64,000 bases of DNA from Afipia sp. (GTDB lineage Bacteria > Pseudomonadota > Alphaproteobacteria > Rhizobiales > Xanthobacteraceae). Of this stretch, positions 1 to 64,000 are shown one piece after another (position 1 is the stretch's first letter; each line of letters starts with the position of its first letter). Where the stretch lies: NCBI GenBank assembly GCA_024508675.1, contig JANINQ010000003.1:186001-250000 (forward strand). The letters run 5' to 3'. The position numbers and the translations under genes are program-made. The notes beneath the pieces are model-generated. The model did not search any database, was not told the origin of the DNA, and worked only from the letters and a program-made list of their open reading frames with translations.

Positions 1-961
1 CGAAGCGCTGCGCGACGCGATGGCCGAGGAAATGCGCCGTGACGAAGACGTGTTCGTCATGGGCGAGGAAGTCGCCGAGTATCAGGGCGCCTATAAGATT
101 ACGCAAGGCCTGTTGCAGGAATTCGGCGACCGCCGTGTGATCGATACGCCGATCACCGAACATGGCTTCGCGGGCGTCGGCGTCGGTGCCGCGATGGCGG
201 GCCTCAAGCCGATCGTCGAATTTATGACCTTCAACTTCGCCATGCAGGCCATCGACCAGATCATCAACTCCGCCGCGAAGACGCTCTACATGTCCGGCGG
301 ACAGATGGGATGCTCGATCGTGTTCCGTGGTCCGAACGGCGCGGCCGCGCGCGTCGCCGCTCAGCACAGCCAGGACTATTCAGCCTGGTATTCGCAGATT
401 CCGGGCCTCAAGGTTGTGTCTCCGTATTCGGCGGCGGACGCCAAGGGCCTGCTGAAAGCCGCGATCCGTGATCCGAATCCGGTGATCTTCCTCGAGAACG
501 AAATTCTCTATGGTCACTCCGGCGACGTGCCGAAGCTCGACGATTACGTCATTCCGATCGGCAAGGCGCGCATCGCGCGTTCCGGCAAGGACGTGACGCT
601 GATCTCGTGGTCGAACGGCATGACCTATGCGCTGCATGCGGCCGATGAACTCGCCAAGGAAGGCATCGAGGCGGAGGTGATCGACCTGCGCACGCTGCGT
701 CCGCTCGACACCGAAACCATCATCAACTCGGTGAAGAAGACGGGTCGTGCTGTTGCTGTGGAAGAAGGCTGGCAGCAGTCCGGCGTCGGCGCTGAAATCG
801 CCGCGCGGATCATGGAGCAGGCCTTCGACTATCTCGATGCACCGGTGGCGCGCGTGTCCGGCAAGGATGTGCCGATGCCTTACGCCGCCAATCTCGAAAA
901 GCTGGCGCTGCCGTCGGTGGCCGAAGTCGTCGATGCGGCCAAAGCCGTGATGTATCGCTGA
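1..961 (+). CDS. pdhB: Pyruvate dehydrogenase E1 component, beta subunit (5' truncated)
   Basis: This is the beta chain of the thiamine-diphosphate-dependent E1 component, which decarboxylates pyruvate and passes the acetyl group to E2-lipoate. The reading frame is open from the window edge, so the true start lies upstream; the first in-frame ATG, at 20, is internal. Visible family features are the [13 protein letters not shown] region, the [17 protein letters not shown] segment of the cofactor-binding domain, and a transketolase C-terminal domain with a [11 protein letters not shown] motif. Alphaproteobacterial PdhB often carries an N-terminal lipoyl domain, which would lie outside the window. 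It ends 18 bases before pdhC in the same operon. Confidence 0.95.
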
Positions 962-979
962 GAGAGCGGGGCCAGGATT

Positions 980-2344
980 ATGCCGATCAATATTTTGATG
1001 CCCGCGCTGTCGCCCACGATGGAGAAGGGCAACCTTGCCAAGTGGCTCAAGAAAGAGGGCGACAAGGTCAAGTCCGGCGACGTGATCGCCGAGATCGAAA
1101 CCGACAAGGCGACGATGGAAGTCGAAGCCGTCGACGAAGGCACCATCGCGAAAATCTTGGTGCCGGAAGGCACGCAGGATGTTCCGGTCAACAACGTCAT
1201 CGCAGTGCTTGCCGGTGACGGCGAGGATGTGAAGGCGGCGGGAGCGGGGGCTGCTTCTGCACCTCCGGCGAAAGCCGAAGCACCAAAGGCCGAAGCGCCA
1301 AAAGCTGCCGCGCCTGCATCTGCGGCAGCGCCGGTCGCGAAGTCAGGCGGCGACGTTGTCTCAAATGGCATCATGGCGGCACCGACGCCGGCCGCAAGCA
1401 ACGGCGCACGTGTGTTCTCCTCGCCGCTCGCACGCCGTCTTGCCAAGGAAGCGGGCATCGATCTTTCGCGCGTGACCGGCTCCGGTCCGCATGGCCGCGT
1501 GGTGGCGCGCGACATTGCTGAAGCCAAATCCGGCAAGGGACTCAAGCCCGCGACCGGCGCGGGTGCTCCGGCTGCAAGCACCGGCGCGATCGGCGCTCCG
1601 GCGATGTCGGATCAGCAGATCCTCGCGCTGTATGACGAGGGCGCTTACGAAAGCGTGCCGCACGATTCGATGCGCCGGACCATCGCGCAGCGTCTCACCG
1701 CCGCGACCAACTCGATGCCGACATTCTATCTCACGGTGGATTGCGATCTCGGCAAGCTGGCTTCTGCACGCGAAGAGATCAACGCCGCTGCCGGCAAGGA
1801 CAAGGACGGCAAGCCGCTCTACAAACTTTCGGTCAACGACTTCGTCATCAAGGCGATGGCGCTGGCGCTGCAGAAGATTCCCGAAGCCAATGTTTCGTGG
1901 ACGGAAGCTGCGATGCTCCGTCACAAGCATTCGGACATCGGTGTCGCGGTGGCGCTGCCGTTCGGTCTGATCACGCCGATCATCCGTCAGGCTGAAATCA
2001 AGACGCTGTCGGCCATTTCCAATGAAATGAAGGACCTTGCCGCACGCGCAAAGGGCAAGAAGCTCAAGCCGAACGAATATCAGGGCGGCACGTCATCCGT
2101 GTCGAACCTCGGCATGTACGGCATCAAGGATTTCACTGCGGTGATCAATCCGCCGCAGTCGTCGATCCTTGCCGTCGGCACCAGCGAGGAACGCGCGGTG
2201 GTCCGCAATGGCCAGATCGTTGCGGCAACCATGATGAGTGTGACGCTGTCCTGCGATCACCGCGCCATCGACGGCGCGCTCGGAGCGGAATTGATCACCG
2301 CGTTCAAGAAGCTGATCGAAAATCCCGTGATGATGGTGGTTTGA
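980..2344 (+). CDS. pdhC: Dihydrolipoamide acetyltransferase, E2 of pyruvate dehydrogenase
   Basis: This E2 core enzyme (454 aa) transfers acetyl from lipoyl-lysine to CoA. It has one N-terminal lipoyl domain (residues 1-78, lipoylated Lys43 in [10 protein letters not shown]) and an Ala/Pro-rich swinging linker (about 87-142). An E3/E1-binding domain follows (about 144-180, [15 protein letters not shown]), then the acyltransferase domain (about 228-454) with the catalytic DHRAIDG motif (His427). The length is normal for the family. It sits 18 bases after pdhB, and its stop codon overlaps the open frame of the following small secreted protein, consistent with one transcript. Confidence 0.96.
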
Positions 2345-2361
2345 GACAACGGAGCGCGCGC

Positions 2362-2682
2362 GTGCTTGTCGCTCATTTTAAACGGGGAGCACTCGCGTTC
2401 GGCTTTGCGGCGACGCTGGGCGGACCGGCTGCCGCGGAACTGCCGCCGCAATATACGGTGTGGAGTGACTTCGCCGCGATTACCGCGCAGGCGGAAATCC
2501 CGGAGAAGCTTGGTGTCGTCGACTGGATCGAGCGTACTGGGACAGGATACCGGATTTCCGGCGGTAACTGCTGGATCGATGCCACGATTACACGGAAGGC
2601 GCCCACCGGTCCGCAGGGCCAGCCGATGGTCGGTCCATCGTGCATCTCGGACATCAGGCTCGGCGAAAAGACTTGCAAGTAA
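2362..2682 (+). CDS. Small secreted protein encoded inside the pdh operon
   Basis: I do not recognise a named family. From a GTG at 2362 the product is 106 aa. Residues 1-25 form a signal peptide (KRGALAFGFAATLGG, then a PAAAE cleavage site). The mature part of about 80 residues has three Cys (in GNCWID, PSCISD and EKTCK) and no membrane segment. The same frame is open from a TTG at 2341 overlapping the pdhC stop, but the GTG places the signal peptide properly. The gene lies 17 bases after pdhC and 23 before lpd, so it is probably co-transcribed with them. Its role is unknown; a periplasmic location is inferred. Confidence 0.75.
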   Translation: MLVAHFKRGALAFGFAATLGGPAAAELPPQYTVWSDFAAITAQAEIPEKLGVVDWIERTGTGYRISGGNCWIDATITRKAPTGPQGQPMVGPSCISDIRLGEKTCK

Positions 2683-2705
2683 CGGTTAGAGATTAGGCGG
2701 ACATT

Positions 2706-4124
2706 ATGGCTGACACTTCCTTCGACGTCGTCGTGATCGGATCGGGCCCCGGCGGCTATGTCACCGCGATCCGCGCCGCACAGCTCGGCTTCAAGACCGC
2801 CATTGTCGAGAAGGCCTATCTTGGCGGCATCTGCAACAACTGGGGCTGCATCCCGACCAAGGCGCTGCTGCGCTCGGCGGAAATCTATCACTACATGACA
2901 CACGCCAAGGATTACGGCCTGTCGGCGGAGAATGTCTCGTTCGATCCGAAGGCCGTGATCGCGCGCTCGCGCGCCGTGGTGAAGCGCCTCAACGGCGGCG
3001 TCGAATTCCTGATGAAGAAGAACAAGATTTCGATCATCTGGGGCGAGGCGACGCTGGATGCGCCGGGCAAGTTCACGGTGAAGAAGTCCGCTGCCGAAGC
3101 GCCGAAGGGATCGCTGGGTGAGGGCAGCTATACCGCCAAGCACATCATCGTCGCGACCGGCGCGCGGCCGCGCGTGCTGCCGGGCCTCGAACCGGACAAG
3201 AAGCTGGTGTGGACTTATTTCGAAGCGATGAACCCCGACAAATTTCCGAAGTCGCTGCTGGTGGTCGGCTCCGGCGCCATCGGCATCGAATTCGCCTCAT
3301 TCTACCGCACCCTCGGCGCGGAGGTGACGGTGGTGGAAGTGCTGCCGCAGATTCTTCCGGTGGAAGACGCCGAGATCGCAGGCCTCGCGCGCAAACAGTT
3401 CGAGAAACAGGGCATCAAGGTGATGTCCAATACCAAGGTGACCAAGCTCGACAAGAAGGCCGACAGCGTGGTCGCCACCATCGATGACGGCAAGAAGCCG
3501 TTCACGCTGGAAGTCGATCGCGTCATCTCTGCGGTCGGCGTGGTCGGCAACATCGAGAACATCGGCCTCGAAAAGCTCGGCGTGAAGACTGACCGCGGCT
3601 GCATCGTGATCGACGGCTTTGGCAAGACCAACGTGCCGGGCATCTACGCCATCGGCGACGTCGCCGGTCCCCCGATGCTGGCTCACAAGGCCGAGCATGA
3701 AGGCATCATCTGCGTCGAGGCCATCAAGGGACTTCATCCGCATCCGATGGACAAGACGCTCATTCCCGGCTGCACCTATTGCCATCCGCAGATTGCATCG
3801 GTCGGTCTCACCGAGGCGAAAGCGAAGGAAGCGGGCAAGGACATCCGCGTCGGCCGTTTCCCGTTTGTCGGCAACGGCAAGGCCATTGCGCAAGGCGAGG
3901 ATCAGGGCCTTGTGAAAGTCATCTTCGACAAGAAGACCGGCCAGTTGCTCGGCGCGCACATGGTCGGCCATGAAGTCACCGAGCTCATTCAGGGCTTCGT
4001 GGTCGCGATGAATCTTGAGACCACCGAGGAAGAACTGTTCCACACCATCTTCCCGCATCCGACCATTTCGGAGACGATGAAGGAAGCGGTGCTTGATGCC
4101 TACGGCCGCGTGCTGAACATGTAA
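2706..4124 (+). CDS. lpd: Dihydrolipoamide dehydrogenase, E3
   Basis: This FAD-dependent E3 (472 aa) reoxidises dihydrolipoyl groups of E2 with NAD+. The N-terminal FAD motif is VVVIGSGPGGYVTAIRAAQLG, followed by the redox-active disulfide in GGICNNWGCIPTK (Cys43 and Cys48). The NAD-binding motif is VVGSGAIGIEFASFY, and the C-terminal His-Glu pair lies in HPTISE (about His451 and Glu456). The NNW variant of the active-site loop differs from the LNV form common in 2-oxoglutarate dehydrogenase-type E3. As the last gene of the pdh cluster it most likely serves pyruvate dehydrogenase. Confidence 0.95.
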   Translation: MADTSFDVVVIGSGPGGYVTAIRAAQLGFKTAIVEKAYLGGICNNWGCIPTKALLRSAEIYHYMTHAKDYGLSAENVSFDPKAVIARSRAVVKRLNGGVEFLMKKNKISIIWGEATLDAPGKFTVKKSAAEAPKGSLGEGSYTAKHIIVATGARPRVLPGLEPDKKLVWTYFEAMNPDKFPKSLLVVGSGAIGIEFASFYRTLGAEVTVVEVLPQILPVEDAEIAGLARKQFEKQGIKVMSNTKVTKLDKKADSVVATIDDGKKPFTLEVDRVISAVGVVGNIENIGLEKLGVKTDRGCIVIDGFGKTNVPGIYAIGDVAGPPMLAHKAEHEGIICVEAIKGLHPHPMDKTLIPGCTYCHPQIASVGLTEAKAKEAGKDIRVGRFPFVGNGKAIAQGEDQGLVKVIFDKKTGQLLGAHMVGHEVTELIQGFVVAMNLETTEEELFHTIFPHPTISETMKEAVLDAYGRVLNM

Positions 4125-4203
4125 ATCCGGAAGCTGGAGCCTGATCCAGATCAAGGCGCCCGGCTGCGCGAGGGCCTGCAATCGTCAGTGAGGACAGTCC
4201 GAC

Positions 4204-4944
4204 GTGCTGATTGCAGTGTTTGCCGATATTCATGCCAACCGTCAGGCGTTCGAGGCTTGCCTCGCGCGCGCAAAAAGCGATGGCGCGGAGAAAATCTACC
4301 TGCTCGGCGACATTGTGGGTTATGGCGCGGACCCGGACTGGTGCACGCAGACGGCCATGGAACTGGTCGGGCAGGGCGCGCTCGCCGTCCGCGGCAATCA
4401 TGACAATGCCATTGCGGTCCCCAGCGAGCGCATGAATGCAAAGGCGCAGGTTGCGATTGAGTGGACGCGGAACGTGCTCGGTCGTGCCGAGCGGCAGTTT
4501 CTCGCAGAGTTGCCGTTGTCGGTCGAGGATGGCGGGCGGCTGCTTGTTCACGCGGATGCCACCGCGCCTGCTCAGTGGCACTATGTGACTGACGGCCAGA
4601 GCGCGGCCCGAAGTCTGGAAGTGACGCAACTGCCACTGACCCTGTGCGGCCACGTTCACATTCCCGCGCTCTATTCGCTCTCGTCGATTGGAAAGATTAC
4701 GCCCTTCACGCCCAAAACGGGCGTGCCGATCCAGTTGATGAAGGGCCGTCAGTGGCTCGCGGTCATCGGTTCTGTGGGCCAGCCGCGTGACGGCAACCCG
4801 GCAGCGTCCTATGCCATGCTGGATACCGACCGGGACGAGATCACTTTCTGCCGCGCTCCCTATGACATCGACGGCGCCGCCGCGCGGATTCGCGATAACG
4901 GATTGCCCCCTTCGCTCGCCGAGCGGTTGTACGAGGGGCACTGA
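4204..4944 (+). CDS. Calcineurin-like metallophosphoesterase
   Basis: A 246-aa single-domain metallophosphoesterase starting at GTG 4204. All metal-binding motifs are visible: DIH near the N-terminus (FADIHANRQAF), GD in LLGDIVGYGAD, GNHD in RGNHDNAI, a His in LLVHADA and GH-x-H in CGHVHIPALY. Enzymes of this type cleave phosphomonoesters or diesters, and some act as protein phosphatases. The substrate cannot be read from sequence. Its TGA overlaps the ATG of the downstream kinase (ATGA at 4944), so the two are translationally coupled. That supports, but does not prove, opposing roles in reversible phosphorylation. Confidence 0.85.
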   Translation: MLIAVFADIHANRQAFEACLARAKSDGAEKIYLLGDIVGYGADPDWCTQTAMELVGQGALAVRGNHDNAIAVPSERMNAKAQVAIEWTRNVLGRAERQFLAELPLSVEDGGRLLVHADATAPAQWHYVTDGQSAARSLEVTQLPLTLCGHVHIPALYSLSSIGKITPFTPKTGVPIQLMKGRQWLAVIGSVGQPRDGNPAASYAMLDTDRDEITFCRAPYDIDGAAARIRDNGLPPSLAERLYEGH

Positions 4945-6389
4945 TGGCCCGGCCCGAGCTTGTTCCCGGCGAAGTGCTGGATGGTTTCCTTGTCGAGGAG
5001 AGGGTGCATCGCGGAGGCATGGCGACGCTATGGCGTGTGTCGCATCCGGATCATCCGCAGCCGATGCTGATGAAGGTGCCGCGGTTTGGAGACAGTCCGG
5101 ACCCTGCGGCCATCGTCAGTTTCGAGATGGAGCAGATGATATTGCCGCGCCTCTCCGGCATTCATGTACCCAAGTTCATAGCGGCGGGAGATTTCTCGAC
5201 GCCACAGCCCTACATCGTGATGGAGCGGATTCCCGGCGACACGCTCTACAGGCGCTTGCCGGACCTCCCTCTGCCGTATGAGGAGGCTGTCGGCATCGGG
5301 CTGAAGATCGCCACGGCGCTGGACGATCTGCATTGTCAGAATGTCGTGCATCTAGACGTCAAGCCGAGCAACATCATGTTCAGGCCGACGGGCGAGGCGG
5401 TGCTGCTGGATTATGGCTTGTCGCATCACGATCATCTGCCGGATCTGATGCAGGAGGAGTTTCGCCTGCCGTTCGGGACCGCGCCATACATGGCGCCCGA
5501 GCAGTTGCTCGGCACCCGCAACGATCCCCGCAGCGATCTGTTTGCGCTCGGTGTGCTGCTTTATTTCTTCACCACGGGAGAGCGGCCGTTCGGTGAATCT
5601 GAAACCTTGAGCGGGATGCGGCGGCGTCTTTGGAAAGACCCGGTTCCGCCGCGCCGTCTGCGGCCGGATTATCCGCCGTGGCTTCAGGAAATCATCCTCC
5701 ATTGTCTCGAGGTGCAGCCGGCGTGGCGTTATCCGTCTGCGCGGCAGCTTGCCTTCGACCTTGGCAATCCCGATCAGGTCAAAATGACCGCGCGCGCCGA
5801 AAAGCTGAAGCGTGACGGACTTGCCACCGTTCTGCGCCGGCGCTTCAACAACGAACTCATGGCTTCGCGGTCGCGGCCGGATATTGCCTCGCATCTCGCA
5901 CAGGTCCCGATCATCGCTGTGGCGATCAATCTCGACGACGCCAACGAGGCTCTCAACGAAGCCCTTCGCACGGAGGCCGCGCGCATTGCCAAGGCCGTGC
6001 CCGGTGCGCGGCTCGCTTGCGTCAACATCCTCAAGCTCGCGCGTCTTACCGTCGATCATGCGCTGAACGAGGAAGGGCACAACAAACATGTCGGGCGGCT
6101 TGCCGAGTTGAAGAACTGGGCGCGGACGCTTGGACTTGGCGATGAGAGTTTTACGGTCCATGTGATCGAAGCCTTCGATCCGGCAAACGCCATCATCGAG
6201 TTCGCCAGCTCAAATCTGGTCGATCATGTTCTGATCGGCGCGCGCGAGAACTCGTTTCGAAAGACGGTTCTCGGCAGCGTGTCGGCGAAGGTCGCGGCGG
6301 AAGCACCCTGCAGTGTGACCGTCGTTCGTCCCACTCGCAGGCGGGCCGGTCAGGATGGTGACGGGCGGGCCGTAGCCCCGCCGGTGTAG
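4944..6389 (+). CDS. Ser/Thr protein kinase fused to a universal stress protein domain
   Basis: A 481-aa cytosolic fusion. Residues about 10-275 form a Hanks-type kinase with a glycine loop (HRGGMATLW), ATP-binding Lys in MLMKVPRF, catalytic loop HLDVKPSNIM (Asp, Lys and Asn kept; the usual Arg before Asp is Leu), DYG in place of DFG, and GTAPYMAPEQ. The core therefore looks catalytically complete but of non-RD type. Residues about 310-470 form a Usp domain (VPIIAVAINLDD) ending in the nucleotide-binding pattern GARENS..LGSVSAKV..APCSVTVV. No membrane segment is seen, unlike PknB-type receptors. It overlaps the upstream phosphoesterase gene by 1 base. Confidence 0.9.
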   Translation: MARPELVPGEVLDGFLVEERVHRGGMATLWRVSHPDHPQPMLMKVPRFGDSPDPAAIVSFEMEQMILPRLSGIHVPKFIAAGDFSTPQPYIVMERIPGDTLYRRLPDLPLPYEEAVGIGLKIATALDDLHCQNVVHLDVKPSNIMFRPTGEAVLLDYGLSHHDHLPDLMQEEFRLPFGTAPYMAPEQLLGTRNDPRSDLFALGVLLYFFTTGERPFGESETLSGMRRRLWKDPVPPRRLRPDYPPWLQEIILHCLEVQPAWRYPSARQLAFDLGNPDQVKMTARAEKLKRDGLATVLRRRFNNELMASRSRPDIASHLAQVPIIAVAINLDDANEALNEALRTEAARIAKAVPGARLACVNILKLARLTVDHALNEEGHNKHVGRLAELKNWARTLGLGDESFTVHVIEAFDPANAIIEFASSNLVDHVLIGARENSFRKTVLGSVSAKVAAEAPCSVTVVRPTRRRAGQDGDGRAVAPPV

Positions 6390-6453
6390 ATACGCGGTCG
6401 TATAGTTCCTGTAAGATCGGGTTATGATGACATTCCACTGAGGGGATTCGACG

Positions 6454-6732
6454 ATGAACGAAGCACAGGCCTTTTTCAGCCAGCCGGGTGTCGGCTTCTT
6501 CACCATGCTCCTGATCGGCGCCATCGCAGGCTGGATCGCGGAGCGGGTCACCTCGTCCAACCACGGCATCTTCACCAACATTCTGGTCGGCATCGCCGGG
6601 TCTTTCGTGGGTGCGAAGCTCGCTGAAATCGCGGAAGTGCCGGTGTTCGGCTTCTGGCGGACGCTGATTGCAGCCGCGATCGGTGCAGTGATCCTGCTGT
6701 TTGCCTGGCGCATGATCCGCGGCGGCCGGTAA
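6454..6732 (+). CDS. GlsB/YeaQ/YmgE family stress-response membrane protein
   Basis: A 92-aa hydrophobic protein with three predicted transmembrane stretches: near residues 9-26 (GFFTMLLIGAIAGWIAER), 33-52 (HGIFTNILVGIAGSFVGAKL) and 65-85 (RTLIAAAIGAVILLFAW). The Gly-rich AGWIAE segment and size fit the transglycosylase-associated (GlsB/YeaQ/YmgE) family. Members are stress-induced in other bacteria, but the biochemical role is not established. The gene stands 64 bases after the kinase-Usp gene and may belong to the same stress-linked transcript. A GAGGGG ribosome-binding site precedes the ATG. Confidence 0.85.
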   Translation: MNEAQAFFSQPGVGFFTMLLIGAIAGWIAERVTSSNHGIFTNILVGIAGSFVGAKLAEIAEVPVFGFWRTLIAAAIGAVILLFAWRMIRGGR

Positions 6733-6929
6733 AGCCCAAGGTCTTTCTGCCTGTCAGGACGTCCCGCGTCGTTGCGACGCCGCAACGGATGTTGCGGCTC
6801 TACAACACTTTGTGAACATTTAACCCTTGCCTCAGCAAGCGCTTGCGCGCGCCGCGATTTAGCCACACGCCTCCGTGAGATCATTTCTTCGTAGGCTAAA
6901 TGCCGCGGCCTGCGCGACGGTGTTGGAAG

Positions 6930-6956
6930 AACCTCCCATTTTCAGGGGTTTTTTAA
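6930..6956 (+). promoter_or_regulatory. Small hairpin with T-run in the ilvD leader
   Basis: A short imperfect stem (AACCTCCC pairing with GGGGTT, one bulge) has an 8-base loop and is followed by TTTT, 33 bases before the ilvD start. It resembles a weak intrinsic terminator. It could end readthrough from upstream or act as a simple attenuator; no leader peptide was identified. Confidence 0.3.
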
Positions 6957-6989
6957 GCTCTCGTGGATGATCGCGGGACAGGGTTCACG

Positions 6990-8714
6990 ATGGACGCGAA
7001 GACGAACATCAAGGCGCGACTGCCCAGCCGTCATGTGACGGAAGGGCCGGCGCGTGCGCCCCATCGGTCCTACCTCTATGCCATGGGCCTCACCACCGAG
7101 CAGATCCACCAGCCGTTCGTCGGCGTGGCGTCCTGCTGGAATGAGGCGGCACCCTGCAACATTTCCCTCATGCGTCAGGCCCAGGCGGCCAAGAAGGGCG
7201 TCGCCTCCGCAGGCGGCACCCCCCGCGAATTCTGCACCATCACCGTCACCGACGGCATCGCCATGGGCCATGACGGCATGCGCTCGTCGCTTCCGTCGCG
7301 TGAAACCATTGCGGATTCTGTCGAATTGACCGTCCGCGGCCATTCCTACGACGCCCTGATCGGCCTTGCCGGCTGCGACAAGTCCTTGCCCGGCATGATG
7401 ATGGCGATGCTGCGGCTCAACGTGCCGTCGATCTTCATCTATGGCGGCTCGATCCTGCCGGGCAATTTCCGGGGCCAGCAGGTCACCGTCCAGGACATGT
7501 TCGAGGCGGTCGGCAAGCACTCGGTTGGCGAAATGTCCGACGAGGACCTGGACGAAATCGAGCGGGTGGCGTGTCCTTCGGCAGGCGCCTGCGGTGCCCA
7601 GTTTACCGCCAACACCATGGCGACCGTGTCCGAGGCCATCGGCCTTGCCCTGCCGTATTCGGCCGGGGCGCCTGCGCCTTATGAAATCCGCGACAGTTTC
7701 TGCATGGCGGCGGGCGAAAAGATCATGGAATTGATCGCGCAGAACATCCGTCCGCGCGACATCGTCACCCGCAAGTCGCTGGAAAACGCCGCCGCCGTGG
7801 TCGCGGCCTCCGGCGGTTCGACCAACGCTGCGCTGCACCTTCCGGCCATGGCGCATGAGTGCGGAATTGAATTCGATTTGTTCGACGTTGCCGAAATCTT
7901 CAAAAAGACACCGTATATCGCGGATTTGAAGCCAGGCGGTCGTTATGTCGCCAAAGATATGTTTGAGGCTGGTGGAATACCGCTTCTGATGAAGACGCTG
8001 CTTGATCACGGATACCTGCACGGCGACTGCATGACGGTCACCGGCCGCACCATCGCCGAAAACCTCAAGAGCGTGAAATGGAATCCGCATCAGGATGTGG
8101 TGCGTTCTGCTGACAAGCCGATCACCGTGACCGGTGGCGTTGTTGGCATGAAGGGAAATCTCGCGCCGGACGGCGCGATTGTGAAAGTCGCTGGGATGTC
8201 GGTGCTGAAGTTCACGGGACCTGCGCGTTGCTTCGATTGCGAAGAAGACGCGTTCGAGTCCGTCAACAACAGGACCTACAAGGAAGGCGACGTCATCGTG
8301 ATCCGCTACGAGGGCCCCAAGGGCGGCCCCGGCATGCGCGAAATGCTTCAGACCACCGCGGCGCTGACCGGGCAGGGCATGGGCGGCAAGGTGGCTCTCA
8401 TCACCGATGGACGTTTCTCGGGAGCCACCCGTGGCTTCTGCGTTGGTCATGTCGGACCGGAGGCTGCTGTCGGCGGGCCGATCGGCCTGATCCGCGACGG
8501 CGACATTATCGAACTCGATGCAGTGAACGGCACACTCAGCGTCAAGCTGACCGACGCCGAACTGGCAGAGCGCAAAAAGGCCTGGAAACCCCGCGAAACT
8601 GCGGTCGGCTCCGGCGTGCTCTGGAAATATGCCCAGCAGGTTGGCCCGGCGGTTAAAGGCGCCGTGACCCATCCCGGCGGTGCGGCTGAAAAGGTGTGCT
8701 ATGCGGACATCTGA
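6990..8714 (+). CDS. ilvD: Dihydroxy-acid dehydratase
   Basis: IlvD (574 aa) dehydrates 2,3-dihydroxy-3-methyl-branched acids to 2-keto acids, the third step of valine, isoleucine and leucine synthesis. It uses an iron-sulfur cluster; candidate ligand Cys residues lie in [19 protein letters not shown] and [11 protein letters not shown]. Other signatures are the FGG-like [12 protein letters not shown] and the C-terminal [12 protein letters not shown] motif. I chose the ATG at 6990 (MDAKTNIKA) because family members begin there; the frame extends upstream to 6963 without support. It overlaps the following Sel1 gene by 14 bases. Confidence 0.96.
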
Positions 8715-9537
8715 GCGCATAGGCCTTGTTGCCGCCGCAGTAACGGCCGTGATCTTTGCGGCGGCTCCTGCTTTCGCTTTCGAGGGCACGCAGCCGGGCA
8801 ATCAGGATGCCGCGGTGCCGGTCGTTGCTGCTCCCGGCGGCATCGGTGTCATGAAGAAGCCGGTCCCGCCGGCTGATATTCCGCAGGCGGCTGCGGGCTC
8901 CTCGCTGACGGCTTTGCAGTACGCCGCCGAAGGCGGGCATCCCATCGCGCAGTGGAAGCTCGGGCGCATGTACGCGAGGGGCGACGGCGTGGCGCAGGAC
9001 GACCTGCGCGCCTACGACTATTTCAGCAAGATCGCGAATGCCCATGCGGAGGACTCGCCGTCCGCGCCGCAGGCCGCGATTGTCGCCAACGCCTTCGTCG
9101 CGCTCGGCCGCTACTATGTGTCCGGCATCCCGAACTCCCGGGTGAAGGCCGATCCGGAGCGCGCGCGGGAAATGTTCTCCTACGCAGCGTCGTACTTCGG
9201 CAACGCGGAGGCGCAATACAATCTGGCGCGGATGTATCTCGATGGCGTCGGCATGCCGCCGGATTCCAAGTATGGCATCCGCTGGCTTGGTCTTGCTGCG
9301 CGCAAGGGCCAGCATCAGGCGCAGGCGCTGCTCGGCCAGATGCTGTTCAACGGCGACCGCCTGCAGCGGCAGGCTGCGCGCGGCCTGATGTGGTTGACGC
9401 TGGCGCAGGACAGTGCGGGTCCGGACGAAATCTGGATCAAGGACAGCTACAAGACCGCGATGGCCAAGGCGTCCGACGACGACCGCGCGATGGCCTTGCA
9501 GATGCTCGAGCGCTGGGTGCAGGGCCGCCGGGACTGA
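8701..9537 (+). CDS. Secreted Sel1-repeat (TPR-like) protein
   Basis: A 278-aa protein with an N-terminal signal peptide ([19 protein letters not shown], cut near residue 25). It is followed by several Sel1 repeats: [22 protein letters not shown], then [21 protein letters not shown] and [20 protein letters not shown]. Sel1 repeats are protein-binding helical solenoids, here probably periplasmic. The ATG at 8701 is preferred over a GTG at 8680 because it gives a clean signal peptide and has an AAAAGG ribosome-binding site inside the end of ilvD. The partner is unknown, and a role in branched-chain amino acid synthesis is not implied. Confidence 0.85.
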
Positions 9538-9543
9538 CATCTG

Positions 9544-9650
9544 TCATTCCGGACAGTTCGCGTAGCGGACTGATCCGGAATCCCGAAGAGTTCATCACAA
9601 ACAACATCTGGATTCCGGGTTCGCTCGCAAGCGCTCGCGCCCCGGAATGA
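9544..9650. repeat. Long imperfect palindromic intergenic repeat
   Basis: Two arms of about 40 bases, starting TCATTCCGG and ending CCGGAATGA, form an imperfect inverted repeat. It lies between the converging Sel1 and xthA genes. Each arm contains further self-complementary stretches, such as GAGCGCTTGCGAGC. It may also work as a bidirectional transcription stop. Confidence 0.75.
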
Positions 9651-9659
9651 CTGGTTTCG

Positions 9660-10445
9660 TCAATTCAGATCCAGATCGATCCACACCGGAACGTGATCTG
9701 ACGCCTTTTCCCATCCCCTGACATGACGATCGATCCCGGCATCGACCAGCCGGTCGCTGGCTTGCGGCGACAGCAGCAGGTGGTCGATCCGGATGCCGTT
9801 GTTCTTGGGCCAGGCGCCGGCCTGATAATCCCAGAAGGTGTATTGGCCGGGCTGGTCGTTGACGGCGCGGATCGCGTCGGTCAGGCCGAGGTTGAGCAGG
9901 GCGCGGAAACGCTCCCGCGTCTTGGGCAGGAACAGCGCGTCGCCCGCCCAGGCGGCCGGATTGTAGACGTCGCCATTGGCCGGGATGACGTTGAAATCGC
10001 CCGCCAGAACCAGCGGCTGTTCGCCCTTCATGCGTTCCTTCGCATAATCATGAAGTCGCTCCATCCATCTGATTTTATAAGGATATTTCTCTGTTTCCGG
10101 AGGGTTCCCATTGGGCAGATAGAGGCATGCGATCCGCAGCGAACCATTCGGATAGGACACCACGCCTTCGAGGAAGCGGGCGTGCAGGTCGTCCGGGTCG
10201 CCCCCCAGGCGCGGCGCGGTTTCGTCGAACCGATACTTTGAGAGCAGGGCCACGCCGTTGAAGGTTTTCTGGCCGTGGGTGACCACATTGTAGCCGAGCG
10301 CCTCGATCGGCTCGCGCGGGAACGCGTCGTCCATGCACTTGATTTCCTGCAGGCAGACAATGTCCGGCGACCGCTCCTTGAGCCAGGCCAGCAGGTGATC
10401 CAGCCGCTGGCGGACAGAGTTAACATTCCAGGTGGCGATCCGCAT
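9660..10445 (-). CDS. xthA: Exodeoxyribonuclease III / AP endonuclease
   Basis: This 261-aa Mg2+-dependent enzyme cuts DNA at abasic sites and degrades 3' ends in base-excision repair. Family motifs are the N-terminal RIATWNVNSVRQRL, metal-binding Glu in LQEIKCMDD, GDFNVIP, and the C-terminal catalytic SDHVPVWIDL. The ATG at 10445 begins directly at the conserved MRIATWN; the frame runs upstream to 10574 but those 43 residues match nothing in the family. It converges with the Sel1 gene across a palindromic repeat and diverges from the RND adaptor gene. Confidence 0.95.
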   Translation of the reverse strand: MRIATWNVNSVRQRLDHLLAWLKERSPDIVCLQEIKCMDDAFPREPIEALGYNVVTHGQKTFNGVALLSKYRFDETAPRLGGDPDDLHARFLEGVVSYPNGSLRIACLYLPNGNPPETEKYPYKIRWMERLHDYAKERMKGEQPLVLAGDFNVIPANGDVYNPAAWAGDALFLPKTRERFRALLNLGLTDAIRAVNDQPGQYTFWDYQAGAWPKNNGIRIDHLLLSPQASDRLVDAGIDRHVRGWEKASDHVPVWIDLDLN

Positions 10446-10563
10446 GCCGGTTTCCGTTAGGTACATGAGCGATATTTCATGTGTGTGGCGTACCACGATC
10501 CGGGCGGCTGTGATAAGCCGGATAGAAATAACGCTGGAAAACCAGTGAAAGGGAGACAGGACC

Positions 10564-10582
10564 GTCCGCTGCAAGAGCGGAC
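10564..10582. promoter_or_regulatory. Perfect 7-bp inverted repeat upstream of RND adaptor
   Basis: GTCCGCT and AGCGGAC are separated by 5 bases and end 18 bases before the adaptor ATG. This could be a regulator-binding site or an RNA hairpin in the leader. No regulator gene is adjacent. Confidence 0.35.
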
Positions 10583-10600
10583 TCGTGCCTGTATGACGAC

Positions 10601-11740
10601 ATGACTGGAACTAACTTCAAGAAGCGCGGCCTGTTGATCGCTGGCCTTTGTGTCGTTGCGGTGGCGGTCTATGCCACGCGCGGCATGTGGACGGGCGGAA
10701 CGGCTCCGGCCAAGGAGCCGCCGCGTGCCCGCGCCGTCTCCGTTGAAATCGCCAAGGCCGAGAAGAAGCAGGTCCCGGTCGATGTGGATTCGATCGGAAC
10801 GGTGACGCCGATCTCGAGCGTGGCGCTCAAGTCGCGGCTTGAGACCACCATCGTGGGTGTTCATTTCGAAGACGGCGCGCGCGTGAAGCAGGGCGACCTG
10901 CTGTTCACCCTCGATGCGCGCCAGATCGATGCGCAGATCGCGCAGGCGGAAGGCAATCTCGCGCGGGACCGTTCGCAGCTCGCCGCGGCCGAGCGCGACA
11001 TGAAGCGCTTCAACGAACTGATCGGCAAGGGCGCGACCACACAGGTCAACGTCGATAACGCCAAGACTGCATTCGACAACGCCACCGCGACCATTCAGGC
11101 AGACCAGGCCATTCTGGACAATCTGAAGGTGCAGAAGAGCTACACCAGCATCACCGCGCCGATTAGCGGCCGGATCAGCGCAGCCTCGGTCAAGGTCGGG
11201 AATTTTGTCCGCCCGGCAGATACTTCGGCGCTGGCGACTATCAACCAGATGGCGCCGGTCTATGTGACGTTTGCCATTCCGCAGCGCGTGTTGAGCGATC
11301 TGCGCGATGCGATGAAGACTGGTGAGTCGTCGGTCAGGGCGGCTATCCCCGGCACCAACAAATCCGAATCCGGCACCATCGCGATGGTCGAGAACGCCGT
11401 CGATGCCACGACCGGCATGGTCACAGTCCGCGGCATGATGGGCAACGAGAGCGAGGTTCTGTGGCCCGGCATTCTCGTCAATGCCACGCTGACGGTTCGT
11501 TCCGAAAATGCGGTTGTCGTTCCTTCGGTCGCTGTGCAGCGGAGCCAGACCGGCAACTTCGTGTTCATGGTCAAGAACGGGAAGGCGCAGATCCAGCCGG
11601 TCACCGTCAATCGCACCTTTCAGGGACTGTCCGTGGTCGAAAGCGGCCTCGAAGGCGGGGAGGATGTTGTCGTCGACGGGCAGTTGCTGCTGTCCAACGG
11701 CTCGACCGTCGAGCCGCGCAGCCGCAAGGCCGGAGCCTAG
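10601..11740 (+). CDS. RND efflux periplasmic adaptor (membrane fusion protein)
   Basis: A 379-aa AcrA/MdtA-type adaptor linking an inner-membrane RND pump to an outer-membrane channel. It has one N-terminal membrane anchor (LLIAGLCVVAVAVYATRGMW) and a biotinyl-lipoyl-like half domain (VHFEDGARVKQGDLLFTLDAR). A coiled-coil hairpin of about residues 105-165 follows, then the second lipoyl half (APISGRISAASVKVGNFV) and beta-barrel domains. The pump gene follows 163 bases downstream. No outer-membrane factor gene is present, so a TolC-type channel from elsewhere is assumed. No strong ribosome-binding site precedes the ATG. Confidence 0.93.
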   Translation: MTGTNFKKRGLLIAGLCVVAVAVYATRGMWTGGTAPAKEPPRARAVSVEIAKAEKKQVPVDVDSIGTVTPISSVALKSRLETTIVGVHFEDGARVKQGDLLFTLDARQIDAQIAQAEGNLARDRSQLAAAERDMKRFNELIGKGATTQVNVDNAKTAFDNATATIQADQAILDNLKVQKSYTSITAPISGRISAASVKVGNFVRPADTSALATINQMAPVYVTFAIPQRVLSDLRDAMKTGESSVRAAIPGTNKSESGTIAMVENAVDATTGMVTVRGMMGNESEVLWPGILVNATLTVRSENAVVVPSVAVQRSQTGNFVFMVKNGKAQIQPVTVNRTFQGLSVVESGLEGGEDVVVDGQLLLSNGSTVEPRSRKAGA

Positions 11741-11812
11741 TGATCCGATTCTAACATTCGCGCCCCTTTTCAGCAGGCATTCTCGCGAGAGTTAGAATCA
11801 AAGGATCACTAG
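11737..11812. repeat. Inverted repeat overlapping the RND adaptor stop codon
   Basis: The left arm (11737-11755, CTAGTGATCCGATTCTAAC) includes the adaptor TAG stop. The right arm (11791-11812) is its complement with a 3-base bulge. No T-run follows, so it is not a standard terminator. Confidence 0.7.
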
Positions 11813-11826
11813 CAAGTATAAGTTTT

Positions 11827-11900
11827 CGAGTGTCCTTTCGATCCGCCGTTCGCTTCGAAAGGTGCTACAAGTAAGGGCGAACGGCGGATCGGGACACTCG
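11827..11900. repeat. Inverted repeat abutting the RND pump start codon
   Basis: The left arm 11827-11853 (CGAGTGTCC...ATCCGCCGTTCGC) pairs with 11877-11900 with only a 3-base bulge, leaving a loop of 23 bases. The stem ends 3 bases before the pump ATG at 11904, so in RNA it could mask the ribosome-binding region. Confidence 0.7.
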
Positions 11901-11903
11901 CGT

Positions 11904-14900
11904 ATGAATCTCTCGGAGCTTTGTATCCGCAGACCGGTGATGACGACGCTGATGACAGCGTCGATCATCGCGTTCGGCGTTTTCGGATTTCGACTGCTGC
12001 CGGTGTCCGCGCTTCCGAAGGTTGACTTCCCGACCATTCAGGTCACGGCGACCCTGCCGGGCGCGAGTGCCGACACCATGGCTGCATCGGTGGCTGGCCC
12101 GATCGAGCGCCAGCTCTCGACCGTTTCCGGCATCTCATCGATGTCGTCGAGTTCGTCGCAGGGCACGACCTCGATCACCATCCAGTTCGATCTCAACCGC
12201 AACATCGATGGCGCAGCCCTCGACGTGCAGACCGCGCTCACCGTGGCGCAGCGCCGCCTGCCGGTGGAAATGCTGATCCCGCCGAGCTTCCGCAAGGTGA
12301 ACCCGGCGGACTTCCCGGTGCTGTTCGTCTCGCTGAGTTCGGAAACGCTGCCGCTCTCCACCGTCAACGAATACGGCGACATCACCATCGGTCAGGCGCT
12401 GTCGCAGATTCCCGGCGTGGCACAGGTGCTGATCTACGGCCCGCAGAAATTCGCGGTGCGCGTGCAGGCCGATCCTGAAGCCGCCGCGGCACGCGGGTTG
12501 TCGCTGGAAGACATTCGCGCTGCGGTGTCGCGCGCCAACTCATCGACGCCGGTGGGAACGCTGAACGGTCCGAAACAGGACATTGCGATCCAGGCCTCCG
12601 GACAGCTCAACAAGGCCAGCGATTACCGTCAGGTCGTGGTGGCATGGCGCAACGGTTCGCCGGTCAAGCTCGACGAAGTCGCGAAAATCTATGACAGCGT
12701 CGAGAACGACAAGGCCGCGACCTGGTTCAATGGCACGCGGTCTATCGTGCTCGCGATCCAGAAGCAGCCCGACGCCAACACGGTGGCGGTGGTCGATGCG
12801 GTGCGCGCCAAGCTGCCGTCGCTGCGGGCGCAGATTCCGCCGTCGGTCACCATGGACGTGACCCTCGACCGTTCGGTCTCGATCCGTGAATCCGTCGCCG
12901 ACGTCGAGGAGACGCTGCTGATCGCCGTCGGCCTCGTGATCGTGGTGATCTTCCTGTTCCTGCGCTCGGCGTCCGCGACCTTCATTCCGGCGCTGGCGGT
13001 TCCGATTTCGGTGCTCGGCACCTGTGCCGTGATGTACGCGCTCGACTACTCGATCAACAACATGACGCTGCTGGCGCTGACCCTGTCGGTGGGCTTCGTG
13101 GTCGACGACGCCATCGTCATGCTCGAAAACATCATGCGCTACATCGAGCAGGGCATGAAGCCGTACGAGGCCGCGCTGAAGGGCGCCCGCGAAATCGGCT
13201 TCACGATTCTATCGATCACGTTCTCGCTGATCGCGGTGTTCATTCCCGTTCTTCTGATGGGCGGCATCGTCGGGCGCGTGTTCCGCGAATTCGCGGTCAC
13301 GATCTCCGTCGCCATTATCGTGTCGGGCTTTGTGTCGCTGACGCTGACCCCGATGCTCTGCGCGCGCGTGCTGAAAGCGCACGATCCGCATCACCAGCCG
13401 AACTTCGTGCTGCGCTGGTTCGAAGTGATGTTCAACGGATGGCTGCGCGCCTACGAATGGACGTTGGATCGCGTGTTGGCCTTCAAGTCGATCATGCTGC
13501 TGGTGACGTTCGCGACGCTCGGCGTCACCATCTGGCTCTACATGATCGTGCCAAAGGGGTTCTTCCCGCAGGAAGACACCGGATTCCTCAGCGGTACGAC
13601 GGAAGCTGCGACGGACACCTCGTTCGCGGCCATGAGCGACCGTCAGAAAGTTCTGGCCGATCTTTTGCGCGCCGATCCGGCGGTGGAGTTCGTCAACAGC
13701 ACCGTCGGCTCGGGCGGTCCCAATCCGACCGCGAATTACGGGCGGCTGTTCATCGGCCTGAAGCCGAAGAACGAGCGCGAACCGGCGCCGGTGGTGATCG
13801 GGCGGCTGCGGCAGAAGTCGCTGCAGGTGGCGGGCCTGCAGGCCTTCTTTCAGAGCATCCAGAATCTCAACATCGGCGGCCGTCCGTCGAAGAGCCAGTA
13901 CCAGTATACGCTGCAGAGTGGCGATACTGAATCGCTGTATCGCGTTGCGCCTGAAATGCGCGACCGGATCGCGAAGGTGCCGGGGCTGCTCGACGTCACC
14001 ACCGATCTCTACATCAAGAACCCGCAGCTTACGGTCGAGATCGATCGCGAGAAGGCGGCGGTGTATGGCGTGACGGCGGACCAGATCCGCAACCAGCTAT
14101 TCAACGCTTACGGCGCGCGGCAGGTGGGCACGATCTACATGCCCTCGAACGATTATCAGATCATTCTCGAGGTGCAGCCGAAGTTCCGCGTCGATCCGAG
14201 CGATCTGTCGAAGCTGTACGTCAAGACGACGAACAATCAGACCATTCCGCTCGATGCCGTGGCGAAGATGGTGCCGAGTGTCGGTCCGTTGCAGATCAAT
14301 CACCAGGGCCAGCAGCCCGCCGTGACGATCTCGTTCAACCTGCAGCCCGGCACGTCGCTCGGTTACGCCGTCGACAACATCACCCAGATCGAACAGGATT
14401 CGAACCTGCCGGCGACCATCGCCACAGGCTTCTCCGGAACGGCGCAGGTGTTCCAGGATTCGTTGCGCGGGCAGGGCGTGCTGATCCTCGCCGCGGTGTT
14501 CGCCGCGTTCGTCATTCTCGGCATTCTCTATGAGAGCTTCATCCACCCGATCACGATCATTTCGGGCCTGCCGTCGGCGGGCATCGGCGCGATCCTGACC
14601 CTGATGCTGTTCAAGATGGAGCTGTCGGTGATCGCGATGATTGGCATCGTCATGCTGGTCGGCATCGTCAAGAAGAACGCGATCATGATGGTGGACTTCG
14701 CCATCGAGCGCCGCACCCACGGTCTGAGCGCCGAACATGCCATCCGCGAGGCGGCGCTGCTGCGTTTCCGCCCGATCATGATGACGACCTTCGCGGCGAT
14801 CTTCGGCACCCTGCCGATTGCGCTGGGCGCGGGCGCGGGCGCCGAACTGCGCCAGCCGCTCGGCGTGTCCGTGGTCGGCGGTCTTCTCGTGTCGCAGTTG

Positions 14901-15032
14901 CTGACGCTCTACATCACGCCGGTGATCTACATCTATCTCGACCGCATCGACCGCCGTCTCAAGCGGCGTCTCGATCCGACATTGCAGGACACGCAGGATG
15001 TCGAGCCTCCGCGCGTCGCGGCGGCTGAGTAA
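11904..15032 (+). CDS. RND multidrug efflux pump, inner-membrane permease
   Basis: A 1042-aa AcrB/MdtB-family proton-driven transporter. It has the N-terminal helix NLSELCIRRPVMTTLMTAS, two large periplasmic loops, and 12 expected membrane helices in two halves. The TM4 Asp-Asp proton relay is visible in GFVVDDAIVMLENI, and the second half carries GIVKKNAIMMVDFAI. The frame is open from 11862, but ATG 11904 matches the usual N-terminus. It probably pairs with the adaptor encoded upstream. The substrate range (drugs, dyes, detergents or plant compounds) cannot be read from sequence. Confidence 0.94.
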   Translation: MNLSELCIRRPVMTTLMTASIIAFGVFGFRLLPVSALPKVDFPTIQVTATLPGASADTMAASVAGPIERQLSTVSGISSMSSSSSQGTTSITIQFDLNRNIDGAALDVQTALTVAQRRLPVEMLIPPSFRKVNPADFPVLFVSLSSETLPLSTVNEYGDITIGQALSQIPGVAQVLIYGPQKFAVRVQADPEAAAARGLSLEDIRAAVSRANSSTPVGTLNGPKQDIAIQASGQLNKASDYRQVVVAWRNGSPVKLDEVAKIYDSVENDKAATWFNGTRSIVLAIQKQPDANTVAVVDAVRAKLPSLRAQIPPSVTMDVTLDRSVSIRESVADVEETLLIAVGLVIVVIFLFLRSASATFIPALAVPISVLGTCAVMYALDYSINNMTLLALTLSVGFVVDDAIVMLENIMRYIEQGMKPYEAALKGAREIGFTILSITFSLIAVFIPVLLMGGIVGRVFREFAVTISVAIIVSGFVSLTLTPMLCARVLKAHDPHHQPNFVLRWFEVMFNGWLRAYEWTLDRVLAFKSIMLLVTFATLGVTIWLYMIVPKGFFPQEDTGFLSGTTEAATDTSFAAMSDRQKVLADLLRADPAVEFVNSTVGSGGPNPTANYGRLFIGLKPKNEREPAPVVIGRLRQKSLQVAGLQAFFQSIQNLNIGGRPSKSQYQYTLQSGDTESLYRVAPEMRDRIAKVPGLLDVTTDLYIKNPQLTVEIDREKAAVYGVTADQIRNQLFNAYGARQVGTIYMPSNDYQIILEVQPKFRVDPSDLSKLYVKTTNNQTIPLDAVAKMVPSVGPLQINHQGQQPAVTISFNLQPGTSLGYAVDNITQIEQDSNLPATIATGFSGTAQVFQDSLRGQGVLILAAVFAAFVILGILYESFIHPITIISGLPSAGIGAILTLMLFKMELSVIAMIGIVMLVGIVKKNAIMMVDFAIERRTHGLSAEHAIREAALLRFRPIMMTTFAAIFGTLPIALGAGAGAELRQPLGVSVVGGLLVSQLLTLYITPVIYIYLDRIDRRLKRRLDPTLQDTQDVEPPRVAAAE

Positions 15033-15036
15033 TCGC

Positions 15037-15888
15037 ATGGGCATCAAGCAGGTGAGGATGGGGTGGCGGTTTGCATTCGCCGCTGTTGTCGCGTTATGCG
15101 TGGCGGCTCCTGTCCGCGCCTCGGAAGAGCCGATCGAAATCTTCGACGCCCATCTGCACTACAACTGGGAGCCGAAGCCGTATTATCAGCTCGATGAGGT
15201 TCTCGCGCTGTTCAAAAAACACCGCGTCACCGGCATTCTGGCGACCAGCCGTCCCAACACCGGCACCCACGCGCTGATGGATGCGAAAGCCGAAGGGCTA
15301 TGGATCGTTCCCTTTATCCGACCATATCGCGTCCGGCCTGACATCCAGACATGGTTCAACGATCCGACGATCTTCGATCTCGTACAGGACGAGTTCAAGC
15401 GCGGCTACTATCGCGGCATCGGCGAATTTCATCTGTCGGGAAAGGCGGCGGACACCGAATGGGTGAAGAAGGCGGTGAACTTCGCGGTCGCCAATGATCT
15501 TTATTTGCACGCCCACGCCGACGATGAGGCCGTCGAAATCCTGATGCGCCATAACGGGCGCGCGAAGATCATCTGGGCGCATACCGGCTTCAGTCTCGCG
15601 CCAAGCCGTGTCGCGGCGATGCTGGCGACCTATCCGCAGCTCTGGGGCGAACTGTCGTACCGCAGCGGCATCACCGGCGCGGGCGGGACGCTGACGCCGG
15701 AGTGGCGCGCGATGTTCGAGAAGTATCCGGATCGCTTCCTGCTCGGATCGGATACCTGGATCAGCGAGCGCTGGGCGAGCTACGGTTCGATCATGGCCGA
15801 GTATCGCGGCTGGTTGAAGCAGCTGCCGCCGGCCGTCGCGAAACAGATCGCGCATGGCAACGCGAAGCGTCTGTTCGCAGTCAGGTAA
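15037..15888 (+). CDS. Exported amidohydrolase-family protein
   Basis: A 283-aa protein with a signal peptide (WRFAFAAVVALCVAAPVRAS), followed by a TIM-barrel metal-dependent hydrolase fold. Candidate metal ligands are the DAHLH motif just after the signal, HAHAD, a His in WAHTGF and an Asp in LLGSDTW, as in the amidohydrolase superfamily. The substrate is unknown. Start choice: ATG 15037 lies 4 bases after the pump stop; ATG 15058 is an alternative with a closer purine-rich AGGTGAGG. The close spacing suggests co-transcription with the efflux genes. Confidence 0.8.
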   Translation: MGIKQVRMGWRFAFAAVVALCVAAPVRASEEPIEIFDAHLHYNWEPKPYYQLDEVLALFKKHRVTGILATSRPNTGTHALMDAKAEGLWIVPFIRPYRVRPDIQTWFNDPTIFDLVQDEFKRGYYRGIGEFHLSGKAADTEWVKKAVNFAVANDLYLHAHADDEAVEILMRHNGRAKIIWAHTGFSLAPSRVAAMLATYPQLWGELSYRSGITGAGGTLTPEWRAMFEKYPDRFLLGSDTWISERWASYGSIMAEYRGWLKQLPPAVAKQIAHGNAKRLFAVR

Positions 15889-15890
15889 GC

Positions 15891-16229
15891 TTAGATCGAG
15901 AAGCTGGTGCCGCAGCCGCAGGATGCGGTGGCGTTCGGATTATTGACCCGGAACGATGCGCCGATCAGGTCATCCACGAAATCGACTTCCGATCCAGCGA
16001 GGAACGGCACGGACGAGGGGTCCACCAGCACCACGGCGCTGTCCCGCTCGATGACGAGATCGTCGTCGGCCCGGTCGCGCTCGACGTCGAATTTATACTG
16101 AAAGCCGGAGCAGCCGCCGCCCTCGACGCTGATGCGCAGCATCGCGCCGTCGCCTTCCGATTTCAGGATCGCGCCGATTCGCCTGGCGGCCCGTTCCGAA
16201 ATCGTGACGTTGGTGGCGGTATCGGTCAT
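15891..16229 (-). CDS. erpA: Iron-sulfur cluster insertion protein (ErpA/IscA type)
   Basis: A 112-aa A-type carrier that receives Fe-S clusters and delivers them to apoproteins. The three conserved cluster-ligand Cys are visible: GGGCSGFQY in the middle and SCGCGTSF at the C-terminus. The start was set at ATG 16229 (MTDTATNVT), where the family homology begins; the frame continues to 16247. It is divergent from dgt. A-type carriers are hard to separate by sequence, so IscA or SufA are alternatives; the position next to dgt and argS is the arrangement I associate with erpA in related genomes. Confidence 0.88.
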   Translation of the reverse strand: MTDTATNVTISERAARRIGAILKSEGDGAMLRISVEGGGCSGFQYKFDVERDRADDDLVIERDSAVVLVDPSSVPFLAGSEVDFVDDLIGASFRVNNPNATASCGCGTSFSI

Positions 16230-16325
16230 AACAGTCTCCGAAAACACGGGTATTTAACTGGTTCCGTGTGGCATAGTTAAGTGCGCTGAACGCCAGAATC
16301 AAACACCGAAAGTAGAATAATTCGT

Positions 16326-17534
16326 ATGTCGGTCGGAATGGCTGCCCCTCCTGCGGTCTATGGCTCCGATCCCGGTCAGAGCCGGGGACGGCGCTATAAC
16401 GAGCCGCCCAGCCTGCGCCGCAGCGCGTTCCGCCGCGACTGTGACCGGGTCATTCATTCCAATGCCTTCCGCCGCCTGAAGCACAAGACCCAGGTGTTCG
16501 TGTTCCACGAAGGCGACCATTACCGCACCCGCCTGACCCATACGCTTGAAGTGGCGCAGATCGCCCGCGCGCTGGCGCGGCAGCTCGGCCTCGACGAGGA
16601 CCTGACCGAAACGCTGGCGCTGGCCCATGACCTCGGCCATCCGCCGTTCGGCCATGCCGGGGAGCGGGCGCTGGATGAATGCCTGCGGGATCATGGCGGA
16701 TTCGATCACAATGCGCAGAGCCTGCGCGTGGTGACGCTGGTGGAGCGCCGCTATCCGCAATTCGACGGCCTCAACCTGACGTGGGAATCCCTTGAAGGCA
16801 TCGTCAAGCACAACGGTCCGCTGATCGATGGCAATGGCGAGCCGGTCGGGCGTTATCGCGAACATGGCGTGCCGGTCGGCATCTCGGAATATGTCGCGTA
16901 TCACGATCTCGAATTGTGGAGTTACGCCTCGCTGGAAGCGCAGGTCGCTGCTGTAGCCGACGACATCGCCTACGACGCGCATGACATTGATGACGGATTG
17001 CGGGCAGGACTGTTCACCGTCGACGATCTCGGCGCCATTCCGCTGATTGGCGACATCAATGCGGTGATCACGGCGCGCTATCCGGTTCTTGATGAGACAC
17101 GCCGCGGCGCCGAGCTGGTGCGCGAACTGATCTCTTATCTGATCGAGGACGTGTTCTCGGAAACGCGCCGGCGGCTTGGCGCGGTACGTCCGGGCAGCGC
17201 GGTCGCCGTGCGCAATCACGATGCCACGCTGGTTGGCTTCTCGGAGGAAGCCGAGAAGACAGAGGCGATGATCAAGCGTTTCCTCAAGACTCACATGTAC
17301 CGCCACGAGCGGGTCATGCGCGTGATGCGGGATGCGGAGGCCGTGGTGCGCGACCTGTTCGCCCGCTATCAGTCCACCCCCGGCGATCTGCCCGCCGAAT
17401 GGCTGGCCCATGAGGGTGAGGATGACGAAGCGGGGCGGGCCCGCCGGATCGGTGATTTCATTGCCGGAATGACCGACAGATACGCGATTATCGAGCACCG
17501 GCGGCTTTTTGACTCGACCCCGGATTTGCGTTAG
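16326..17534 (+). CDS. dgt: Deoxyguanosinetriphosphate triphosphohydrolase-like protein
   Basis: A 402-aa HD-domain dNTPase-like protein expected to hydrolyse dGTP or other dNTPs to nucleoside and triphosphate. The HD metal site is visible as [31 protein letters not shown] and, further on, [14 protein letters not shown]. The length fits the shorter dgt-like group, not the 500-aa enterobacterial Dgt, so substrate preference is uncertain. ATG 16341 is an alternative start. It is separated by 47 bases from argS, in a cluster order common in alphaproteobacteria. Confidence 0.92.
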
Positions 17535-17581
17535 GCGGCGGCCTGAAAAAGGCCAATTCTCCGCGGATTACAGGACTTCTC

Positions 17582-19375
17582 ATGACTTCGCCAAAGCAGC
17601 CCCCGCATCTGTTCGCCGACGTGCTTTCGCGCGTGCATGCCGTCTGCGTGGCGCTGGGCCGCGTGGGTGCATTGCCGGAGGGGATCGACCTGTCGCGCGT
17701 GGTGGTCGAACCGCCGAAGGATGCCGCTCATGGCGACATGGCGACCAATGCCGCGATGGTGCTGGCCAAGGAGGCCAAGGCCAAGCCGCGGGATCTCGCC
17801 GACAAGATCGCCGACAAGCTCCGCGCCGATCCGCTGGTCGAGAGGGTCGACATCGCTGGTCCCGGCTTCATCAACCTGACCCTGAAAACCTCCGCATGGT
17901 TCAGCGCGCTGCGCTCCGTGCTGGAGCAGGGTACGGGTTATGGCCGCAGCGCCATCGGCGCAGGCGAAAAGGTCAATGTCGAATACGTCTCCGCCAATCC
18001 AACGGGGCCGATGCATGTCGGCCATTGCCGTGGCGCGGTGTTCGGCGATGCGCTGGCGAGTCTTTTGTCGTTCGCTGGCTACGACGTCACCAAGGAATAT
18101 TACATCAACGACGCAGGCGCGCAGGTGGATGTGCTCGCGCGCTCCGCGTTCCTGCGTTACCGCGAGACACTGGGCGAAACCATCGGCGAGATTCCGGAAG
18201 GGCTTTATCCGGGCGATTATCTCGTGCCGGTCGGCAAGGCACTCGCCAGCGAATACGGCGACAAGCTGACAAAGCAATCTGAAGCCGAATGGCTTCCGGC
18301 GGTGCGTGCAAAAGCCATCGCCATGATGATGGAGATGATCAAGGGCGATCTCGCCGCGCTCAACATCCGGCACGATGTGTTCTTCTCGGAACGCTCGCTC
18401 AACGAGAACGGCAACGATCGCGTTGGTGCGACCATCGCGGAACTGCGCGCGAAGGGTGATGTGTATGAAGGCCGCCTGCCGCCGCCGAAGGGCGCGCCGG
18501 TCGAGGATTACGAGGATCGCGAGCAGACGTTGTTCCGTGCCACGGCGTTCGGCGACGATGTGGATCGTCCGCTGAAGAAGTCGGACGGCTCGTATACGTA
18601 TTTCGCCTCCGACATCGCCTATCACAAGACCAAGTTCGATCGCGGCTTCCTCAACATGGTGGACGTGTGGGGCGCCGACCACGGCGGCTACATCAAGCGC
18701 GTGCAGGCGGCGATCAAGGCCGTCACCGCTGACAAGGCGACGCTGGATGTGAAGATCGTGCAGCTTGTGAAGCTGCTGCGTAACGGCGAGCCGGTGAAGA
18801 TGTCGAAGCGCTCCGGCGATTTCGTCACGCTGCGCGAAGTGGTCGATGAAGTCGGCTCCGATGCCGTGCGCTTCATGATGTTGTTCCGCAAGAACGACGC
18901 GGTGCTGGACTTCGACCTTGCCAAGGTGATCGAGCAGTCCAAGGACAACGCGGTGTTCTATGTGCAGTACGGGCACGCGCGCGGCTATTCGATCTTCAAG
19001 AACGCACGCGAGACGGTTCCCTCGCTGCCGGAAGCTGCAACCGCGCGTGTCGCTTTCCTGCGCGATGCGAAGATCGAGCGTCTCGATGATCCGGTCGAGC
19101 TCAGCCTGATCCGGCAGATCGCGCTGTTCCCGCGCATCGTGGAAGCGGCGGCGCTCGCACATGAGCCACACCGAATCGCGTTTTACCTGTATGATCTGGC
19201 GAGCGAATTCCACGCACTCTGGACCAAGGGGCGGGATATGCCTCATTTACGCTTCATTATCCAGAATGATGCAGAAGTAACAATCGCGCGACTTGCCCTG
19301 GTTCAGGGCGTCGTCTCGGTTCTGGCTTCAGGCCTCGCCGTGCTCGGCGTTCATGCACCAGACGAGATGCGATAG
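17582..19375 (+). CDS. argS: Arginine--tRNA ligase
   Basis: A 597-aa class I synthetase that charges tRNA-Arg. It carries the N-terminal Arg-tRNA synthetase additional domain (about 1-110), the HIGH-type signature in [16 protein letters not shown] (HVGH at 145-148) and the KMSKS-type loop ([11 protein letters not shown]). A C-terminal DALR anticodon-binding domain holds the final 120 residues ([20 protein letters not shown] end). A purine-rich AGGA precedes the ATG. Readthrough into the SPOR gene 102 bases downstream is plausible. Confidence 0.97.
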
Positions 19376-19477
19376 TTGGGGGATTTGACCGCCACGGGGA
19401 CGGGTGGCGGTGTGTGAGAAGCGGCGTTCGTTTGAATGACGGGCGAGGCGCTTCCCCGAAGGGGATGCAACATCGCA

Positions 19478-20995
19478 ATGGCGAACCAATATCGCGACAG
19501 ACCGTTTCCGGCAGACGATGATTACGGCCGGGATCAATCTCGTATGTCCTCGCAGGGCGAGAGCGATCCGCTTGCGGAACTGGCGCGGCTGATCGGGCAG
19601 ACCGATCCTATGTCGACATTTGGCCGCGACCAGCAGAAGCAGCGGCCGCAGCAATATCTGCAGCATGATGAGCAGTACGACGCGCCCGAGCCGGTGGAGG
19701 AAGAACTTCCGCCGCCGCCGCGTCCGTCGTGGATGCAGAATCTGGCTGCAGCGCGGCCCACGCCGCAGGAGCAGGCGTACCGGCAGGAGCCGTCTTACCG
19801 GGATGATCAGTACGCACAGCCGCAGGAACATTACGATCCGCGCTACGCGCAGAACGATCCGGCCCAGAACAATGCGGGTTATGGTCATCACGAACCGCAG
19901 TTCGATCACAGCGGTTACGATCCCGTCCTGTCCGGGCAGGGCCATGGACAAGTTTCTGCGTATGGTCAGCAGGCTGCCACCGGCGACCGCTATGATGATG
20001 TTCTTTACGGACGTGCCGACCAGCCGGGCTACGATCAATACGCGGCGCAGGACGAACATTACGGCAATGGCGCCTACGACCGGCCGCCGTATGACGAGAA
20101 TTACGAGCAGGAATCCAGGCCGCGCCGCGGCGGGACCATGACCGTTGTGATGGTGCTCGCGCTGGCCGTTGTCGGCACCGGCGCTGCCTTCGCTTATCGG
20201 ACCTTTGTCGGTTCGCCGCGCAGCGGTGAGCCGCCCGTCATCAAGGCGGATGCCGGCCCGAACAAGATCATTCCGCCGGGTGCCGGCGATGGCTCGAGCA
20301 AGCAGATCTATGACCGTGTCGGCGACAAGTCGGCCGAGCGCGTCGTGTCGCGCGAAGAACAGCCGGTCGACGTGAATGCCAAGACCGGTCCGCGCGTGGT
20401 GTTTCCGCCGCTGACCCAGAACGCATCTCCGCCGACGGTTGCCAGCGCATCGCCGAATGTCCGCCCGACAGGGCCGGGCGTCGGCAACGGCACGCTGACC
20501 GGCGGTGAGGAGCCGCGCAAAATCCGCACCCTCAGCATCCGCCCGGATCAGCAGGACGCAAATGCGGCGGCAGCGCCCGCGCGCGGGCAGCCCGCCGCGC
20601 AGCAGCGCGCTCCGGCTCCGGCTCCCACAAGCACCGCGTCGACGCCGCCGTCGGCCAACGCTCCCGTTTCACTGGCGCCGCAGGCACAGCCCGCGGCAGA
20701 GCCCAAGGCGAAGATGGCGGCGATCAGTCCGGCCCAGGTCACGGGGAGCGGCGCCTATGTGCAGGTGTCGTCGCAGAAGTCCGAAGCCGACGCGAAGGCG
20801 TCCTATCGTGCGCTTCAGGGCAAGTATGCGGGCATCCTCGGGTCGCGCTCGGCGACGATCCACCGGGCCGATGTGGCCGGGAAGGGCACCTTCTACCGGG
20901 CGATGGTCGGGCCGTTCGGGACCAACGACGAGGCCACGCAGTTCTGCGTGAACCTGAAATCGGCCGGCGGCCAGTGCGTGGTCCAGCGGCGCTAG
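19478..20995 (+). CDS. SPOR-domain membrane protein
   Basis: A 505-aa protein with a long, disordered, Gln/Tyr/Asp-rich cytoplasmic N-terminus (about 1-215). A single membrane segment (MTVVMVLALAVVGTGAAFAY, about 217-237) is followed by a Pro/Ala-rich periplasmic linker and a C-terminal SPOR domain (about 425-503: GAYVQVSSQKSEADAKASY ... AMVGPFGTNDEA). SPOR domains bind denuded glycan strands at the division septum. ATG 19478 is chosen; the frame is open from 19436. Placement between argS and nagZ is typical for the lineage and fits a cell-wall role. Confidence 0.88.
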   Translation: MANQYRDRPFPADDDYGRDQSRMSSQGESDPLAELARLIGQTDPMSTFGRDQQKQRPQQYLQHDEQYDAPEPVEEELPPPPRPSWMQNLAAARPTPQEQAYRQEPSYRDDQYAQPQEHYDPRYAQNDPAQNNAGYGHHEPQFDHSGYDPVLSGQGHGQVSAYGQQAATGDRYDDVLYGRADQPGYDQYAAQDEHYGNGAYDRPPYDENYEQESRPRRGGTMTVVMVLALAVVGTGAAFAYRTFVGSPRSGEPPVIKADAGPNKIIPPGAGDGSSKQIYDRVGDKSAERVVSREEQPVDVNAKTGPRVVFPPLTQNASPPTVASASPNVRPTGPGVGNGTLTGGEEPRKIRTLSIRPDQQDANAAAAPARGQPAAQQRAPAPAPTSTASTPPSANAPVSLAPQAQPAAEPKAKMAAISPAQVTGSGAYVQVSSQKSEADAKASYRALQGKYAGILGSRSATIHRADVAGKGTFYRAMVGPFGTNDEATQFCVNLKSAGGQCVVQRR

Positions 20996-21119
20996 GCGGC
21001 TGGATTCCTCCAAATCATTGGAACGATTGCGTTTGTGACTGTGGATGACCCCCACAATCCGGCGTGATTTCGCCTGCTTTCCTTGACCCTGCCGCACTAC
21101 GCGGGCTAATCGCGCAAGT

Positions 21120-22163
21120 ATGGCCGCGCGCGCATTCATTACCGGCGTTTCCGGAACCGCTCTGACCGACGATGAGCGGGCCTTTTTGCGCGCCCAGCGG
21201 CCGTGGGGCTTTATCCTTTTCAAGCGGAACATCGAAACCCCGGATCAAGTCATTCGGCTGGTTCAGGAATTGCGGGCAAGCGTCGGGCGGCCCGATGCGC
21301 CGGTCCTGATCGATCAGGAAGGCGGGCGGGTGCAGCGTCTGCAGCCACCGCACTGGCCATCCTATCCGCCGGGGGCAGTTTTCAGCGCGCTCTACGACAT
21401 CGACCAGACGGCGGGACTTGAGGCCGCCCGGCTGTCCTCCCTGCTGATTGCGGCCGATCTGGCCGATCTCGGCATTACCGTGGACTGCCTGCCGCTGGCA
21501 GACGTGCCGGTTCCCGGTGCGGATTCCGTGATCGGCGACCGGGCCTATGGCACGACCCCGGCCAAGGTGGCGGCCATTGCTCGCGCGGTCACCAACGGAC
21601 TGGCGCAGGGCGGCGTCCTGCCGGTGCTCAAGCATATTCCCGGTCATGGACGGGCCACGGCGGACAGTCACTTTCGGCTCCCGACGGTCGATACCTCCGC
21701 GGCGGAACTCGCAGGGACCGATTTTGCCGCCTTCAAGCCGCTGGCCGACCTGCCGATGGCCATGACCGCACATGTTGTGTTTAGCGCCCTCGACCCCGCC
21801 CAACCTGCGACCACTTCTGCGACAATCATCGGACAGGTGATTCGCGGGACCATTGGTTTCCAGGGTTTGTTAATGAGTGATGACGTGTCCATGAACGCCT
21901 TGCAGGGATCGATCGCCGAGCGCTCGCGCGCCAGCCTCAAAGCCGGCTGCGACGTCGTCCTTCATTGCAACGGCAAGCTCGACGAGATGGTGCAGGTCGC
22001 AGCGGAAAGTCCTGAACTCGCGGGCGAAGCCCTGGCGCGCGCGGACCGCGCGCTGGCATCGCGCCGGACACCGCAGCCGTTCGACCGTGGCGCGGCGCGC
22101 GCCGAACTCGACCGCCTGATCGACCGGGCAGGGAGCCTCATCGCAGGAGGTTTTGCGTCATGA
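21120..22163 (+). CDS. nagZ: Beta-N-acetylhexosaminidase
   Basis: A 347-aa glycoside hydrolase family 3 enzyme that removes N-acetylglucosamine from muropeptides in the cytoplasm during peptidoglycan recycling. Visible motifs are LIDQEGGRVQRL, the KHIPGHG..TADSH loop carrying the catalytic His/Asp dyad, and LLMSDDVSM with the nucleophile Asp. The substrate-binding RLGHTN-like region is also kept in general form. NagZ products can influence AmpC beta-lactamase induction in some Gram-negatives. Its stop overlaps the scpA start (ATGA), preceded by a strong AGGAGG. Confidence 0.94.
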   Translation: MAARAFITGVSGTALTDDERAFLRAQRPWGFILFKRNIETPDQVIRLVQELRASVGRPDAPVLIDQEGGRVQRLQPPHWPSYPPGAVFSALYDIDQTAGLEAARLSSLLIAADLADLGITVDCLPLADVPVPGADSVIGDRAYGTTPAKVAAIARAVTNGLAQGGVLPVLKHIPGHGRATADSHFRLPTVDTSAAELAGTDFAAFKPLADLPMAMTAHVVFSALDPAQPATTSATIIGQVIRGTIGFQGLLMSDDVSMNALQGSIAERSRASLKAGCDVVLHCNGKLDEMVQVAAESPELAGEALARADRALASRRTPQPFDRGAARAELDRLIDRAGSLIAGGFAS

Positions 22164-22996
22164 CCGCCGAAATCTTGTCCTTTGAGACGGGACTGCCTGC
22201 CGATCACAACGACGGTGAACCGTCGCTGGTCGTTGACGTTGAAGGCTATGAAGGCCCGCTCGATCTGCTGCTCGCGCTCGCCCGCCAGCAGAAGGTCGAC
22301 CTCCACAAGATTTCAATTCTCGCGCTGGCCGACCAGTATCTCGTTTTCATCGAAGAAGCGCGCAAGCTGCGGCTGGAACTGGCTGCCGATTATCTCGTGA
22401 TGGCGGCGTGGCTGGCTTACCTGAAGTCACGCCTGCTGCTGCCTGAGCCGCCCTCTGCCGAGGGGCCGAGCGCCGAGGATCTTGCGACCGCGCTTGCCAA
22501 TCGCCTGCGCCGTCTTGAGCAGATCCGCGAGGCCTCGAACCGCCTGATGACCCGCCCGCAGCTGCGGCGCGATATTTTCCCGCGCGGCTTTCCCGAGCAG
22601 ATCGCGCAGGTCAAGCATCAGCGCTGGACCGCGACGCTGTATGATCTTCTCACCGCCTATGCGACACAGCGCCAGTCGCGCGTGCTCGCCACCGTGCATC
22701 TGGCCAAGCGGACCGTGTGGTCGCTGTCGGAAGCGCGCGCGTCGCTGGAGCGGCTGGTCGGTGCTGCTGAATCCGAGGACTGGGCGAGCCTCGACGAACA
22801 CCTGATGCGCTATGTGGTCGATCCGACCCAGCGCGCGACCGTGTTTGCGTCGAGCTTTGCCGCGGCGCTCGAACTGGTGCGCGAAGGCACCCTCGACCTG
22901 CACCAGAAAGAAGCTTTCGCACCATTGTATTTTCGCAAGCACGTCACGCATTTGCCTCCCGACGCTCAGGCAGCGTCGGAAGCGCCGGTTGAGTAA
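22160..22996 (+). CDS. scpA: Segregation and condensation protein A
   Basis: ScpA (278 aa) is the kleisin subunit that bridges SMC heads with ScpB in chromosome condensation and segregation. The N-terminal kleisin motif is DVEGYEGPLDLLLALARQQKVDL, followed by the helix region YLVMAAWLAYLKSRLLLPEP. The C-terminal winged-helix part contains REGTLDLHQKEAFAPLYFR. Start ATG 22160 overlaps the nagZ stop and has AGGAGG about 9 bases upstream. scpB follows directly. Confidence 0.94.
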   Translation: MTAEILSFETGLPADHNDGEPSLVVDVEGYEGPLDLLLALARQQKVDLHKISILALADQYLVFIEEARKLRLELAADYLVMAAWLAYLKSRLLLPEPPSAEGPSAEDLATALANRLRRLEQIREASNRLMTRPQLRRDIFPRGFPEQIAQVKHQRWTATLYDLLTAYATQRQSRVLATVHLAKRTVWSLSEARASLERLVGAAESEDWASLDEHLMRYVVDPTQRATVFASSFAAALELVREGTLDLHQKEAFAPLYFRKHVTHLPPDAQAASEAPVE

Positions 22997-23017
22997 GTGG
23001 AAGAAGGAGACAGGGCC

Positions 23018-23800
23018 ATGGCAAGTCCGGCGAGAACGACTGCGCACATCGCTCCGGTTGAAGATTCCGAGGAGTCTGTCGTGGAAACCTCTGTTATGGA
23101 ATCGGCGCAGGAATCGTCCAGCGAGACCGCTGCGCGCCCCGAGGAACTTCGTCTTCTCGAAGCCCTGCTGTTCGCCTCGACCGAACCGCTCGAGGAATCC
23201 GCGCTGGCCAAACGCATGCCCGAAGGCGTGGACGTGAAGAAGGCGCTGGCGCAGTTGCAGGCCGATTACGCCATGCGCGGCGTCAACTTGGTTCGCGTCG
23301 CCAGCAAGTGGACCTTCCGCACCGCCGGCGATCTGGCGTGGCTGATGACCCGCGAAAGCACCGAGACGCGCCGCCTGTCGCGCGCCGCCATCGAGATGCT
23401 GGCGATCATCGCCTATCACCAGCCGGTGACCCGCGCCGAGATCGAGGAAATCCGCGGCGTGGTGACCTCGAAGGGCACGCTCGACGTGCTGCTGGAAACC
23501 GGCTGGATTCGTCCGCGCGGACGCCGCAAGACGCCGGGCCGCCCGCTGACCTTCGGAACCACCGAGGCGTTCCTCTCGCAGTTCAGTCTTGAGGCGCTGG
23601 GCGATCTGCCGGGCCTCGACGAGCTGAAGGGCGCGGGCCTGCTGGATACCCGCCTGCCGGGCGGCTTTGCGGTTCCGTCGCCGTCCGACGATCCGGCGCT
23701 GCGCGAGGACGAAGACCCGCTGGAGCCCGGCGATCTCGAATTGGCCCTGGCTCCCGCTGTGGAGCCGGAAAACGAGCCCGAAAAGAGCGGCGAAAGCTGA
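23018..23800 (+). CDS. scpB: Segregation and condensation protein B
   Basis: ScpB (260 aa) dimerises through winged-helix domains and binds ScpA in the SMC complex. Family features are LRLLEALLFASTEPLEESALAKRM, LSRAAIEMLAIIAYHQPVTRAEIEEIRGV and GRPLTFGTTEAFLSQF. An acidic tail follows residue 215. I chose ATG 23018 because GAAGGAG sits 8 bases upstream at 23003-23009; a GTG at 22997, right after the scpA stop, is the longer alternative. Confidence 0.94.
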   Translation: MASPARTTAHIAPVEDSEESVVETSVMESAQESSSETAARPEELRLLEALLFASTEPLEESALAKRMPEGVDVKKALAQLQADYAMRGVNLVRVASKWTFRTAGDLAWLMTRESTETRRLSRAAIEMLAIIAYHQPVTRAEIEEIRGVVTSKGTLDVLLETGWIRPRGRRKTPGRPLTFGTTEAFLSQFSLEALGDLPGLDELKGAGLLDTRLPGGFAVPSPSDDPALREDEDPLEPGDLELALAPAVEPENEPEKSGES

Positions 23801-23977
23801 ATTGGGCCTGCGGCGCGCAACCGCGCCTCACGCAGGAGCGAACATTAACTCTGGTGTCAATGCGCCGGTTTGCGCAGTCGTGACGCGGGGTTAATCCTTG
23901 TTTTTGACACCTCTGCAGCCTACTTTCCGGTCAAATCAAGCCGGAAGTCCCGGCCGCGTGTTTTGGAGGATGGCAGT

Positions 23978-24217
23978 ATGGGTTCGATGAGTATCTGGCA
24001 CTGGATCGTCGTGATCGCCGTGGTCCTGCTGCTGTTCGGCCGTGGCAAGATTTCGGACCTGATGGGCGACGTCGCGCAGGGCATCAAGGCGTTCAAGAAG
24101 GGCATGTCCGATGACGAGGCCAAGCCCGCCGAGAAGCCCGAGCCCGTGAAGACCATCGACAGCGCGCCGTCGGCATCGACCTCGCAGCGCACCGACGTCG
24201 GCAGCAAGGCGGTCTGA
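23978..24217 (+). CDS. tatA: Twin-arginine translocase subunit TatA
   Basis: A 79-aa pore-forming Tat subunit. It has a short N-terminal membrane helix ([18 protein letters not shown]), a hinge ([11 protein letters not shown]), an amphipathic helix ([11 protein letters not shown]) and an acidic, disordered tail. The start is fixed by GGAGG at 23965-23969 and by the family N-terminus, although the frame is open from 23870. The tatA-tatB-tatC order with short gaps is an operon exporting folded proteins. Confidence 0.95.
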
Positions 24218-24279
24218 TTTTCAGACCGCGCCTTTCGTGATCGAGATACGGGGCATGAGCCCCGTGAGCGGAATCTTTC

Positions 24280-24687
24280 ATGTTCGACATCGGGTGGAGT
24301 GAACTGGTCGTCATCGGCGTCGTGGCGCTGATCGCCATCGGCCCGAAGGAATTGCCCGGCGTGCTGCGCATGGTCGGGCAGTGGATGGGCAAGGCGCGCC
24401 GCATGGCCGCCGAGTTTCAGGGCCAGTTCAACGAGGCGATGCGCGAAGCCGAAATGGCGGACATCAAGAAGTCGTTCGACGATGCATCCGCCGCCGCCAA
24501 GGACCTGTCGCCGACCAATCTCCTGACGTCCCTCAATAAGGACGTTGAAGACGCCATGAAGATCGACCAGCCCGTGACGCCGACCACGCCGGAGCCGCCG
24601 ACACCGGCGACTTTCGTGGAAGCTGAAGCGCACGCGCCAGAAGTCGAAACCCCGAAACCTGCTGTACCGGACGCCAAAGCGTCATGA
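24280..24687 (+). CDS. tatB: Twin-arginine translocase subunit TatB
   Basis: TatB (135 aa) forms the substrate receptor with TatC. The [27 protein letters not shown]-terminus is diagnostic, including the membrane-edge Glu and the GPKELP hinge. A long amphipathic helix ([19 protein letters not shown]) and a Pro/Glu-rich tail follow. Its stop overlaps the tatC start by 4 bases, which indicates translational coupling. Confidence 0.95.
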
Positions 24688-25523
24688 GCGCAGAAGACAT
24701 CGAAGCCACCAAGGCGCCCCTGATGGACCACCTGATCGAGCTGCGTTCGCGGCTCATCAAGGCGCTGCTCGCGTTCGGCCTGGCTTTCATCCTCTGCTTC
24801 TTCTTCGCCAAGCAGATCTACAACGTGCTGGTCTGGCCGTTCGTCTGGGTGGCTGGCCCGGAGAATTCCAAATTCATCTACACCGCGCTGCTTGAATACT
24901 TCCTGACGCAGTTGAAGCTTGCGATGTTCGGCGCGGGCTTCCTGTCGTTTCCGGTGATCGCGGCGCAGATCTACATGTTCGTCGCGCCCGGCCTCTACAA
25001 GCACGAGCGCGGCGCGTTCCTCCCGTATCTGATCGCGACGCCGGTGTTCTTCGTGCTCGGCTCGCTGCTGGTCTATTTCCTCGTACTGCCGATGCTGATC
25101 CGCTTCTCGCTCGGCATGCAGCAGGTCGGCGGCGCGGAGACCGCGCAGATCGCACTGCTGCCGAAGGTCGGCGAATATCTTTCCCTGATGATGTCGTTGA
25201 TCTTCGCCTTCGGCATCGCCTTCCAGTTGCCGGTGATTCTGACACTGCTCGGGCGGATCGGAATTCTGACCTCGAAGCAGCTCAAGGAAAAACGCCGCTA
25301 CTTCATCGTGGTGGCCTTCGTGATCGCCGCCGTGCTGACGCCGCCGGATGTCATCAGCCAGATGTCGCTCGCGATCCCGCTTTTGATCCTCTACGAAGGC
25401 TCGATCATCGCGGTCGCCATGGTGGAGAAGAGGAAGGCGGTCGAGACGGCATCCGACACGACGGACACGACACCGCCTGCGGATACGCCGCCGAGCCCGC
25501 CCGCCACGACACCGGCGGAGTAG
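24684..25523 (+). CDS. tatC: Twin-arginine translocase subunit TatC
   Basis: TatC (279 aa) is the six-helix core of the Tat receptor that binds the RR signal. Landmarks are the N-terminal [51 protein letters not shown], and [31 protein letters not shown] Pro/Thr-rich tail extends past the last helix. A likely substrate in this window is the FAH-family protein at 50596-51387. Confidence 0.96.
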
Positions 25524-25549
25524 GCTTCGAATCGTAATCTTTCTCCAGG

Positions 25550-25672
25550 TCGCCCCGGCGAAGGCCGGGGTCCATACCCCCTGAGCCATCGGTGTGTGTA
25601 CGATGACGGGGCATGTCTTCCCCGATCATCACGACGTTCGGTGGTTATGGGTCCCGGCCTTCGCCGGGACGA
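25550..25672. repeat. Palindromic intergenic repeat (tatC-serS)
   Basis: Arms at 25550-25580 and 25643-25672 are imperfect inverted copies. Each is itself a hairpin built on CCGGCGAAGGCCGG. The 62-base middle is unrelated to neighbouring elements. It lies 26 bases after tatC and could end its transcript. Confidence 0.75.
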
Positions 25673-25765
25673 CCGAGTTTGATGTTCCAAATCGTGCTCA
25701 TTCGCGGTATGCCCGCCGTCGACTGTCAGCTTATTTGCCGACTGTCTGGATAAGAGTGGGCTCCC

Positions 25766-27199
25766 ATGCACGACATCAAAGCAATTCGCGACAATCCCGA
25801 AGCTTTCGACAAGGCGCTTGGCCGCCGGGGACTTGCCGGGTTGTCGTCATCCCTGATCGCGCGGGACGAAAAACGCCGCGTCGCCATTCAGGCGTCGGAG
25901 CAGGCGCAGGCGCGCCGCAACGCAGCTTCAAAGGAAATTGGCGAAGCCAAGAAGGCCAAGGACAATGCGCGCGCCGACGCGCTGATGGCCGAGGTCGGCG
26001 AACTCAAGACCAGGCTGCCGCAACTCGAAGCCGAGGTGAAGCAAGCCGAAGAAGAACTAAAAAAAGAACTCGCGCAGATTCCGAACCTGCCGCTCGATGA
26101 AGTGCCGGATGGTGCCGACGAGCACGGCAACGTCGAGCATCATCACTACGGTGCGAAGCGGAACTACGCCTTTAAGCCGAAGGAGCATGTCGAGCTTGGC
26201 GAAGGTCTGAAGTTTATGGACTTCGAGGCCGCCGCGAGAATGTCCGGCGCGCGCTTCGTCGTGCTGAAGAAAGGCCTCGCGCGTCTTGAGCGCGCCATCG
26301 GCCAGTTCATGCTCGATCTGCACACCGGCGAACATGGCTACACCGAAGTCAATCCACCGCTATTAGTGCGCGACGATGCGATGTTCGGTACGGCGCAGTT
26401 GCCGAAGTTTCGCGATGATCAGTTCGCAGCAATCAAGCAAATTTCCGATGACGAGCGTTGGGTGCAGACTGCGAGAGAAATGGCTCTTCGTAGTAGAGAT
26501 AAAGACGGAGGTCGAAGCTGGGACGACTCTGAATTTGAAGAGTTTCTAGCATCGCGACCACTCGAAGAGAAATTTTGGCTTATCCCCACCGCCGAAGTGT
26601 CGCTGACCAATCTCGTTCGCGAGTCAATCCTCGACGAAAAAGAACTGCCGATGCGTCTCACGGCGCTGACGCCTTGCTTCCGCGCGGAGGCGGGGGCTGC
26701 GGGACGCGATACGCGCGGCATGATCCGCCAGCATCAGTTCACCAAGGTCGAACTGGTCTCGATCACGACGCCGGAAGAATCATCGAGCGAACACGAGCGC
26801 ATGCTGTCCTGCGCCGAGGAAGTGCTGAAGAAACTCGATCTGCATTACCGCGTCATGACTCTGTGCACCGGTGACATGGGCTTTGCCTCGCAGAAGACCT
26901 ACGACATCGAAGTCTGGATGCCGGGCCAGGGTCTAGATTCTAATAACCCCGGCATGTACCGCGAGATTTCATCCTGCTCGGTGTGCGGCGATTTCCAGGC
27001 GCGGCGCATGGATGCGCGCTCGCGCGGACCGGACGGCAAACCGCGTTTCGTGCATACGCTGAACGGCTCGGGCACCGCGGTTGGCCGCGCGCTGATCGCC
27101 GTGATGGAAACCTATCAGCAGGAAGACGGCTCGATTGCCGTGCCGGACGTGCTGCAGCCGTATATGGGCGGCCTTAAGGTGATTGAACGCGACCGCTAA
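25766..27199 (+). CDS. serS: Serine--tRNA ligase with insertions
   Basis: A class II synthetase (477 aa) charging tRNA-Ser and tRNA-Sec. It has an N-terminal tRNA-binding coiled coil (about residues 28-105), motif 1 around [25 protein letters not shown], motif 2 ([12 protein letters not shown]...GMIRQHQF) and motif 3 ([19 protein letters not shown]). It is about 50 residues longer than the usual 420-430. An extra segment at residues 221-269 (26426-26572) falls between DDQF and FWLIPTAEV, and a second short one (26930-26953) lies before MYREISSCS. Both stay in frame and leave all three motifs intact, so the enzyme is probably active. Confidence 0.95.
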
Positions 27200-27211
27200 C
27201 ACGAGTAACGG

Positions 27212-27303
27212 CGTCATGCCCGGGCCTGTCCCGGGCATCCACGTCTTGTTGAGATTACAATTTGAGTGAAGACGTGGATGGCCGGAACAAGTCCGGCCAT
27301 GAC
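27212..27303. repeat. Palindromic repeat unit without cargo (serS-surE)
   Basis: Arms at 27212-27247 and 27269-27303 form an inverted repeat around a 21-base centre. Each arm folds on itself (ATGCCCGGG/CCCGGGCAT; ATGGCCGG/CCGGCCAT). The arms share the CCACGTCTT boundary with the GIY-YIG unit at 28170-28543, so this looks like an empty relative of it. Confidence 0.8.
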
Positions 27304-27347
27304 AACAAAAAGAACATAGCCGAGACAAAGAAAAACAAGGTTAGAGC

Positions 27348-28115
27348 ATGCGAATTCTCTGCACCAACGACGACGGCATTCACGCGCCGGGGCTGAAAGT
27401 CATCGAGGAAATCGCGCGGCAGATTTCCGACGACGTGTGGGTGGTCGCGCCCGAATTAGACCAGTCCGGCGTCTCGCATTCGCTGTCGCTGAACGATCCG
27501 CTGCGCCTGCGCGAAGTCGACGAGCGGCACTTCTCGGTGCGCGGCACGCCGACCGACTGCGTCATCATGGGCTCGCGCCACATCCTGAAAGAAAAGCAGC
27601 CTGACATCGTGCTGTCCGGCGTCAACAAGGGCCGCAACGTCGCGGAGGACGTGGTTTATTCTGGCACCATCGCGGGCGCGCTGGAAGGCACCATTCTCGG
27701 CCTGCCGTCCTTCGCGCTGTCGCAGGAATTTTCCCTGGAGACGCGCAACAAGCCGTTGTGGGACACCGCGCTGAAGTACGGCGCCGATGTGATCCGCAAT
27801 GTGATGAAGTTAGGGGTGCCGCGCGACACGGTGATCAACGTCAATTTCCCGGCGTGCATGCCGGACGACGTGAAGGGCATCGCCGTGACGCGGCAGGGCA
27901 AGCGCAATCAGGGCTTTCTGCGCGTGGATGGCCGTCACGATGGACGCGGCAATCCGTATTACTGGATCGGCTTCGAGCGGCTTGCGATGATGGAAGTGCC
28001 GGCGGAGGGCAGCGATCTCGCGGCGCTGCGCGACAATTACGTCTCGGTCACGCCGCTGCGGCTCGACCGCACCGACGATGCGTTTTCTGAAAAGCTCAGG
28101 GGCGTGCTGAAGTAG
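27348..28115 (+). CDS. surE: 5'/3'-nucleotidase SurE
   Basis: SurE (255 aa) is a metal-dependent nucleoside monophosphate phosphatase linked to stationary-phase survival. The N-terminal MRILCTNDDGIHAPG carries the paired metal-binding Asp8-Asp9. Ser and Asn ligands lie in QSGVSHSLSL and LSGVNKGRNVAEDVVYSGTIAGA. Length is normal. In E. coli the order is surE-pcm-nlpD-rpoS; here pcm and an NlpD-like gene follow but are separated from surE by the GIY-YIG unit and a reverse-strand response regulator. Confidence 0.95.
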   Translation: MRILCTNDDGIHAPGLKVIEEIARQISDDVWVVAPELDQSGVSHSLSLNDPLRLREVDERHFSVRGTPTDCVIMGSRHILKEKQPDIVLSGVNKGRNVAEDVVYSGTIAGALEGTILGLPSFALSQEFSLETRNKPLWDTALKYGADVIRNVMKLGVPRDTVINVNFPACMPDDVKGIAVTRQGKRNQGFLRVDGRHDGRGNPYYWIGFERLAMMEVPAEGSDLAALRDNYVSVTPLRLDRTDDAFSEKLRGVLK

Positions 28116-28169
28116 GGCGTTTCAGGCCTTGCGTCTATTCTTGATACGGCAGTTAAGCGGCTTGTAGTT

Positions 28170-28543
28170 CGTCATGGCCGGGCTTGTCCCGGCCATCTAC
28201 GTCTTTGATGATCGGAATATGGCGGGCGGGTACGTTTACTTTCTGACGAATAGGCCAAATGGCGTCCTATATGTCGGCGTCACGAACGATCTTGCTCGTC
28301 GCGTATTTGAGCATCGCTCTGGAGCGGTCGAAGGTTTTACCAAACAGCACGGAATAAAGCGCCTCGTTTACTTTGAGGTTTTCGACGATATCCGAGCCGC
28401 TATTCAGCGCGAGCACAATATCAAACATTGGCCGCGCGCCTGGAAAGTCAGGAAGATCGTTATCGATAACCCCGACTGGAACGATCTTTATGAAGCCATC
28501 GTCTGATAAGACGTGGATGGCCGGGACAAGCCCGGCCATGACG
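28170..28543. mobile_element. Inverted-repeat unit carrying a GIY-YIG nuclease gene
   Basis: The arms 28170-28205 and 28508-28543 are 36 bases each and match at 35 of 36 positions as inverted repeats. Each arm is also a hairpin (ATGGCCGGG/CCCGGCCAT). The unit contains just one gene, whose stop ends one base before the right arm. Two similar but empty palindromes occur nearby at 27212-27303 and, less alike, at 25550-25672. The mobile nature is inferred from structure; no target-site duplication was established. Confidence 0.6.
28219..28506 (+). CDS. Small GIY-YIG nuclease
   Basis: A 95-aa single-domain GIY-YIG endonuclease-like protein. The signature is present as YVYFLTNRPNGVLYVGVTNDLARRVFEHR, with the conserved Arg in LARRV and a Glu in the FEVFDDIRAAIQREHNIKHW region. 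The ATG at 28219 begins the domain. An upstream in-frame ATG at 28174 would add 15 residues starting MAGLVPAI, which are only a translation of the repeat arm. Small members of this class (UPF0213/YhbQ-like) have unclear cellular roles; here it is boxed by inverted repeats, which suggests a role in repeat maintenance or spread. Confidence 0.85.
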   Translation: MAGGYVYFLTNRPNGVLYVGVTNDLARRVFEHRSGAVEGFTKQHGIKRLVYFEVFDDIRAAIQREHNIKHWPRAWKVRKIVIDNPDWNDLYEAIV

Positions 28544-28588
28544 ACGGTAAGTTCGCGTCGTATCTCAATCTCAGATGAATGACCGTAA

Positions 28589-28972
28589 CTACGCCGTCAC
28601 ACCCTTCAGCGTGGCCTCGATGGTTCGCGCGAGGGTCTCGATCTGGAAAGGCTTTTGCAGCGTCGGGCGATCGCGGAATTTTTCCGGCACGCCCTGCACG
28701 CCGTAGCCGGTCGCGAACACGAATGGAATGTCGCGCAACTGGATTGCCTCGGCCACAGGTGAAATCACCTTGCCGTTGACGTTCACGTCGAGGATCGCGA
28801 TGTCGAAGTCCGTCGCCTGAACGAGGCGCACACCTTCGTCGATGTCGCCAGCCTCGGCCGCGATCGCGTAGCCGAGTTCTTCCAGCATATCCGCCACCAT
28901 CATGCGGATCATGACTTCGTCTTCAACAAGCAGAACCGAGGTGCGCGATCCTGCTTTGTATTGGCCCGGCAT
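28589..28972 (-). CDS. Single-domain response regulator
   Basis: A 127-aa CheY-like receiver with no output domain. Phosphorylation pocket residues are visible: acidic pair in LLVEDEVM, phospho-acceptor Asp62 in FDIAILDVNVNG, Thr/Ser position in FVFATGYG and Lys107 in LQKPF. Such stand-alone receivers often work in phosphorelays with hybrid histidine kinases; no kinase gene is nearby. It lies on the opposite strand between surE and pcm. Confidence 0.88.
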   Translation of the reverse strand: MPGQYKAGSRTSVLLVEDEVMIRMMVADMLEELGYAIAAEAGDIDEGVRLVQATDFDIAILDVNVNGKVISPVAEAIQLRDIPFVFATGYGVQGVPEKFRDRPTLQKPFQIETLARTIEATLKGVTA

Positions 28973-29168
28973 TCGTCCCCCAGTGACAAATCTGGACAGT
29001 GGTAAGTTGATGCGGAACTAACATAATTATCTCGCATGCAACTTGCATCATGTGTTTTGGTTCCCGTGCAGGAACCTGGCCAGCAAGAGCCGATCCTGCG
29101 TTATCTGTCAAACACTTCGCGGGAATCGGGTAGCAATCTTTTTGTCAAAACCCGTTGAACGGACAGGT

Positions 29169-29822
29169 ATGCAGTCGCCCCAGCCCACGCCGCACGACAA
29201 GATGATGTTTCAGCTGAACCTGCGGCAGCGCGGGATCAGCGATCAGGCGGTGCTCAAGGCGATGGAGGACGTTCCGCGCGAACTGTTCGTGACCTCGCTG
29301 GATCGCGGCTATGCTTACCGGGATACGCCGCTCGGCATTGCCTGCGGGCAGACCATCAGCCAGCCCTTCATTGTTGCCTACATGACAGAGCAACTGGATT
29401 TGCAGCCGTCGCACCGCGTCCTCGAGATCGGCACGGGATCGGGCTATCAGGCTGCAATCCTGTCGAAGCTGGCGCGGGATGTCGTGACGCTTGAGCGGTT
29501 TCGCACGCTGGCTGATCGGGCGCGGCTCGTTCTGAAAGAGCTGAAATGCAGCAATGTGGACGTGATCCTGGGCGACGGCTTCGATGTGCCGGACACGCTC
29601 GGCACCTTCGACCGGATCATGGTCACGGCGGCGATGGAGGAGATCCCCGAGGCGCTGCTCGGGCGGCTGGAGCCGGGCGGCGTCCTGATCGCGCCGGTGG
29701 GGCCGGCGGACGACAAGCAGGTGCTGGTTCGTGTGGTACGGACGGCGGAGGGGTTTGACCGGCAGGAGCTTGTGGCCGTGCGGTTTGTTCCGGCCTTGCT
29801 GGGGATTGCGCGCGAGCTGTGA
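29169..29822 (+). CDS. pcm: Protein-L-isoaspartate O-methyltransferase
   Basis: Pcm (217 aa) uses S-adenosylmethionine to methylate isoaspartyl residues, starting repair of aged proteins. Motifs are [16 protein letters not shown] (substrate site), [15 protein letters not shown] (SAM motif I) and [32 protein letters not shown]. Start ATG 29169 matches the family N-terminus ([23 protein letters not shown] without its extension); the frame is open back to 29043. A GGACAGG stretch precedes the start. Confidence 0.93.
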
Positions 29823-29960
29823 GCCTGCGGATTTTCGCTTTGCAGCATCGCCGCGGCGGTGCTGGCCATTGCCGGATAACGCGGATTTGCGGACTTAAAG
29901 AGTTATTTACTCGGACTGTGTTTACTCAAATTTGTGTTAGTTGCGTACGAGTGAGTAACC

Positions 29961-31346
29961 ATGTCCCGCTTTGTCGAGTTGCTAAACTCGCGTCGTGCAC
30001 CGCATTTCGTGGTCCTGACGCTCGTCTCGGTCGGATTTGGCGGGTGCAGCGCCGATACCTCGACACGGTTCTCTGATAGTTCCTTCTCGAACCCGTTCGC
30101 CTCGCGCAATGAGGCCACCGGGTCCGTTCCCAGCAATTATCGCGGCGCTCCGCAGCAGCCGTCATACCAGCAGCCCGCTTACCAGCAGCAGTCATATCAG
30201 CAGCCGCAGCGTGAGCTTCCGCAGTACGCGCGTCCGCATAATCCGCCGGTGATCTCTGCGCCGCTGTCCGCGCCTGTCGCGACATCGGGGGGCGGCCGGG
30301 GCATGGCATCCTATTCGCCGCCGCCGTCATCGCCGATCGAGACGACCGCGACCGTCGCGCCGCGTTCGGTCGCCGCGAATTCGGGATACAGCCGCGAGGG
30401 CGGCACGACGATCATCGTCGGCACCGCCGATACGCTCGACGTCATCTCGAAGCGTTACAACGTGCCGTCGTCGGAAATCCTGAAGGCCAACGGCTACAGC
30501 GGCCCGCGCATGCTTCAGCCCGGCCAGCAGCTTGTCATTCCGCGCCGCATGGCGCATGTGGCGCCTCCGGCGCTGTCGCCCGCACCGGGCACCAAGGTTG
30601 CAGCCGCGCTTCCGGCCAGTGTGCATGTCGTCAAGTCTGGCGACACGCTGATGAACCTGTCGCGCCGTCACAACATCGCGCCGGCGCAGCTTGCGGCGGC
30701 CAACAACATTCCGGTCACGACGCAGCTCAAGATCGGCAGCAAGATCAACATTCCCGGCGGCAAGGCCGTCGCGGCAGCACCGGCGCCGCAGGTTATCGCG
30801 GAAGCACCGAAACCTGCGGTCGCCGCGCCTGCAGTCCCGGCGGCAAAGCCCGTCGTGGTTGCAAGCGCCGAACCTCAGCAGAAGGCGCGTGTCGCTGCCG
30901 AGGCTCCCGCCGCCGAACTGCCGGAAGCACAGTCGCCCGTGAAGGCGGCCGATGCGACCAACGCTGTGCCGACATTCCGCTGGCCGGTGCGTGGCCGCGT
31001 GATCACCGGCTACGGCGCGAAGAACAACGGCAAGCAGAACGACGGCATCAATGTCGCCGTTCCTGAAGGCACGCCCGTGAAGGCCGCCGAAGACGGCGTG
31101 GTGGCTTACTCGGGCAGCGAACTCAAGGGTTATGGCAATCTGATCCTGGTGCGGCACTCCAACGGTTATGTCACCGCGTATGCCCACGCGAGTGAACTGA
31201 TGGTGAAGCGCGGGGACACGATCAAGCGCGGCCAGGTCATTGCCAAATCGGGTCAGACGGGAGAGGTGGGGTCGCCGCAGCTTCACTTCGAGATCCGCAA
31301 GGGATCTTCAGCCGTCGACCCGCTTCAATTCCTGAACGGCGCATAA
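29961..31346 (+). CDS. NlpD-like LysM/M23 lipoprotein, degenerate peptidase
   Basis: A 461-aa envelope protein. The N-terminus has a lipoprotein-like signal (FVVLTLVSVGFGGC, Cys about 29). A Gln/Tyr/Pro-rich low-complexity region (about 60-90), two LysM domains (about 150-195 and 218-265), an Ala/Pro linker and a C-terminal M23/LytM domain (about 335-458) follow. The LytM zinc positions look lost: NDGINVAV stands where active enzymes have H-x-G-x-D, and LHFEIRK replaces H-x-H. As with E. coli NlpD, it may activate N-acetylmuramoyl-L-alanine amidases and not cut peptidoglycan itself. Gene order surE, pcm, then this gene supports that. Confidence 0.88.
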   Translation: MSRFVELLNSRRAPHFVVLTLVSVGFGGCSADTSTRFSDSSFSNPFASRNEATGSVPSNYRGAPQQPSYQQPAYQQQSYQQPQRELPQYARPHNPPVISAPLSAPVATSGGGRGMASYSPPPSSPIETTATVAPRSVAANSGYSREGGTTIIVGTADTLDVISKRYNVPSSEILKANGYSGPRMLQPGQQLVIPRRMAHVAPPALSPAPGTKVAAALPASVHVVKSGDTLMNLSRRHNIAPAQLAAANNIPVTTQLKIGSKINIPGGKAVAAAPAPQVIAEAPKPAVAAPAVPAAKPVVVASAEPQQKARVAAEAPAAELPEAQSPVKAADATNAVPTFRWPVRGRVITGYGAKNNGKQNDGINVAVPEGTPVKAAEDGVVAYSGSELKGYGNLILVRHSNGYVTAYAHASELMVKRGDTIKRGQVIAKSGQTGEVGSPQLHFEIRKGSSAVDPLQFLNGA

Positions 31347-31371
31347 AGCCGGTATATTCAGAAAGACCAGG

Positions 31372-31404
31372 TCCCCCGGTCCGCAAGGCCGGGGGATTTT
31401 CTTT
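31372..31404 (+). terminator. Intrinsic terminator after NlpD-like gene
   Basis: TCCCCCGG pairs with CCGGGGGA around a short loop, followed by TTTTCTTT, 25 bases after the stop codon. Confidence 0.85.
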
Positions 31405-31468
31405 GCGGATATGATGCGCTGTGATGATGTCGCCGTCAGCTTCGCGCCATGCGCGTTGAGCCAGCGTC

Positions 31469-33028
31469 TCACCACCAGCTTCGCTGCATCGAAGGATAGG
31501 GCTGGTAGTAGGGCTGATAGCCGCCCCGGCGCGCGCTGCGCGGCGGAGGCGCTGAACTTGGCTGCGAGAAGATGCCGAAACCGTCGTCACTCTGTTGATA
31601 GCTGCTGTCGTCTGCCATGAGGACTTCGCTCGGCTTGCGCGTGATGAACCCGCCTTGCGGCTGGTCGCTAAGCACCGCGACAAACTCGGTCCGGTAATTG
31701 GTCTCTTCGCTCAGCGGTTCGTCGGAGATGACGATGGAAGATCGCGGCAATGCGGTCGGCGCGATACGATCGAGGATCTCCTTCGGGATCGTGATGCGGT
31801 CCAGCGCGTTTTTGGCATCGTCGCCCTTATCGATCGTGACAGCGCTCCAGCGCAGGCCCGCGTCGTTGCGCGCCACGGCGGTAAACACATGGGTCCCGAT
31901 TGGCTTTCCGGCGTCGCGGATCGTGATCGGGACTTCAATGGTTGCATCGAACACGACACCGCCGCCGTCCGGCGCCGGCTTGTGCGTGTTGCGCCGGACG
32001 TAAAGCCGCCGTGTCGCGCGGCTGACGTAGATCGAGACCGGCTCAAGCGCCAGCTTCGCGTCGAGCGCCGCCTTGTCGGTATCGGCCTTTCTTGCCAGAG
32101 CCGCCTTGGCTGCTTCCTTGGCCGTGCTGGCTGCATCGAGTTTAGATGATGCGTCTGTCTTGGCAGCATTGAACTGGGTCGTCAGTTCTGCGGCCTTGGC
32201 AGCAGCCTTTTGCTGGCGGTCCTCGGCCTTTGCCTTGGTCTGATCGGTTTTGGCAGAAGCCACTGCCTTCTCGGCGGCTGCGAGTTCGGCGTCGGCGCGT
32301 ACCTTGAGGCGTTCCAGTTTGCGCAGGGACGCTGCGAGAGGCGCCGAGTCCCGCGCCGCCGCCGCCGCGGTCTTTTTGGTTTCGTCAGCCGCAGCGGCGG
32401 CGTCCGCTGCTTCGCGCGACAGTGTTTCCGCTTTGAGCGGAGCCGCAGCGATCGTCTCTGCGTTCGGCGTGACGAGCGAGAGGGTCGGGTGAGAGAAATC
32501 GATTGGCGCGGCGTCCTCGGGCGAAATGATCACGCGCATTCCGAGGCGGGTCTTGTCGAACAGCCTTTCCGCGAAGCCAAACGGCATTCGCACGCAGCCG
32601 TGCGAGGCGGCATAGCCGGGGAGCGGCCCGCCATGCAGTGCGAGGCCGTTCCAGGTGATGCGCTGCATGTTCGGCATCGACGCATCGTCATACATGTTCG
32701 AGCGATGGTCCTTGTTCTTCTGGACAATGGCGAAGACACCGGCGGGCGTCTCGCGCTCCCTGACGCCGGTTGATACCGGGGCACGCAGAATCCAGCCTTC
32801 GGCGTCATAGAGCGTGACCTGCTGGCTCTTGATCGACACGATAGCCATGATCGGCTCGCCCGCCTCGCGCGGGGCCGTGGCTTCGGTGGCCTGCACGCGG
32901 CGTGCCTGCTTGGCCGCGTCTGCGGCAGATGTCATCAGCGTGGCCATTGCCGCGAACGTCACAACGGTTAAAGGCTTCCGACGGCGCATTCCCACGGTGG
33001 ATTTCCCCGACGTCCATCGACCAGCCAT
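31469..33028 (-). CDS. L,D-transpeptidase (YkuD) with a second degenerate domain
   Basis: A 519-aa exported protein that probably forms 3-3 peptidoglycan cross-links or attaches proteins to peptidoglycan. After a signal peptide (KPLTVVTFAAMATLMTSAADA) comes a YkuD domain with the catalytic set LHGGPLPGYAASHGCVRMP. A long Ala/Lys/Asp coiled-coil-like linker follows (about residues 220-320 of this product). A second region (VSIYVSRATRRLYVRR ... GKPIGTHVFTAV) looks like a YkuD copy without the Cys. The tail is Gln/Tyr/Pro-rich. Start: ATG 33028 has a GGGGA site; ATG 32989 (MRRRKPLTVV) is a good alternative. Confidence 0.82.
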   Translation of the reverse strand: MAGRWTSGKSTVGMRRRKPLTVVTFAAMATLMTSAADAAKQARRVQATEATAPREAGEPIMAIVSIKSQQVTLYDAEGWILRAPVSTGVRERETPAGVFAIVQKNKDHRSNMYDDASMPNMQRITWNGLALHGGPLPGYAASHGCVRMPFGFAERLFDKTRLGMRVIISPEDAAPIDFSHPTLSLVTPNAETIAAAPLKAETLSREAADAAAAADETKKTAAAAARDSAPLAASLRKLERLKVRADAELAAAEKAVASAKTDQTKAKAEDRQQKAAAKAAELTTQFNAAKTDASSKLDAASTAKEAAKAALARKADTDKAALDAKLALEPVSIYVSRATRRLYVRRNTHKPAPDGGGVVFDATIEVPITIRDAGKPIGTHVFTAVARNDAGLRWSAVTIDKGDDAKNALDRITIPKEILDRIAPTALPRSSIVISDEPLSEETNYRTEFVAVLSDQPQGGFITRKPSEVLMADDSSYQQSDDGFGIFSQPSSAPPPRSARRGGYQPYYQPYPSMQRSWW

Positions 33029-33182
33029 TCCATTCCCCGTTCCAATGCGCATCTGCGTAGCCAGCCTCACATATCCGACTCGTGAGGAACAAGCATGTTC
33101 GCAGCCGAAGTAGGCGCTTTGCGGGCTCCCTCCCACGGTCGGGTGCGGGCCTTGATGAATACCCGGGTGTGGATTCTGGCTT

Positions 33183-33207
33183 ATGACAGTGCGTGTCATG
33201 AACACGC
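33183..33207. promoter_or_regulatory. Two overlapping perfect palindromes upstream of L,D-transpeptidase
   Basis: ATGACA-5-TGTCAT (33183-33199) overlaps GCGTGT-5-ACACGC (33191-33207). They lie about 155 bases upstream of the transpeptidase start. Two alternative dyads sharing a half could be an operator. No matching regulator is identified. Confidence 0.35.
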
Positions 33208-33242
33208 CTGATGCCCGTTCAGGTGGATTGCCGGGCAAGCGG

Positions 33243-33262
33243 CCCCCGGCGAAAGCCGGGGG
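33243..33262. terminator. GAAA-loop hairpin after MFS gene
   Basis: CCCCCGGC and GCCGGGGG form a perfect 8-bp stem with a GAAA loop, 40 bases beyond the reverse-strand MFS stop. There is no T-run on that strand, so it is a transcript-end hairpin of uncertain efficiency. Confidence 0.5.
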
Positions 33263-33301
33263 ATCTTTGTTGCAAGGCGGGTCCCGGTCGCGAATGCCGG
33301 T

Positions 33302-34858
33302 TCACTCCGCCGTGTCGATGGCGTGGGTCAGGCGTTGCCCTGCGGCTGCCTTCTCCGAGCCGAAGATCAGGAAGCTGAGCACGGCCAGTATCCATGCGCC
33401 GATGCCGCCATAGAGCATCACCCAGCCGAAGCCCTTGACCAGTGCGGTGTGAACCGCCGCGCCTGACGGATCGTAGGCCGACAGCATCGGATAGGTGTGT
33501 TGCAGCGATCCGAGATTGCCGGTGGCAATGGTGGAGGCCAGCGCACGCAACTGCTGTCCATCGAGCGCGCCGGAAAACGTCTCCGGAAGAAACCATCGAA
33601 TGCCTTCCAGCAGGATCAGTCCCATCACGGCGATGTTGATGGCGAGCGCGATCAGGCGTGCGCTGATGTCGATGCCGGATGCCATGCCCGCGCGATTGCT
33701 CGGAACCGAGCCGGTCGTGGTGTTGGTGACGGAGGTGTTGGTGAGGCCAAGTCCGATGCCGGACAGCAGTGAGCCGGGAAGAACCGTCAGCCAGCTTGCG
33801 TGATCGATGCCGCTGCCGAGGCGCATCGCGATGAAGCCGGTGCCCATGATGGCCATGCCGAGTGGAATGACTGTGCGTGCGCCGTAACGGCGAAGCAGAT
33901 GATCGGCAATGGGCGGCATCACAAGAAACGGGATCGTGTAGGCAAGCAGCAGGAATCCCGCAGCCTTGCTGTCGAGGCCAAGGCCGCCTGCGAAGTAGAT
34001 CGGCAGATAGATCATGAACGGCCAGTAACAGAAGTTCATGCCGATGCAGCCGATGATGGCGCCGCTGAATTTGCGGATGCGGAACACCGAAAAGTCGAAC
34101 ATCGGCTGGGCGATGTAGCGTTCCACGACCACAAAGACAACGAAACTTGCAAGCGTGATCGCCGCGAGTCCGAGTGCAGTGGTTCTGTCGAGGTCGGCTC
34201 CCTGCGTGATGAGGTAGGTCAGGCCGAAGACGGCGACCGTCAGTGTCACGATGCCCCAGCCGTCCAGTTGCTTTGCATGCGGATCGCGGGATTCCCGGAT
34301 GCCGGCGCAGGCTGGAATGAGTGCGATGAGGGTGAGGGGAACGTGAATCAGAAACACCCAGTGCCAGCTTGCCACCGCGGCGATCGTGCTGCCGATGATC
34401 GGGCCGAACCCGAGGCCGATGCCGCTGATGACGCCCCAGCTCGTGAACGCCCGGCCGCGCTGTTTTTCATCCTGATACTGATGCGAGATGATGGCGATGG
34501 AGCAGGTGAGCATCGCGCCGCCGGCAAGTCCCTGCAAGAAGCGCGCGACGATCAGCACCGCTGCGCTCTGCGCCAGACCGCATGCCAGCGACGTGAGGCC
34601 GAAGGCGATGGTCGTTACGATAAAGACCAGCTTGCGGCCGTAGCGGTCGGCAAAGGTGCCGGTTGCCATCAGCACCGTGGTGCAGGCGATGGTGTAGGCG
34701 TTCATGATCCATTGCAGGTCCTTGAAGCCGGCGGGCAGCGCCGTTTCGAGGGTCGGCAAGATGACCGGAACGCTGGAGATTTCGAGGCCGAACATCAGTG
34801 ATGCCAGACACACGCCGATCAGTGCGGCGAGGTTTCCGGCTGAGGGGGAGGCGGTCAT
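33302..34858 (-). CDS. MFS transporter, DHA2-type drug exporter
   Basis: A 518-aa major facilitator with about 14 membrane segments, the DHA2 (EmrB/QacA) layout. Motif A is TGTFADRYGRKLVFI between TM2 and TM3. The antiporter-type motif C is seen as GVISGIGLGFGPIIGSTIA. Start ATG 34858 has AAAGGA upstream; the frame extends to 34918 without support. It is divergently transcribed from the LysR gene at 34975, with 116 bases between them, the usual arrangement of an LTTR and its target. The substrate is unknown. Confidence 0.9.
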   Translation of the reverse strand: MTASPSAGNLAALIGVCLASLMFGLEISSVPVILPTLETALPAGFKDLQWIMNAYTIACTTVLMATGTFADRYGRKLVFIVTTIAFGLTSLACGLAQSAAVLIVARFLQGLAGGAMLTCSIAIISHQYQDEKQRGRAFTSWGVISGIGLGFGPIIGSTIAAVASWHWVFLIHVPLTLIALIPACAGIRESRDPHAKQLDGWGIVTLTVAVFGLTYLITQGADLDRTTALGLAAITLASFVVFVVVERYIAQPMFDFSVFRIRKFSGAIIGCIGMNFCYWPFMIYLPIYFAGGLGLDSKAAGFLLLAYTIPFLVMPPIADHLLRRYGARTVIPLGMAIMGTGFIAMRLGSGIDHASWLTVLPGSLLSGIGLGLTNTSVTNTTTGSVPSNRAGMASGIDISARLIALAINIAVMGLILLEGIRWFLPETFSGALDGQQLRALASTIATGNLGSLQHTYPMLSAYDPSGAAVHTALVKGFGWVMLYGGIGAWILAVLSFLIFGSEKAAAGQRLTHAIDTAE

Positions 34859-34974
34859 GGAAGTCCTTTCAGCCCACGCGACAATGCGGGCGGGCTGGTA
34901 TGGACGCTCCGGTTTCATGACGGAAATGAATTGATTTTATTGATTTCAGTTTCTCATGTCATATATTTGGCGGC

Positions 34975-35871
34975 ATGGATTTCGAACCCACCTTGCTTCG
35001 CGCCTTTGTTGCGGTCTGCGATACCGGCGGCTTCACGCGCGCGGCTGAACGGCTCAATCTGACCCAGTCCGCGGTCAGCCATCAGATCCGGCGGCTGGAA
35101 GAACAGGTGGGCCGGCCGCTGCTGCATCGGACCACGCGCAAGCTTACGGTGACCGAAGACGGCGAGGACTTCCTGCGCCACGCGGAGCAGATCCTGCAAG
35201 GTCAGGACGCGCTCACCCGCCGCTTCCGCTCCTCCACGATCTCGGGCGTCATCCGTCTTGGCGTTCCGGAAAACTTCATCGGCGACCGGCTGCCGCAACT
35301 GCTCGGCCGCTTCGCGCGGCAGTATCCGTCGATCCGTCTCGAAGTCTCGGTCAGCGTCTGTCTCGATCTGCGGGCCAAGATCGATACGGGCGAACTCGAC
35401 CTCGCGGTCGCGATTACCGAATCCAATGACGAGGGCGGAAAGGTTCTGCGCCAAACCCAGTTCGTCTGGGCCGCGGCCGATACATTTGTGCGGCCGGAGA
35501 ATGCATCGATGCCTTTCGCCTTCTCGCCGCCGCCTTGCGCGCTGCGCTCGATGGGGATCGATGCTCTCACCGCGTCGGGCATCGAATGGCATGTGGCTTT
35601 TACTTCGGCGAACCAGCACGGCCTGAAGGCGGCTGTGAAAGCAGGGCTGGCAGTCTCGATCTTCGCGAAGGAAGAAATCGAACCGTGGATGGCCGTTCTC
35701 GATGAGAGCGACGGCCTGCCGCCGTTGCCGAAAGCGAAATACGTTCTGATCCAGAAGCGGGGCGATCAGATGCCGTGCACCTCCGAGCTTGGCCGGCTGA
35801 TCGTGGACGAGGCGAGCCTGTCCGGCATAACGGCCGTGCCGGAACGCGCGCGTCTCCGGCCGGTGTCGTAA
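34975..35871 (+). CDS. LysR-type transcriptional regulator
   Basis: A 298-aa LTTR with an N-terminal winged helix-turn-helix (LLRAFVAVCDTGGFTRAAERLNLTQSAVSHQIRRLEEQ) and a C-terminal periplasmic-binding-like effector domain (about 90-290). Divergent placement suggests it controls the MFS exporter at 33302-34858 from the AT-rich 116-base gap. The inducer is unknown. Confidence 0.92.
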   Translation: MDFEPTLLRAFVAVCDTGGFTRAAERLNLTQSAVSHQIRRLEEQVGRPLLHRTTRKLTVTEDGEDFLRHAEQILQGQDALTRRFRSSTISGVIRLGVPENFIGDRLPQLLGRFARQYPSIRLEVSVSVCLDLRAKIDTGELDLAVAITESNDEGGKVLRQTQFVWAAADTFVRPENASMPFAFSPPPCALRSMGIDALTASGIEWHVAFTSANQHGLKAAVKAGLAVSIFAKEEIEPWMAVLDESDGLPPLPKAKYVLIQKRGDQMPCTSELGRLIVDEASLSGITAVPERARLRPVS

Positions 35872-35925
35872 CCCGCTCGGGCAAGCGCGCCCCATTGAAG
35901 CTGAGACCGATCGCGTCGTTGCCGG

Positions 35926-36342
35926 TCAGGCGGGCGCCGCGCTTGGCTGCGCCTGATGCTGATAGCGGTGTTCCTGCGTCACGCCTCCGTAGCCATAGGC
36001 ACTCGCACGGCAGTCGATCACATGGACATTGGAGTGGGGATGGACGTTGCCGATGACATCCGAGAGGGCGGCAAAGGCTGCTTCCTGATACTCGGCCTTC
36101 TGCCACTTCGTGCAAGTCTCGTCCGTGATTGTCACCTCAAGCCGGAACGAGTTCTTGCCGTGTTCGACAAGCGACTTGCCCGCGATGAACCACTGGTCTT
36201 GCGGAATGTATTGCACCATCGCCACGGTCTGCTGAGGCTTCTTGTCGAGCAGGGTGCAGGTGACCGACGTGATCCTTGCCACGGCACGCCGGGTGAGATC
36301 GGCGTCGGGCTGACCGGAAATCCGCAGGGTGATGCCAGGCAT
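35926..36342 (-). CDS. Tautomerase-superfamily protein
   Basis: A 138-aa protein whose start (MPGITLRISG) places Pro immediately after Met, the catalytic Pro1 of 4-oxalocrotonate tautomerase relatives once Met is removed. The next parts, LTRRAVARITSVTCTLLDKKPQQTVAMVQYIPQDQWFIAGKSL, follow the monomer pattern, and the second half resembles a further degenerate repeat. The substrate is not known. It is divergent from the LysR gene at 36447, which may regulate it. ATG 36342 is chosen for Pro1; the frame is open to 36435. Confidence 0.78.
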   Translation of the reverse strand: MPGITLRISGQPDADLTRRAVARITSVTCTLLDKKPQQTVAMVQYIPQDQWFIAGKSLVEHGKNSFRLEVTITDETCTKWQKAEYQEAAFAALSDVIGNVHPHSNVHVIDCRASAYGYGGVTQEHRYQHQAQPSAAPA

Positions 36343-36446
36343 CGAAGTCTCCGTTCGTCTGAGAGGTGTCTTCTGGATTCGGAGCCTAGGCACGTTCTTG
36401 TTATTTGAAAAACAGGAATACGTGGTAACATCCATCGGATAATCGG

Positions 36447-37331
36447 ATGGATAGCATGCGTCGTTTCGATCCCGATCTCCTGCAAACCTTGGTCGCGGTG
36501 GCCGATGCCGGCAGCCTGTCGGCGGCGGCGCCGCAGCTTTGCCGGTCGCAGTCCGCGGTCAGCGAGCAGCTTCGCAAGCTCGAGGAGATGTGTGGTCTGC
36601 GTCTTTTCTCGCGCGGCAAGACCGGCGCGACGCTGACGCCCGCCGGCGAGCGGCTGCTCGTTCATGCACGCAAGATTCTCGCCATGCACGACATCGCCTA
36701 TCAGGACATGCAGGGCGTTCTGCTTGCGGGGGATCTTCGCCTCGCGATCACCGACTATTTTCGCCCGGCTTCGATTGCGGGCATCCTCAAGCGGATACGG
36801 AGCAAGTATCCGCGCCTGCGCCTGCATGTCTCGATCCGCAAGAGCGCGTTGATCGAGCAGGACGCGGTCAACGGCGAGTACGACATCGGACTCTCGATGC
36901 GTATTCTGGACGGCGCCGGGCAGCACAGCCGCGGCGCGGCCGATGGCCGGATCAGGCTGCGTCGCGAGCCATTGTCGTGGGTGGCCGACGCGTCGCTTCC
37001 GCTGGAGGACATGCAGCCGTTGCCGCTGATCGTTCTGCCGTCAACCTGCTCGCTTCAGCAGTTCATCGTTCGCATGCTGGAGCATCACGGCGTGCGCTAC
37101 GAAGTCGCGCATTCGGCATCGGGCGTCGGCGGCCTTCATCTCGCGCTGGCGGCGGGACTCGGTGTGTCCTGTCTCAACGACTCGGCGATTCCGTCCGGAG
37201 TGCGGCGATTGAACGACGAAGACAGCTTTCCGCCGCTGCCTGACGTCGAGTTCAGTCTTCTGCCTCCGCGCCCGAACGAACTGCCTGTGGTCACGCAGGT
37301 CAGGGAGATGCTGGCTCAGGAACTGTTGTGA
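36447..37331 (+). CDS. LysR-type transcriptional regulator
   Basis: A 294-aa LTTR. The DNA-binding helix-turn-helix is DLLQTLVAVADAGSLSAAAPQLCRSQSAVSEQLRKLEE, and the effector domain spans about 92-290. It starts 104 bases from the divergent tautomerase gene, its probable target. ATG 36456 (MRRFDPDLL) is an equally good start. It differs clearly from the LysR protein at 34975, so this is not a recent duplication. Confidence 0.9.
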   Translation: MDSMRRFDPDLLQTLVAVADAGSLSAAAPQLCRSQSAVSEQLRKLEEMCGLRLFSRGKTGATLTPAGERLLVHARKILAMHDIAYQDMQGVLLAGDLRLAITDYFRPASIAGILKRIRSKYPRLRLHVSIRKSALIEQDAVNGEYDIGLSMRILDGAGQHSRGAADGRIRLRREPLSWVADASLPLEDMQPLPLIVLPSTCSLQQFIVRMLEHHGVRYEVAHSASGVGGLHLALAAGLGVSCLNDSAIPSGVRRLNDEDSFPPLPDVEFSLLPPRPNELPVVTQVREMLAQELL

Positions 37332-37359
37332 GCCACGCCCCCGGATTCGGATTCCCGGC

Positions 37360-38331
37360 CTATTTCGCCGTCAGCTTCACGCCCATCCGGCCCGCGATCT
37401 CCTGCGTGAACTGCCACGCCACACGGCCCGAGCGTGAGCCGCGCGTGGTGGACCATTCGAGCGCCTCGCGTGTGAGCTGATCGTCGTCGATGCTGACGCC
37501 GAAGTGTCTGGCATAGCCGCGGACCATCTCCAGATACTCGTCCTGACTGCACTTGTGGAAGCCGAGCCACAGGCCGAAGCGGTCCGACAGCGAGACCTTT
37601 TCCTCAACGGCTTCGCTCGGATTGATCGCGGTCGAGCGTTCGTTCTCGATCATGTCGCGCGAGAGCAGGTGGCGCCGGTTCGACGTCGCATAGAGGATGA
37701 CGTTCTCGGGCCGCCCTTCGATGCCGCCTTCCAGCACGGCCTTGAGCGACTTGTACGACGCATCGTTGCCGTCGAACGACAGGTCGTCGCAGAACACGAT
37801 GAAATGGAAATCGGACTCGCGCAGCAGCGTCATCAGGAGCGGCAGGCTCTCGATGTCCTCGCGGTGAATTTCGATCAGCTTCAGTCGTCCGCGCACCTGC
37901 GGCATGGCATTGACGCTGGCATGCGCTGCCTTGACCAGCGACGACTTGCCCATGCCGCGTGCACCCCAGAGCAGGGCGTTGTTGGCGGGCAGGCCGGTGG
38001 CGAAACGCTCGGTGTTCTCGATCAGGATGTCGCGCATCCGGTCGATGCCCCGGAGCAGGCCCATCTCGACCCGGCTGACCTTGGGAACCGGCACCAGATG
38101 GCCGTTCGGGTGCCAGACGAAGGCGTCGGCCTTTTTCAGGGAATCAGCACCCGATGGACCGGCCGCTGACCTGCCGAGGCTCGCCGCGATGCTCTCGAGG
38201 GCGAGGGCGATCCGGGCCACGGTTGCGCCATCTGCCGCAGCCGCAGGGCGTTTTGTCGCGGCAGGGACGGCCTTGCGGCCAGCCGGCTTTCTCGCGGTTT
38301 GTTTTGTTGTTTTACGGGTCTTTTTGGACAT
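37360..38331 (-). CDS. DUF815-family AAA ATPase
   Basis: A 323-aa protein with a basic N-terminus (KKTRKTTKQTARKPAGRK) and an AAA-type ATPase core. Walker A is LLWGARGMGKSSLVKA, Walker B is FHFIVFCDDLSF, and sensor-like YATSNRRHL follows. These features match DUF815 ATPases, whose function is not established. ATG 38331 has AAGGGGG about 8 bases upstream; the frame reaches 38397. It is divergent from yajC, with 197 bases between. Confidence 0.85.
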   Translation of the reverse strand: MSKKTRKTTKQTARKPAGRKAVPAATKRPAAAADGATVARIALALESIAASLGRSAAGPSGADSLKKADAFVWHPNGHLVPVPKVSRVEMGLLRGIDRMRDILIENTERFATGLPANNALLWGARGMGKSSLVKAAHASVNAMPQVRGRLKLIEIHREDIESLPLLMTLLRESDFHFIVFCDDLSFDGNDASYKSLKAVLEGGIEGRPENVILYATSNRRHLLSRDMIENERSTAINPSEAVEEKVSLSDRFGLWLGFHKCSQDEYLEMVRGYARHFGVSIDDDQLTREALEWSTTRGSRSGRVAWQFTQEIAGRMGVKLTAK

Positions 38332-38528
38332 GATTGGCCCCCTTGCGGCGGCACCCTTAGCGAGGCTGGCGAAACCCTGCAACCGCCACAGATGCATGGC
38401 AAAATCCGGCTAGCGGGTGCCGTTGCAATTGGGCGGTCTCCCGCTATAGTCCGCGCAAATTCGGCCAAAACGGCCCTCTATCTTACGCGTTTCGCCCTGA
38501 TGGCGACCGCTTTCCCGAGGACTTCTGC

Positions 38529-38882
38529 ATGTTCATTACCCCCGCCTTCGCCCAAGCTGCCGGCGCCGCCGACACCAACAGCATGTTGATGTCGCTGCTG
38601 CCGTTCGCGCTGATTTTCGTCATCATGTATTTCCTGATCCTCAAGCCGCAGCAGAAGAAGCTGAAGGACCATCAGGAACTGGTGAAGAACATCCGCCGCG
38701 GCGACACCGTCGTCACCAATGGCGGCCTTGTCGGCAAGGTGACCAAGGTGGTCGATGACGACCAGATCGAAGTGGAAATCGCTGACGGCGTGCGCATTCG
38801 TCAGATGCGCGGGATGATCTCGGGCGTCCGCACCAAGGGCGAGCCGGCCAAGGACACCAAGGAAGAAACAGCGGCAAGCTGA
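38529..38882 (+). CDS. yajC: Preprotein translocase accessory subunit YajC
   Basis: YajC (117 aa) has one membrane segment (LLPFALIFVIMYFLILKPQQKK) and a cytoplasmic domain with the RRGDTVVTNGGLVGKVTKVVDD motif. It associates with SecDF at the SecYEG translocon. A GAGGA site precedes the ATG. It heads the yajC-secD-secF operon. Confidence 0.95.
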   Translation: MFITPAFAQAAGAADTNSMLMSLLPFALIFVIMYFLILKPQQKKLKDHQELVKNIRRGDTVVTNGGLVGKVTKVVDDDQIEVEIADGVRIRQMRGMISGVRTKGEPAKDTKEETAAS

Positions 38883-38926
38883 GCCTTTCCGGGCGCTGCG
38901 GGTTTATCAATCTGACGAGAGACTAA

Positions 38927-40525
38927 ATGCTGTATTTCACGCGGTGGAAGGCGCTGGCGGTCATCCTGACCGCCTTGGTCGTTTGCCTTTGCGCGGTCCC
39001 GAATTTCTTCCCGGATCACGTGGTCAAGACCTGGCCGAAATGGGCCCAGCGTCATGTCGTGCTCGGCCTCGACCTGCAGGGCGGTTCGCACATCCTGCTC
39101 GAAGTCGATTCGAACTCGGTGAAGAAGGACAAGCTCGATCAGGTTCGCGATGACGTGCGCCGCACGCTGCGCGATGCCAAGATCGGCTACACCGGCCTCG
39201 CGGTGCGCGGCGAGAGCGTCGAGGTCCGCGTCAAGGACACCGATCTCACCAACGCGCTCGCCAAGCTGCGTGAACTGTCGCAGCCGCTCGGCGGCATTCT
39301 CGGCTCATCGGGCCAGCGCAGCGTCGAAGTCAGCGATGCCGGCGGCGGGTTGATCCGCCTGACCGTTCCGCCGGCTGCGATCACCGAGCGCGTGCGCCAG
39401 TCGGTCGAGCAGTCGATCCAGATCGTCGAGCGCCGCATCAACGAACTCGGCACCGTGGAACCCCTGATCCAGCGTCAGGGGGTTGACCGCATTCTGGTTC
39501 AGGTGCCGGGCCTGCAGGACCCGACCCGTCTCAAGGAACTGCTCGGCAAAACCGCGAAGCTCGACTTCCGCATGGTCGATTCGACCATTTCGCCCGATCA
39601 GGCGCAGCAGGGACGGTTGCCTCCGGATTCTGAAGTTCTGATGAGCGCGTCGTCACCGAAGACGCCATACGTCATCAAGAAGCAGGTGCTGGTGTCGGGC
39701 GGCGATCTCACCGACGCACAGCCGGGCTTCGACCAGCGCTCCGGCGAGCCGATTGTCTCCTTCCGCTTCAACACCTCCGGCGCGCGCAAGTTCGCGACCG
39801 CCACGCTTGAAAACGTCGGCCAGCCCTTCGCCATCGTGCTCGACAACGAGGTGATTTCGGCGCCGGTCATCCGTGAGCCGATCACCGGCGGTTCCGGCCA
39901 GATTTCCGGCAGCTTCACGGTGCAGGGCGCAAACGACCTCGCGATCCTGCTGCGTGCGGGCGCGCTGCCTGCGCCGCTGACCATCATCGAGGAGCGCACC
40001 GTCGGTCCGGGCCTCGGTCAGGACTCCATCGCCGCGGGCGAACTGGCATCCTATGTCGGCTCCGTGCTGGTCATCGTGTTCATGCTGCTGACCTACCGGC
40101 TGTTCGGCTTCTTCGCCAACGTCGCGGTCGCCATCAACGTCGCGATGATCTTCGGCATCTTGTCGCTGCTCAACGCCACGCTGACGCTGCCGGGTATCGC
40201 CGGTATCGTTCTGACAGTCGGCATCGCGGTGGACTCCAACGTGCTGATCTATGAGCGCATCCGCGAGGAACTGCGCGCCGGACGCACCGCGATCTCGGCC
40301 ATCGACGCAGGCTTCACGCGCGCGCTTGCCACCATTCTTGACTCCAACATCACCACCTTCATCGCGGCGGCTGTGCTGTTCTACATCGGCACCGGACCGG
40401 TGCGCGGCTTCGCCGTCACCCTCGGCATCGGCATCGTCACCACGGTGTTCACGGCCTTCACCGTGACCCGGCTGATCGTTGCGATGTGGGTGGCGTGGAA
40501 GCGGCCCAAGACCGTGCCGATTTGA
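38927..40525 (+). CDS. secD: Protein translocase subunit SecD
   Basis: SecD (532 aa) uses the proton-motive force to pull preproteins from SecYEG. It has an N-terminal membrane helix, a large periplasmic domain starting LGLDLQGGSHILLEVD, the SGQISGSFTVQGANDLAILLRAGALPAPL region and five C-terminal helices (VGPGLGQDSI...AVDSNVLIYERIREE). The Asp of AVDSNVLI is the conserved proton-path residue. secF follows 14 bases later. Confidence 0.96.
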   Translation: MLYFTRWKALAVILTALVVCLCAVPNFFPDHVVKTWPKWAQRHVVLGLDLQGGSHILLEVDSNSVKKDKLDQVRDDVRRTLRDAKIGYTGLAVRGESVEVRVKDTDLTNALAKLRELSQPLGGILGSSGQRSVEVSDAGGGLIRLTVPPAAITERVRQSVEQSIQIVERRINELGTVEPLIQRQGVDRILVQVPGLQDPTRLKELLGKTAKLDFRMVDSTISPDQAQQGRLPPDSEVLMSASSPKTPYVIKKQVLVSGGDLTDAQPGFDQRSGEPIVSFRFNTSGARKFATATLENVGQPFAIVLDNEVISAPVIREPITGGSGQISGSFTVQGANDLAILLRAGALPAPLTIIEERTVGPGLGQDSIAAGELASYVGSVLVIVFMLLTYRLFGFFANVAVAINVAMIFGILSLLNATLTLPGIAGIVLTVGIAVDSNVLIYERIREELRAGRTAISAIDAGFTRALATILDSNITTFIAAAVLFYIGTGPVRGFAVTLGIGIVTTVFTAFTVTRLIVAMWVAWKRPKTVPI

Positions 40526-40539
40526 GGATTGTATAAGCC

Positions 40540-41544
40540 GTGACTCATACCATCATCATCGCACTCGCCGTTTTCATCGTCATCCTGACGATCCTCAGCA
40601 TCTATGGCGTGATCCCCGCGCTTCGCATCGTTCCCGACGATACGAAATTCGACTTCATGCGCTTCCGCCGCATCAGCTTCCCGATCTCGGCGTTGCTGAC
40701 GCTGCTCGCGATCGGCCTGTATTTCGTGCACGGGCTGAATTTCGGCATCGACTTCAAGGGCGGCACGCTGCTGGAAATCCAGACCAAGTCAGGCCCCGCC
40801 GACATCGCCGCGTTGCGCTCGCAGCTCACCACGCTGAATTTCGGTGACGTGCAACTGCAGCAGTTCGGCGGCCCGTCCGACGTCCTGATCCGCATCGCCG
40901 AACAGCCGGGCGGCGATCAGGCACAGCAGGCGGCCGTGCAGAAGGTCCGCCAGCTTTTCGGAGATAGCGTCGAGTATCGCCGCGTCGAAGTGGTGGGACC
41001 GCGCGTTTCGAGCGAACTGCTTGCCTTCGGCACCGTGGGCTTGATGCTCGCGATCATGGGCATCTTCATCTATCTCTGGTTCCGGTTCGAATGGCAGTTC
41101 TCGCTGGGCGCGATGATCGCGAACGTCCACGACATCGTGCTGACGCTCGGCTTCATGTCGATCACGCAGATCGAATTCGACCTCACCAGCATCGCGGCGC
41201 TGCTGACGATTCTCGGTTACTCGCTGAACGACACTGTCGTCATCTATGACCGCATCCGTGAAATGCTGCGGCGCTACAAGAAGATGCCGATGACCGATCT
41301 GCTCAATCACTCGATCAATTCGACGCTGTCGCGCTCCATTATCACCCACGTCACGGTGACGCTGGCGCTGCTCGCGCTGCTGCTGTTCGGCGGCAAGGCG
41401 ATCCATTCGTTCGCAGCGACGATGACCTTCGGCGTGGTGCTGGTCGGCACCTACACCTCGATCTTCATCGCGGCGCCGCTCCTGATCTACCTCGGGGTCG
41501 GCGAGAACCGTGGCAGCGAGGACGACAAGCCGTCGAAGCCGTAA
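40540..41544 (+). CDS. secF: Protein translocase subunit SecF
   Basis: SecF (334 aa) pairs with SecD. Markers are GLNFGIDFKGGTLLEI and LGYSLNDTVVIYDRIREM, with six membrane helices. Translation starts at GTG 40540 after a GAGGA stretch at the end of secD. The two following genes and their palindromic spacer complete a cluster I associate with alphaproteobacterial secDF loci. Confidence 0.95.
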   Translation: MTHTIIIALAVFIVILTILSIYGVIPALRIVPDDTKFDFMRFRRISFPISALLTLLAIGLYFVHGLNFGIDFKGGTLLEIQTKSGPADIAALRSQLTTLNFGDVQLQQFGGPSDVLIRIAEQPGGDQAQQAAVQKVRQLFGDSVEYRRVEVVGPRVSSELLAFGTVGLMLAIMGIFIYLWFRFEWQFSLGAMIANVHDIVLTLGFMSITQIEFDLTSIAALLTILGYSLNDTVVIYDRIREMLRRYKKMPMTDLLNHSINSTLSRSIITHVTVTLALLALLLFGGKAIHSFAATMTFGVVLVGTYTSIFIAAPLLIYLGVGENRGSEDDKPSKP

Positions 41545-41545
41545 T

Positions 41546-41628
41546 CGTCATTGCGAGGAGCTCTTGCGACGAAGCAATCCATATTTGTTGTGATCAAGAT
41601 GGATTGCTTCGCTTCGCTCGCAATGACG
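41546..41628. repeat. Palindromic intergenic repeat after secF
   Basis: The left arm 41546-41582 (CGTCATTGCGAGGAGC...AGCAATCCAT) and right arm 41599-41628 (ATGGATTGCTTC...CAATGACG) are inverted copies around a short centre. Its sequence differs from the CCGGG-based repeats elsewhere in the window, so it is a second repeat family. Confidence 0.8.
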
Positions 41629-41659
41629 ACGGCAGGACCACCTGACAGGCGGTGCTGAG

Positions 41660-42070
41660 ATGGATCACGAGCTTCGGAAAACAGGTGCTGGCGAGCCGCA
41701 GGAAGGACTGCACCTTCCGCGGTCGGCGCCGATCGAAGCCTACGGTCATGGCGGATTTCGCTTCGCCGACATGTCGCATCGCGGTTCGCTGCTATGCCTG
41801 CCGAATGCGATCTGGGCGTGGCCGGTCACGGACCCGAAGGACATCGATCGCTACTCGCTGAAGCGGGTATTCGAGCACGCCAACGACATCGACACGCTTC
41901 TGATCGGCACCGGCAGCAGCGTCTGGATCGCGCCTGCGCCGCTGCGCGAGGCCCTCCGCGCGATGCACATCACGCTCGATACCATGCAGACGGGACCGGC
42001 GATCCGCACCTACAACGTCATGATGGGCGAGCGCCGCCGCGTGGCGGCTGCACTGATAGCTGTGCCATGA
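41660..42070 (+). CDS. Mth938-like (DUF498) protein, NDUFAF3 homologue
   Basis: A 136-aa single-domain protein with HGGFRFADMSHRGSLLCLPNAIWAW and LLIGTGSSVWIAPAPLREALR, matching the Mth938/DUF498 fold. The human relative NDUFAF3 is a complex I assembly factor. Its stop overlaps the start of the next gene (ATGA at 42067), whose human relative NDUFAF6 has the same role. A complex I assembly role here is inferred from homology and coupling. Confidence 0.85.
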   Translation: MDHELRKTGAGEPQEGLHLPRSAPIEAYGHGGFRFADMSHRGSLLCLPNAIWAWPVTDPKDIDRYSLKRVFEHANDIDTLLIGTGSSVWIAPAPLREALRAMHITLDTMQTGPAIRTYNVMMGERRRVAAALIAVP

Positions 42071-42930
42071 GCAGCGAGACAGGCCGCGCGGACGCGGCAT
42101 TCTGTGCGGATCTGGTGCGGACACGGGATTTCCGGACCCATGCGGCAAGCCTGTTCGTGCCCCCCGAGGCGCGGCGCGCGTGGATCGCACTCGCGGCCTT
42201 CAATGCAGAAGTCTCCTATGTCCGAGATCATGTCAGCCAGCCGCTGCCCGGTGAAATCCGGCTGCAATGGTGGCGCGATGTTTTGACCGGCGAGGGGCAG
42301 GGGTCCCGCGGCGAAGCAGAGGCCAATCCGGTCGCCGCGGAGTTGCTGCGCGCCATCGCGCACTACGACCTGCCGGTCGAGACATTCGTACGCCTGATCG
42401 ACGCTCATGTGTTCGATGTTTACGACGATCCGATGCCCGACATGGCTGCGCTGGAAGCGCATTGCCGTGACACATCGGCTGCGATGTATGCCCTGCGCGC
42501 GCGTGTGCTTGGCGCGGCGTTGCCCGATGTTGCACGCATCGCGGACCATGCCGGGATTGCGGAAGGTTTGACCGACGTCATGCTGGCGCTGCCGCGTCAC
42601 GCTGCGCGGCGGCAGTTGTATCTGCCCGGCGATCTGATGTCGGTTCATAGTGTGATCGCGGAAGAGGTTTTTCTCCAGCAGAGCAACGCTTCGCTAAAGG
42701 ACGCGCTGGCGCATCTGCGCCGCGAGGCGGGTTCGCAACTGGAGCAGGCGCTGGCGATGCTCACCAGTGCGCCGATTTCCGCGCGCGCTGCATTCCTTCC
42801 GCTTGCGGTGATCGGAAAAATTCTGACGCGGCTTGAGTCCTCCGAGCCGTTTGCGCCGCCGTCGCTATCGCGGCTGGGCACCCTCTGGACCACATGGCGC
42901 GCAGCCAGCGCGAGTCCGTTCAAGGCTTAA
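42067..42930 (+). CDS. Squalene/phytoene synthase-family protein, NDUFAF6-like
   Basis: A 287-aa protein of the trans-isoprenyl diphosphate synthase fold. Typical synthases have two Asp-rich motifs (DxxxD); here the matching regions read AFNAEVSYVRDHV and MLALPRHAARRQLYLPGD, so the diphosphate sites look degraded. Together with the upstream DUF498 gene this fits the complex I assembly factor group, not sterol or carotenoid synthesis. ATG 42067 overlaps the previous stop; a longer open frame from 41794 is rejected. Confidence 0.83.
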   Translation: MSSETGRADAAFCADLVRTRDFRTHAASLFVPPEARRAWIALAAFNAEVSYVRDHVSQPLPGEIRLQWWRDVLTGEGQGSRGEAEANPVAAELLRAIAHYDLPVETFVRLIDAHVFDVYDDPMPDMAALEAHCRDTSAAMYALRARVLGAALPDVARIADHAGIAEGLTDVMLALPRHAARRQLYLPGDLMSVHSVIAEEVFLQQSNASLKDALAHLRREAGSQLEQALAMLTSAPISARAAFLPLAVIGKILTRLESSEPFAPPSLSRLGTLWTTWRAASASPFKA

Positions 42931-43042
42931 GCGTTCAGCCTTCGGCTTTGCTGAAGTCTGCCAACGCAACTTCCAAATGGTGAGTGCTCACGGCGTCTGC
43001 CAGGAATCCTCGAAATTCGAAACTGAATTTCGAGGTGGTGAG

Positions 43043-43222
43043 ATGGTCACATCGGGCAAGGACCGGCAGGCCGAGCCGGTCGGCAAGCTTCATTGGATGG
43101 TGATTGCGCTGATCGTGTTGCTGACCATGGGGATGCTTGCATTGGCCGTCCGGGTGGATAGTGCCGGACCGTCCAAACCGGAGAGAAACCGGATATTTGA
43201 CAATTTGAAGTCGATCGATTGA
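43043..43222 (+). CDS. Small single-span membrane protein, unknown function
   Basis: A 59-aa product with a hydrophilic N-terminus, one membrane helix (LHWMVIALIVLLTMGMLALAV) and a charged C-terminus (SKPERNRIFDNLKSID). I recognise no family. The start is set at ATG 43043, preceded by GAGGTGGTGAG; the frame is open from 42833 through an unlikely Arg-rich stretch. Confidence 0.6.
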   Translation: MVTSGKDRQAEPVGKLHWMVIALIVLLTMGMLALAVRVDSAGPSKPERNRIFDNLKSID

Positions 43223-43384
43223 TACATCTAGGTGTGAAGAGGCGTTCAAACCAAGTCAGTCAAGTTAATTCGTGCGTTGATCGACGCATGAATCACGATC
43301 CGGTTGCGTGCCGCAATCCGGTCACCGCTTTGCCTTTTGCGGAAAAGTCTGCCGCCATTGTGACTTTACGAAAAATGGCGGGTT

Positions 43385-44083
43385 TTACGCGTAGCCGACC
43401 CAGCCCCTGAAGCTCAGCCCGGCATAGAACAAGCTGACATTCGAGAACCCGGCTTCGCGCAGCGAGGCTTCGTCCTCCTCGGGCGACAGAACGGACAGCC
43501 GTGTGGCAATCGCGTGCCTGGCGCTTTCGACATTCGCAGGAGCCGTTCCGCTGAATGCGACATGACGGGCGATCCATGTCGAACGTTCCGGCTCGGTCTG
43601 CGGAAAGCTGATATGAGCGACGACGAATGGTGCGCCGGGCACCAGACGGCGATGAACCTGACGAAGTGTTTCGAGGCGCTGGTCACGCGGAACGAAATGG
43701 AGAGTCAGAAGGCACACCGCACCGTCGAATGGGCCGACGGGTGCGCTGTCGATATAGCCTTCATGGAGGCTGACACGCGATGCGTGCGGTCCGATAATCT
43801 GTTCCGCCAGCCTGAGCATGTCGGCAGATGGATCGATGCCCGTCAATGTCCAGCCGGGATGCGCGTCGGCGAGCGCTTTCAATTCCAGACCGCCGCCTGC
43901 GCCAAGCGCCAGAACCTGTCCGTGCGCGGGAACGCGCTCCGCGAGCAGCATCGACATCATGCGGTGCAGACCGTCGAAGCCGGGCACCAGTCGCGGCGGG
44001 CCTTCAGCGTAAGAGACCGCGTGGGCCGCACCAAAGGCGGCGTTGCTGCCGGACGCGGCAGCCGAAGAATCGTCTTTTGCCAT
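43385..44083 (-). CDS. SAM-dependent class I methyltransferase
   Basis: A 232-aa methyltransferase with motif I VLALGAGGGLELKAL, the acidic motif II region LTGIDPSADMLRLAE, and post-motifs FDGAVCLLTLHFVPRDQRLETL and RRLVPGAPFVVAHIS. The substrate is unknown. ATG 44083 is chosen by domain extent and because the preceding DNA turns AT-rich; no clear ribosome-binding site is seen. It follows trmFO on the same strand with a 26-base gap. Confidence 0.85.
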   Translation of the reverse strand: MAKDDSSAAASGSNAAFGAAHAVSYAEGPPRLVPGFDGLHRMMSMLLAERVPAHGQVLALGAGGGLELKALADAHPGWTLTGIDPSADMLRLAEQIIGPHASRVSLHEGYIDSAPVGPFDGAVCLLTLHFVPRDQRLETLRQVHRRLVPGAPFVVAHISFPQTEPERSTWIARHVAFSGTAPANVESARHAIATRLSVLSPEEDEASLREAGFSNVSLFYAGLSFRGWVGYA

Positions 44084-44109
44084 ACGCTTATTTTTGTTTG
44101 AGATGAAAT

Positions 44110-45540
44110 TTACGCAGCATCGGAGACTTGCGACGTCTCCGCGATCCAGCGATCGAGATCCGACAAGGCGCGCGCGCTGATGGCCTGTTTCTTGGCGACG
44201 GTCTTTTCGTTGCCGCGCAGCCGCGATCCATCCGGCTTCTTGGTCGGTGGCGAGGCGAGCGGCGGAAACAGCCCAAAGTTGATGTTCATCGGCTGGAACG
44301 AGCGAGGCCCGGCGTCGATGGTCTCGATGTGTCCACCGGTGATGTGCCCGAGCAGTGCGCCGAGCGCTGTTGTCGGCGGAGGCGGTGCGATGTTGCTTTG
44401 CCTGACGTCTGCTGCTGCGAACAGCCCGGCAAGCAGGCCGATGCCAGCCGATTCCACGTAGCCCTCGCATCCGGTCATCTGCCCGGCGAAGCGCAGGCGG
44501 GGCTGCGCTTTCAGGCGCAGTTGCGGATCGAGCAGCTTTGGCGAATTCAGAAACGTGTTGCGATGCAGGCCGCCGAGCCGCGCGAACTCCGCGTTTTCGA
44601 GGCCGGGAATCATCCGCAGCACGTCGGTCTGCGCGCCGTACTTCAGTTTGGTCTGGAAGCCGACAATGTTGTAGAGCGTACCGAGCTTGTTGTCCTGCCG
44701 CAGTTGCACGATGGCGTAAGGCTTCACGGTCGGATCGCGCGGATTGGTCAGACCCACCGGCTTCATCGGCCCGTGACGCAGCGTCTCGCGGCCGCGCGAC
44801 GCCATCACTTCAATGGGCAGACATCCGTCGAAGTAGGGCGTGCTGGTTTCCCATTCCTTGAAGTCGGTCTTCTCGCCTGCGAGCAGCGCGTCGACGAACG
44901 CCTCATACTGCTCGCGGGTCATCGGGCAGTTGAGATAGTCGGCGCCGTTGCCGCCGGGGCCGACCTTGTCGTAGCGGGATTGAAACCACGCCACGTCCAT
45001 GTTGATGGAATCGCGATGCACGATCGGCGCAATGGCATCGAAGAAGGCGAGGGCGTCTTCGCCGGACAATTGGCGGATGGCATCCGCCAGCGCAGGAGAG
45101 GTCAGCGGGCCGGTGGCAATGACCACGTTCTGCCATTCGGCTGGCGGCAGGCCCGCGATTTCCTCGCGGCGGATTTCGATCTTTGGATGCGCGGCAAGCG
45201 CCGCACTCACAGCAGCGGAGAACCCGTCACGATCCACCGCCAGCGCGCCACCGGCAGGAACCTGATTGGCGTCCGCGCTGCGCATGATCAGCGAGTTCAG
45301 CCTGCGCAATTCGGCATGCAGCAGTCCGACGGCATTGTTCGCCGCGTCATCGGAACGGAAAGAGTTAGAGCAGACCAGTTCGGCGAGGCTGTCGGTGCGA
45401 TGCGCGTCGGTCGTTCGTACCGGACGCATCTCGTGCAGCACGACGTTGACGCCGGTGTTCGCGATTTGCCACGCGGCTTCCGAGCCGGCGAGGCCGCCGC
45501 CGATGACGTGGATTGTTGCTTTGTCGTTGTGAGTTGTCAT
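44110..45540 (-). CDS. trmFO: Methylenetetrahydrofolate--tRNA-(uracil-5-)-methyltransferase
   Basis: TrmFO (476 aa) is an FAD- and folate-dependent enzyme that makes 5-methyluridine-54 in the tRNA T-loop. The FAD site is [18 protein letters not shown], followed by [49 protein letters not shown] and the [23 protein letters not shown] region, all specific for the family. The length is normal. It may be co-transcribed with the methyltransferase downstream. Confidence 0.96.
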
Positions 45541-45659
45541 CGCTCACAACTAGAACCCGCGACGCGCCGATGCAAATCATTCGGTGGGAACATCAGCGCC
45601 AGATACGACAACGCCCGCACGGGGCGGGCGCAATCGTTCGTCAGTCAGTTTTACAGCGG

Positions 45660-45812
45660 TTAGCCGTTGTACGCACCGGCTGCGACCCGCTGGATGTCGG
45701 AGCGGTCAAGCCCGATATCGGCCAGTTCCCGATCGCTCAGCTGCGACAGCTCAGCAACATTGCGCTGATAGTCACGGAACGCCTGGATAGCGCGGATAAA
45801 TGAGAGCAGCAT
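45660..45812 (-). CDS. DUF1127 small protein
   Basis: A 50-aa protein, too short for many gene callers, reading MLLSFIRAIQAFRDYQ then ELSQLSDRELADIGLDRSDI. The LSDRELxDIGLxRxDI pattern is the DUF1127 (YjiS) signature. A strong AAGGAG lies 9 bases before the ATG. In other alphaproteobacteria such proteins bind RNA or take part in phosphate and carbon regulation; the role here is unknown. A GC-rich hairpin (45612-45630) lies beyond its stop. Confidence 0.85.
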   Translation of the reverse strand: MLLSFIRAIQAFRDYQRNVAELSQLSDRELADIGLDRSDIQRVAAGAYNG

Positions 45813-46233
45813 GGTTAGTCTCCTTCGTAGTCTCGATTCAGCTCTTGGAGCAGCCTCATCGCTGGAACCGAATATAGGCTACGATTCTGCGCCGCAATAC
45901 CGCAAATGTTGCGATGCAGCTAAGCGATAAACGCATATCAATCGTAAGAAGTGATTAATCTTTCACCTTCGAATTGAACCTCTTTGCGCAACTTTGGGCG
46001 CTGGTAGATCCGCTTCGCCATGATTTAGATTGTTGTTTCATTGGTTTGACGCATCGGAGACACAAATTCTCGTAGAATCCAATTCGACGGTGTTAAGGTA
46101 GGGGTGCTATTAAGCTATGTCGTAATGAATGGATCAAAATCGCCACTTGGCGCGCCAAATAAAGCGAATAATAATTCATTCTATTCCTTCTGCCCCGGAC
46201 TCGTTCTGGGACCGATTTAGGCGCTTTCTGATA
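45813..46233. other. AT-rich intergenic region upstream of copper genes
   Basis: About 420 bases clearly lower in GC than the rest of the window, between DUF1127 and the small Cys/His protein. The first part must hold the DUF1127 promoter. An open frame from 46129 runs into the next gene but lacks a ribosome-binding site. No tRNA, terminator or repeat was found. Confidence 0.6.
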
Positions 46234-46638
46234 ATGGACGTTCCGTTGCGGGCGTGGCATAGCCGCCAGATGCGCCGCCGCCCGATCCGCCAACTTCTTT
46301 TGACTGTCGTGCTGTCGCATGTCCTGGCGATCCAGGGGCTACTGCTCGCCGTCAGCGGAGGCCTGGCCGCTGCAGGAACCGCAGGCGGGGGTATTGGCGC
46401 GATCTGCTCGGCGGCCTCCACCAATGACGATGGTCCCAACCCGTCCGGCCAGAGCGGATACCATGATTGCCTGAGCGCCTGCGTGGCTAACCAGGTATCC
46501 GGCGAGCCGCCAGCCAATACAGCCTTGCCGACGCATCCCATGCTGGATGGGGGCCGGTCTGTCCCGCAGCAAACCACCTTGCCCGTCTACTCGCAGACGA
46601 ATGGCTTTCTGGCGCGTGCGCCTCCGATGCTGACCTGA
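46234..46638 (+). CDS. Small Cys/His-containing membrane or secreted protein, possibly DUF2946-like
   Basis: A 134-aa product from ATG 46234 (alternatives 46129 and 46270). An N-terminal hydrophobic helix (QLLLTVVLSHVLAIQGLLLAVSGGLA) may be a signal or anchor. The exported part has ICSAAS and YHDCLSACVAN, Cys/His positions that recall DUF2946 proteins found with copper genes; the match is not certain. It ends 43 bases before the YcnI-PCuAC fusion gene, so a joint role in copper handling is inferred. Confidence 0.6.
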   Translation: MDVPLRAWHSRQMRRRPIRQLLLTVVLSHVLAIQGLLLAVSGGLAAAGTAGGGIGAICSAASTNDDGPNPSGQSGYHDCLSACVANQVSGEPPANTALPTHPMLDGGRSVPQQTTLPVYSQTNGFLARAPPMLT

Positions 46639-46681
46639 AACCAGACTTCGGGATTATCGTTCAGCATCATTCGAGGACAAC

Positions 46682-47719
46682 ATGACCATCCACTTCCGTA
46701 CTGTTCAGCGGCCCCTGAGCGGCAGCGCTCTTGCTGCGCTGACCCTCTTGACCACACAATCCATCGCTTTTGCCCACGTCACTCTGGCCACCGGGGAGGC
46801 GCGCACCGGCACCTACTACAAGGCGGTGCTGCAGGTCCCGCACGGTTGCGACGGCACGGCCACGCAGTCGATCCGGGTCCAGATTCCCGAGGGCGTCATT
46901 GGCGTGAAGCCGATGCCCAAACCCGGATGGACCCTCAGCATCACGCGCGGTGCTTATGCAAAATCCTACCAGAGCCACGGCAAGGCCGTGACGGAAGGGC
47001 CGAAGGAGATTGTCTGGTCGGGCGGCTCGCTGTCGGACGACAACTACGATGAGTTCGTCTTTACCAGCTTCCTTGCCGGGGATTTCCAGCCGGGGCAGTC
47101 GGTCGCGTTCCCGACAGTTCAGCAATGCGCCAAGGGCGAGGCGCGCTGGGATCAGATCGCAACAGACGGACAAAATCCGCACAGCCTGAAATCGCCGGCT
47201 CCGGCGCTGCGGATCGTTGCCGAGAGCGCTACCACCGGTCAGGCCCAGATGGATCACAGCAAGATGGGTCACGGGCAGGCGGCCGCTGCCCCGGCCGGGA
47301 ACGATACCTACAAGATCGGCGATCTGGTGGTGGTGTCGCCGTGGACGCGCGCGACGCCGGGTGGCGCCAAGATCGCCGGCGGGTATCTCAAGGTGACAAA
47401 CAACGGCACGTCAGCGGATCGTCTGACAGGTGCAACGACAGTCAGTGCTGATCGTGTGGAAATTCACGAAATGTCTATGACCGATGGCGTGATGAAGATG
47501 CGGCCGCTGGCGGATGGCTTGACCATCAAGCCGGGCGAGACCGTCGAGCTCAAGCCAGGCGGCTTCCATATGATGTTCATGGATATCAAGCAGTCTTTGA
47601 AGCAGGGCGAGACGCTGAAAGCGACGCTGACCTTCGAAAAGGCGGGAAAGCTGGATGTCAGCTTCAATGTGAATGCCATTGGCGCTGGTGCTGGCGCCGC
47701 ACCGCCGCATAAGCACTAA
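46682..47719 (+). CDS. YcnI (DUF1775) - PCu(A)C fused copper protein
   Basis: A 345-aa periplasmic fusion. After a signal peptide ending IAFA, the mature protein should start at His32 (HVTLATGEA), the copper-binding end of YcnI domains (about 32-180). A Met/His linker (QMDHSKMGHG) leads to a PCu(A)C domain (about 208-335) with Cu(I) ligands in EIHEMSM, MKMRP and GGFHMMFM (His262, Met264, Met273, His296, Met298). PCu(A)C proteins deliver copper to cytochrome oxidase. Fusion suggests direct copper transfer between the domains. GAGGA precedes the ATG. Confidence 0.9.
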   Translation: MTIHFRTVQRPLSGSALAALTLLTTQSIAFAHVTLATGEARTGTYYKAVLQVPHGCDGTATQSIRVQIPEGVIGVKPMPKPGWTLSITRGAYAKSYQSHGKAVTEGPKEIVWSGGSLSDDNYDEFVFTSFLAGDFQPGQSVAFPTVQQCAKGEARWDQIATDGQNPHSLKSPAPALRIVAESATTGQAQMDHSKMGHGQAAAAPAGNDTYKIGDLVVVSPWTRATPGGAKIAGGYLKVTNNGTSADRLTGATTVSADRVEIHEMSMTDGVMKMRPLADGLTIKPGETVELKPGGFHMMFMDIKQSLKQGETLKATLTFEKAGKLDVSFNVNAIGAGAGAAPPHKH

Positions 47720-47778
47720 GGCCTGATCTGATGGCGCGGCGTCAGTGCTGCGCCATCACCGATTGAGTGTCAGAGCCC

Positions 47779-48615
47779 TTACCGGCCGAGGGCAGATGCA
47801 AACGCATCGCCATCTTTCAAGCCGAGTTCATAGGCATTGCGAATGCCGCCGGGATTTCGGATGTCGAATTGTCCGACGTCCACCTTGCGCGATGGCTGCG
47901 CATAGGTGCGCCCCCTGACCACAGGAATCGATTTGTAAACGCGGGTGAGCAACACCAGCGTGCGGCCTCCCGCGGCCTCAATGGATTCAACCGGATCGAC
48001 GGGCACATTGTCGACAAGTCCGCCGTCGAAGGCAGGCTGTCCAGATACGTGCGTGACGGGCATGAATGGTGGAACGCCGCTGCTGGCCATCAATGCCTCA
48101 CGAAATAACTGCGGATCGGTGAGGGCGCGCGCCGAAACAAATTCCGGACGGAAGCCGATTGCGCGTCCGAACCGCGGATGCACCGGATGAAAGATCTTCT
48201 TTTCCAGCTGATAGGCGCCGATGCCGATGGCCGCACCGAGCGACGGGGACAGACCGCGCGGCAGCCGGGCGACAGCGACCTGAAAGTCGGTCATCTGCTG
48301 CAGCCGGTGGAATGCGGCCGCGTCAATAGTCTGGTGCAGCAGTTCAGTATAGAGCGGACCGACGGGGCAGAGTGGTTCGCCGCGCCGCCATGCAGCGAAA
48401 TCGAAATTCTTCAGTTGCGGGTCGCATGCGCCGATAACACGCGCACGGGTTTCAGGCCCAATGCCAAGCAGTGAATAGACCGCAGCGAAAGCGCCGGCAC
48501 TGGCACCGACCACGCGCGCGGGAGCGAGGCCCAGCCGGTGTGCCGCGGCTTCATAGAAGCCACCCTGCCAGTAACAGCGGTTACCCCCGCCTGCGAAAAC
48601 GACTGCGTCGAACAT
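47779..48615 (-). CDS. Patatin-like phospholipase
   Basis: A 278-aa lipid acyl hydrolase of the patatin family. The oxyanion-hole Gly run is VVFAGGGNRCYWQGGFYE, the nucleophile Ser lies in GASAG (VVGASAGAFAAVYS), and the catalytic Asp lies in FDGGLVDNVPVD. No signal peptide is evident, so it probably acts on cytoplasmic or membrane lipids. It is on the opposite strand to the copper fusion gene, converging with it. Confidence 0.9.
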   Translation of the reverse strand: MFDAVVFAGGGNRCYWQGGFYEAAAHRLGLAPARVVGASAGAFAAVYSLLGIGPETRARVIGACDPQLKNFDFAAWRRGEPLCPVGPLYTELLHQTIDAAAFHRLQQMTDFQVAVARLPRGLSPSLGAAIGIGAYQLEKKIFHPVHPRFGRAIGFRPEFVSARALTDPQLFREALMASSGVPPFMPVTHVSGQPAFDGGLVDNVPVDPVESIEAAGGRTLVLLTRVYKSIPVVRGRTYAQPSRKVDVGQFDIRNPGGIRNAYELGLKDGDAFASALGR

Positions 48616-48706
48616 CGAAACCTTCGGATGCGTGCTTCAAAGCACGCATCCATGCCAAACCGAAGCGCCGCAGGCAACAGGCCGGGAGTTCGCTCGCCTG
48701 ACTGGA

Positions 48707-49612
48707 TCAGCGGTCCTTATGGCCCCACCATGAAAACAGATTGACCGGGAAGTCCGCCGCGTAGCGCTGCACCTTGGCTTGCGGAGGCGGCTCATATGGC
48801 ATGGCGACCGGTTCGATCACTTTCCGGTAGAGGTGCCAGGTCGCATGGCCAAGCACCGGGATAACAACCGTCAGACCGAGGAAGAAGGGTACGGTTCCGG
48901 CAATCAGCAGCACAGCAACGATCAGCCCCCACAAGGCCATCGGCACAGGATTTTGTGCCACGGCGCGCAAGGACGTCAGCATTGCATCCATGGCGCTGGC
49001 ATGACGATCGAGCATCAACGGAAACGAAACAACGCTGACGCAGAGAGCGACGAGTGCGAACAGGAATCCGATGCCGCATCCCATCACAATAAGTCTGTGG
49101 CCTTCGGAGGTTGTCAGCACGCGGTTGAAGAAATCGGGGAAGCTCGATGCCGGCGCATAGCCGAAGGTCGCGCTGTAGATGGACTGCGCAGCGGCGAGCC
49201 AGACCAGAAAGAGGATCAGGAGCATCACGCCGAACGATGCCATCGCACCGATGGACGGGGAGCGAAGCACACCGAGGGCATGTGAAGCAGTGGGTGTTTC
49301 GCCACGTTCGCGCCGTCGGCTGAGGTCATAAAATCCGAGCGCAGCAAATGGGCCAAGCAATGCGAAACCGGCGGCCAGCGGAAAGAGCAGAGGCAGGATG
49401 GAATAGCCGAGGACCGTGCGCGCGAGAACGATGCCGAGAACGGGATAGATCAGCGCCAGCAAAATCGCGTGGGTCGGAACAGCCTTGAAGTCGTCCCATC
49501 CGAGACGAAGCGCGTCCCACAAGTCATCGATGCTGATTTTCTGAACAGTATATTTCGAGATGTCGGTCGTGACCGGAAGCGTCCGGATATTGGAGGAAGC
49601 TGGATTGCTCAT
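48707..49612 (-). CDS. DUF2189 integral membrane protein
   Basis: A 301-aa membrane protein with about six hydrophobic spans and the N-terminal SIDDLWDALRLGWDDFKAVPTHAILLALIYPVLG and GPFAALGFYDLSRRRERGE features typical of DUF2189. The function is unknown. GGAG precedes the ATG. The following patatin gene is on the same strand 91 bases downstream. Confidence 0.85.
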   Translation of the reverse strand: MSNPASSNIRTLPVTTDISKYTVQKISIDDLWDALRLGWDDFKAVPTHAILLALIYPVLGIVLARTVLGYSILPLLFPLAAGFALLGPFAALGFYDLSRRRERGETPTASHALGVLRSPSIGAMASFGVMLLILFLVWLAAAQSIYSATFGYAPASSFPDFFNRVLTTSEGHRLIVMGCGIGFLFALVALCVSVVSFPLMLDRHASAMDAMLTSLRAVAQNPVPMALWGLIVAVLLIAGTVPFFLGLTVVIPVLGHATWHLYRKVIEPVAMPYEPPPQAKVQRYAADFPVNLFSWWGHKDR

Positions 49613-50025
49613 GGTGACTGTCTCCTGGCGACGCGGCGTTTATGACGCTGCGATTCCTGTGGGGCACCGTGCAAGTGACAAGACTATCACGATCATCCGA
49701 AAGGACATCCGGGACGACATCACGATCGCTTGCTAAAGGAGACAACTGCGCAGACGCAGCAAGGTTCTGTGGGACGTTGCCGGGTCGGATGAAGTGAGGG
49801 TTGCTGCATCCGAGTCTGTCACACCTTAGTCATTGTGGCGTCTTTTTGGCGCTTTTGACTCAATTCGCCGCAGCGCAATGGGGACGGCCCACATTGGCAA
49901 GCCCTGAGCGGGCGTCTACACTCAGATGTGACGACCGGTGTGATGCTGGCCGGACGTGCGGGGGGAGCATCAAACACTTCAATGAGATCCACCAGTCAAT
50001 CGACGGACTATCGGGAGTTTTAGAG
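49613..50025. other. Intergenic region between DUF2189 and DUF3597 genes
   Basis: Some 413 bases with divergent genes on each side, so both promoters should be here. A frame open from 49801 runs into the DUF3597 gene but starts far from its GGGAG ribosome-binding site. I see no repeat, RNA gene or conserved operator. Confidence 0.6.
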
Positions 50026-50391
50026 ATGAGCATTTTTGGAAAGATCATGGGCGCGATTTTCGGCACCAAGGCCGAAGCTGCCGAACCTGCCGGCGGCGCA
50101 GGATCGCCCGCGGGTGGCGCTGCAAGCGTGCCAATGGTGGATGTGGCGCCTATTCTTGACAAGGCCGTCGCGGCCAAGGGCGAGAAGCTTGAATGGCGCA
50201 CATCGATCGTGGACCTGATGAAGGCTCTCGATATTGATTCCAGCCTTTCCGCACGCAAGGAACTGGCCAAGGAATTGAAATACGACGGCGACACCAACGA
50301 CTCGGCGAAGATGAACATCTGGCTGCACAAGCAGGTCATGACCAAGCTCGCTGCCAATGGCGGCAAGCTCCCGGATGACCTGAAGCACTGA
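50026..50391 (+). CDS. DUF3597 domain protein
   Basis: A 121-aa protein starting MSIFGKIMGAIFGTKAEA, with a Gly/Ala linker and a helical C-terminal domain (VDLMKALDIDSSLSARKELAKEL ... MNIWLHKQVMTKLAANGG) characteristic of DUF3597. The function is unknown. GGGAG lies about 9 bases before the ATG, and a strong terminator follows. Confidence 0.85.
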   Translation: MSIFGKIMGAIFGTKAEAAEPAGGAGSPAGGAASVPMVDVAPILDKAVAAKGEKLEWRTSIVDLMKALDIDSSLSARKELAKELKYDGDTNDSAKMNIWLHKQVMTKLAANGGKLPDDLKH

Positions 50392-50416
50392 TCGTCACGT
50401 CGGCTCAAGCCGGATT

Positions 50417-50446
50417 GAAAGGCCCGCCGCAAGGCGGGCCTTTTTC
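50417..50446 (+). terminator. Intrinsic terminator after DUF3597 gene
   Basis: GGCCCGCC-GCAA-GGCGGGCC stem-loop followed by TTTTTC, 27 bases after the stop. Confidence 0.92.
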
Positions 50447-50595
50447 ATTGCACTGCACATTCATGGTCCGGTCTGTTCAAAACATTTGCTTCGGCATACA
50501 AAATGCCACGCCGGACGAATCCAGCCGCTCCGGGTTGACGCGCGCGACAACCGTTCGGCCAAGAACCAGCCAACAACATAAAGCGGGAAACGACC

Positions 50596-51387
50596 ATGAC
50601 CGAACTCAATCGCAGAAACATTCTCGCCGGCGGCGCGGCAGCGCTGGCAGGCACGGCGGCTTTTGCCGAGACAGCCGAGGCAGAGGTTGGACTGAAGGCC
50701 GTTTTTCCTGTGGCGCAGGCGACGATTCCCATCGTCGGCCTCAAGGAGGTGTTTCCGGTCCGCCGCATCTATTGCATCGGCCGCAACTACGCGGCGCACG
50801 CCCGCGAAATGGGATCTGATCCCACACGCGAGCCGCCGTTCTTTTTTCAGAAGCCGACAGACGCGATTCAGAACGTCGCGATCGGCGCGGTCGCCGATCA
50901 TCCATACCCGCCGTTGACGAAGAACTATCACTATGAGGTCGAACTGGTGGCCGCGCTGAAGGCCGGTGGCTCCAATATCTCAACGGAGAAGGCACTGGAT
51001 TGCGTCTATGGCTATGCGCTCGGTCTCGACATGACCCGCCGCGATCTGCAGCGCGCGATGGGGGATCAGAAGAAGCCGTGGGAGATCGGCAAGAGTTTCG
51101 ATCATTCCGCGGTGCTCGGGCCGATCCATCCCGTGACCAAAACCGGACATTTCACCAAGGGAGCGATCTCCCTCGCAGTCAATGGAACGGTGAAGCAGAA
51201 CTCCGACCTTAGCAACATGATCTGGAGCGTGGCCGAGCAGATCTCCAAACTTTCGGAATCCTGCGAGTTGAAGGCGGGCGACATCATCTATTCCGGGACA
51301 CCGGAAAATGTCGGACCTGTCGTGAAGGGCGACGTCATCCTCTGCAAGCTCGCCGGCTTGCCGGATATGTCGATCAAGATCGTCTAG
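50596..51387 (+). CDS. Tat-exported fumarylacetoacetate hydrolase-family protein
   Basis: A 263-aa protein. The N-terminus LNRRNILAGGAAALAGTAAFA is a twin-arginine signal (RR followed by Ile-Leu, Ala/Gly-rich core, AFAE cleavage). The FAH domain (about 52-263) has IYCIGRNYAAHAREMG, FFFQKPTDA, the metal-binding YHYEVELVAAL (Glu pair), LGLDMTRRDLQ and the C-terminal GDIIYSGTPENVGPV. Family members hydrolyse or decarboxylate beta-diketo and 2-keto acids, nearly always in the cytoplasm, so a Tat signal is unusual. The substrate is unknown. Confidence 0.88.
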   Translation: MTELNRRNILAGGAAALAGTAAFAETAEAEVGLKAVFPVAQATIPIVGLKEVFPVRRIYCIGRNYAAHAREMGSDPTREPPFFFQKPTDAIQNVAIGAVADHPYPPLTKNYHYEVELVAALKAGGSNISTEKALDCVYGYALGLDMTRRDLQRAMGDQKKPWEIGKSFDHSAVLGPIHPVTKTGHFTKGAISLAVNGTVKQNSDLSNMIWSVAEQISKLSESCELKAGDIIYSGTPENVGPVVKGDVILCKLAGLPDMSIKIV

Positions 51388-51410
51388 CTGGAACTTGTCA
51401 GTTCAAACGC

Positions 51411-51441
51411 AAAAGCCCGCCGATGGCGGGCTTTTCTTTTT
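51411..51441 (+). terminator. Intrinsic terminator after FAH-family gene
   Basis: AAAAGCCCGCC-GAT-GGCGGGCTTTT stem with a T-rich tail, 24 bases after the stop. The A-rich 5' side means it may also stop transcription of the converging GNAT gene. Confidence 0.9.
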
Positions 51442-51458
51442 GTACGATCAAACCAAGG

Positions 51459-51725
51459 TCAGGCAGCGACATCCGAAAATTCCGGGTGCTTGTCCAGATA
51501 ATCGGCCACAAAGCTGCAGCCGGCGACAACCTTCGCCCCATCAGCCCGTATTTGCTCCAGCGCGCCTTGCACAAGTTGCGAAGCAATGCCGCGTCCGCGC
51601 AAGGCGCGGGGCGTTTCAGTATGCGTGATGATGACCTTGCCGGGAGCAAGCCGATAGTTGGCGAAGGCGACTGCGCCGTCGATGTCGAGCTCATAGCGGC
51701 CAAGTGCGGTGTTGTTACGAACCAT
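51459..51725 (-). CDS. GNAT-family N-acetyltransferase (short, YjdJ-like)
   Basis: An 88-aa minimal GNAT. The acetyl-CoA loop is RALRGRGIASQLVQGALEQIRADG, followed by VAGCSFVADYLDKHPEF. Short proteins of this kind act on unknown small molecules or proteins. It is 27 bases downstream of a paralogous GNAT on the same strand. Confidence 0.87.
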   Translation of the reverse strand: MVRNNTALGRYELDIDGAVAFANYRLAPGKVIITHTETPRALRGRGIASQLVQGALEQIRADGAKVVAGCSFVADYLDKHPEFSDVAA

Positions 51726-51752
51726 GATTTGAACCAGCCTGGAGGGACGAAC

Positions 51753-52028
51753 TTATTTCAGCAGATCGGCGTAATCTGGATGTTTCTCGATGTAGGCTTT
51801 CACGAACGGGCATCGCGGAACGACCTTCAGGCCGGCTGCGCGAACCTGGTCGAGTGCGCCTTTTATCAGTTTCGAGCCGATGCCTTTGCCACCGAGTTCA
51901 GGCGGGACCTCGGTGTGAACGAACGTAATGACGCGATCGGAAAGTTCGTAATAGGTCGCCGCGATATGGCCCTCAACTTCAAGCTGGTAGCGCTTTCGGG
52001 CAGGATTGTTCTGGACAGCGTCGGTCAT
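51753..52028 (-). CDS. GNAT-family N-acetyltransferase, paralogue of the downstream gene
   Basis: A 91-aa minimal GNAT with PELGGKGIGSKLIKGALDQVRAAG and VVPRCPFVKAYIEKHPDYADL. It has the same architecture as the neighbouring 88-aa protein, which suggests an old tandem duplication. ATG 52028 (MTDAVQNNPARKRYQLEVEG) is chosen because it matches the paralogue's length; the frame is open to 52247. Confidence 0.85.
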   Translation of the reverse strand: MTDAVQNNPARKRYQLEVEGHIAATYYELSDRVITFVHTEVPPELGGKGIGSKLIKGALDQVRAAGLKVVPRCPFVKAYIEKHPDYADLLK

Positions 52029-52246
52029 TCCATCATTCCGGATGTTGGATCGGGTCGCCGGACAACGGCTCCCGGGCGCAGGGGTTTCCAAAGCCGACAA
52101 AAACCCGTTCCGGAGACCTTGTAAAGATTGGTGCGATTCATAGGTCTTTTGAAGACATACCGTAAGGCGGCCGACCGGTCGTTTGGGCAATGGAATGTCG
52201 GACCTGTCAGCCGCTGTCGTATGCCTTCGTTTGATGGAGGTATCCA

Positions 52247-52654
52247 ATGTCAGTCGATCGGTTTTTGGGCACGCATCGGTCCTGGGAGGATTGGGTCGGC
52301 ATGCTGCTTGGCCTGCTGATCACCCTGTCGCCCTGGATGACAGGTGAGGCGAACAACGGACTTGGCGCACATACCGAGCAGGGGATGGCGATCCTGAACG
52401 CGGTGTGCGTCGGTATCCTGGTCTTTGGCTTCTCTCAGCTCGAATACATCATCCTTCGCCGCTGGGAGGAAGCATGCGAGATCGCGCTGGGCTTCTGGCT
52501 GATCGCTTCGCCTCATATTTTCGGCTATGCCGCAGGCGGAACGCTCAGGCTCTGGCAAACCGCGCTCGGCGGGATTGTCATCCTGCTTGGTATTCTGAAG
52601 CTTTGGCAGGACTGGGATCTGAGCGACGAGGAACTCGCTCGCCACGGGCAGTAG
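52247..52654 (+). CDS. SPW-repeat membrane protein
   Basis: A 135-aa protein with four membrane helices. The SPW motif occurs as LLITLSPWMTGE and, in weaker form, as WLIASPHIFGYA, which fits the two-repeat SPW family. TGGAGG lies upstream of the ATG. The function is unknown. It converges with uvrA 100 bases away. Confidence 0.87.
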   Translation: MSVDRFLGTHRSWEDWVGMLLGLLITLSPWMTGEANNGLGAHTEQGMAILNAVCVGILVFGFSQLEYIILRRWEEACEIALGFWLIASPHIFGYAAGGTLRLWQTALGGIVILLGILKLWQDWDLSDEELARHGQ

Positions 52655-52753
52655 GCCGTGCGAGGAATGCTAACCTGCGCCTCGCCGGAATGAAATCGCC
52701 GGCTCGCGATCATGCCGGCGACGTGAGCGGTTCGCTGGTTGGCTTGCCGGAAG

Positions 52754-55735
52754 CTACTCCGCCGCCTCATCGGTATCGCGGATTTTTCCGGCGCGGCCCT
52801 TCTTCAGGACCGGCGCAAGGAATTTTCCGGTGTAGCTGCGCGGCGCCTTGACGATGTCTTCCGGTGGACCCCAGGCGACGATTTCGCCGCCGCCATCGCC
52901 GCCTTCGGGGCCAAGATCGATCACCCAGTCCGCGGTCTTGATGACCTCGAGATTGTGCTCGATCACCACAACGCTGTTGCCCTGCGCGACAAGCTCGTGA
53001 AGCACCTCGAGCAGCTTGGCGACATCGTGGAAATGCAATCCGGTGGTCGGCTCATCGAGGATGTAGAGCGTGCGGCCGGTGGCGCGCTTGCTCAGTTCCT
53101 TGGCGAGCTTGACGCGCTGCGCCTCGCCGCCGGACAGCGTGGTCGCCTGCTGGCCAACATGGATGTAGCCGAGACCAACGCGTTGCAGCGTCTTGAAGGT
53201 CTCGCGCACGCGCGGAACTGCCTTGAAGAACTCGGCGGCTTCATCGACCGTCATATCGAGAACATCGGCAATGGACTTGCCCTTGAAAAGGACGTCCAGC
53301 GTCTCGCGGTTGTAGCGTTTGCCCTTGCAGGTATCGCAGGTGACATAGACATCCGGCAGGAAGTGCATCTCGATCTTGATCAGGCCATCGCCCTGACAGG
53401 CTTCGCAGCGGCCGCCCTTGACGTTGAACGAGAAGCGACCCGGCTCATAACCGCGCGCCTTTGACTCAGGCAGTCCGGCGAACCACTCGCGGATCGGCGT
53501 GAATGCGCCGGTATAGGTCGCTGGATTCGAGCGCGGCGTGCGGCCAATTGGCGACTGGTCGATATCGATGATCTTGTCGATGTGCTCGAGGCCTTCGATG
53601 CGATCGTGCGGAGCAGGGCCTTCGGACGCATTGTTGAGTTTGCGTGCAATGGCCTTGTAAAGCGTATCGATCAGCAGCGTGGACTTGCCGCCGCCGGAAA
53701 CGCCTGTGACGCAGGTAAACAGCCCGAGCGGAATCTCGGCTGACACGTTTTTGAGGTTGTTGCCCCGCGCATTGATGACCTTGATGGTGCGGCGATGGTT
53801 GGGCGGCCGCCGCTCCGGGATCGGCACGTACATTTCGCCGGTGAGATATTTTCCGGTCAGCGATTTCGGATTGCTCTTGATCTGTTGCGGCGTGCCTTGA
53901 GCAACGATGTTGCCGCCGTTCACGCCCGCACCCGGGCCGACGTCAACCACGTAGTCCGCAGTCTCGATGGCGTCCTCGTCGTGCTCGACAACGATGACCG
54001 TGTTGCCGAGATTGCGCAGCCGCCGCAAGGTTTCGAGCAGGCGCGCATTGTCACGCTGATGTAGTCCGATGGACGGTTCGTCGAGCACATACAGAACGCC
54101 CGTCAGGCCCGAACCGATCTGCGATGCAAGACGGATGCGCTGGCTCTCGCCGCCGGAGAGAGTGCCCGATGATCGTGACAGTGTGAGATAGTTCAGGCCG
54201 ACATCGAGCAGGAACGACAGGCGTTCCCGGATTTCCTTCAAAATTCGTGCGGCGATCTCATTCTGCTGCTTGTTGAGGCCACTTGGCACGCCTTCGAACC
54301 ATTCGCCGGCACGCATCACCGACAGTTCGGAGATTTCCCCGATGTGCTTTCCGCCGATTTTGACACACAACGCTTCCGGCTTGAGGCGATGACCATGGCA
54401 TGCCTCGCAGGGAACGTCGCTGAAGTATTTGCCGAGTTCCTCACGGGCCCACTCGCTTTCGGTTTCGCGGAAGCGTCGCTCGATGTTGGTGACGACGCCT
54501 TCGAACGGCTTCTTTGTGTCGTAGGAACGAACGCCGTCCTCGTAGGAGAACTTGATCTCGTCGTCGCCCGACCCGAACAGAATGGCGTTCTGGGTCTTCT
54601 TCGGCAGGTCCTTCCACTTCGTATCGAGCGTGAATTTGTAGAACTTGCCGAGCGCCTGCAGTGTCTGGACATAATAAGGAGACGAGGACTTCGCCCACGG
54701 CGCAATGGCGCCCTTGCGCAACGTGGCTTCCTTGTCCGGAATCACCAGTTCGGCGTCGATATGCTGCTCGATGCCGAGGCCGCCACATTTCGGGCAGGCG
54801 CCATAGGGATTGTTGAACGAGAACAATCGCGGTTCGACTTCCGGAATCGTGAATCCGGACACCGGGCAGGCGAATTTTTCGGAGAACAGAATCCGCTCCG
54901 GACCGCTCTTGTCGTGAATCTTGGCGGTCTTCTTGTCTGATTTCTTTTCCGCGGCAGGTTCGCCTGCGGGTGCATCCGCAAATTCGATAACGGCCAGGCC
55001 GTCGGTGAGCTTCAGCGCGGTTTCGAACGATTCCGCGAGTCGCTGGGCCATGTCGGGACGTACGACAATGCGATCAACCACCACGTCGATATCGTGGGGA
55101 AACTTTTTGTCCAGCGTTGGAGCTTCGGCGAGTTCATGGAACTTGCCGTCGACCTTGACGCGCTGGAAGCCCTTTTTGAGATACTCCGCGAATTCCTTCC
55201 TGTATTCGCCCTTGCGGCCCTGCACGACAGGCGCAAGCAGGTAAAGCCGCGTTCCTTCCGGAAGTGCGAGGACGCGGTCGACCATCTGCGAGACGGTCTG
55301 GCTTTCAATGGGAAGTCCGGTCGCCGGCGAATAAGGCACGCCCACGCGCGCCCATAGCAGGCGCATGTAGTCGTAGATTTCGGTGACGGTGCCGACCGTG
55401 GACCGTGGATTCTTCGAAGTGGTTTTCTGCTCGATGGAAATGGCTGGCGACAGTCCGTCGATCTGATCGACGTCCGGCTTCTGCATCATTTCAAGGAACT
55501 GGCGGGCGTAGGCCGAGAGCGACTCGACGTAACGGCGCTGGCCCTCGGCGTAGATCGTGTCGAAGGCGAGGGACGATTTCCCGGAACCGGACAGTCCGGT
55601 GAACACCACCAGTTTGTCGCGCGGAATTTCGAGGTCGACGTTCTTGAGATTATGTTCGCGCGCGCCGCGGATTGTTATCGCGCGCAGGCTAGATCCAGCG
55701 GGGGTCTTGCGGGTTGCCTTGATCACTTCGTCCAT
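52754..55735 (-). CDS. uvrA: Excinuclease ABC subunit A
   Basis: UvrA (993 aa) is the damage-sensing ATPase of nucleotide excision repair. The two ABC modules have Walker A motifs [16 protein letters not shown] and [19 protein letters not shown] signatures ([33 protein letters not shown]), and zinc modules including CPKCGG and [28 protein letters not shown] charged Lys/Glu insert near residues 270-295 makes it longer than the usual 940. ATG 55735 is chosen; a GTG 18 bases upstream is possible. A perfect GAAC-N7-GAAC box stands 101 bases upstream. Confidence 0.97.
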
Positions 55736-55835
55736 GAGGATTTCCGGTGGCACGTTGCGCGCCGCAGAGTGCTGTTCCCGGAAAACGCGATGCCCGTTCG
55801 CCGGTTTCTTGTTCTGGATGAGAGTCCTGTGCGCG

Positions 55836-55850
55836 GAACATAGTAAGAAC
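55836..55850 (-). promoter_or_regulatory. LexA (SOS) box upstream of uvrA
   Basis: GAAC-ATAGTAA-GAAC matches the alphaproteobacterial SOS operator GAAC-N7-GAAC (GTTC-N7-GTTC on the gene strand) at all defined positions, 101 bases before the uvrA start codon. LexA control of uvrA is known in several alphaproteobacteria; here it is inferred. Confidence 0.75.
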
Positions 55851-55936
55851 GCGACTGAATTTCCAGTCCCGTTCGCGAGCTATCAACTGTTTGCTGTCCG
55901 CTGAATCTCCCGCCGATATAGGCATGCATCGGCAAA

Positions 55937-55965
55937 CAAAAAGGCCGGCTCAAGAGCCGGCCTTT
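55937..55965 (-). terminator. Intrinsic terminator of the porin gene
   Basis: On the reverse strand AGGCCGGCTC-TTGA-like loop-GAGCCGGCCT is followed by TTTTGTTTG, about 46 bases after the porin stop. Confidence 0.9.
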
Positions 55966-56010
55966 CCGTGGTCCTGAAAACTCGGGAGGAGTTAATCAGG
56001 TCTGCGAAGC

Positions 56011-56733
56011 TCAGTACTTCGCGACGACCGGGCCACCCCAGTTGAAGCGGTAGTTCAGACCAACCTTCACAGTGTGGAGGTCGTCCTTGTAGGACAGGGC
56101 CTGAGCGCCACCGTTGGTGTAAGCCACGTTGGTGGTGCCGAAGTTGTAGTACTGGTACTCAACCTTCGCCGACCAGGCCGGAGCGAACATGTATTCGAGG
56201 CCGCCACCGACGGTGTAGCCGGTCGATTCACGATCGGTCACAGCCGGCAGGAAGCCGGCGGTTGCAGCGAGGCCAGCGTCGTCACGGAACGCGACACCGC
56301 CCTTGGCGTAGATCAGGCCCGGACCCCAGGTGTAGCCGAGGCGGCCGGTGACCGAAGCGAGCCAGTCGGACTTGTCGCGCAGGACGTTCGCGCCGCTGGT
56401 GAAGGTGCGGTTGTTATCCGAGAGACCCGAGATCTGGCCTTCGATACCGACCAGCCAGTTCGGAGCGAACTGATAGTCAGCACCGATCTGACCGCCGCCG
56501 AGGAAGGCTGCGTCACGGTTGGTGCCGGTCAGGGTCGCGTCGGTGGTGGCGAAGCCGTTGTCGCCGCCGAAGGCCGCGCCGATGTGCACACCGGCGTAGA
56601 AGCCGGTCCAGTTGTAGATCGGTGCGGCATAAACCGGCGCCTTGGTGTAGGTGCGGGCCGGCAGGTCAGCAGCAACTGCCGAGGCAGTGCCGAGGGCAAC
56701 CAGCGCCACGGTGCCGAGCAAAAACTTCTTCAT
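56011..56733 (-). CDS. Outer-membrane beta-barrel porin (Omp25/Omp31-like)
   Basis: A 240-aa OmpA-like eight-stranded barrel. Signal peptide KKFLLGTVALVALGTASAVAA is cut before ADLPARTYTKAP. The barrel begins NWTGFYAGVHIGAAFGG, with alternating strands, and ends KVGLNYRFNWGGPVVAKY with a C-terminal aromatic residue, needed for BAM insertion. Such proteins are abundant in Bradyrhizobiaceae and Brucella. GGAGAAG precedes ATG 56733. It separates uvrA from ssb, which are neighbours in many relatives. Confidence 0.9.
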   Translation of the reverse strand: MKKFLLGTVALVALGTASAVAADLPARTYTKAPVYAAPIYNWTGFYAGVHIGAAFGGDNGFATTDATLTGTNRDAAFLGGGQIGADYQFAPNWLVGIEGQISGLSDNNRTFTSGANVLRDKSDWLASVTGRLGYTWGPGLIYAKGGVAFRDDAGLAATAGFLPAVTDRESTGYTVGGGLEYMFAPAWSAKVEYQYYNFGTTNVAYTNGGAQALSYKDDLHTVKVGLNYRFNWGGPVVAKY

Positions 56734-57238
56734 CTCATCTTCTCCAGTTTTAGATCCGCCCCGATTGTTCGGAGCAGTTTTCCAAGGCGCGAACGACAGG
56801 GCGCGAACGCAATGGGATTCGATTTCGTGGATCGGAATATACCGTCTTCCACCGAAAAAGCCGTCTCCGAAATGCAACAGTCGAAAGGGAAGTGATGGTT
56901 CCTAAGATAAGGATTTATTTGGGATATTTGGTTCCACGGTTCCACGATTTGATCACGTTTTCGTCACATTTTCCGGGCGCTGGCCGCGCAATGGATTGTC
57001 CTTCAAAGGGTTCCCGGACGGGTTCCACTTGCGTGAGAACAAAAAAGGTACATATTGTGTTCGCTTATGATCCGCGGCTTGCGTGTGGATAACCGTTGAG
57101 CCGGGCCCATCGCGTGAGCGGGAGCGTATAGGGTCGTTTTCGGAGCGGGCATTTCCAGGGATCGGAAAAGCAATCCGCGATCATAAATCCTGACAGATCT
57201 GAGCGCACCGTATGCGTGCGCGGAAGTGGAGAGCGGCA
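56734..57238. other. Porin-ssb intergenic regulatory region
   Basis: About 505 bases between the divergent porin and ssb genes. It holds tandem GGTTCCAC copies at 56930-56945 with a third at 57021-57028, and the composite LexA-like site at 57037-57062. No RNA gene or ORF with a ribosome-binding site was found. Confidence 0.6.
57037..57062. promoter_or_regulatory. Composite LexA-like operator upstream of ssb
   Basis: The pattern GAAC-N7-GTAC-N7-GTTC is present. The left and right pairs each match the SOS box (GAAC-N7-GAAC or GTTC-N7-GTTC) with one mismatch, and the shared central GTAC makes the whole site palindromic. It lies 177 bases before the ssb start. Confidence 0.5.
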
Positions 57239-57727
57239 ATGGCGGGAAGCGTCAATAAAGTCATTCTGGTTGGCAATCTCGGCGCCGATCCGGAAATCAA
57301 GCGGACGCAGGACGGCCGCCCGATCGCCAACCTGAGTGTTGCCACATCGGAAACGTGGCGTGACAGGAATACCGGCGAGCGGAAAGAGAAGACGGAGTGG
57401 CATCGCGTCGTGATCTTCAGCGAAGGACTCTGCAAGATCGCGGAGCAGTATCTGAAGAAGGGTTCGAAGGTTTATCTCGAAGGCCAGCTGCAAACGCGCA
57501 AGTGGCAGGACAAGGACGGCAAGGATCGCTACTCGACCGAAGTTGTTCTTCAGAATTTCAATTCGACCCTCACCATGCTCGACGGCAAGAGCGGCGGTGG
57601 TAGTTCGTTCGGCGCTGATGAAGGCAACGACTTCGGATCGTCCGGTCCGTCGCGCTCAGCTCCGCCGCGGCGCGTTGCTGCCGGTGGCGGCCGCAACGAC
57701 GACATGAACGACGACATTCCGTTCTAG
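57239..57727 (+). CDS. ssb: Single-stranded DNA-binding protein
   Basis: SSB (162 aa) coats single-stranded DNA in replication, repair and recombination. The OB fold starts [35 protein letters not shown], with [40 protein letters not shown] Gly/Ser-rich linker ends in the acidic DDIPF tip, which recruits partner proteins. ATG 57239 follows a GGAGAG; the frame is open from 57212. Confidence 0.96.
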
Positions 57728-57753
57728 GTTCGCAGGGTCTGTTTGAAGGTGAA

Positions 57754-57778
57754 AGCCGGCGGATTTCCGCCGGCTTTT
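57754..57778 (+). terminator. Intrinsic terminator after ssb
   Basis: AGCCGGCGG-ATTT-CCGCCGGCT stem followed by TTTT, 27 bases after the ssb stop. Confidence 0.9.
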
Positions 57779-57907
57779 CCATGCCTGTCCGGCTCCGGCT
57801 GCGACCTTGAATCCGGCCTGCAAACGGGGCAACGGGAGGGTCTTCAAGTGGCACATTAAGATATTGAAATAGCTTGTATTTTGCGGGCGTTTTTGAGGGC
57901 GAATGCG

Positions 57908-57937
57908 ATTGGCTTTGGCGTTCGAATTCGCCTATAT
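57908..57937 (+). promoter_or_regulatory. Candidate gyrA promoter
   Basis: ATTGGC and CTATAT are spaced by 18 bases, close to the alphaproteobacterial CTTGAC-N17-CTATAT consensus, and end 32 bases before the gyrA start. Confidence 0.4.
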
Positions 57938-57969
57938 AACAGGACGATTCAGCACTCAGGATTCGCACG

Positions 57970-60690
57970 TTGTCCGACCAAGAAAATCCGCCGTCCGGCC
58001 CGCCCGAGGCGGCTGATATTCGTCCCGTCTCGATCACGGATGAGATGAAGCGCTCCTACCTCGATTACGCGATGAGCGTGATCGTGGCGCGTGCGCTGCC
58101 GGATGCGCGCGACGGTCTCAAGCCGGTTCATCGCCGTATTCTCTATGCGATGTACGAGAACGGTTTCGAGTGGAACAAGCCGTATCGAAAATCCGCACGA
58201 ACCGTCGGCGACGTCATCGGTAAATACCATCCGCATGGTGATCAGTCGGTCTATGACGCGATGGTGCGTATGGCGCAGGATTTCTCCATGCGCGTGCCGC
58301 TGATCGACGGGCAGGGCAACTTCGGCTCGGTCGACGGCGATATGGCCGCGGCCATGCGTTACACCGAAGCGCGCCTGCAAAAGGTCGCGCATTCGCTGCT
58401 TGATGACATCGACAAGGACACCGTCGACTTTCAGCCGAATTACGACAGCTCCGAGCGCGAGCCGCGCGTGCTGCCGGCCAAATTCCCGAACCTGCTTGTT
58501 AATGGTGCGGGCGGCATCGCCGTCGGCATGGCGACGAACATTCCGCCGCACAATCTTGGCGAAGTCATCGATGCCTGTATCGCGCTGATCAACGATCCGG
58601 CGCTCGGCATCGACGATCTCATCAACATCGTTCCCGGCCCGGATTTTCCAACCGGCGGCATCATTCTCGGCCGTCAAGGCATTCGCGCGGCATATCACCT
58701 TGGCCGCGGCTCCATCGTAATGCGCGGCAAGGTCGAGATCGAGGAGATCCGCAAGGATCGTCAGGCGATCGTCGTCTCGGAAATCCCGTATCAGGTGAAC
58801 AAGGCGGGCATGGTCGAGCGCATCGCTGAATTGGTGCGCGAGAAGAAGATCGAGGGCATCGCCGATCTGCGCGACGAATCCGACCGCGACGGCTATCGCG
58901 TGGTTGTCGAGCTGAAGCGCGACGTCGTGCCCGAAGTGGTGTTGAACCAGCTCTACAAGTTCACGCCGTTGCAGACTAATTTCGGAGCCAACATGGTGGC
59001 TCTGGATGGCGGCCGTCCGCTGGTCATGAATCTCAAGGACCTGCTCACCGTCTTTATCGCGTTCCGCGAGACCGTGGTGTCGCGGCGGACCAAGTTCCTG
59101 CTCGGCAAGGCGCGCGACCGCGCGCATATTTTGGTCGGTCTTGCCATCGCCGTGGCGAATATCGACGAGGTGATCCGCGTCATCAGGACGTCACCGGACC
59201 CGAACACCGCGCGCGAAACCCTGATGTCGCGGGACTGGCCCGCCAAGGACATGGCGGCCATGATCACGCTGATCGACGATCCGCGCCACCGGGTGTCTGA
59301 AGACGGCACAGCGCGCCTGTCGCTGGAGCAGGCCAAGGCGATCCTCGATCTGCGTCTGCAGCGCCTGACAGCGCTTGGCCGCGAGGAAATCTCCGAGGAA
59401 TTGAACAAGCTCGCGACGGAGATCGCTGATTATCTCGACATTCTGCGCTCGCGCGCACGCATTCAGTCTATCATCAAGGGCGAACTCACCGCCGTGAAGG
59501 ATGAGTTCGCCACGCCGCGCCGGACCCAGATCATCGATCAGGAAGGCGAGGTTGAAGACGAGGACCTGATCCAGCGCGAGGATATGGTCGTGACCGTCTC
59601 GCACGCGGGGTACGTCAAGCGCGTGCCGCTCTCGACCTATCGCGCACAGAAGCGCGGCGGCAAGGGCCGCTCGGGCATGCAGACGCGGGACGAGGATTTT
59701 GTCAGCCGTCTGTTCGTCGCCTCGACGCATACGCCGGTGCTGTTCTTCTCGTCCCGCGGCCAGGTCTACAAGGAGAAGGTCTGGCGTCTGCCGATGGCCG
59801 CCCCGAATTCACGCGGCAAGGCTCTGATCAACATCCTGCCGCTGGAGCAGGGCGAACGCATCACGACGATCATGCCGTTGCCGGAAGATGAATCGTCGTG
59901 GGGCAATCTCGACGTGATGTTCGCCACCACAGGCGGCAATGTCCGGCGCAACAAGCTCTCCGACTTCGTCGATGTTCGCCGCTCCGGCATCATCGCCATG
60001 AAGCTTGACGAGGGCGAGGCCATCGTTGATGTGCAGATCGCGACCGAAAATGACGATGTGCTGCTGACTGCTGCCGGCGGGCAGTGCATCCGCTTCCCTG
60101 TTACGGATGTACGCGTGTTCAGTGGACGTACCTCCATGGGCGTGCGGGGCATTGCGCTCGCCGAAGGCGACAAGCTGATCTCGCTCACGATCCTCCGCCA
60201 TCTCGACGCATCGTCAGACGAGCGTGCCGCTTATCTGAAAATGCGCCGCGCGGTTGCGGGTGAAACTGCACCTGAGGAAAGTGGCGAGACGGATGCTGAA
60301 GAGGGTTCGGCGGCTGTGCAGCTGAGCCAGGATCGCTATGCGCAGATGTCGGCGGCGGAGCAGTCCGTGCTGACCATCAGCGAGAATGGTTACGGCAAGC
60401 GTTCATCGTCCTTTGAGTATCGCACCACCGGACGCGGCGGTAAGGGCATCGTCGCGATGTCCGTCAACAGCCGCAATGGCAAGCTCGTAGCGTCGTTCCC
60501 GGTCGAGGACAGCGACCAGATCATGCTGGTGACTGACAAGGGGCAGTTGATCCGTTGTCCGGTCGAGGGCATTCGCGTTGCGGGCCGTTCGACCCAGGGG
60601 GTGATCGTGTTCGATACGGCCGAGGATGAGCACGTCGTTTCGGTTGAGCATATCTCGGAAGACGAGTCGGAGAACGGCAACGGCGGTTAA
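57970..60690 (+). CDS. gyrA: DNA gyrase subunit A
   Basis: GyrA (906 aa) breaks and rejoins DNA for negative supercoiling. The catalytic Tyr131 lies in [11 protein letters not shown]. The winged-helix start ([34 protein letters not shown]) and the C-terminal beta-pinwheel with the GyrA box ([10 protein letters not shown]) are clear. Translation starts at TTG 57970. In the quinolone region [10 protein letters not shown], Gln92 stands where E. coli has Ser83, and Asp96 matches Asp87. The gene converges with kup, 10 bases apart. Confidence 0.96.
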
Positions 60691-60700
60691 GGCCGCCGCG

Positions 60701-62611
60701 CTAGATTTCGATCTCGGTTCCAAATTCGACGACCTGCTTGGTTGGAACGCCGAAGAACGCAGCGGTGCGTTCGGCGTTCCGCTGCAGGAATGCAAACACC
60801 GTCTCGCGCCATACGGCCATGCCTTCGACCTTTTCCGTGGGGACGATGGTTTCACGGCCAATGAAATAGCTGAGGTCGGCAAGGTCGATACCGGTCAGCT
60901 TTCCCTGTTCGCAGGCAAGTTCAAGCCCTTCGGAAATCGTCGGATACTGCATGAATCCAAAATGCAGGATGACGCGCGAGACCCCATGAATGATGTCTGT
61001 CATCACCACGCGGTCTGCGTCGGCGACGCGCGGAATTTCATCGATAACCACGGTCACAAGCAGCACGCGCTCGTGCAACATGCGATTGTGTCTGACGAAC
61101 TGCGTCAAGGCGAGCGGCACGCCGGTTGGTGAGGACGCAAGAAACGCCGCGGTCCCCGGCAATCGCGTCGGGCATTGTCCGATGATGGTTTCGATCAGCT
61201 CTTCTTCCGGTTGACGCAGTCTGGTGCGTGCCTTTTCGACCAGCCGTACGCCGCTGCGCCATGTGAGCATCAGGAATGCGATGAAACCGGCGAGCAGCAG
61301 GGGAAACCAGCCGCCATCGAGGAACTTCGTGGCGTTTGCTGCGAAGAAGATGCAGTCGATCACGAGGAAGAGGCCGTTGACGGCAAACACGAGCAGCGGC
61401 GGGAAACCCCATTGAATGGCCACGAGTGCTGCAAGCAGGGTTGTAATGGCCATCAGCAGCGACACCGCGATTCCATAGGCGCCCGCCAGCGCGTCGGAAG
61501 TTCCGAATCCGACCACCGCACACAGGGTTGCCGCTGCCAGCATCCAGTTCACCAGCGGCACGTAGATCTGTCCCATTTCGTCGCTTGCGGTGTGCCTGAT
61601 GTGCATGCGTGGCAGGAAGCCGAGCTGGATCGATTGCTGCGTCAGGGAGAAAACACCGGTGATAATGGCTTGCGAGGCGATCACTGCGGCAATCGTCGCA
61701 AAAGCGACAAGCGGGTAATGCGCCCAGTCGGGTGCGAGCTGGTAGAACGGATTTTCAATCGCGGACGGGTCGCTCACCAGCAATGCTGCTTGCCCGAAGT
61801 AATTCAGCACCAGTGCCGGCAGCGCGATGATGAACCAGGCAAGCCGGATCGGGTATCGGCCGAAATGACCCATGTCCGCATACATGGCTTCGCCGCCGGT
61901 CACGGCGAGAAATGCCGCGCCAAGAATTGCGAATGAGATGTGGAAGTTCTGGCTGGTGAGAAAGCTCACGGCATAGACCGGGCTCAAGGCAGCAAGCACG
62001 CCCGGATTTTTCATGATGCCGTGAATGCCGAGCAGGGCGAGGACGATAAACCAGACCAGCATGAAGGGTCCGAAAATTCCTCCGATGAAGCCCGTGCCCT
62101 TGCTCTGCATCAGGAACACGCCAATCAGGATAATGACGGTGATCGGCACCACGGCTGGCGCCAGCGAGGGCGCGTCGACCTTCAAACCTTCAACTGCGCT
62201 GAGCACTGAAATTGCTGGAGTGATGGCGCCGTCGCCATAAAGCAGCGCCGCGCCGATCAGGCCGACGACGAGCAGCTGCGCGCGCCATGTGCCGGGAGCC
62301 GCATTACGTGCGGACAAAAGCGCGAGCAGGGCGACGATGCCACCCTCGCCGCGATTGTCTGCGCGCATGATCAGCAGGGCATACTTGAACGAGATGATCA
62401 GGATCAGCGCCCACAGGATCAGCGAGACCACGCCGAGAACAGCTTCATTTGAGAGGGTGCCGCCGTGATGGCTGGCTGCCTTGGCTGCTTCCTTAAGAGC
62501 GTAGAGAGGGCTCGTTCCGATATCGCCGTAAACGACGCCGAGGGCTCCAACAGTCGCGGTGATCGGAAGTCCGGAGTTGCGACCTCCGGATGCAGCATGA
62601 ACGGCCGTCAC
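60701..62611 (-). CDS. kup: Kup-type potassium uptake protein
   Basis: A 636-aa K+/H+ symporter with 12 membrane helices. Family signatures are the N-terminal GALGVVYGDIGTSPLYALKEA, LLYGDGAITPAISVLSAVEG and the GGEAMYADMGHFGRYPIRLAWF segment, followed by a long soluble C-terminal domain (about 440-636). Potassium supply under low-K+ or acid conditions is the known role. No osmoregulatory site is evident upstream. Confidence 0.95.
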   Translation of the reverse strand: MTAVHAASGGRNSGLPITATVGALGVVYGDIGTSPLYALKEAAKAASHHGGTLSNEAVLGVVSLILWALILIISFKYALLIMRADNRGEGGIVALLALLSARNAAPGTWRAQLLVVGLIGAALLYGDGAITPAISVLSAVEGLKVDAPSLAPAVVPITVIILIGVFLMQSKGTGFIGGIFGPFMLVWFIVLALLGIHGIMKNPGVLAALSPVYAVSFLTSQNFHISFAILGAAFLAVTGGEAMYADMGHFGRYPIRLAWFIIALPALVLNYFGQAALLVSDPSAIENPFYQLAPDWAHYPLVAFATIAAVIASQAIITGVFSLTQQSIQLGFLPRMHIRHTASDEMGQIYVPLVNWMLAAATLCAVVGFGTSDALAGAYGIAVSLLMAITTLLAALVAIQWGFPPLLVFAVNGLFLVIDCIFFAANATKFLDGGWFPLLLAGFIAFLMLTWRSGVRLVEKARTRLRQPEEELIETIIGQCPTRLPGTAAFLASSPTGVPLALTQFVRHNRMLHERVLLVTVVIDEIPRVADADRVVMTDIIHGVSRVILHFGFMQYPTISEGLELACEQGKLTGIDLADLSYFIGRETIVPTEKVEGMAVWRETVFAFLQRNAERTAAFFGVPTKQVVEFGTEIEI

Positions 62612-62756
62612 TGGCGCCCCCTGTAGCCGAAACGCGTCCGCGAAGGGCGCTGCCTGTAGTCTGCTACCGGAGGCCAGAAATTGCCATGCTGTGATTTTGA
62701 AATTATTCAGCCGCGCCAGCCTTGACGGGACACCATTCGTGACGGGGTGGTCTTCG

Positions 62757-63023
62757 CTAGACGCGGTCGGTCGTTACGCGGCGCGCGGGCTGAATGCCTG
62801 ACTTGATACCGGATCTCGAATTTGTGCGGCGCAAGCAGGGTGCGTCGATGTTTGGCCAGTTCTGGGTTGCGCAGGAATGACCGGTGGCCGGGATCGGCAG
62901 GCGATCGGCTTTCGCCAAGGCTTGCGGGACGTCCGCAGCCACGGGAGGCGCAAAGCTTGGAAGAACTGTCACCGCGGCTGCAATGAACGCCGCAATCGTC
63001 GCTGCCGCGAGTGCCCTGATCAT
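62757..63023 (-). CDS. Small secreted protein with a Cys-Trp motif
   Basis: An 88-aa product with a signal peptide (MIRALAAATIAAFIAAAVTVL) and the segment GHSCATQNWPNIDAPCLRR. I have the impression that a C-x3-(N/A)WP-x5-CL pattern recurs in small exported proteins of Rhizobiales, but I know no function. ATG 63023 gives the signal peptide; the frame is open to 63095. Confidence 0.65.
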   Translation of the reverse strand: MIRALAAATIAAFIAAAVTVLPSFAPPVAADVPQALAKADRLPIPATGHSCATQNWPNIDAPCLRRTNSRSGIKSGIQPARRVTTDRV

Positions 63024-63184
63024 GTCTGCGTCCCTGTCGATGTGGTCCTGGTGACCGCTTGCGGGGATGACGCGCAGCGAGGGGTGAAAGTTCACGAGAT
63101 CTTAAAAAATTTCATTCGCAGAAGAGCCGTGATTGAGGAACCGGCCAAGCTTGCGGCGGTCGCCGGGCCGGGTTAGGAGGGGGC

Positions 63185-63685
63185 ATGTCCCGTATTGCGC
63201 TCTATCCCGGGTCGTTCGACCCTGTCACCAATGGTCATCTGGATGTCGTGCGGCAGGCTTGCAGCCTGGTCGACCGGCTGGTTGTGGCCATCGGCATTCA
63301 TCCCGGCAAGGCCCCGCTGTTTCCGGTCGAGGAGCGGCAGGAGATGATCCGCGAGGTGTTTGCGCCGATCGCGGCGAGCGCCAAGTGCGAAATCGACTGT
63401 GTGACATTCAACGATCTGACCGTGACTGCCGCTCAGCGGGCAGGCGCCACGATCTTGATCCGTGGTCTGCGTGACGGCACCGACCTGGACTACGAGATGC
63501 AGATCGCAGGCATGAACCAGACGCTGATGCCTGAAATCCATACCGTCTTCCTGCCGGCCTCCGCCACGGTCCGCCCGATCACCGCCACACTGGTGCGTCA
63601 GATCGCTGGTATGGGTGGAGACGTGTCCCATTTCGTGCCCAAGGCGGTTGCCGCGCGCCTGAAGATCAAGTTCGCGGGCAAATAG
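63185..63685 (+). CDS. coaD: Phosphopantetheine adenylyltransferase
   Basis: CoaD (166 aa) joins ATP and 4'-phosphopantetheine into dephospho-CoA, the penultimate step of CoA synthesis. The nucleotidyltransferase signature TNGH is in [19 protein letters not shown], and [25 protein letters not shown] is highly specific. Length is normal. It is followed 22 bases later by a cyclophilin gene, probably one transcript. Confidence 0.96.
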
Positions 63686-63707
63686 CTTCCTCTGCTCCGG
63701 AGTTCCC

Positions 63708-64000
63708 ATGATCCGCATCCTTGCCGTTCTCGCGGCGTTTGTTTTTGCAACACCTGCCTTTTCTCAGGCGCTACCGGCCGGTCTCGACAAGGCCAATGCG
63801 ATTGTCATCGACACCACCAAGGGACGCGTGATCGTCAAGCTGCGCACCGATCTGGCTCCGCAGCACGCCGAGCGCATCAAGCAGCTCGCACGTGACGGCT
63901 ACTACAACAACGTGCCGTTCCATCGCGTCATCGAGGGCTTCATGGCGCAGACCGGCGACGGCCAGCGCTTCAATGGCACCGGCGGCTCGAAGTATCCGAA
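63708..64000 (+). CDS. Cyclophilin-type peptidyl-prolyl isomerase (3' truncated)
   Basis: The gene runs off the window after 97 codons. A signal peptide (IRILAVLAAFVFATPAFS, cut before QALPAG) precedes a cyclophilin fold beginning AIVIDTTKGRVIVKLRTDLAPQH, with the catalytic-site motif VPFHRVIEGFMAQTGD. It should fold proteins in the periplasm. CCGGAG precedes ATG 63708. Confidence 0.92.
   Translation, partial: MIRILAVLAAFVFATPAFSQALPAGLDKANAIVIDTTKGRVIVKLRTDLAPQHAERIKQLARDGYYNNVPFHRVIEGFMAQTGDGQRFNGTGGSKYP

Follow-up and report, generated by a model that had tools for sequence, protein, structure and literature searches.

A GIY-YIG nuclease gene boxed by inverted CGTC-tagged REPs in Afipia sp. 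and its relatives: a candidate transposase-free unit

A small gene encoding a GIY-YIG nuclease was found boxed between two inverted copies of a CGTC-tagged REP in a window of 64 000 nucleotides (the whole stretch of DNA analysed here) on contig C3 of an Afipia sp. genome (4.4 Mb in 22 contigs). This REP-gene-REP arrangement is probably that of a spreading unit: the predicted nuclease would recognize and cut the hairpin of its own CGTC REP, and the unit and gene-less REP pairs would spread into gene junctions without a transposase. The proposal draws on the box itself, its recurrence in other genomes, the pairing of nuclease subfamily with REP type, sites occupied in one genome and empty in another, purifying selection on the gene and the lack of a detectable Y1 transposase in the window genome. 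From these we infer hairpin cleavage and a route of spreading.

Structure of the unit and identity of its arms

The features are listed below, with positions counted in the window. The arms were delimited by inverted-repeat alignment and single-stranded DNA folding.

27211 to 27304, no strand assigned: gene-less pair of the REP type of the unit's arms, tags outward (two hairpin positions)
28169 to 28205, + strand: left arm, a CGTC-tagged REP, with tag CGTC (28170-28173), stem ATGGCCGGG (28174-28182), loop CTTGT (28183-28187), second stem strand (28188-28196) and tail CTACGTCTT (28197-28205)
28174 to 28218, + strand: in-frame stretch upstream of the gene (MAGLVPAIYV...), REP-coded, probably untranslated and a trap for annotation
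28219 to 28506, + strand: gene for a 95-aa single-domain GIY-YIG nuclease, with likely start ATG at 28219 and stop TGA at 28504-28506
28508 to 28544, − strand: right arm, the left-arm REP inverted, with the CGTC tag (28540-28543) outward and the tail toward the gene

The two 37-nt arms, separated by 302 nt, form an inverted repeat in which 36 of 37 positions match (97% complementary), which extends the 35 of 36 matches given in the original prediction. In single-stranded DNA folding, both arms formed a 5-nt loop on a 9-bp stem, extended by a short outer helix (−13.3 and −14.0 kcal/mol), and the CGT of the tag paired with the ACG of the tail in the computed fold. None of 200 shuffled sequences folded as stably for either arm, in agreement with the hairpin that had been predicted in each. 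The gene had also been said to end one base before the right arm, and 1 base indeed separates the stop codon, which ends at 28506, from the arm, which starts at 28508. An ATG at 28174 was rejected as start: it coincides with the first base of the REP stem, and ATG 28219 is therefore the likelier start. Between 28174 and 28196 the REP reads MAGLVPAI(Y/H)V in one frame, and genes called from the 28174 ATG would gain a spurious N-terminus.

CGTC REPs are defined, in the 2013 survey by Di Nocera and co-workers (PMC3733652), by an unpaired CGTC at one end, a stem of 8-9 bp whose first two pairs are A/T, a loop of 4-5 nt and a CCA-like tail. They are described there as present in many copies, mostly in head-to-head pairs, with families recorded in Bradyrhizobium and Rhodopseudomonas. 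Both arms of the unit have the CGTC tag, the 9-bp stem beginning with AT and the 5-nt loop; the tail carries CCA in the right arm and CTA in the left arm. A stringent pattern ending in the CCACG tail gave 26 copies in the window genome and its reverse gave 0, and BLAST of the arm gave 106 matches, both strands of each palindrome being counted. A private terminal repeat was thus ruled out. Adjacent REPs less than 80 nt apart in the family loci were mostly head to head, with 9 tags-outward and 4 tags-inward pairs. The arms could have been read from the original prediction as new repeats; this is corrected here, as they are alike in tag, stem, loop, tail and pairing to the CGTC REPs that the survey describes. 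The difference lies in the gene: the survey associates no transposase gene with them (they 'apparently lack a dedicated transposase' and bear a minus in its Table 1; PMC3733652), whereas here they box a GIY-YIG gene.

The pair at 27211-27304, which has the layout of the gene unit without the gene, lies between a serS-like and a surE-like gene and is separated from the unit by one gene. Lone REPs belonging to two further types were seen at 9541 (+), ATTCCGGA.., and at 25674 (−), GTCCCGGC..CCATA, the latter resembling the arms of a paralogue (L010).

The protein

Read from the start at 28219, the protein scored 53.3 bits against the PF01541 GIY-YIG domain (cut-off 22.6); an NCBIfam search gave no model above cut-off. 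The conserved residues of the family (Y, Y-x-G, R, H and E) are present, and Y7, Y18, G20, R28, H32, E53, E65, K69, R73 and K76 were invariant in an alignment of 40 boxed-type sequences. We take the invariant Tyr, Tyr, Arg, His and Glu to be the catalytic residues expected of the GIY-YIG family. The AlphaFold2 model (mean pLDDT of 92) is a plain GIY-YIG fold with no second domain. In sequence and fold, the protein resembles the UPF0213 proteins (PDB 1zg2, 1ywl) and the GIY-YIG domains of UvrC and Slx1: sequence matches were obtained to 1zg2 (E 2.7e-10) and 1ywl (E 1.6e-7), and Foldseek returned 1zg2 (E 3e-4) with Slx1 next. UvrC and Slx1 are larger enzymes, with several domains or two subunits, and we know of no REP box for UPF0213, UvrC or Slx1. 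Median dN/dS was 0.11 over the 63 pairs with finite dS (of 125 examined), a rough estimate given that dS is high, but one that places the gene under purifying selection.

Besides UvrC, the window genome holds 5 free-standing GIY-YIG genes. Four of the five lie between inverted palindrome copies, with four different palindromes, and the fifth has a REP pair upstream only.

Recurrence of the box

The PF01541 profile was searched in 61 genomes of the family, and 140 non-UvrC matches, among those listed, were taken with their flanks. A box was defined as an inverted repeat joining the two flanks with a score of at least 18, and same-sized positions in the same loci served as controls. Among the matches listed, this score was reached at 85 of the 140 GIY-YIG genes and 31 of 1622 control positions, and a score of at least 22 at 76 of 140 and 2 of 1622, respectively. 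With a score of 35 at the window locus, a chance inverted repeat was ruled out. Three genes that were short or had an inner stop (L100, L109, L166) were left out of clustering, and the remaining 137 fell into 18 protein clusters. Boxes were found, among the matches listed, at 84 of 105 genes of clusters 6-18 (13 GIY-YIG subfamilies) and at 0 of 32 genes of clusters 1-5 (five other subfamilies). A later batch of 20 loci previously left out gave 14 boxes among 17 genes of the boxed kinds and none among 3 of the other kinds.

Outside the family, boxes were found at 14 of 19 loci in other families or orders of the class (controls 5/192) and at 10 of 20 loci in other classes of the phylum (controls 4/201); the flank of one locus (L308) was too short in this test. 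The profile matched at E 1e-15 in 81 of 299 genomes in a draw of the phylum. The GIY-YIG gene as the only protein of a REP-bounded unit, as originally described, is thus a build that recurs in the family and beyond. The original prediction would have been refuted by homologues found mostly without arms; for these subfamilies this is not so, the named relatives of cluster 13, the window's own (from Bradyrhizobium, Nitrobacter, Afipia, Rhodopseudomonas and others), being boxed in 72 of 80 cases (control 20/886).

Twenty-one of the 105 genes of boxed kinds fell below the box cut-off, and 4 of 18 cluster-13 genes had one arm only, by pattern. The L009/L051 gene has a 46-nt repeat box and yet a uniform score of 16, because the right arm overlaps the end of the frame. 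In another cluster-13 gene (L141, genome G051), the stop before the arm is lost and the frame runs through the REP to 107 aa.

Pairing of nuclease subfamily with REP type

Pairing was measured on the 84 boxed genes (protein score ratio at least 0.5, best arm score at least 20), each boxed gene being compared with each other genome holding at least 2 boxed genes. The closest protein in another genome carried the closest arm in 477 of 557 comparisons (86%). When arms were shuffled within genomes (500 permutations), the mean was 37.8% and the highest value 57.6%. Nuclease subfamily and REP type thus go together. Part of this pairing is plain linkage, since gene and arms travel as one block. That the nuclease may recognize the arms, already supposed in the original prediction, now has pairing evidence behind it.

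The arms of cluster 13 read CGTCATGGCCGGG..CCACGT, those of cluster 8 GTCGTCCC..CCATAA and those of cluster 16 ATTCCGGG..CCATAA or CCAGTA. Arm tails of cluster 14 are CCATC or CCCGA, and cluster 10 arms have a CTC tag and a CCAG tail. In clusters 13 and 14, the stem varies by compensated pairs, and loop, tag and tail are mostly kept: over 97 REP copies, with only copies pairing at 5 of 7 positions taken in, 671 of 679 stem-pair cells were complementary, and the variable positions showed GC, CG and TA pairs. Compensated stems with kept ends are the expected trace of hairpin recognition in which the ends are read as sequence.

These data bear on the reading of the locus as an ordinary small gene with terminator-like hairpins on either side. 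The arms are stable hairpins, and many right arms touch the stop codon (median stop-to-right-arm distance of 6 nt in the 84 boxed family genes, 24/84 within 1 nt). However, neighbouring genes in the family loci were boxed in only 12 of 559 cases, the repeats are genome-wide, arm sequence tracks the nuclease subfamily, and tags and tails are conserved despite compensated changes in the stems. We regard this reading as hardly credible.

Occupied and empty sites

The surE and response-regulator genes were adjacent in 29 of 29 genomes examined of the window's genus, and the unit lay between them in the window genome only (0/28 other congeners). Of the other 28 sites, 17 held 6-47 bp and 11 held other-type hairpin repeats (read by eye); the closest congener has a different REP pair there. 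In another genome of the genus (G057), a cluster-13 unit lies between ruvC and ruvA instead of at the surE site. The ruvC-ruvA junction was filled in 1 of 27 congeners and was a 4-nt gene overlap in 12 of 27, among them G061, whose RuvA protein is identical to that of G057. At murC-murB, in other genera, the unit was present in 6 of 30 genomes, and a gap of −4 to 6 nt was found in 10 of 30; one genus includes both an occupied (G051) and an empty (G015) site.

About 7 to 31 nt of unmatched DNA were found outside the arms at the ruvC-ruvA and murC-murB junctions. The original view of the unit as mobile holds in that relatives differ in whether a given site is occupied or empty, but the insertion is not cut to the arms. 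Nor was target duplication, then suggested as a mark to look for, seen at ruvC-ruvA and murC-murB in comparisons with relatives of about 86-92% identical DNA, which are not one strain. On these comparisons insertion of the unit is real, and its chemistry is not readable from relatives at this distance. Both flanks were shared by cluster-13 genes in 14 of 152 between-genome pairs, mostly at the murC-murB site, by the small clusters 1-3 in 10 of 13 and by the unboxed cluster 4 in 11 of 210. Very recent copies at two different places were not encountered; dS between the two copies in genome G060 is 0.53.

The inserts at the ruvC-ruvA (L156/L390, L391) and murC-murB (L447, L443) junctions differ from genome to genome, comprising units, other palindromes and extra genes, and both junctions have the look of insertion hot spots. 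In three genomes (L392, L399, L412) the ruvC-ruvA gap holds a different repeat family, CCCTCCCC.. with inverted GGGGAGGG...

REP copy number and presence of the gene

REP copies were counted as a partly independent check on the pairing. The median number of stringent type-13 REPs was 26 in 17 genomes that carry a cluster-13 gene, against 5 in 42 genomes without one (p = 0.0005). For type-16a REPs the median was 14 across 13 genomes carrying the gene, every one of which had copies, against 0 across 48 genomes without it (p = 0.0002); these p values ignore the relatedness of the genomes. The type-13 test excluded genomes G023 and G011, whose cluster-13 gene contains a stop. The type-16a gene was scored as present from the nearest cluster and arm, in part manually, 'without' meaning that no gene was found; a first gene set of 9 genomes (median 14 versus 0, p = 0.003) was incomplete and rose to 13 after 20 more loci had been added.

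The REP-gene tie is loose, not strict. At least 5 type-13 REPs were present in 22 of the 42 genomes where the cluster-13 gene was not found, one of which holds 117, and G025, a gene-bearing genome with a variant stem, had 0 copies of the stringent pattern. A total absence of any tie between arms and gene would have spoken against the original prediction; copies are in fact commoner with the gene, but REPs are also found where it is not. Inner stops were seen in 4 of the 20 late loci and in G023, so decay of the gene does occur. Relics left after gene loss, or movement by a related enzyme, would explain REPs without the gene. As a separate observation, G059 (Rhodopseudomonas-like by match to L334) holds 267 stringent type-13 copies, several times the number in any other gene-bearing genome searched.

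Proposed mechanism and a possible host function

The enzyme would bind the hairpin extruded in single-stranded DNA (on the lagging strand or during uptake), recognizing the stem by its structure but the tag, loop and tail by their sequence, and would cut beside the hairpin. Host repair would then copy the unit, or a gene-less pair, to another place. Gene-less tags-outward pairs would stand to the unit as REPINs stand to RAYTs, being its non-autonomous form. Because GIY-YIG enzymes cleave DNA by hydrolysis and do not ligate strands, a transposase-like reaction is unlikely, and the spreading step would have to be host repair, more like homing than transposition. Unlike a homing endonuclease gene, which sits within an intron or intein of its target, the gene itself lies between surE and the response-regulator gene.

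The Ssn enzymes, reportedly described in a 2025 paper, are GIY-YIG nucleases that in Neisseria cleave single-stranded DNA at a sequence present as repeats, and their numerous homologues are said to have sequences of their own; the Neisseria enzyme is said to modulate transformation. Ssn is like the window protein in being a single-domain GIY-YIG protein with a repeated REP-like sequence. The window system differs from this description in that the gene is boxed as a unit, sites are occupied or empty, and many subfamily-specific pairs coexist. By analogy, the nuclease could act as a gate for uptake or repair, cutting incoming or lagging-strand DNA at REPs and so controlling recombination or natural transformation; repeats and gene would then be maintained for this function, with the box as a by-product. 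Purifying selection fits a host function too, and arms resembling CGTCATTCCCGCG..CGGGAATCCAG occur at some boxed loci outside the class. The 2013 survey, moreover, equates Neisseria CGTC-1 elements with dRS3 (PMC3733652). Host function alone nevertheless leaves unexplained the gain of the gene at different junctions in close relatives and the several orthogonal nuclease-REP pairs per genome, and we consider this reading rather unlikely. A host-function gate and a spreading unit can be compatible in one enzyme.

Comparison with transposase-driven REPs

The spreading REP-gene-REP unit proposed here is akin to the RAYT/REPtron/REPIN system in its single small gene flanked by dispersed REPs, its gene-less inverted pairs and the several gene-REP pairs per genome. 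A RAYT/REPtron, in contrast, carries an HUH Y1 transposase (PF01797) and a GTAG tag, where the window unit has a GIY-YIG protein (PF01541), a CGTC tag and a genome without a Y1 match. The REP/RAYT-like build first suggested for the unit thus stands for the flanking of the gene by the genome's REP family, but not for the Y1 gene or the GTAG tag.

The GIY-YIG gene might instead be a passenger, caught between two REPs that are spread by another enzyme (a RAYT or an IS transposase). CGTC REPs do occur where no matching GIY-YIG gene was found, a Y1 domain match was present in 10 of 33 genomes searched, and GTAG REPs are known to be moved by RAYTs (PMC3733652). Against this, PF01797 had no match at E 0.001 in the window genome or in 11 of 16 cluster-13 gene-bearing genomes searched, and none of 15 Y1 loci had a CGTC-type hairpin within 500 nt, although several had other inverted repeats. 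RAYTs are therefore a poor alternative here, and Y1-driven mobility in the window genome was rejected. Capture also leaves unexplained that each of 13 subfamilies has a box of its own REP type and that five other GIY-YIG subfamilies are never boxed. We consider a passenger gene improbable.

Searches of open-licence literature found no paper joining GIY-YIG nucleases with REPs. The 2013 survey found no partner gene for CGTC REPs and left their maker or mover open (PMC3733652); the GIY-YIG nucleases fit that role, and a subfamily-matched nuclease makes the question testable. More tentatively, CGTC REPs may descend, as non-autonomous elements, from a large class of transposase-free mobile units, each made of one GIY-YIG nuclease gene between two of its own hairpins, that move by hairpin cutting and host repair, with several mutually blind lineages per genome. 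If so, the origin and spread of bacterial REPs would have a second explanation, independent of that by RAYTs. The proposed spreading would also mean that a gene can be dispersed by a hydrolytic nuclease together with host repair instead of by a transposase, and would give a ready set of nuclease-hairpin pairs with different predicted specificities.

Several of the family's Y1 transposase genes (L417-L431) lie between long inverted repeats that have no relation to CGTC REPs, like the TIRtrons described in the survey (PMC3733652).
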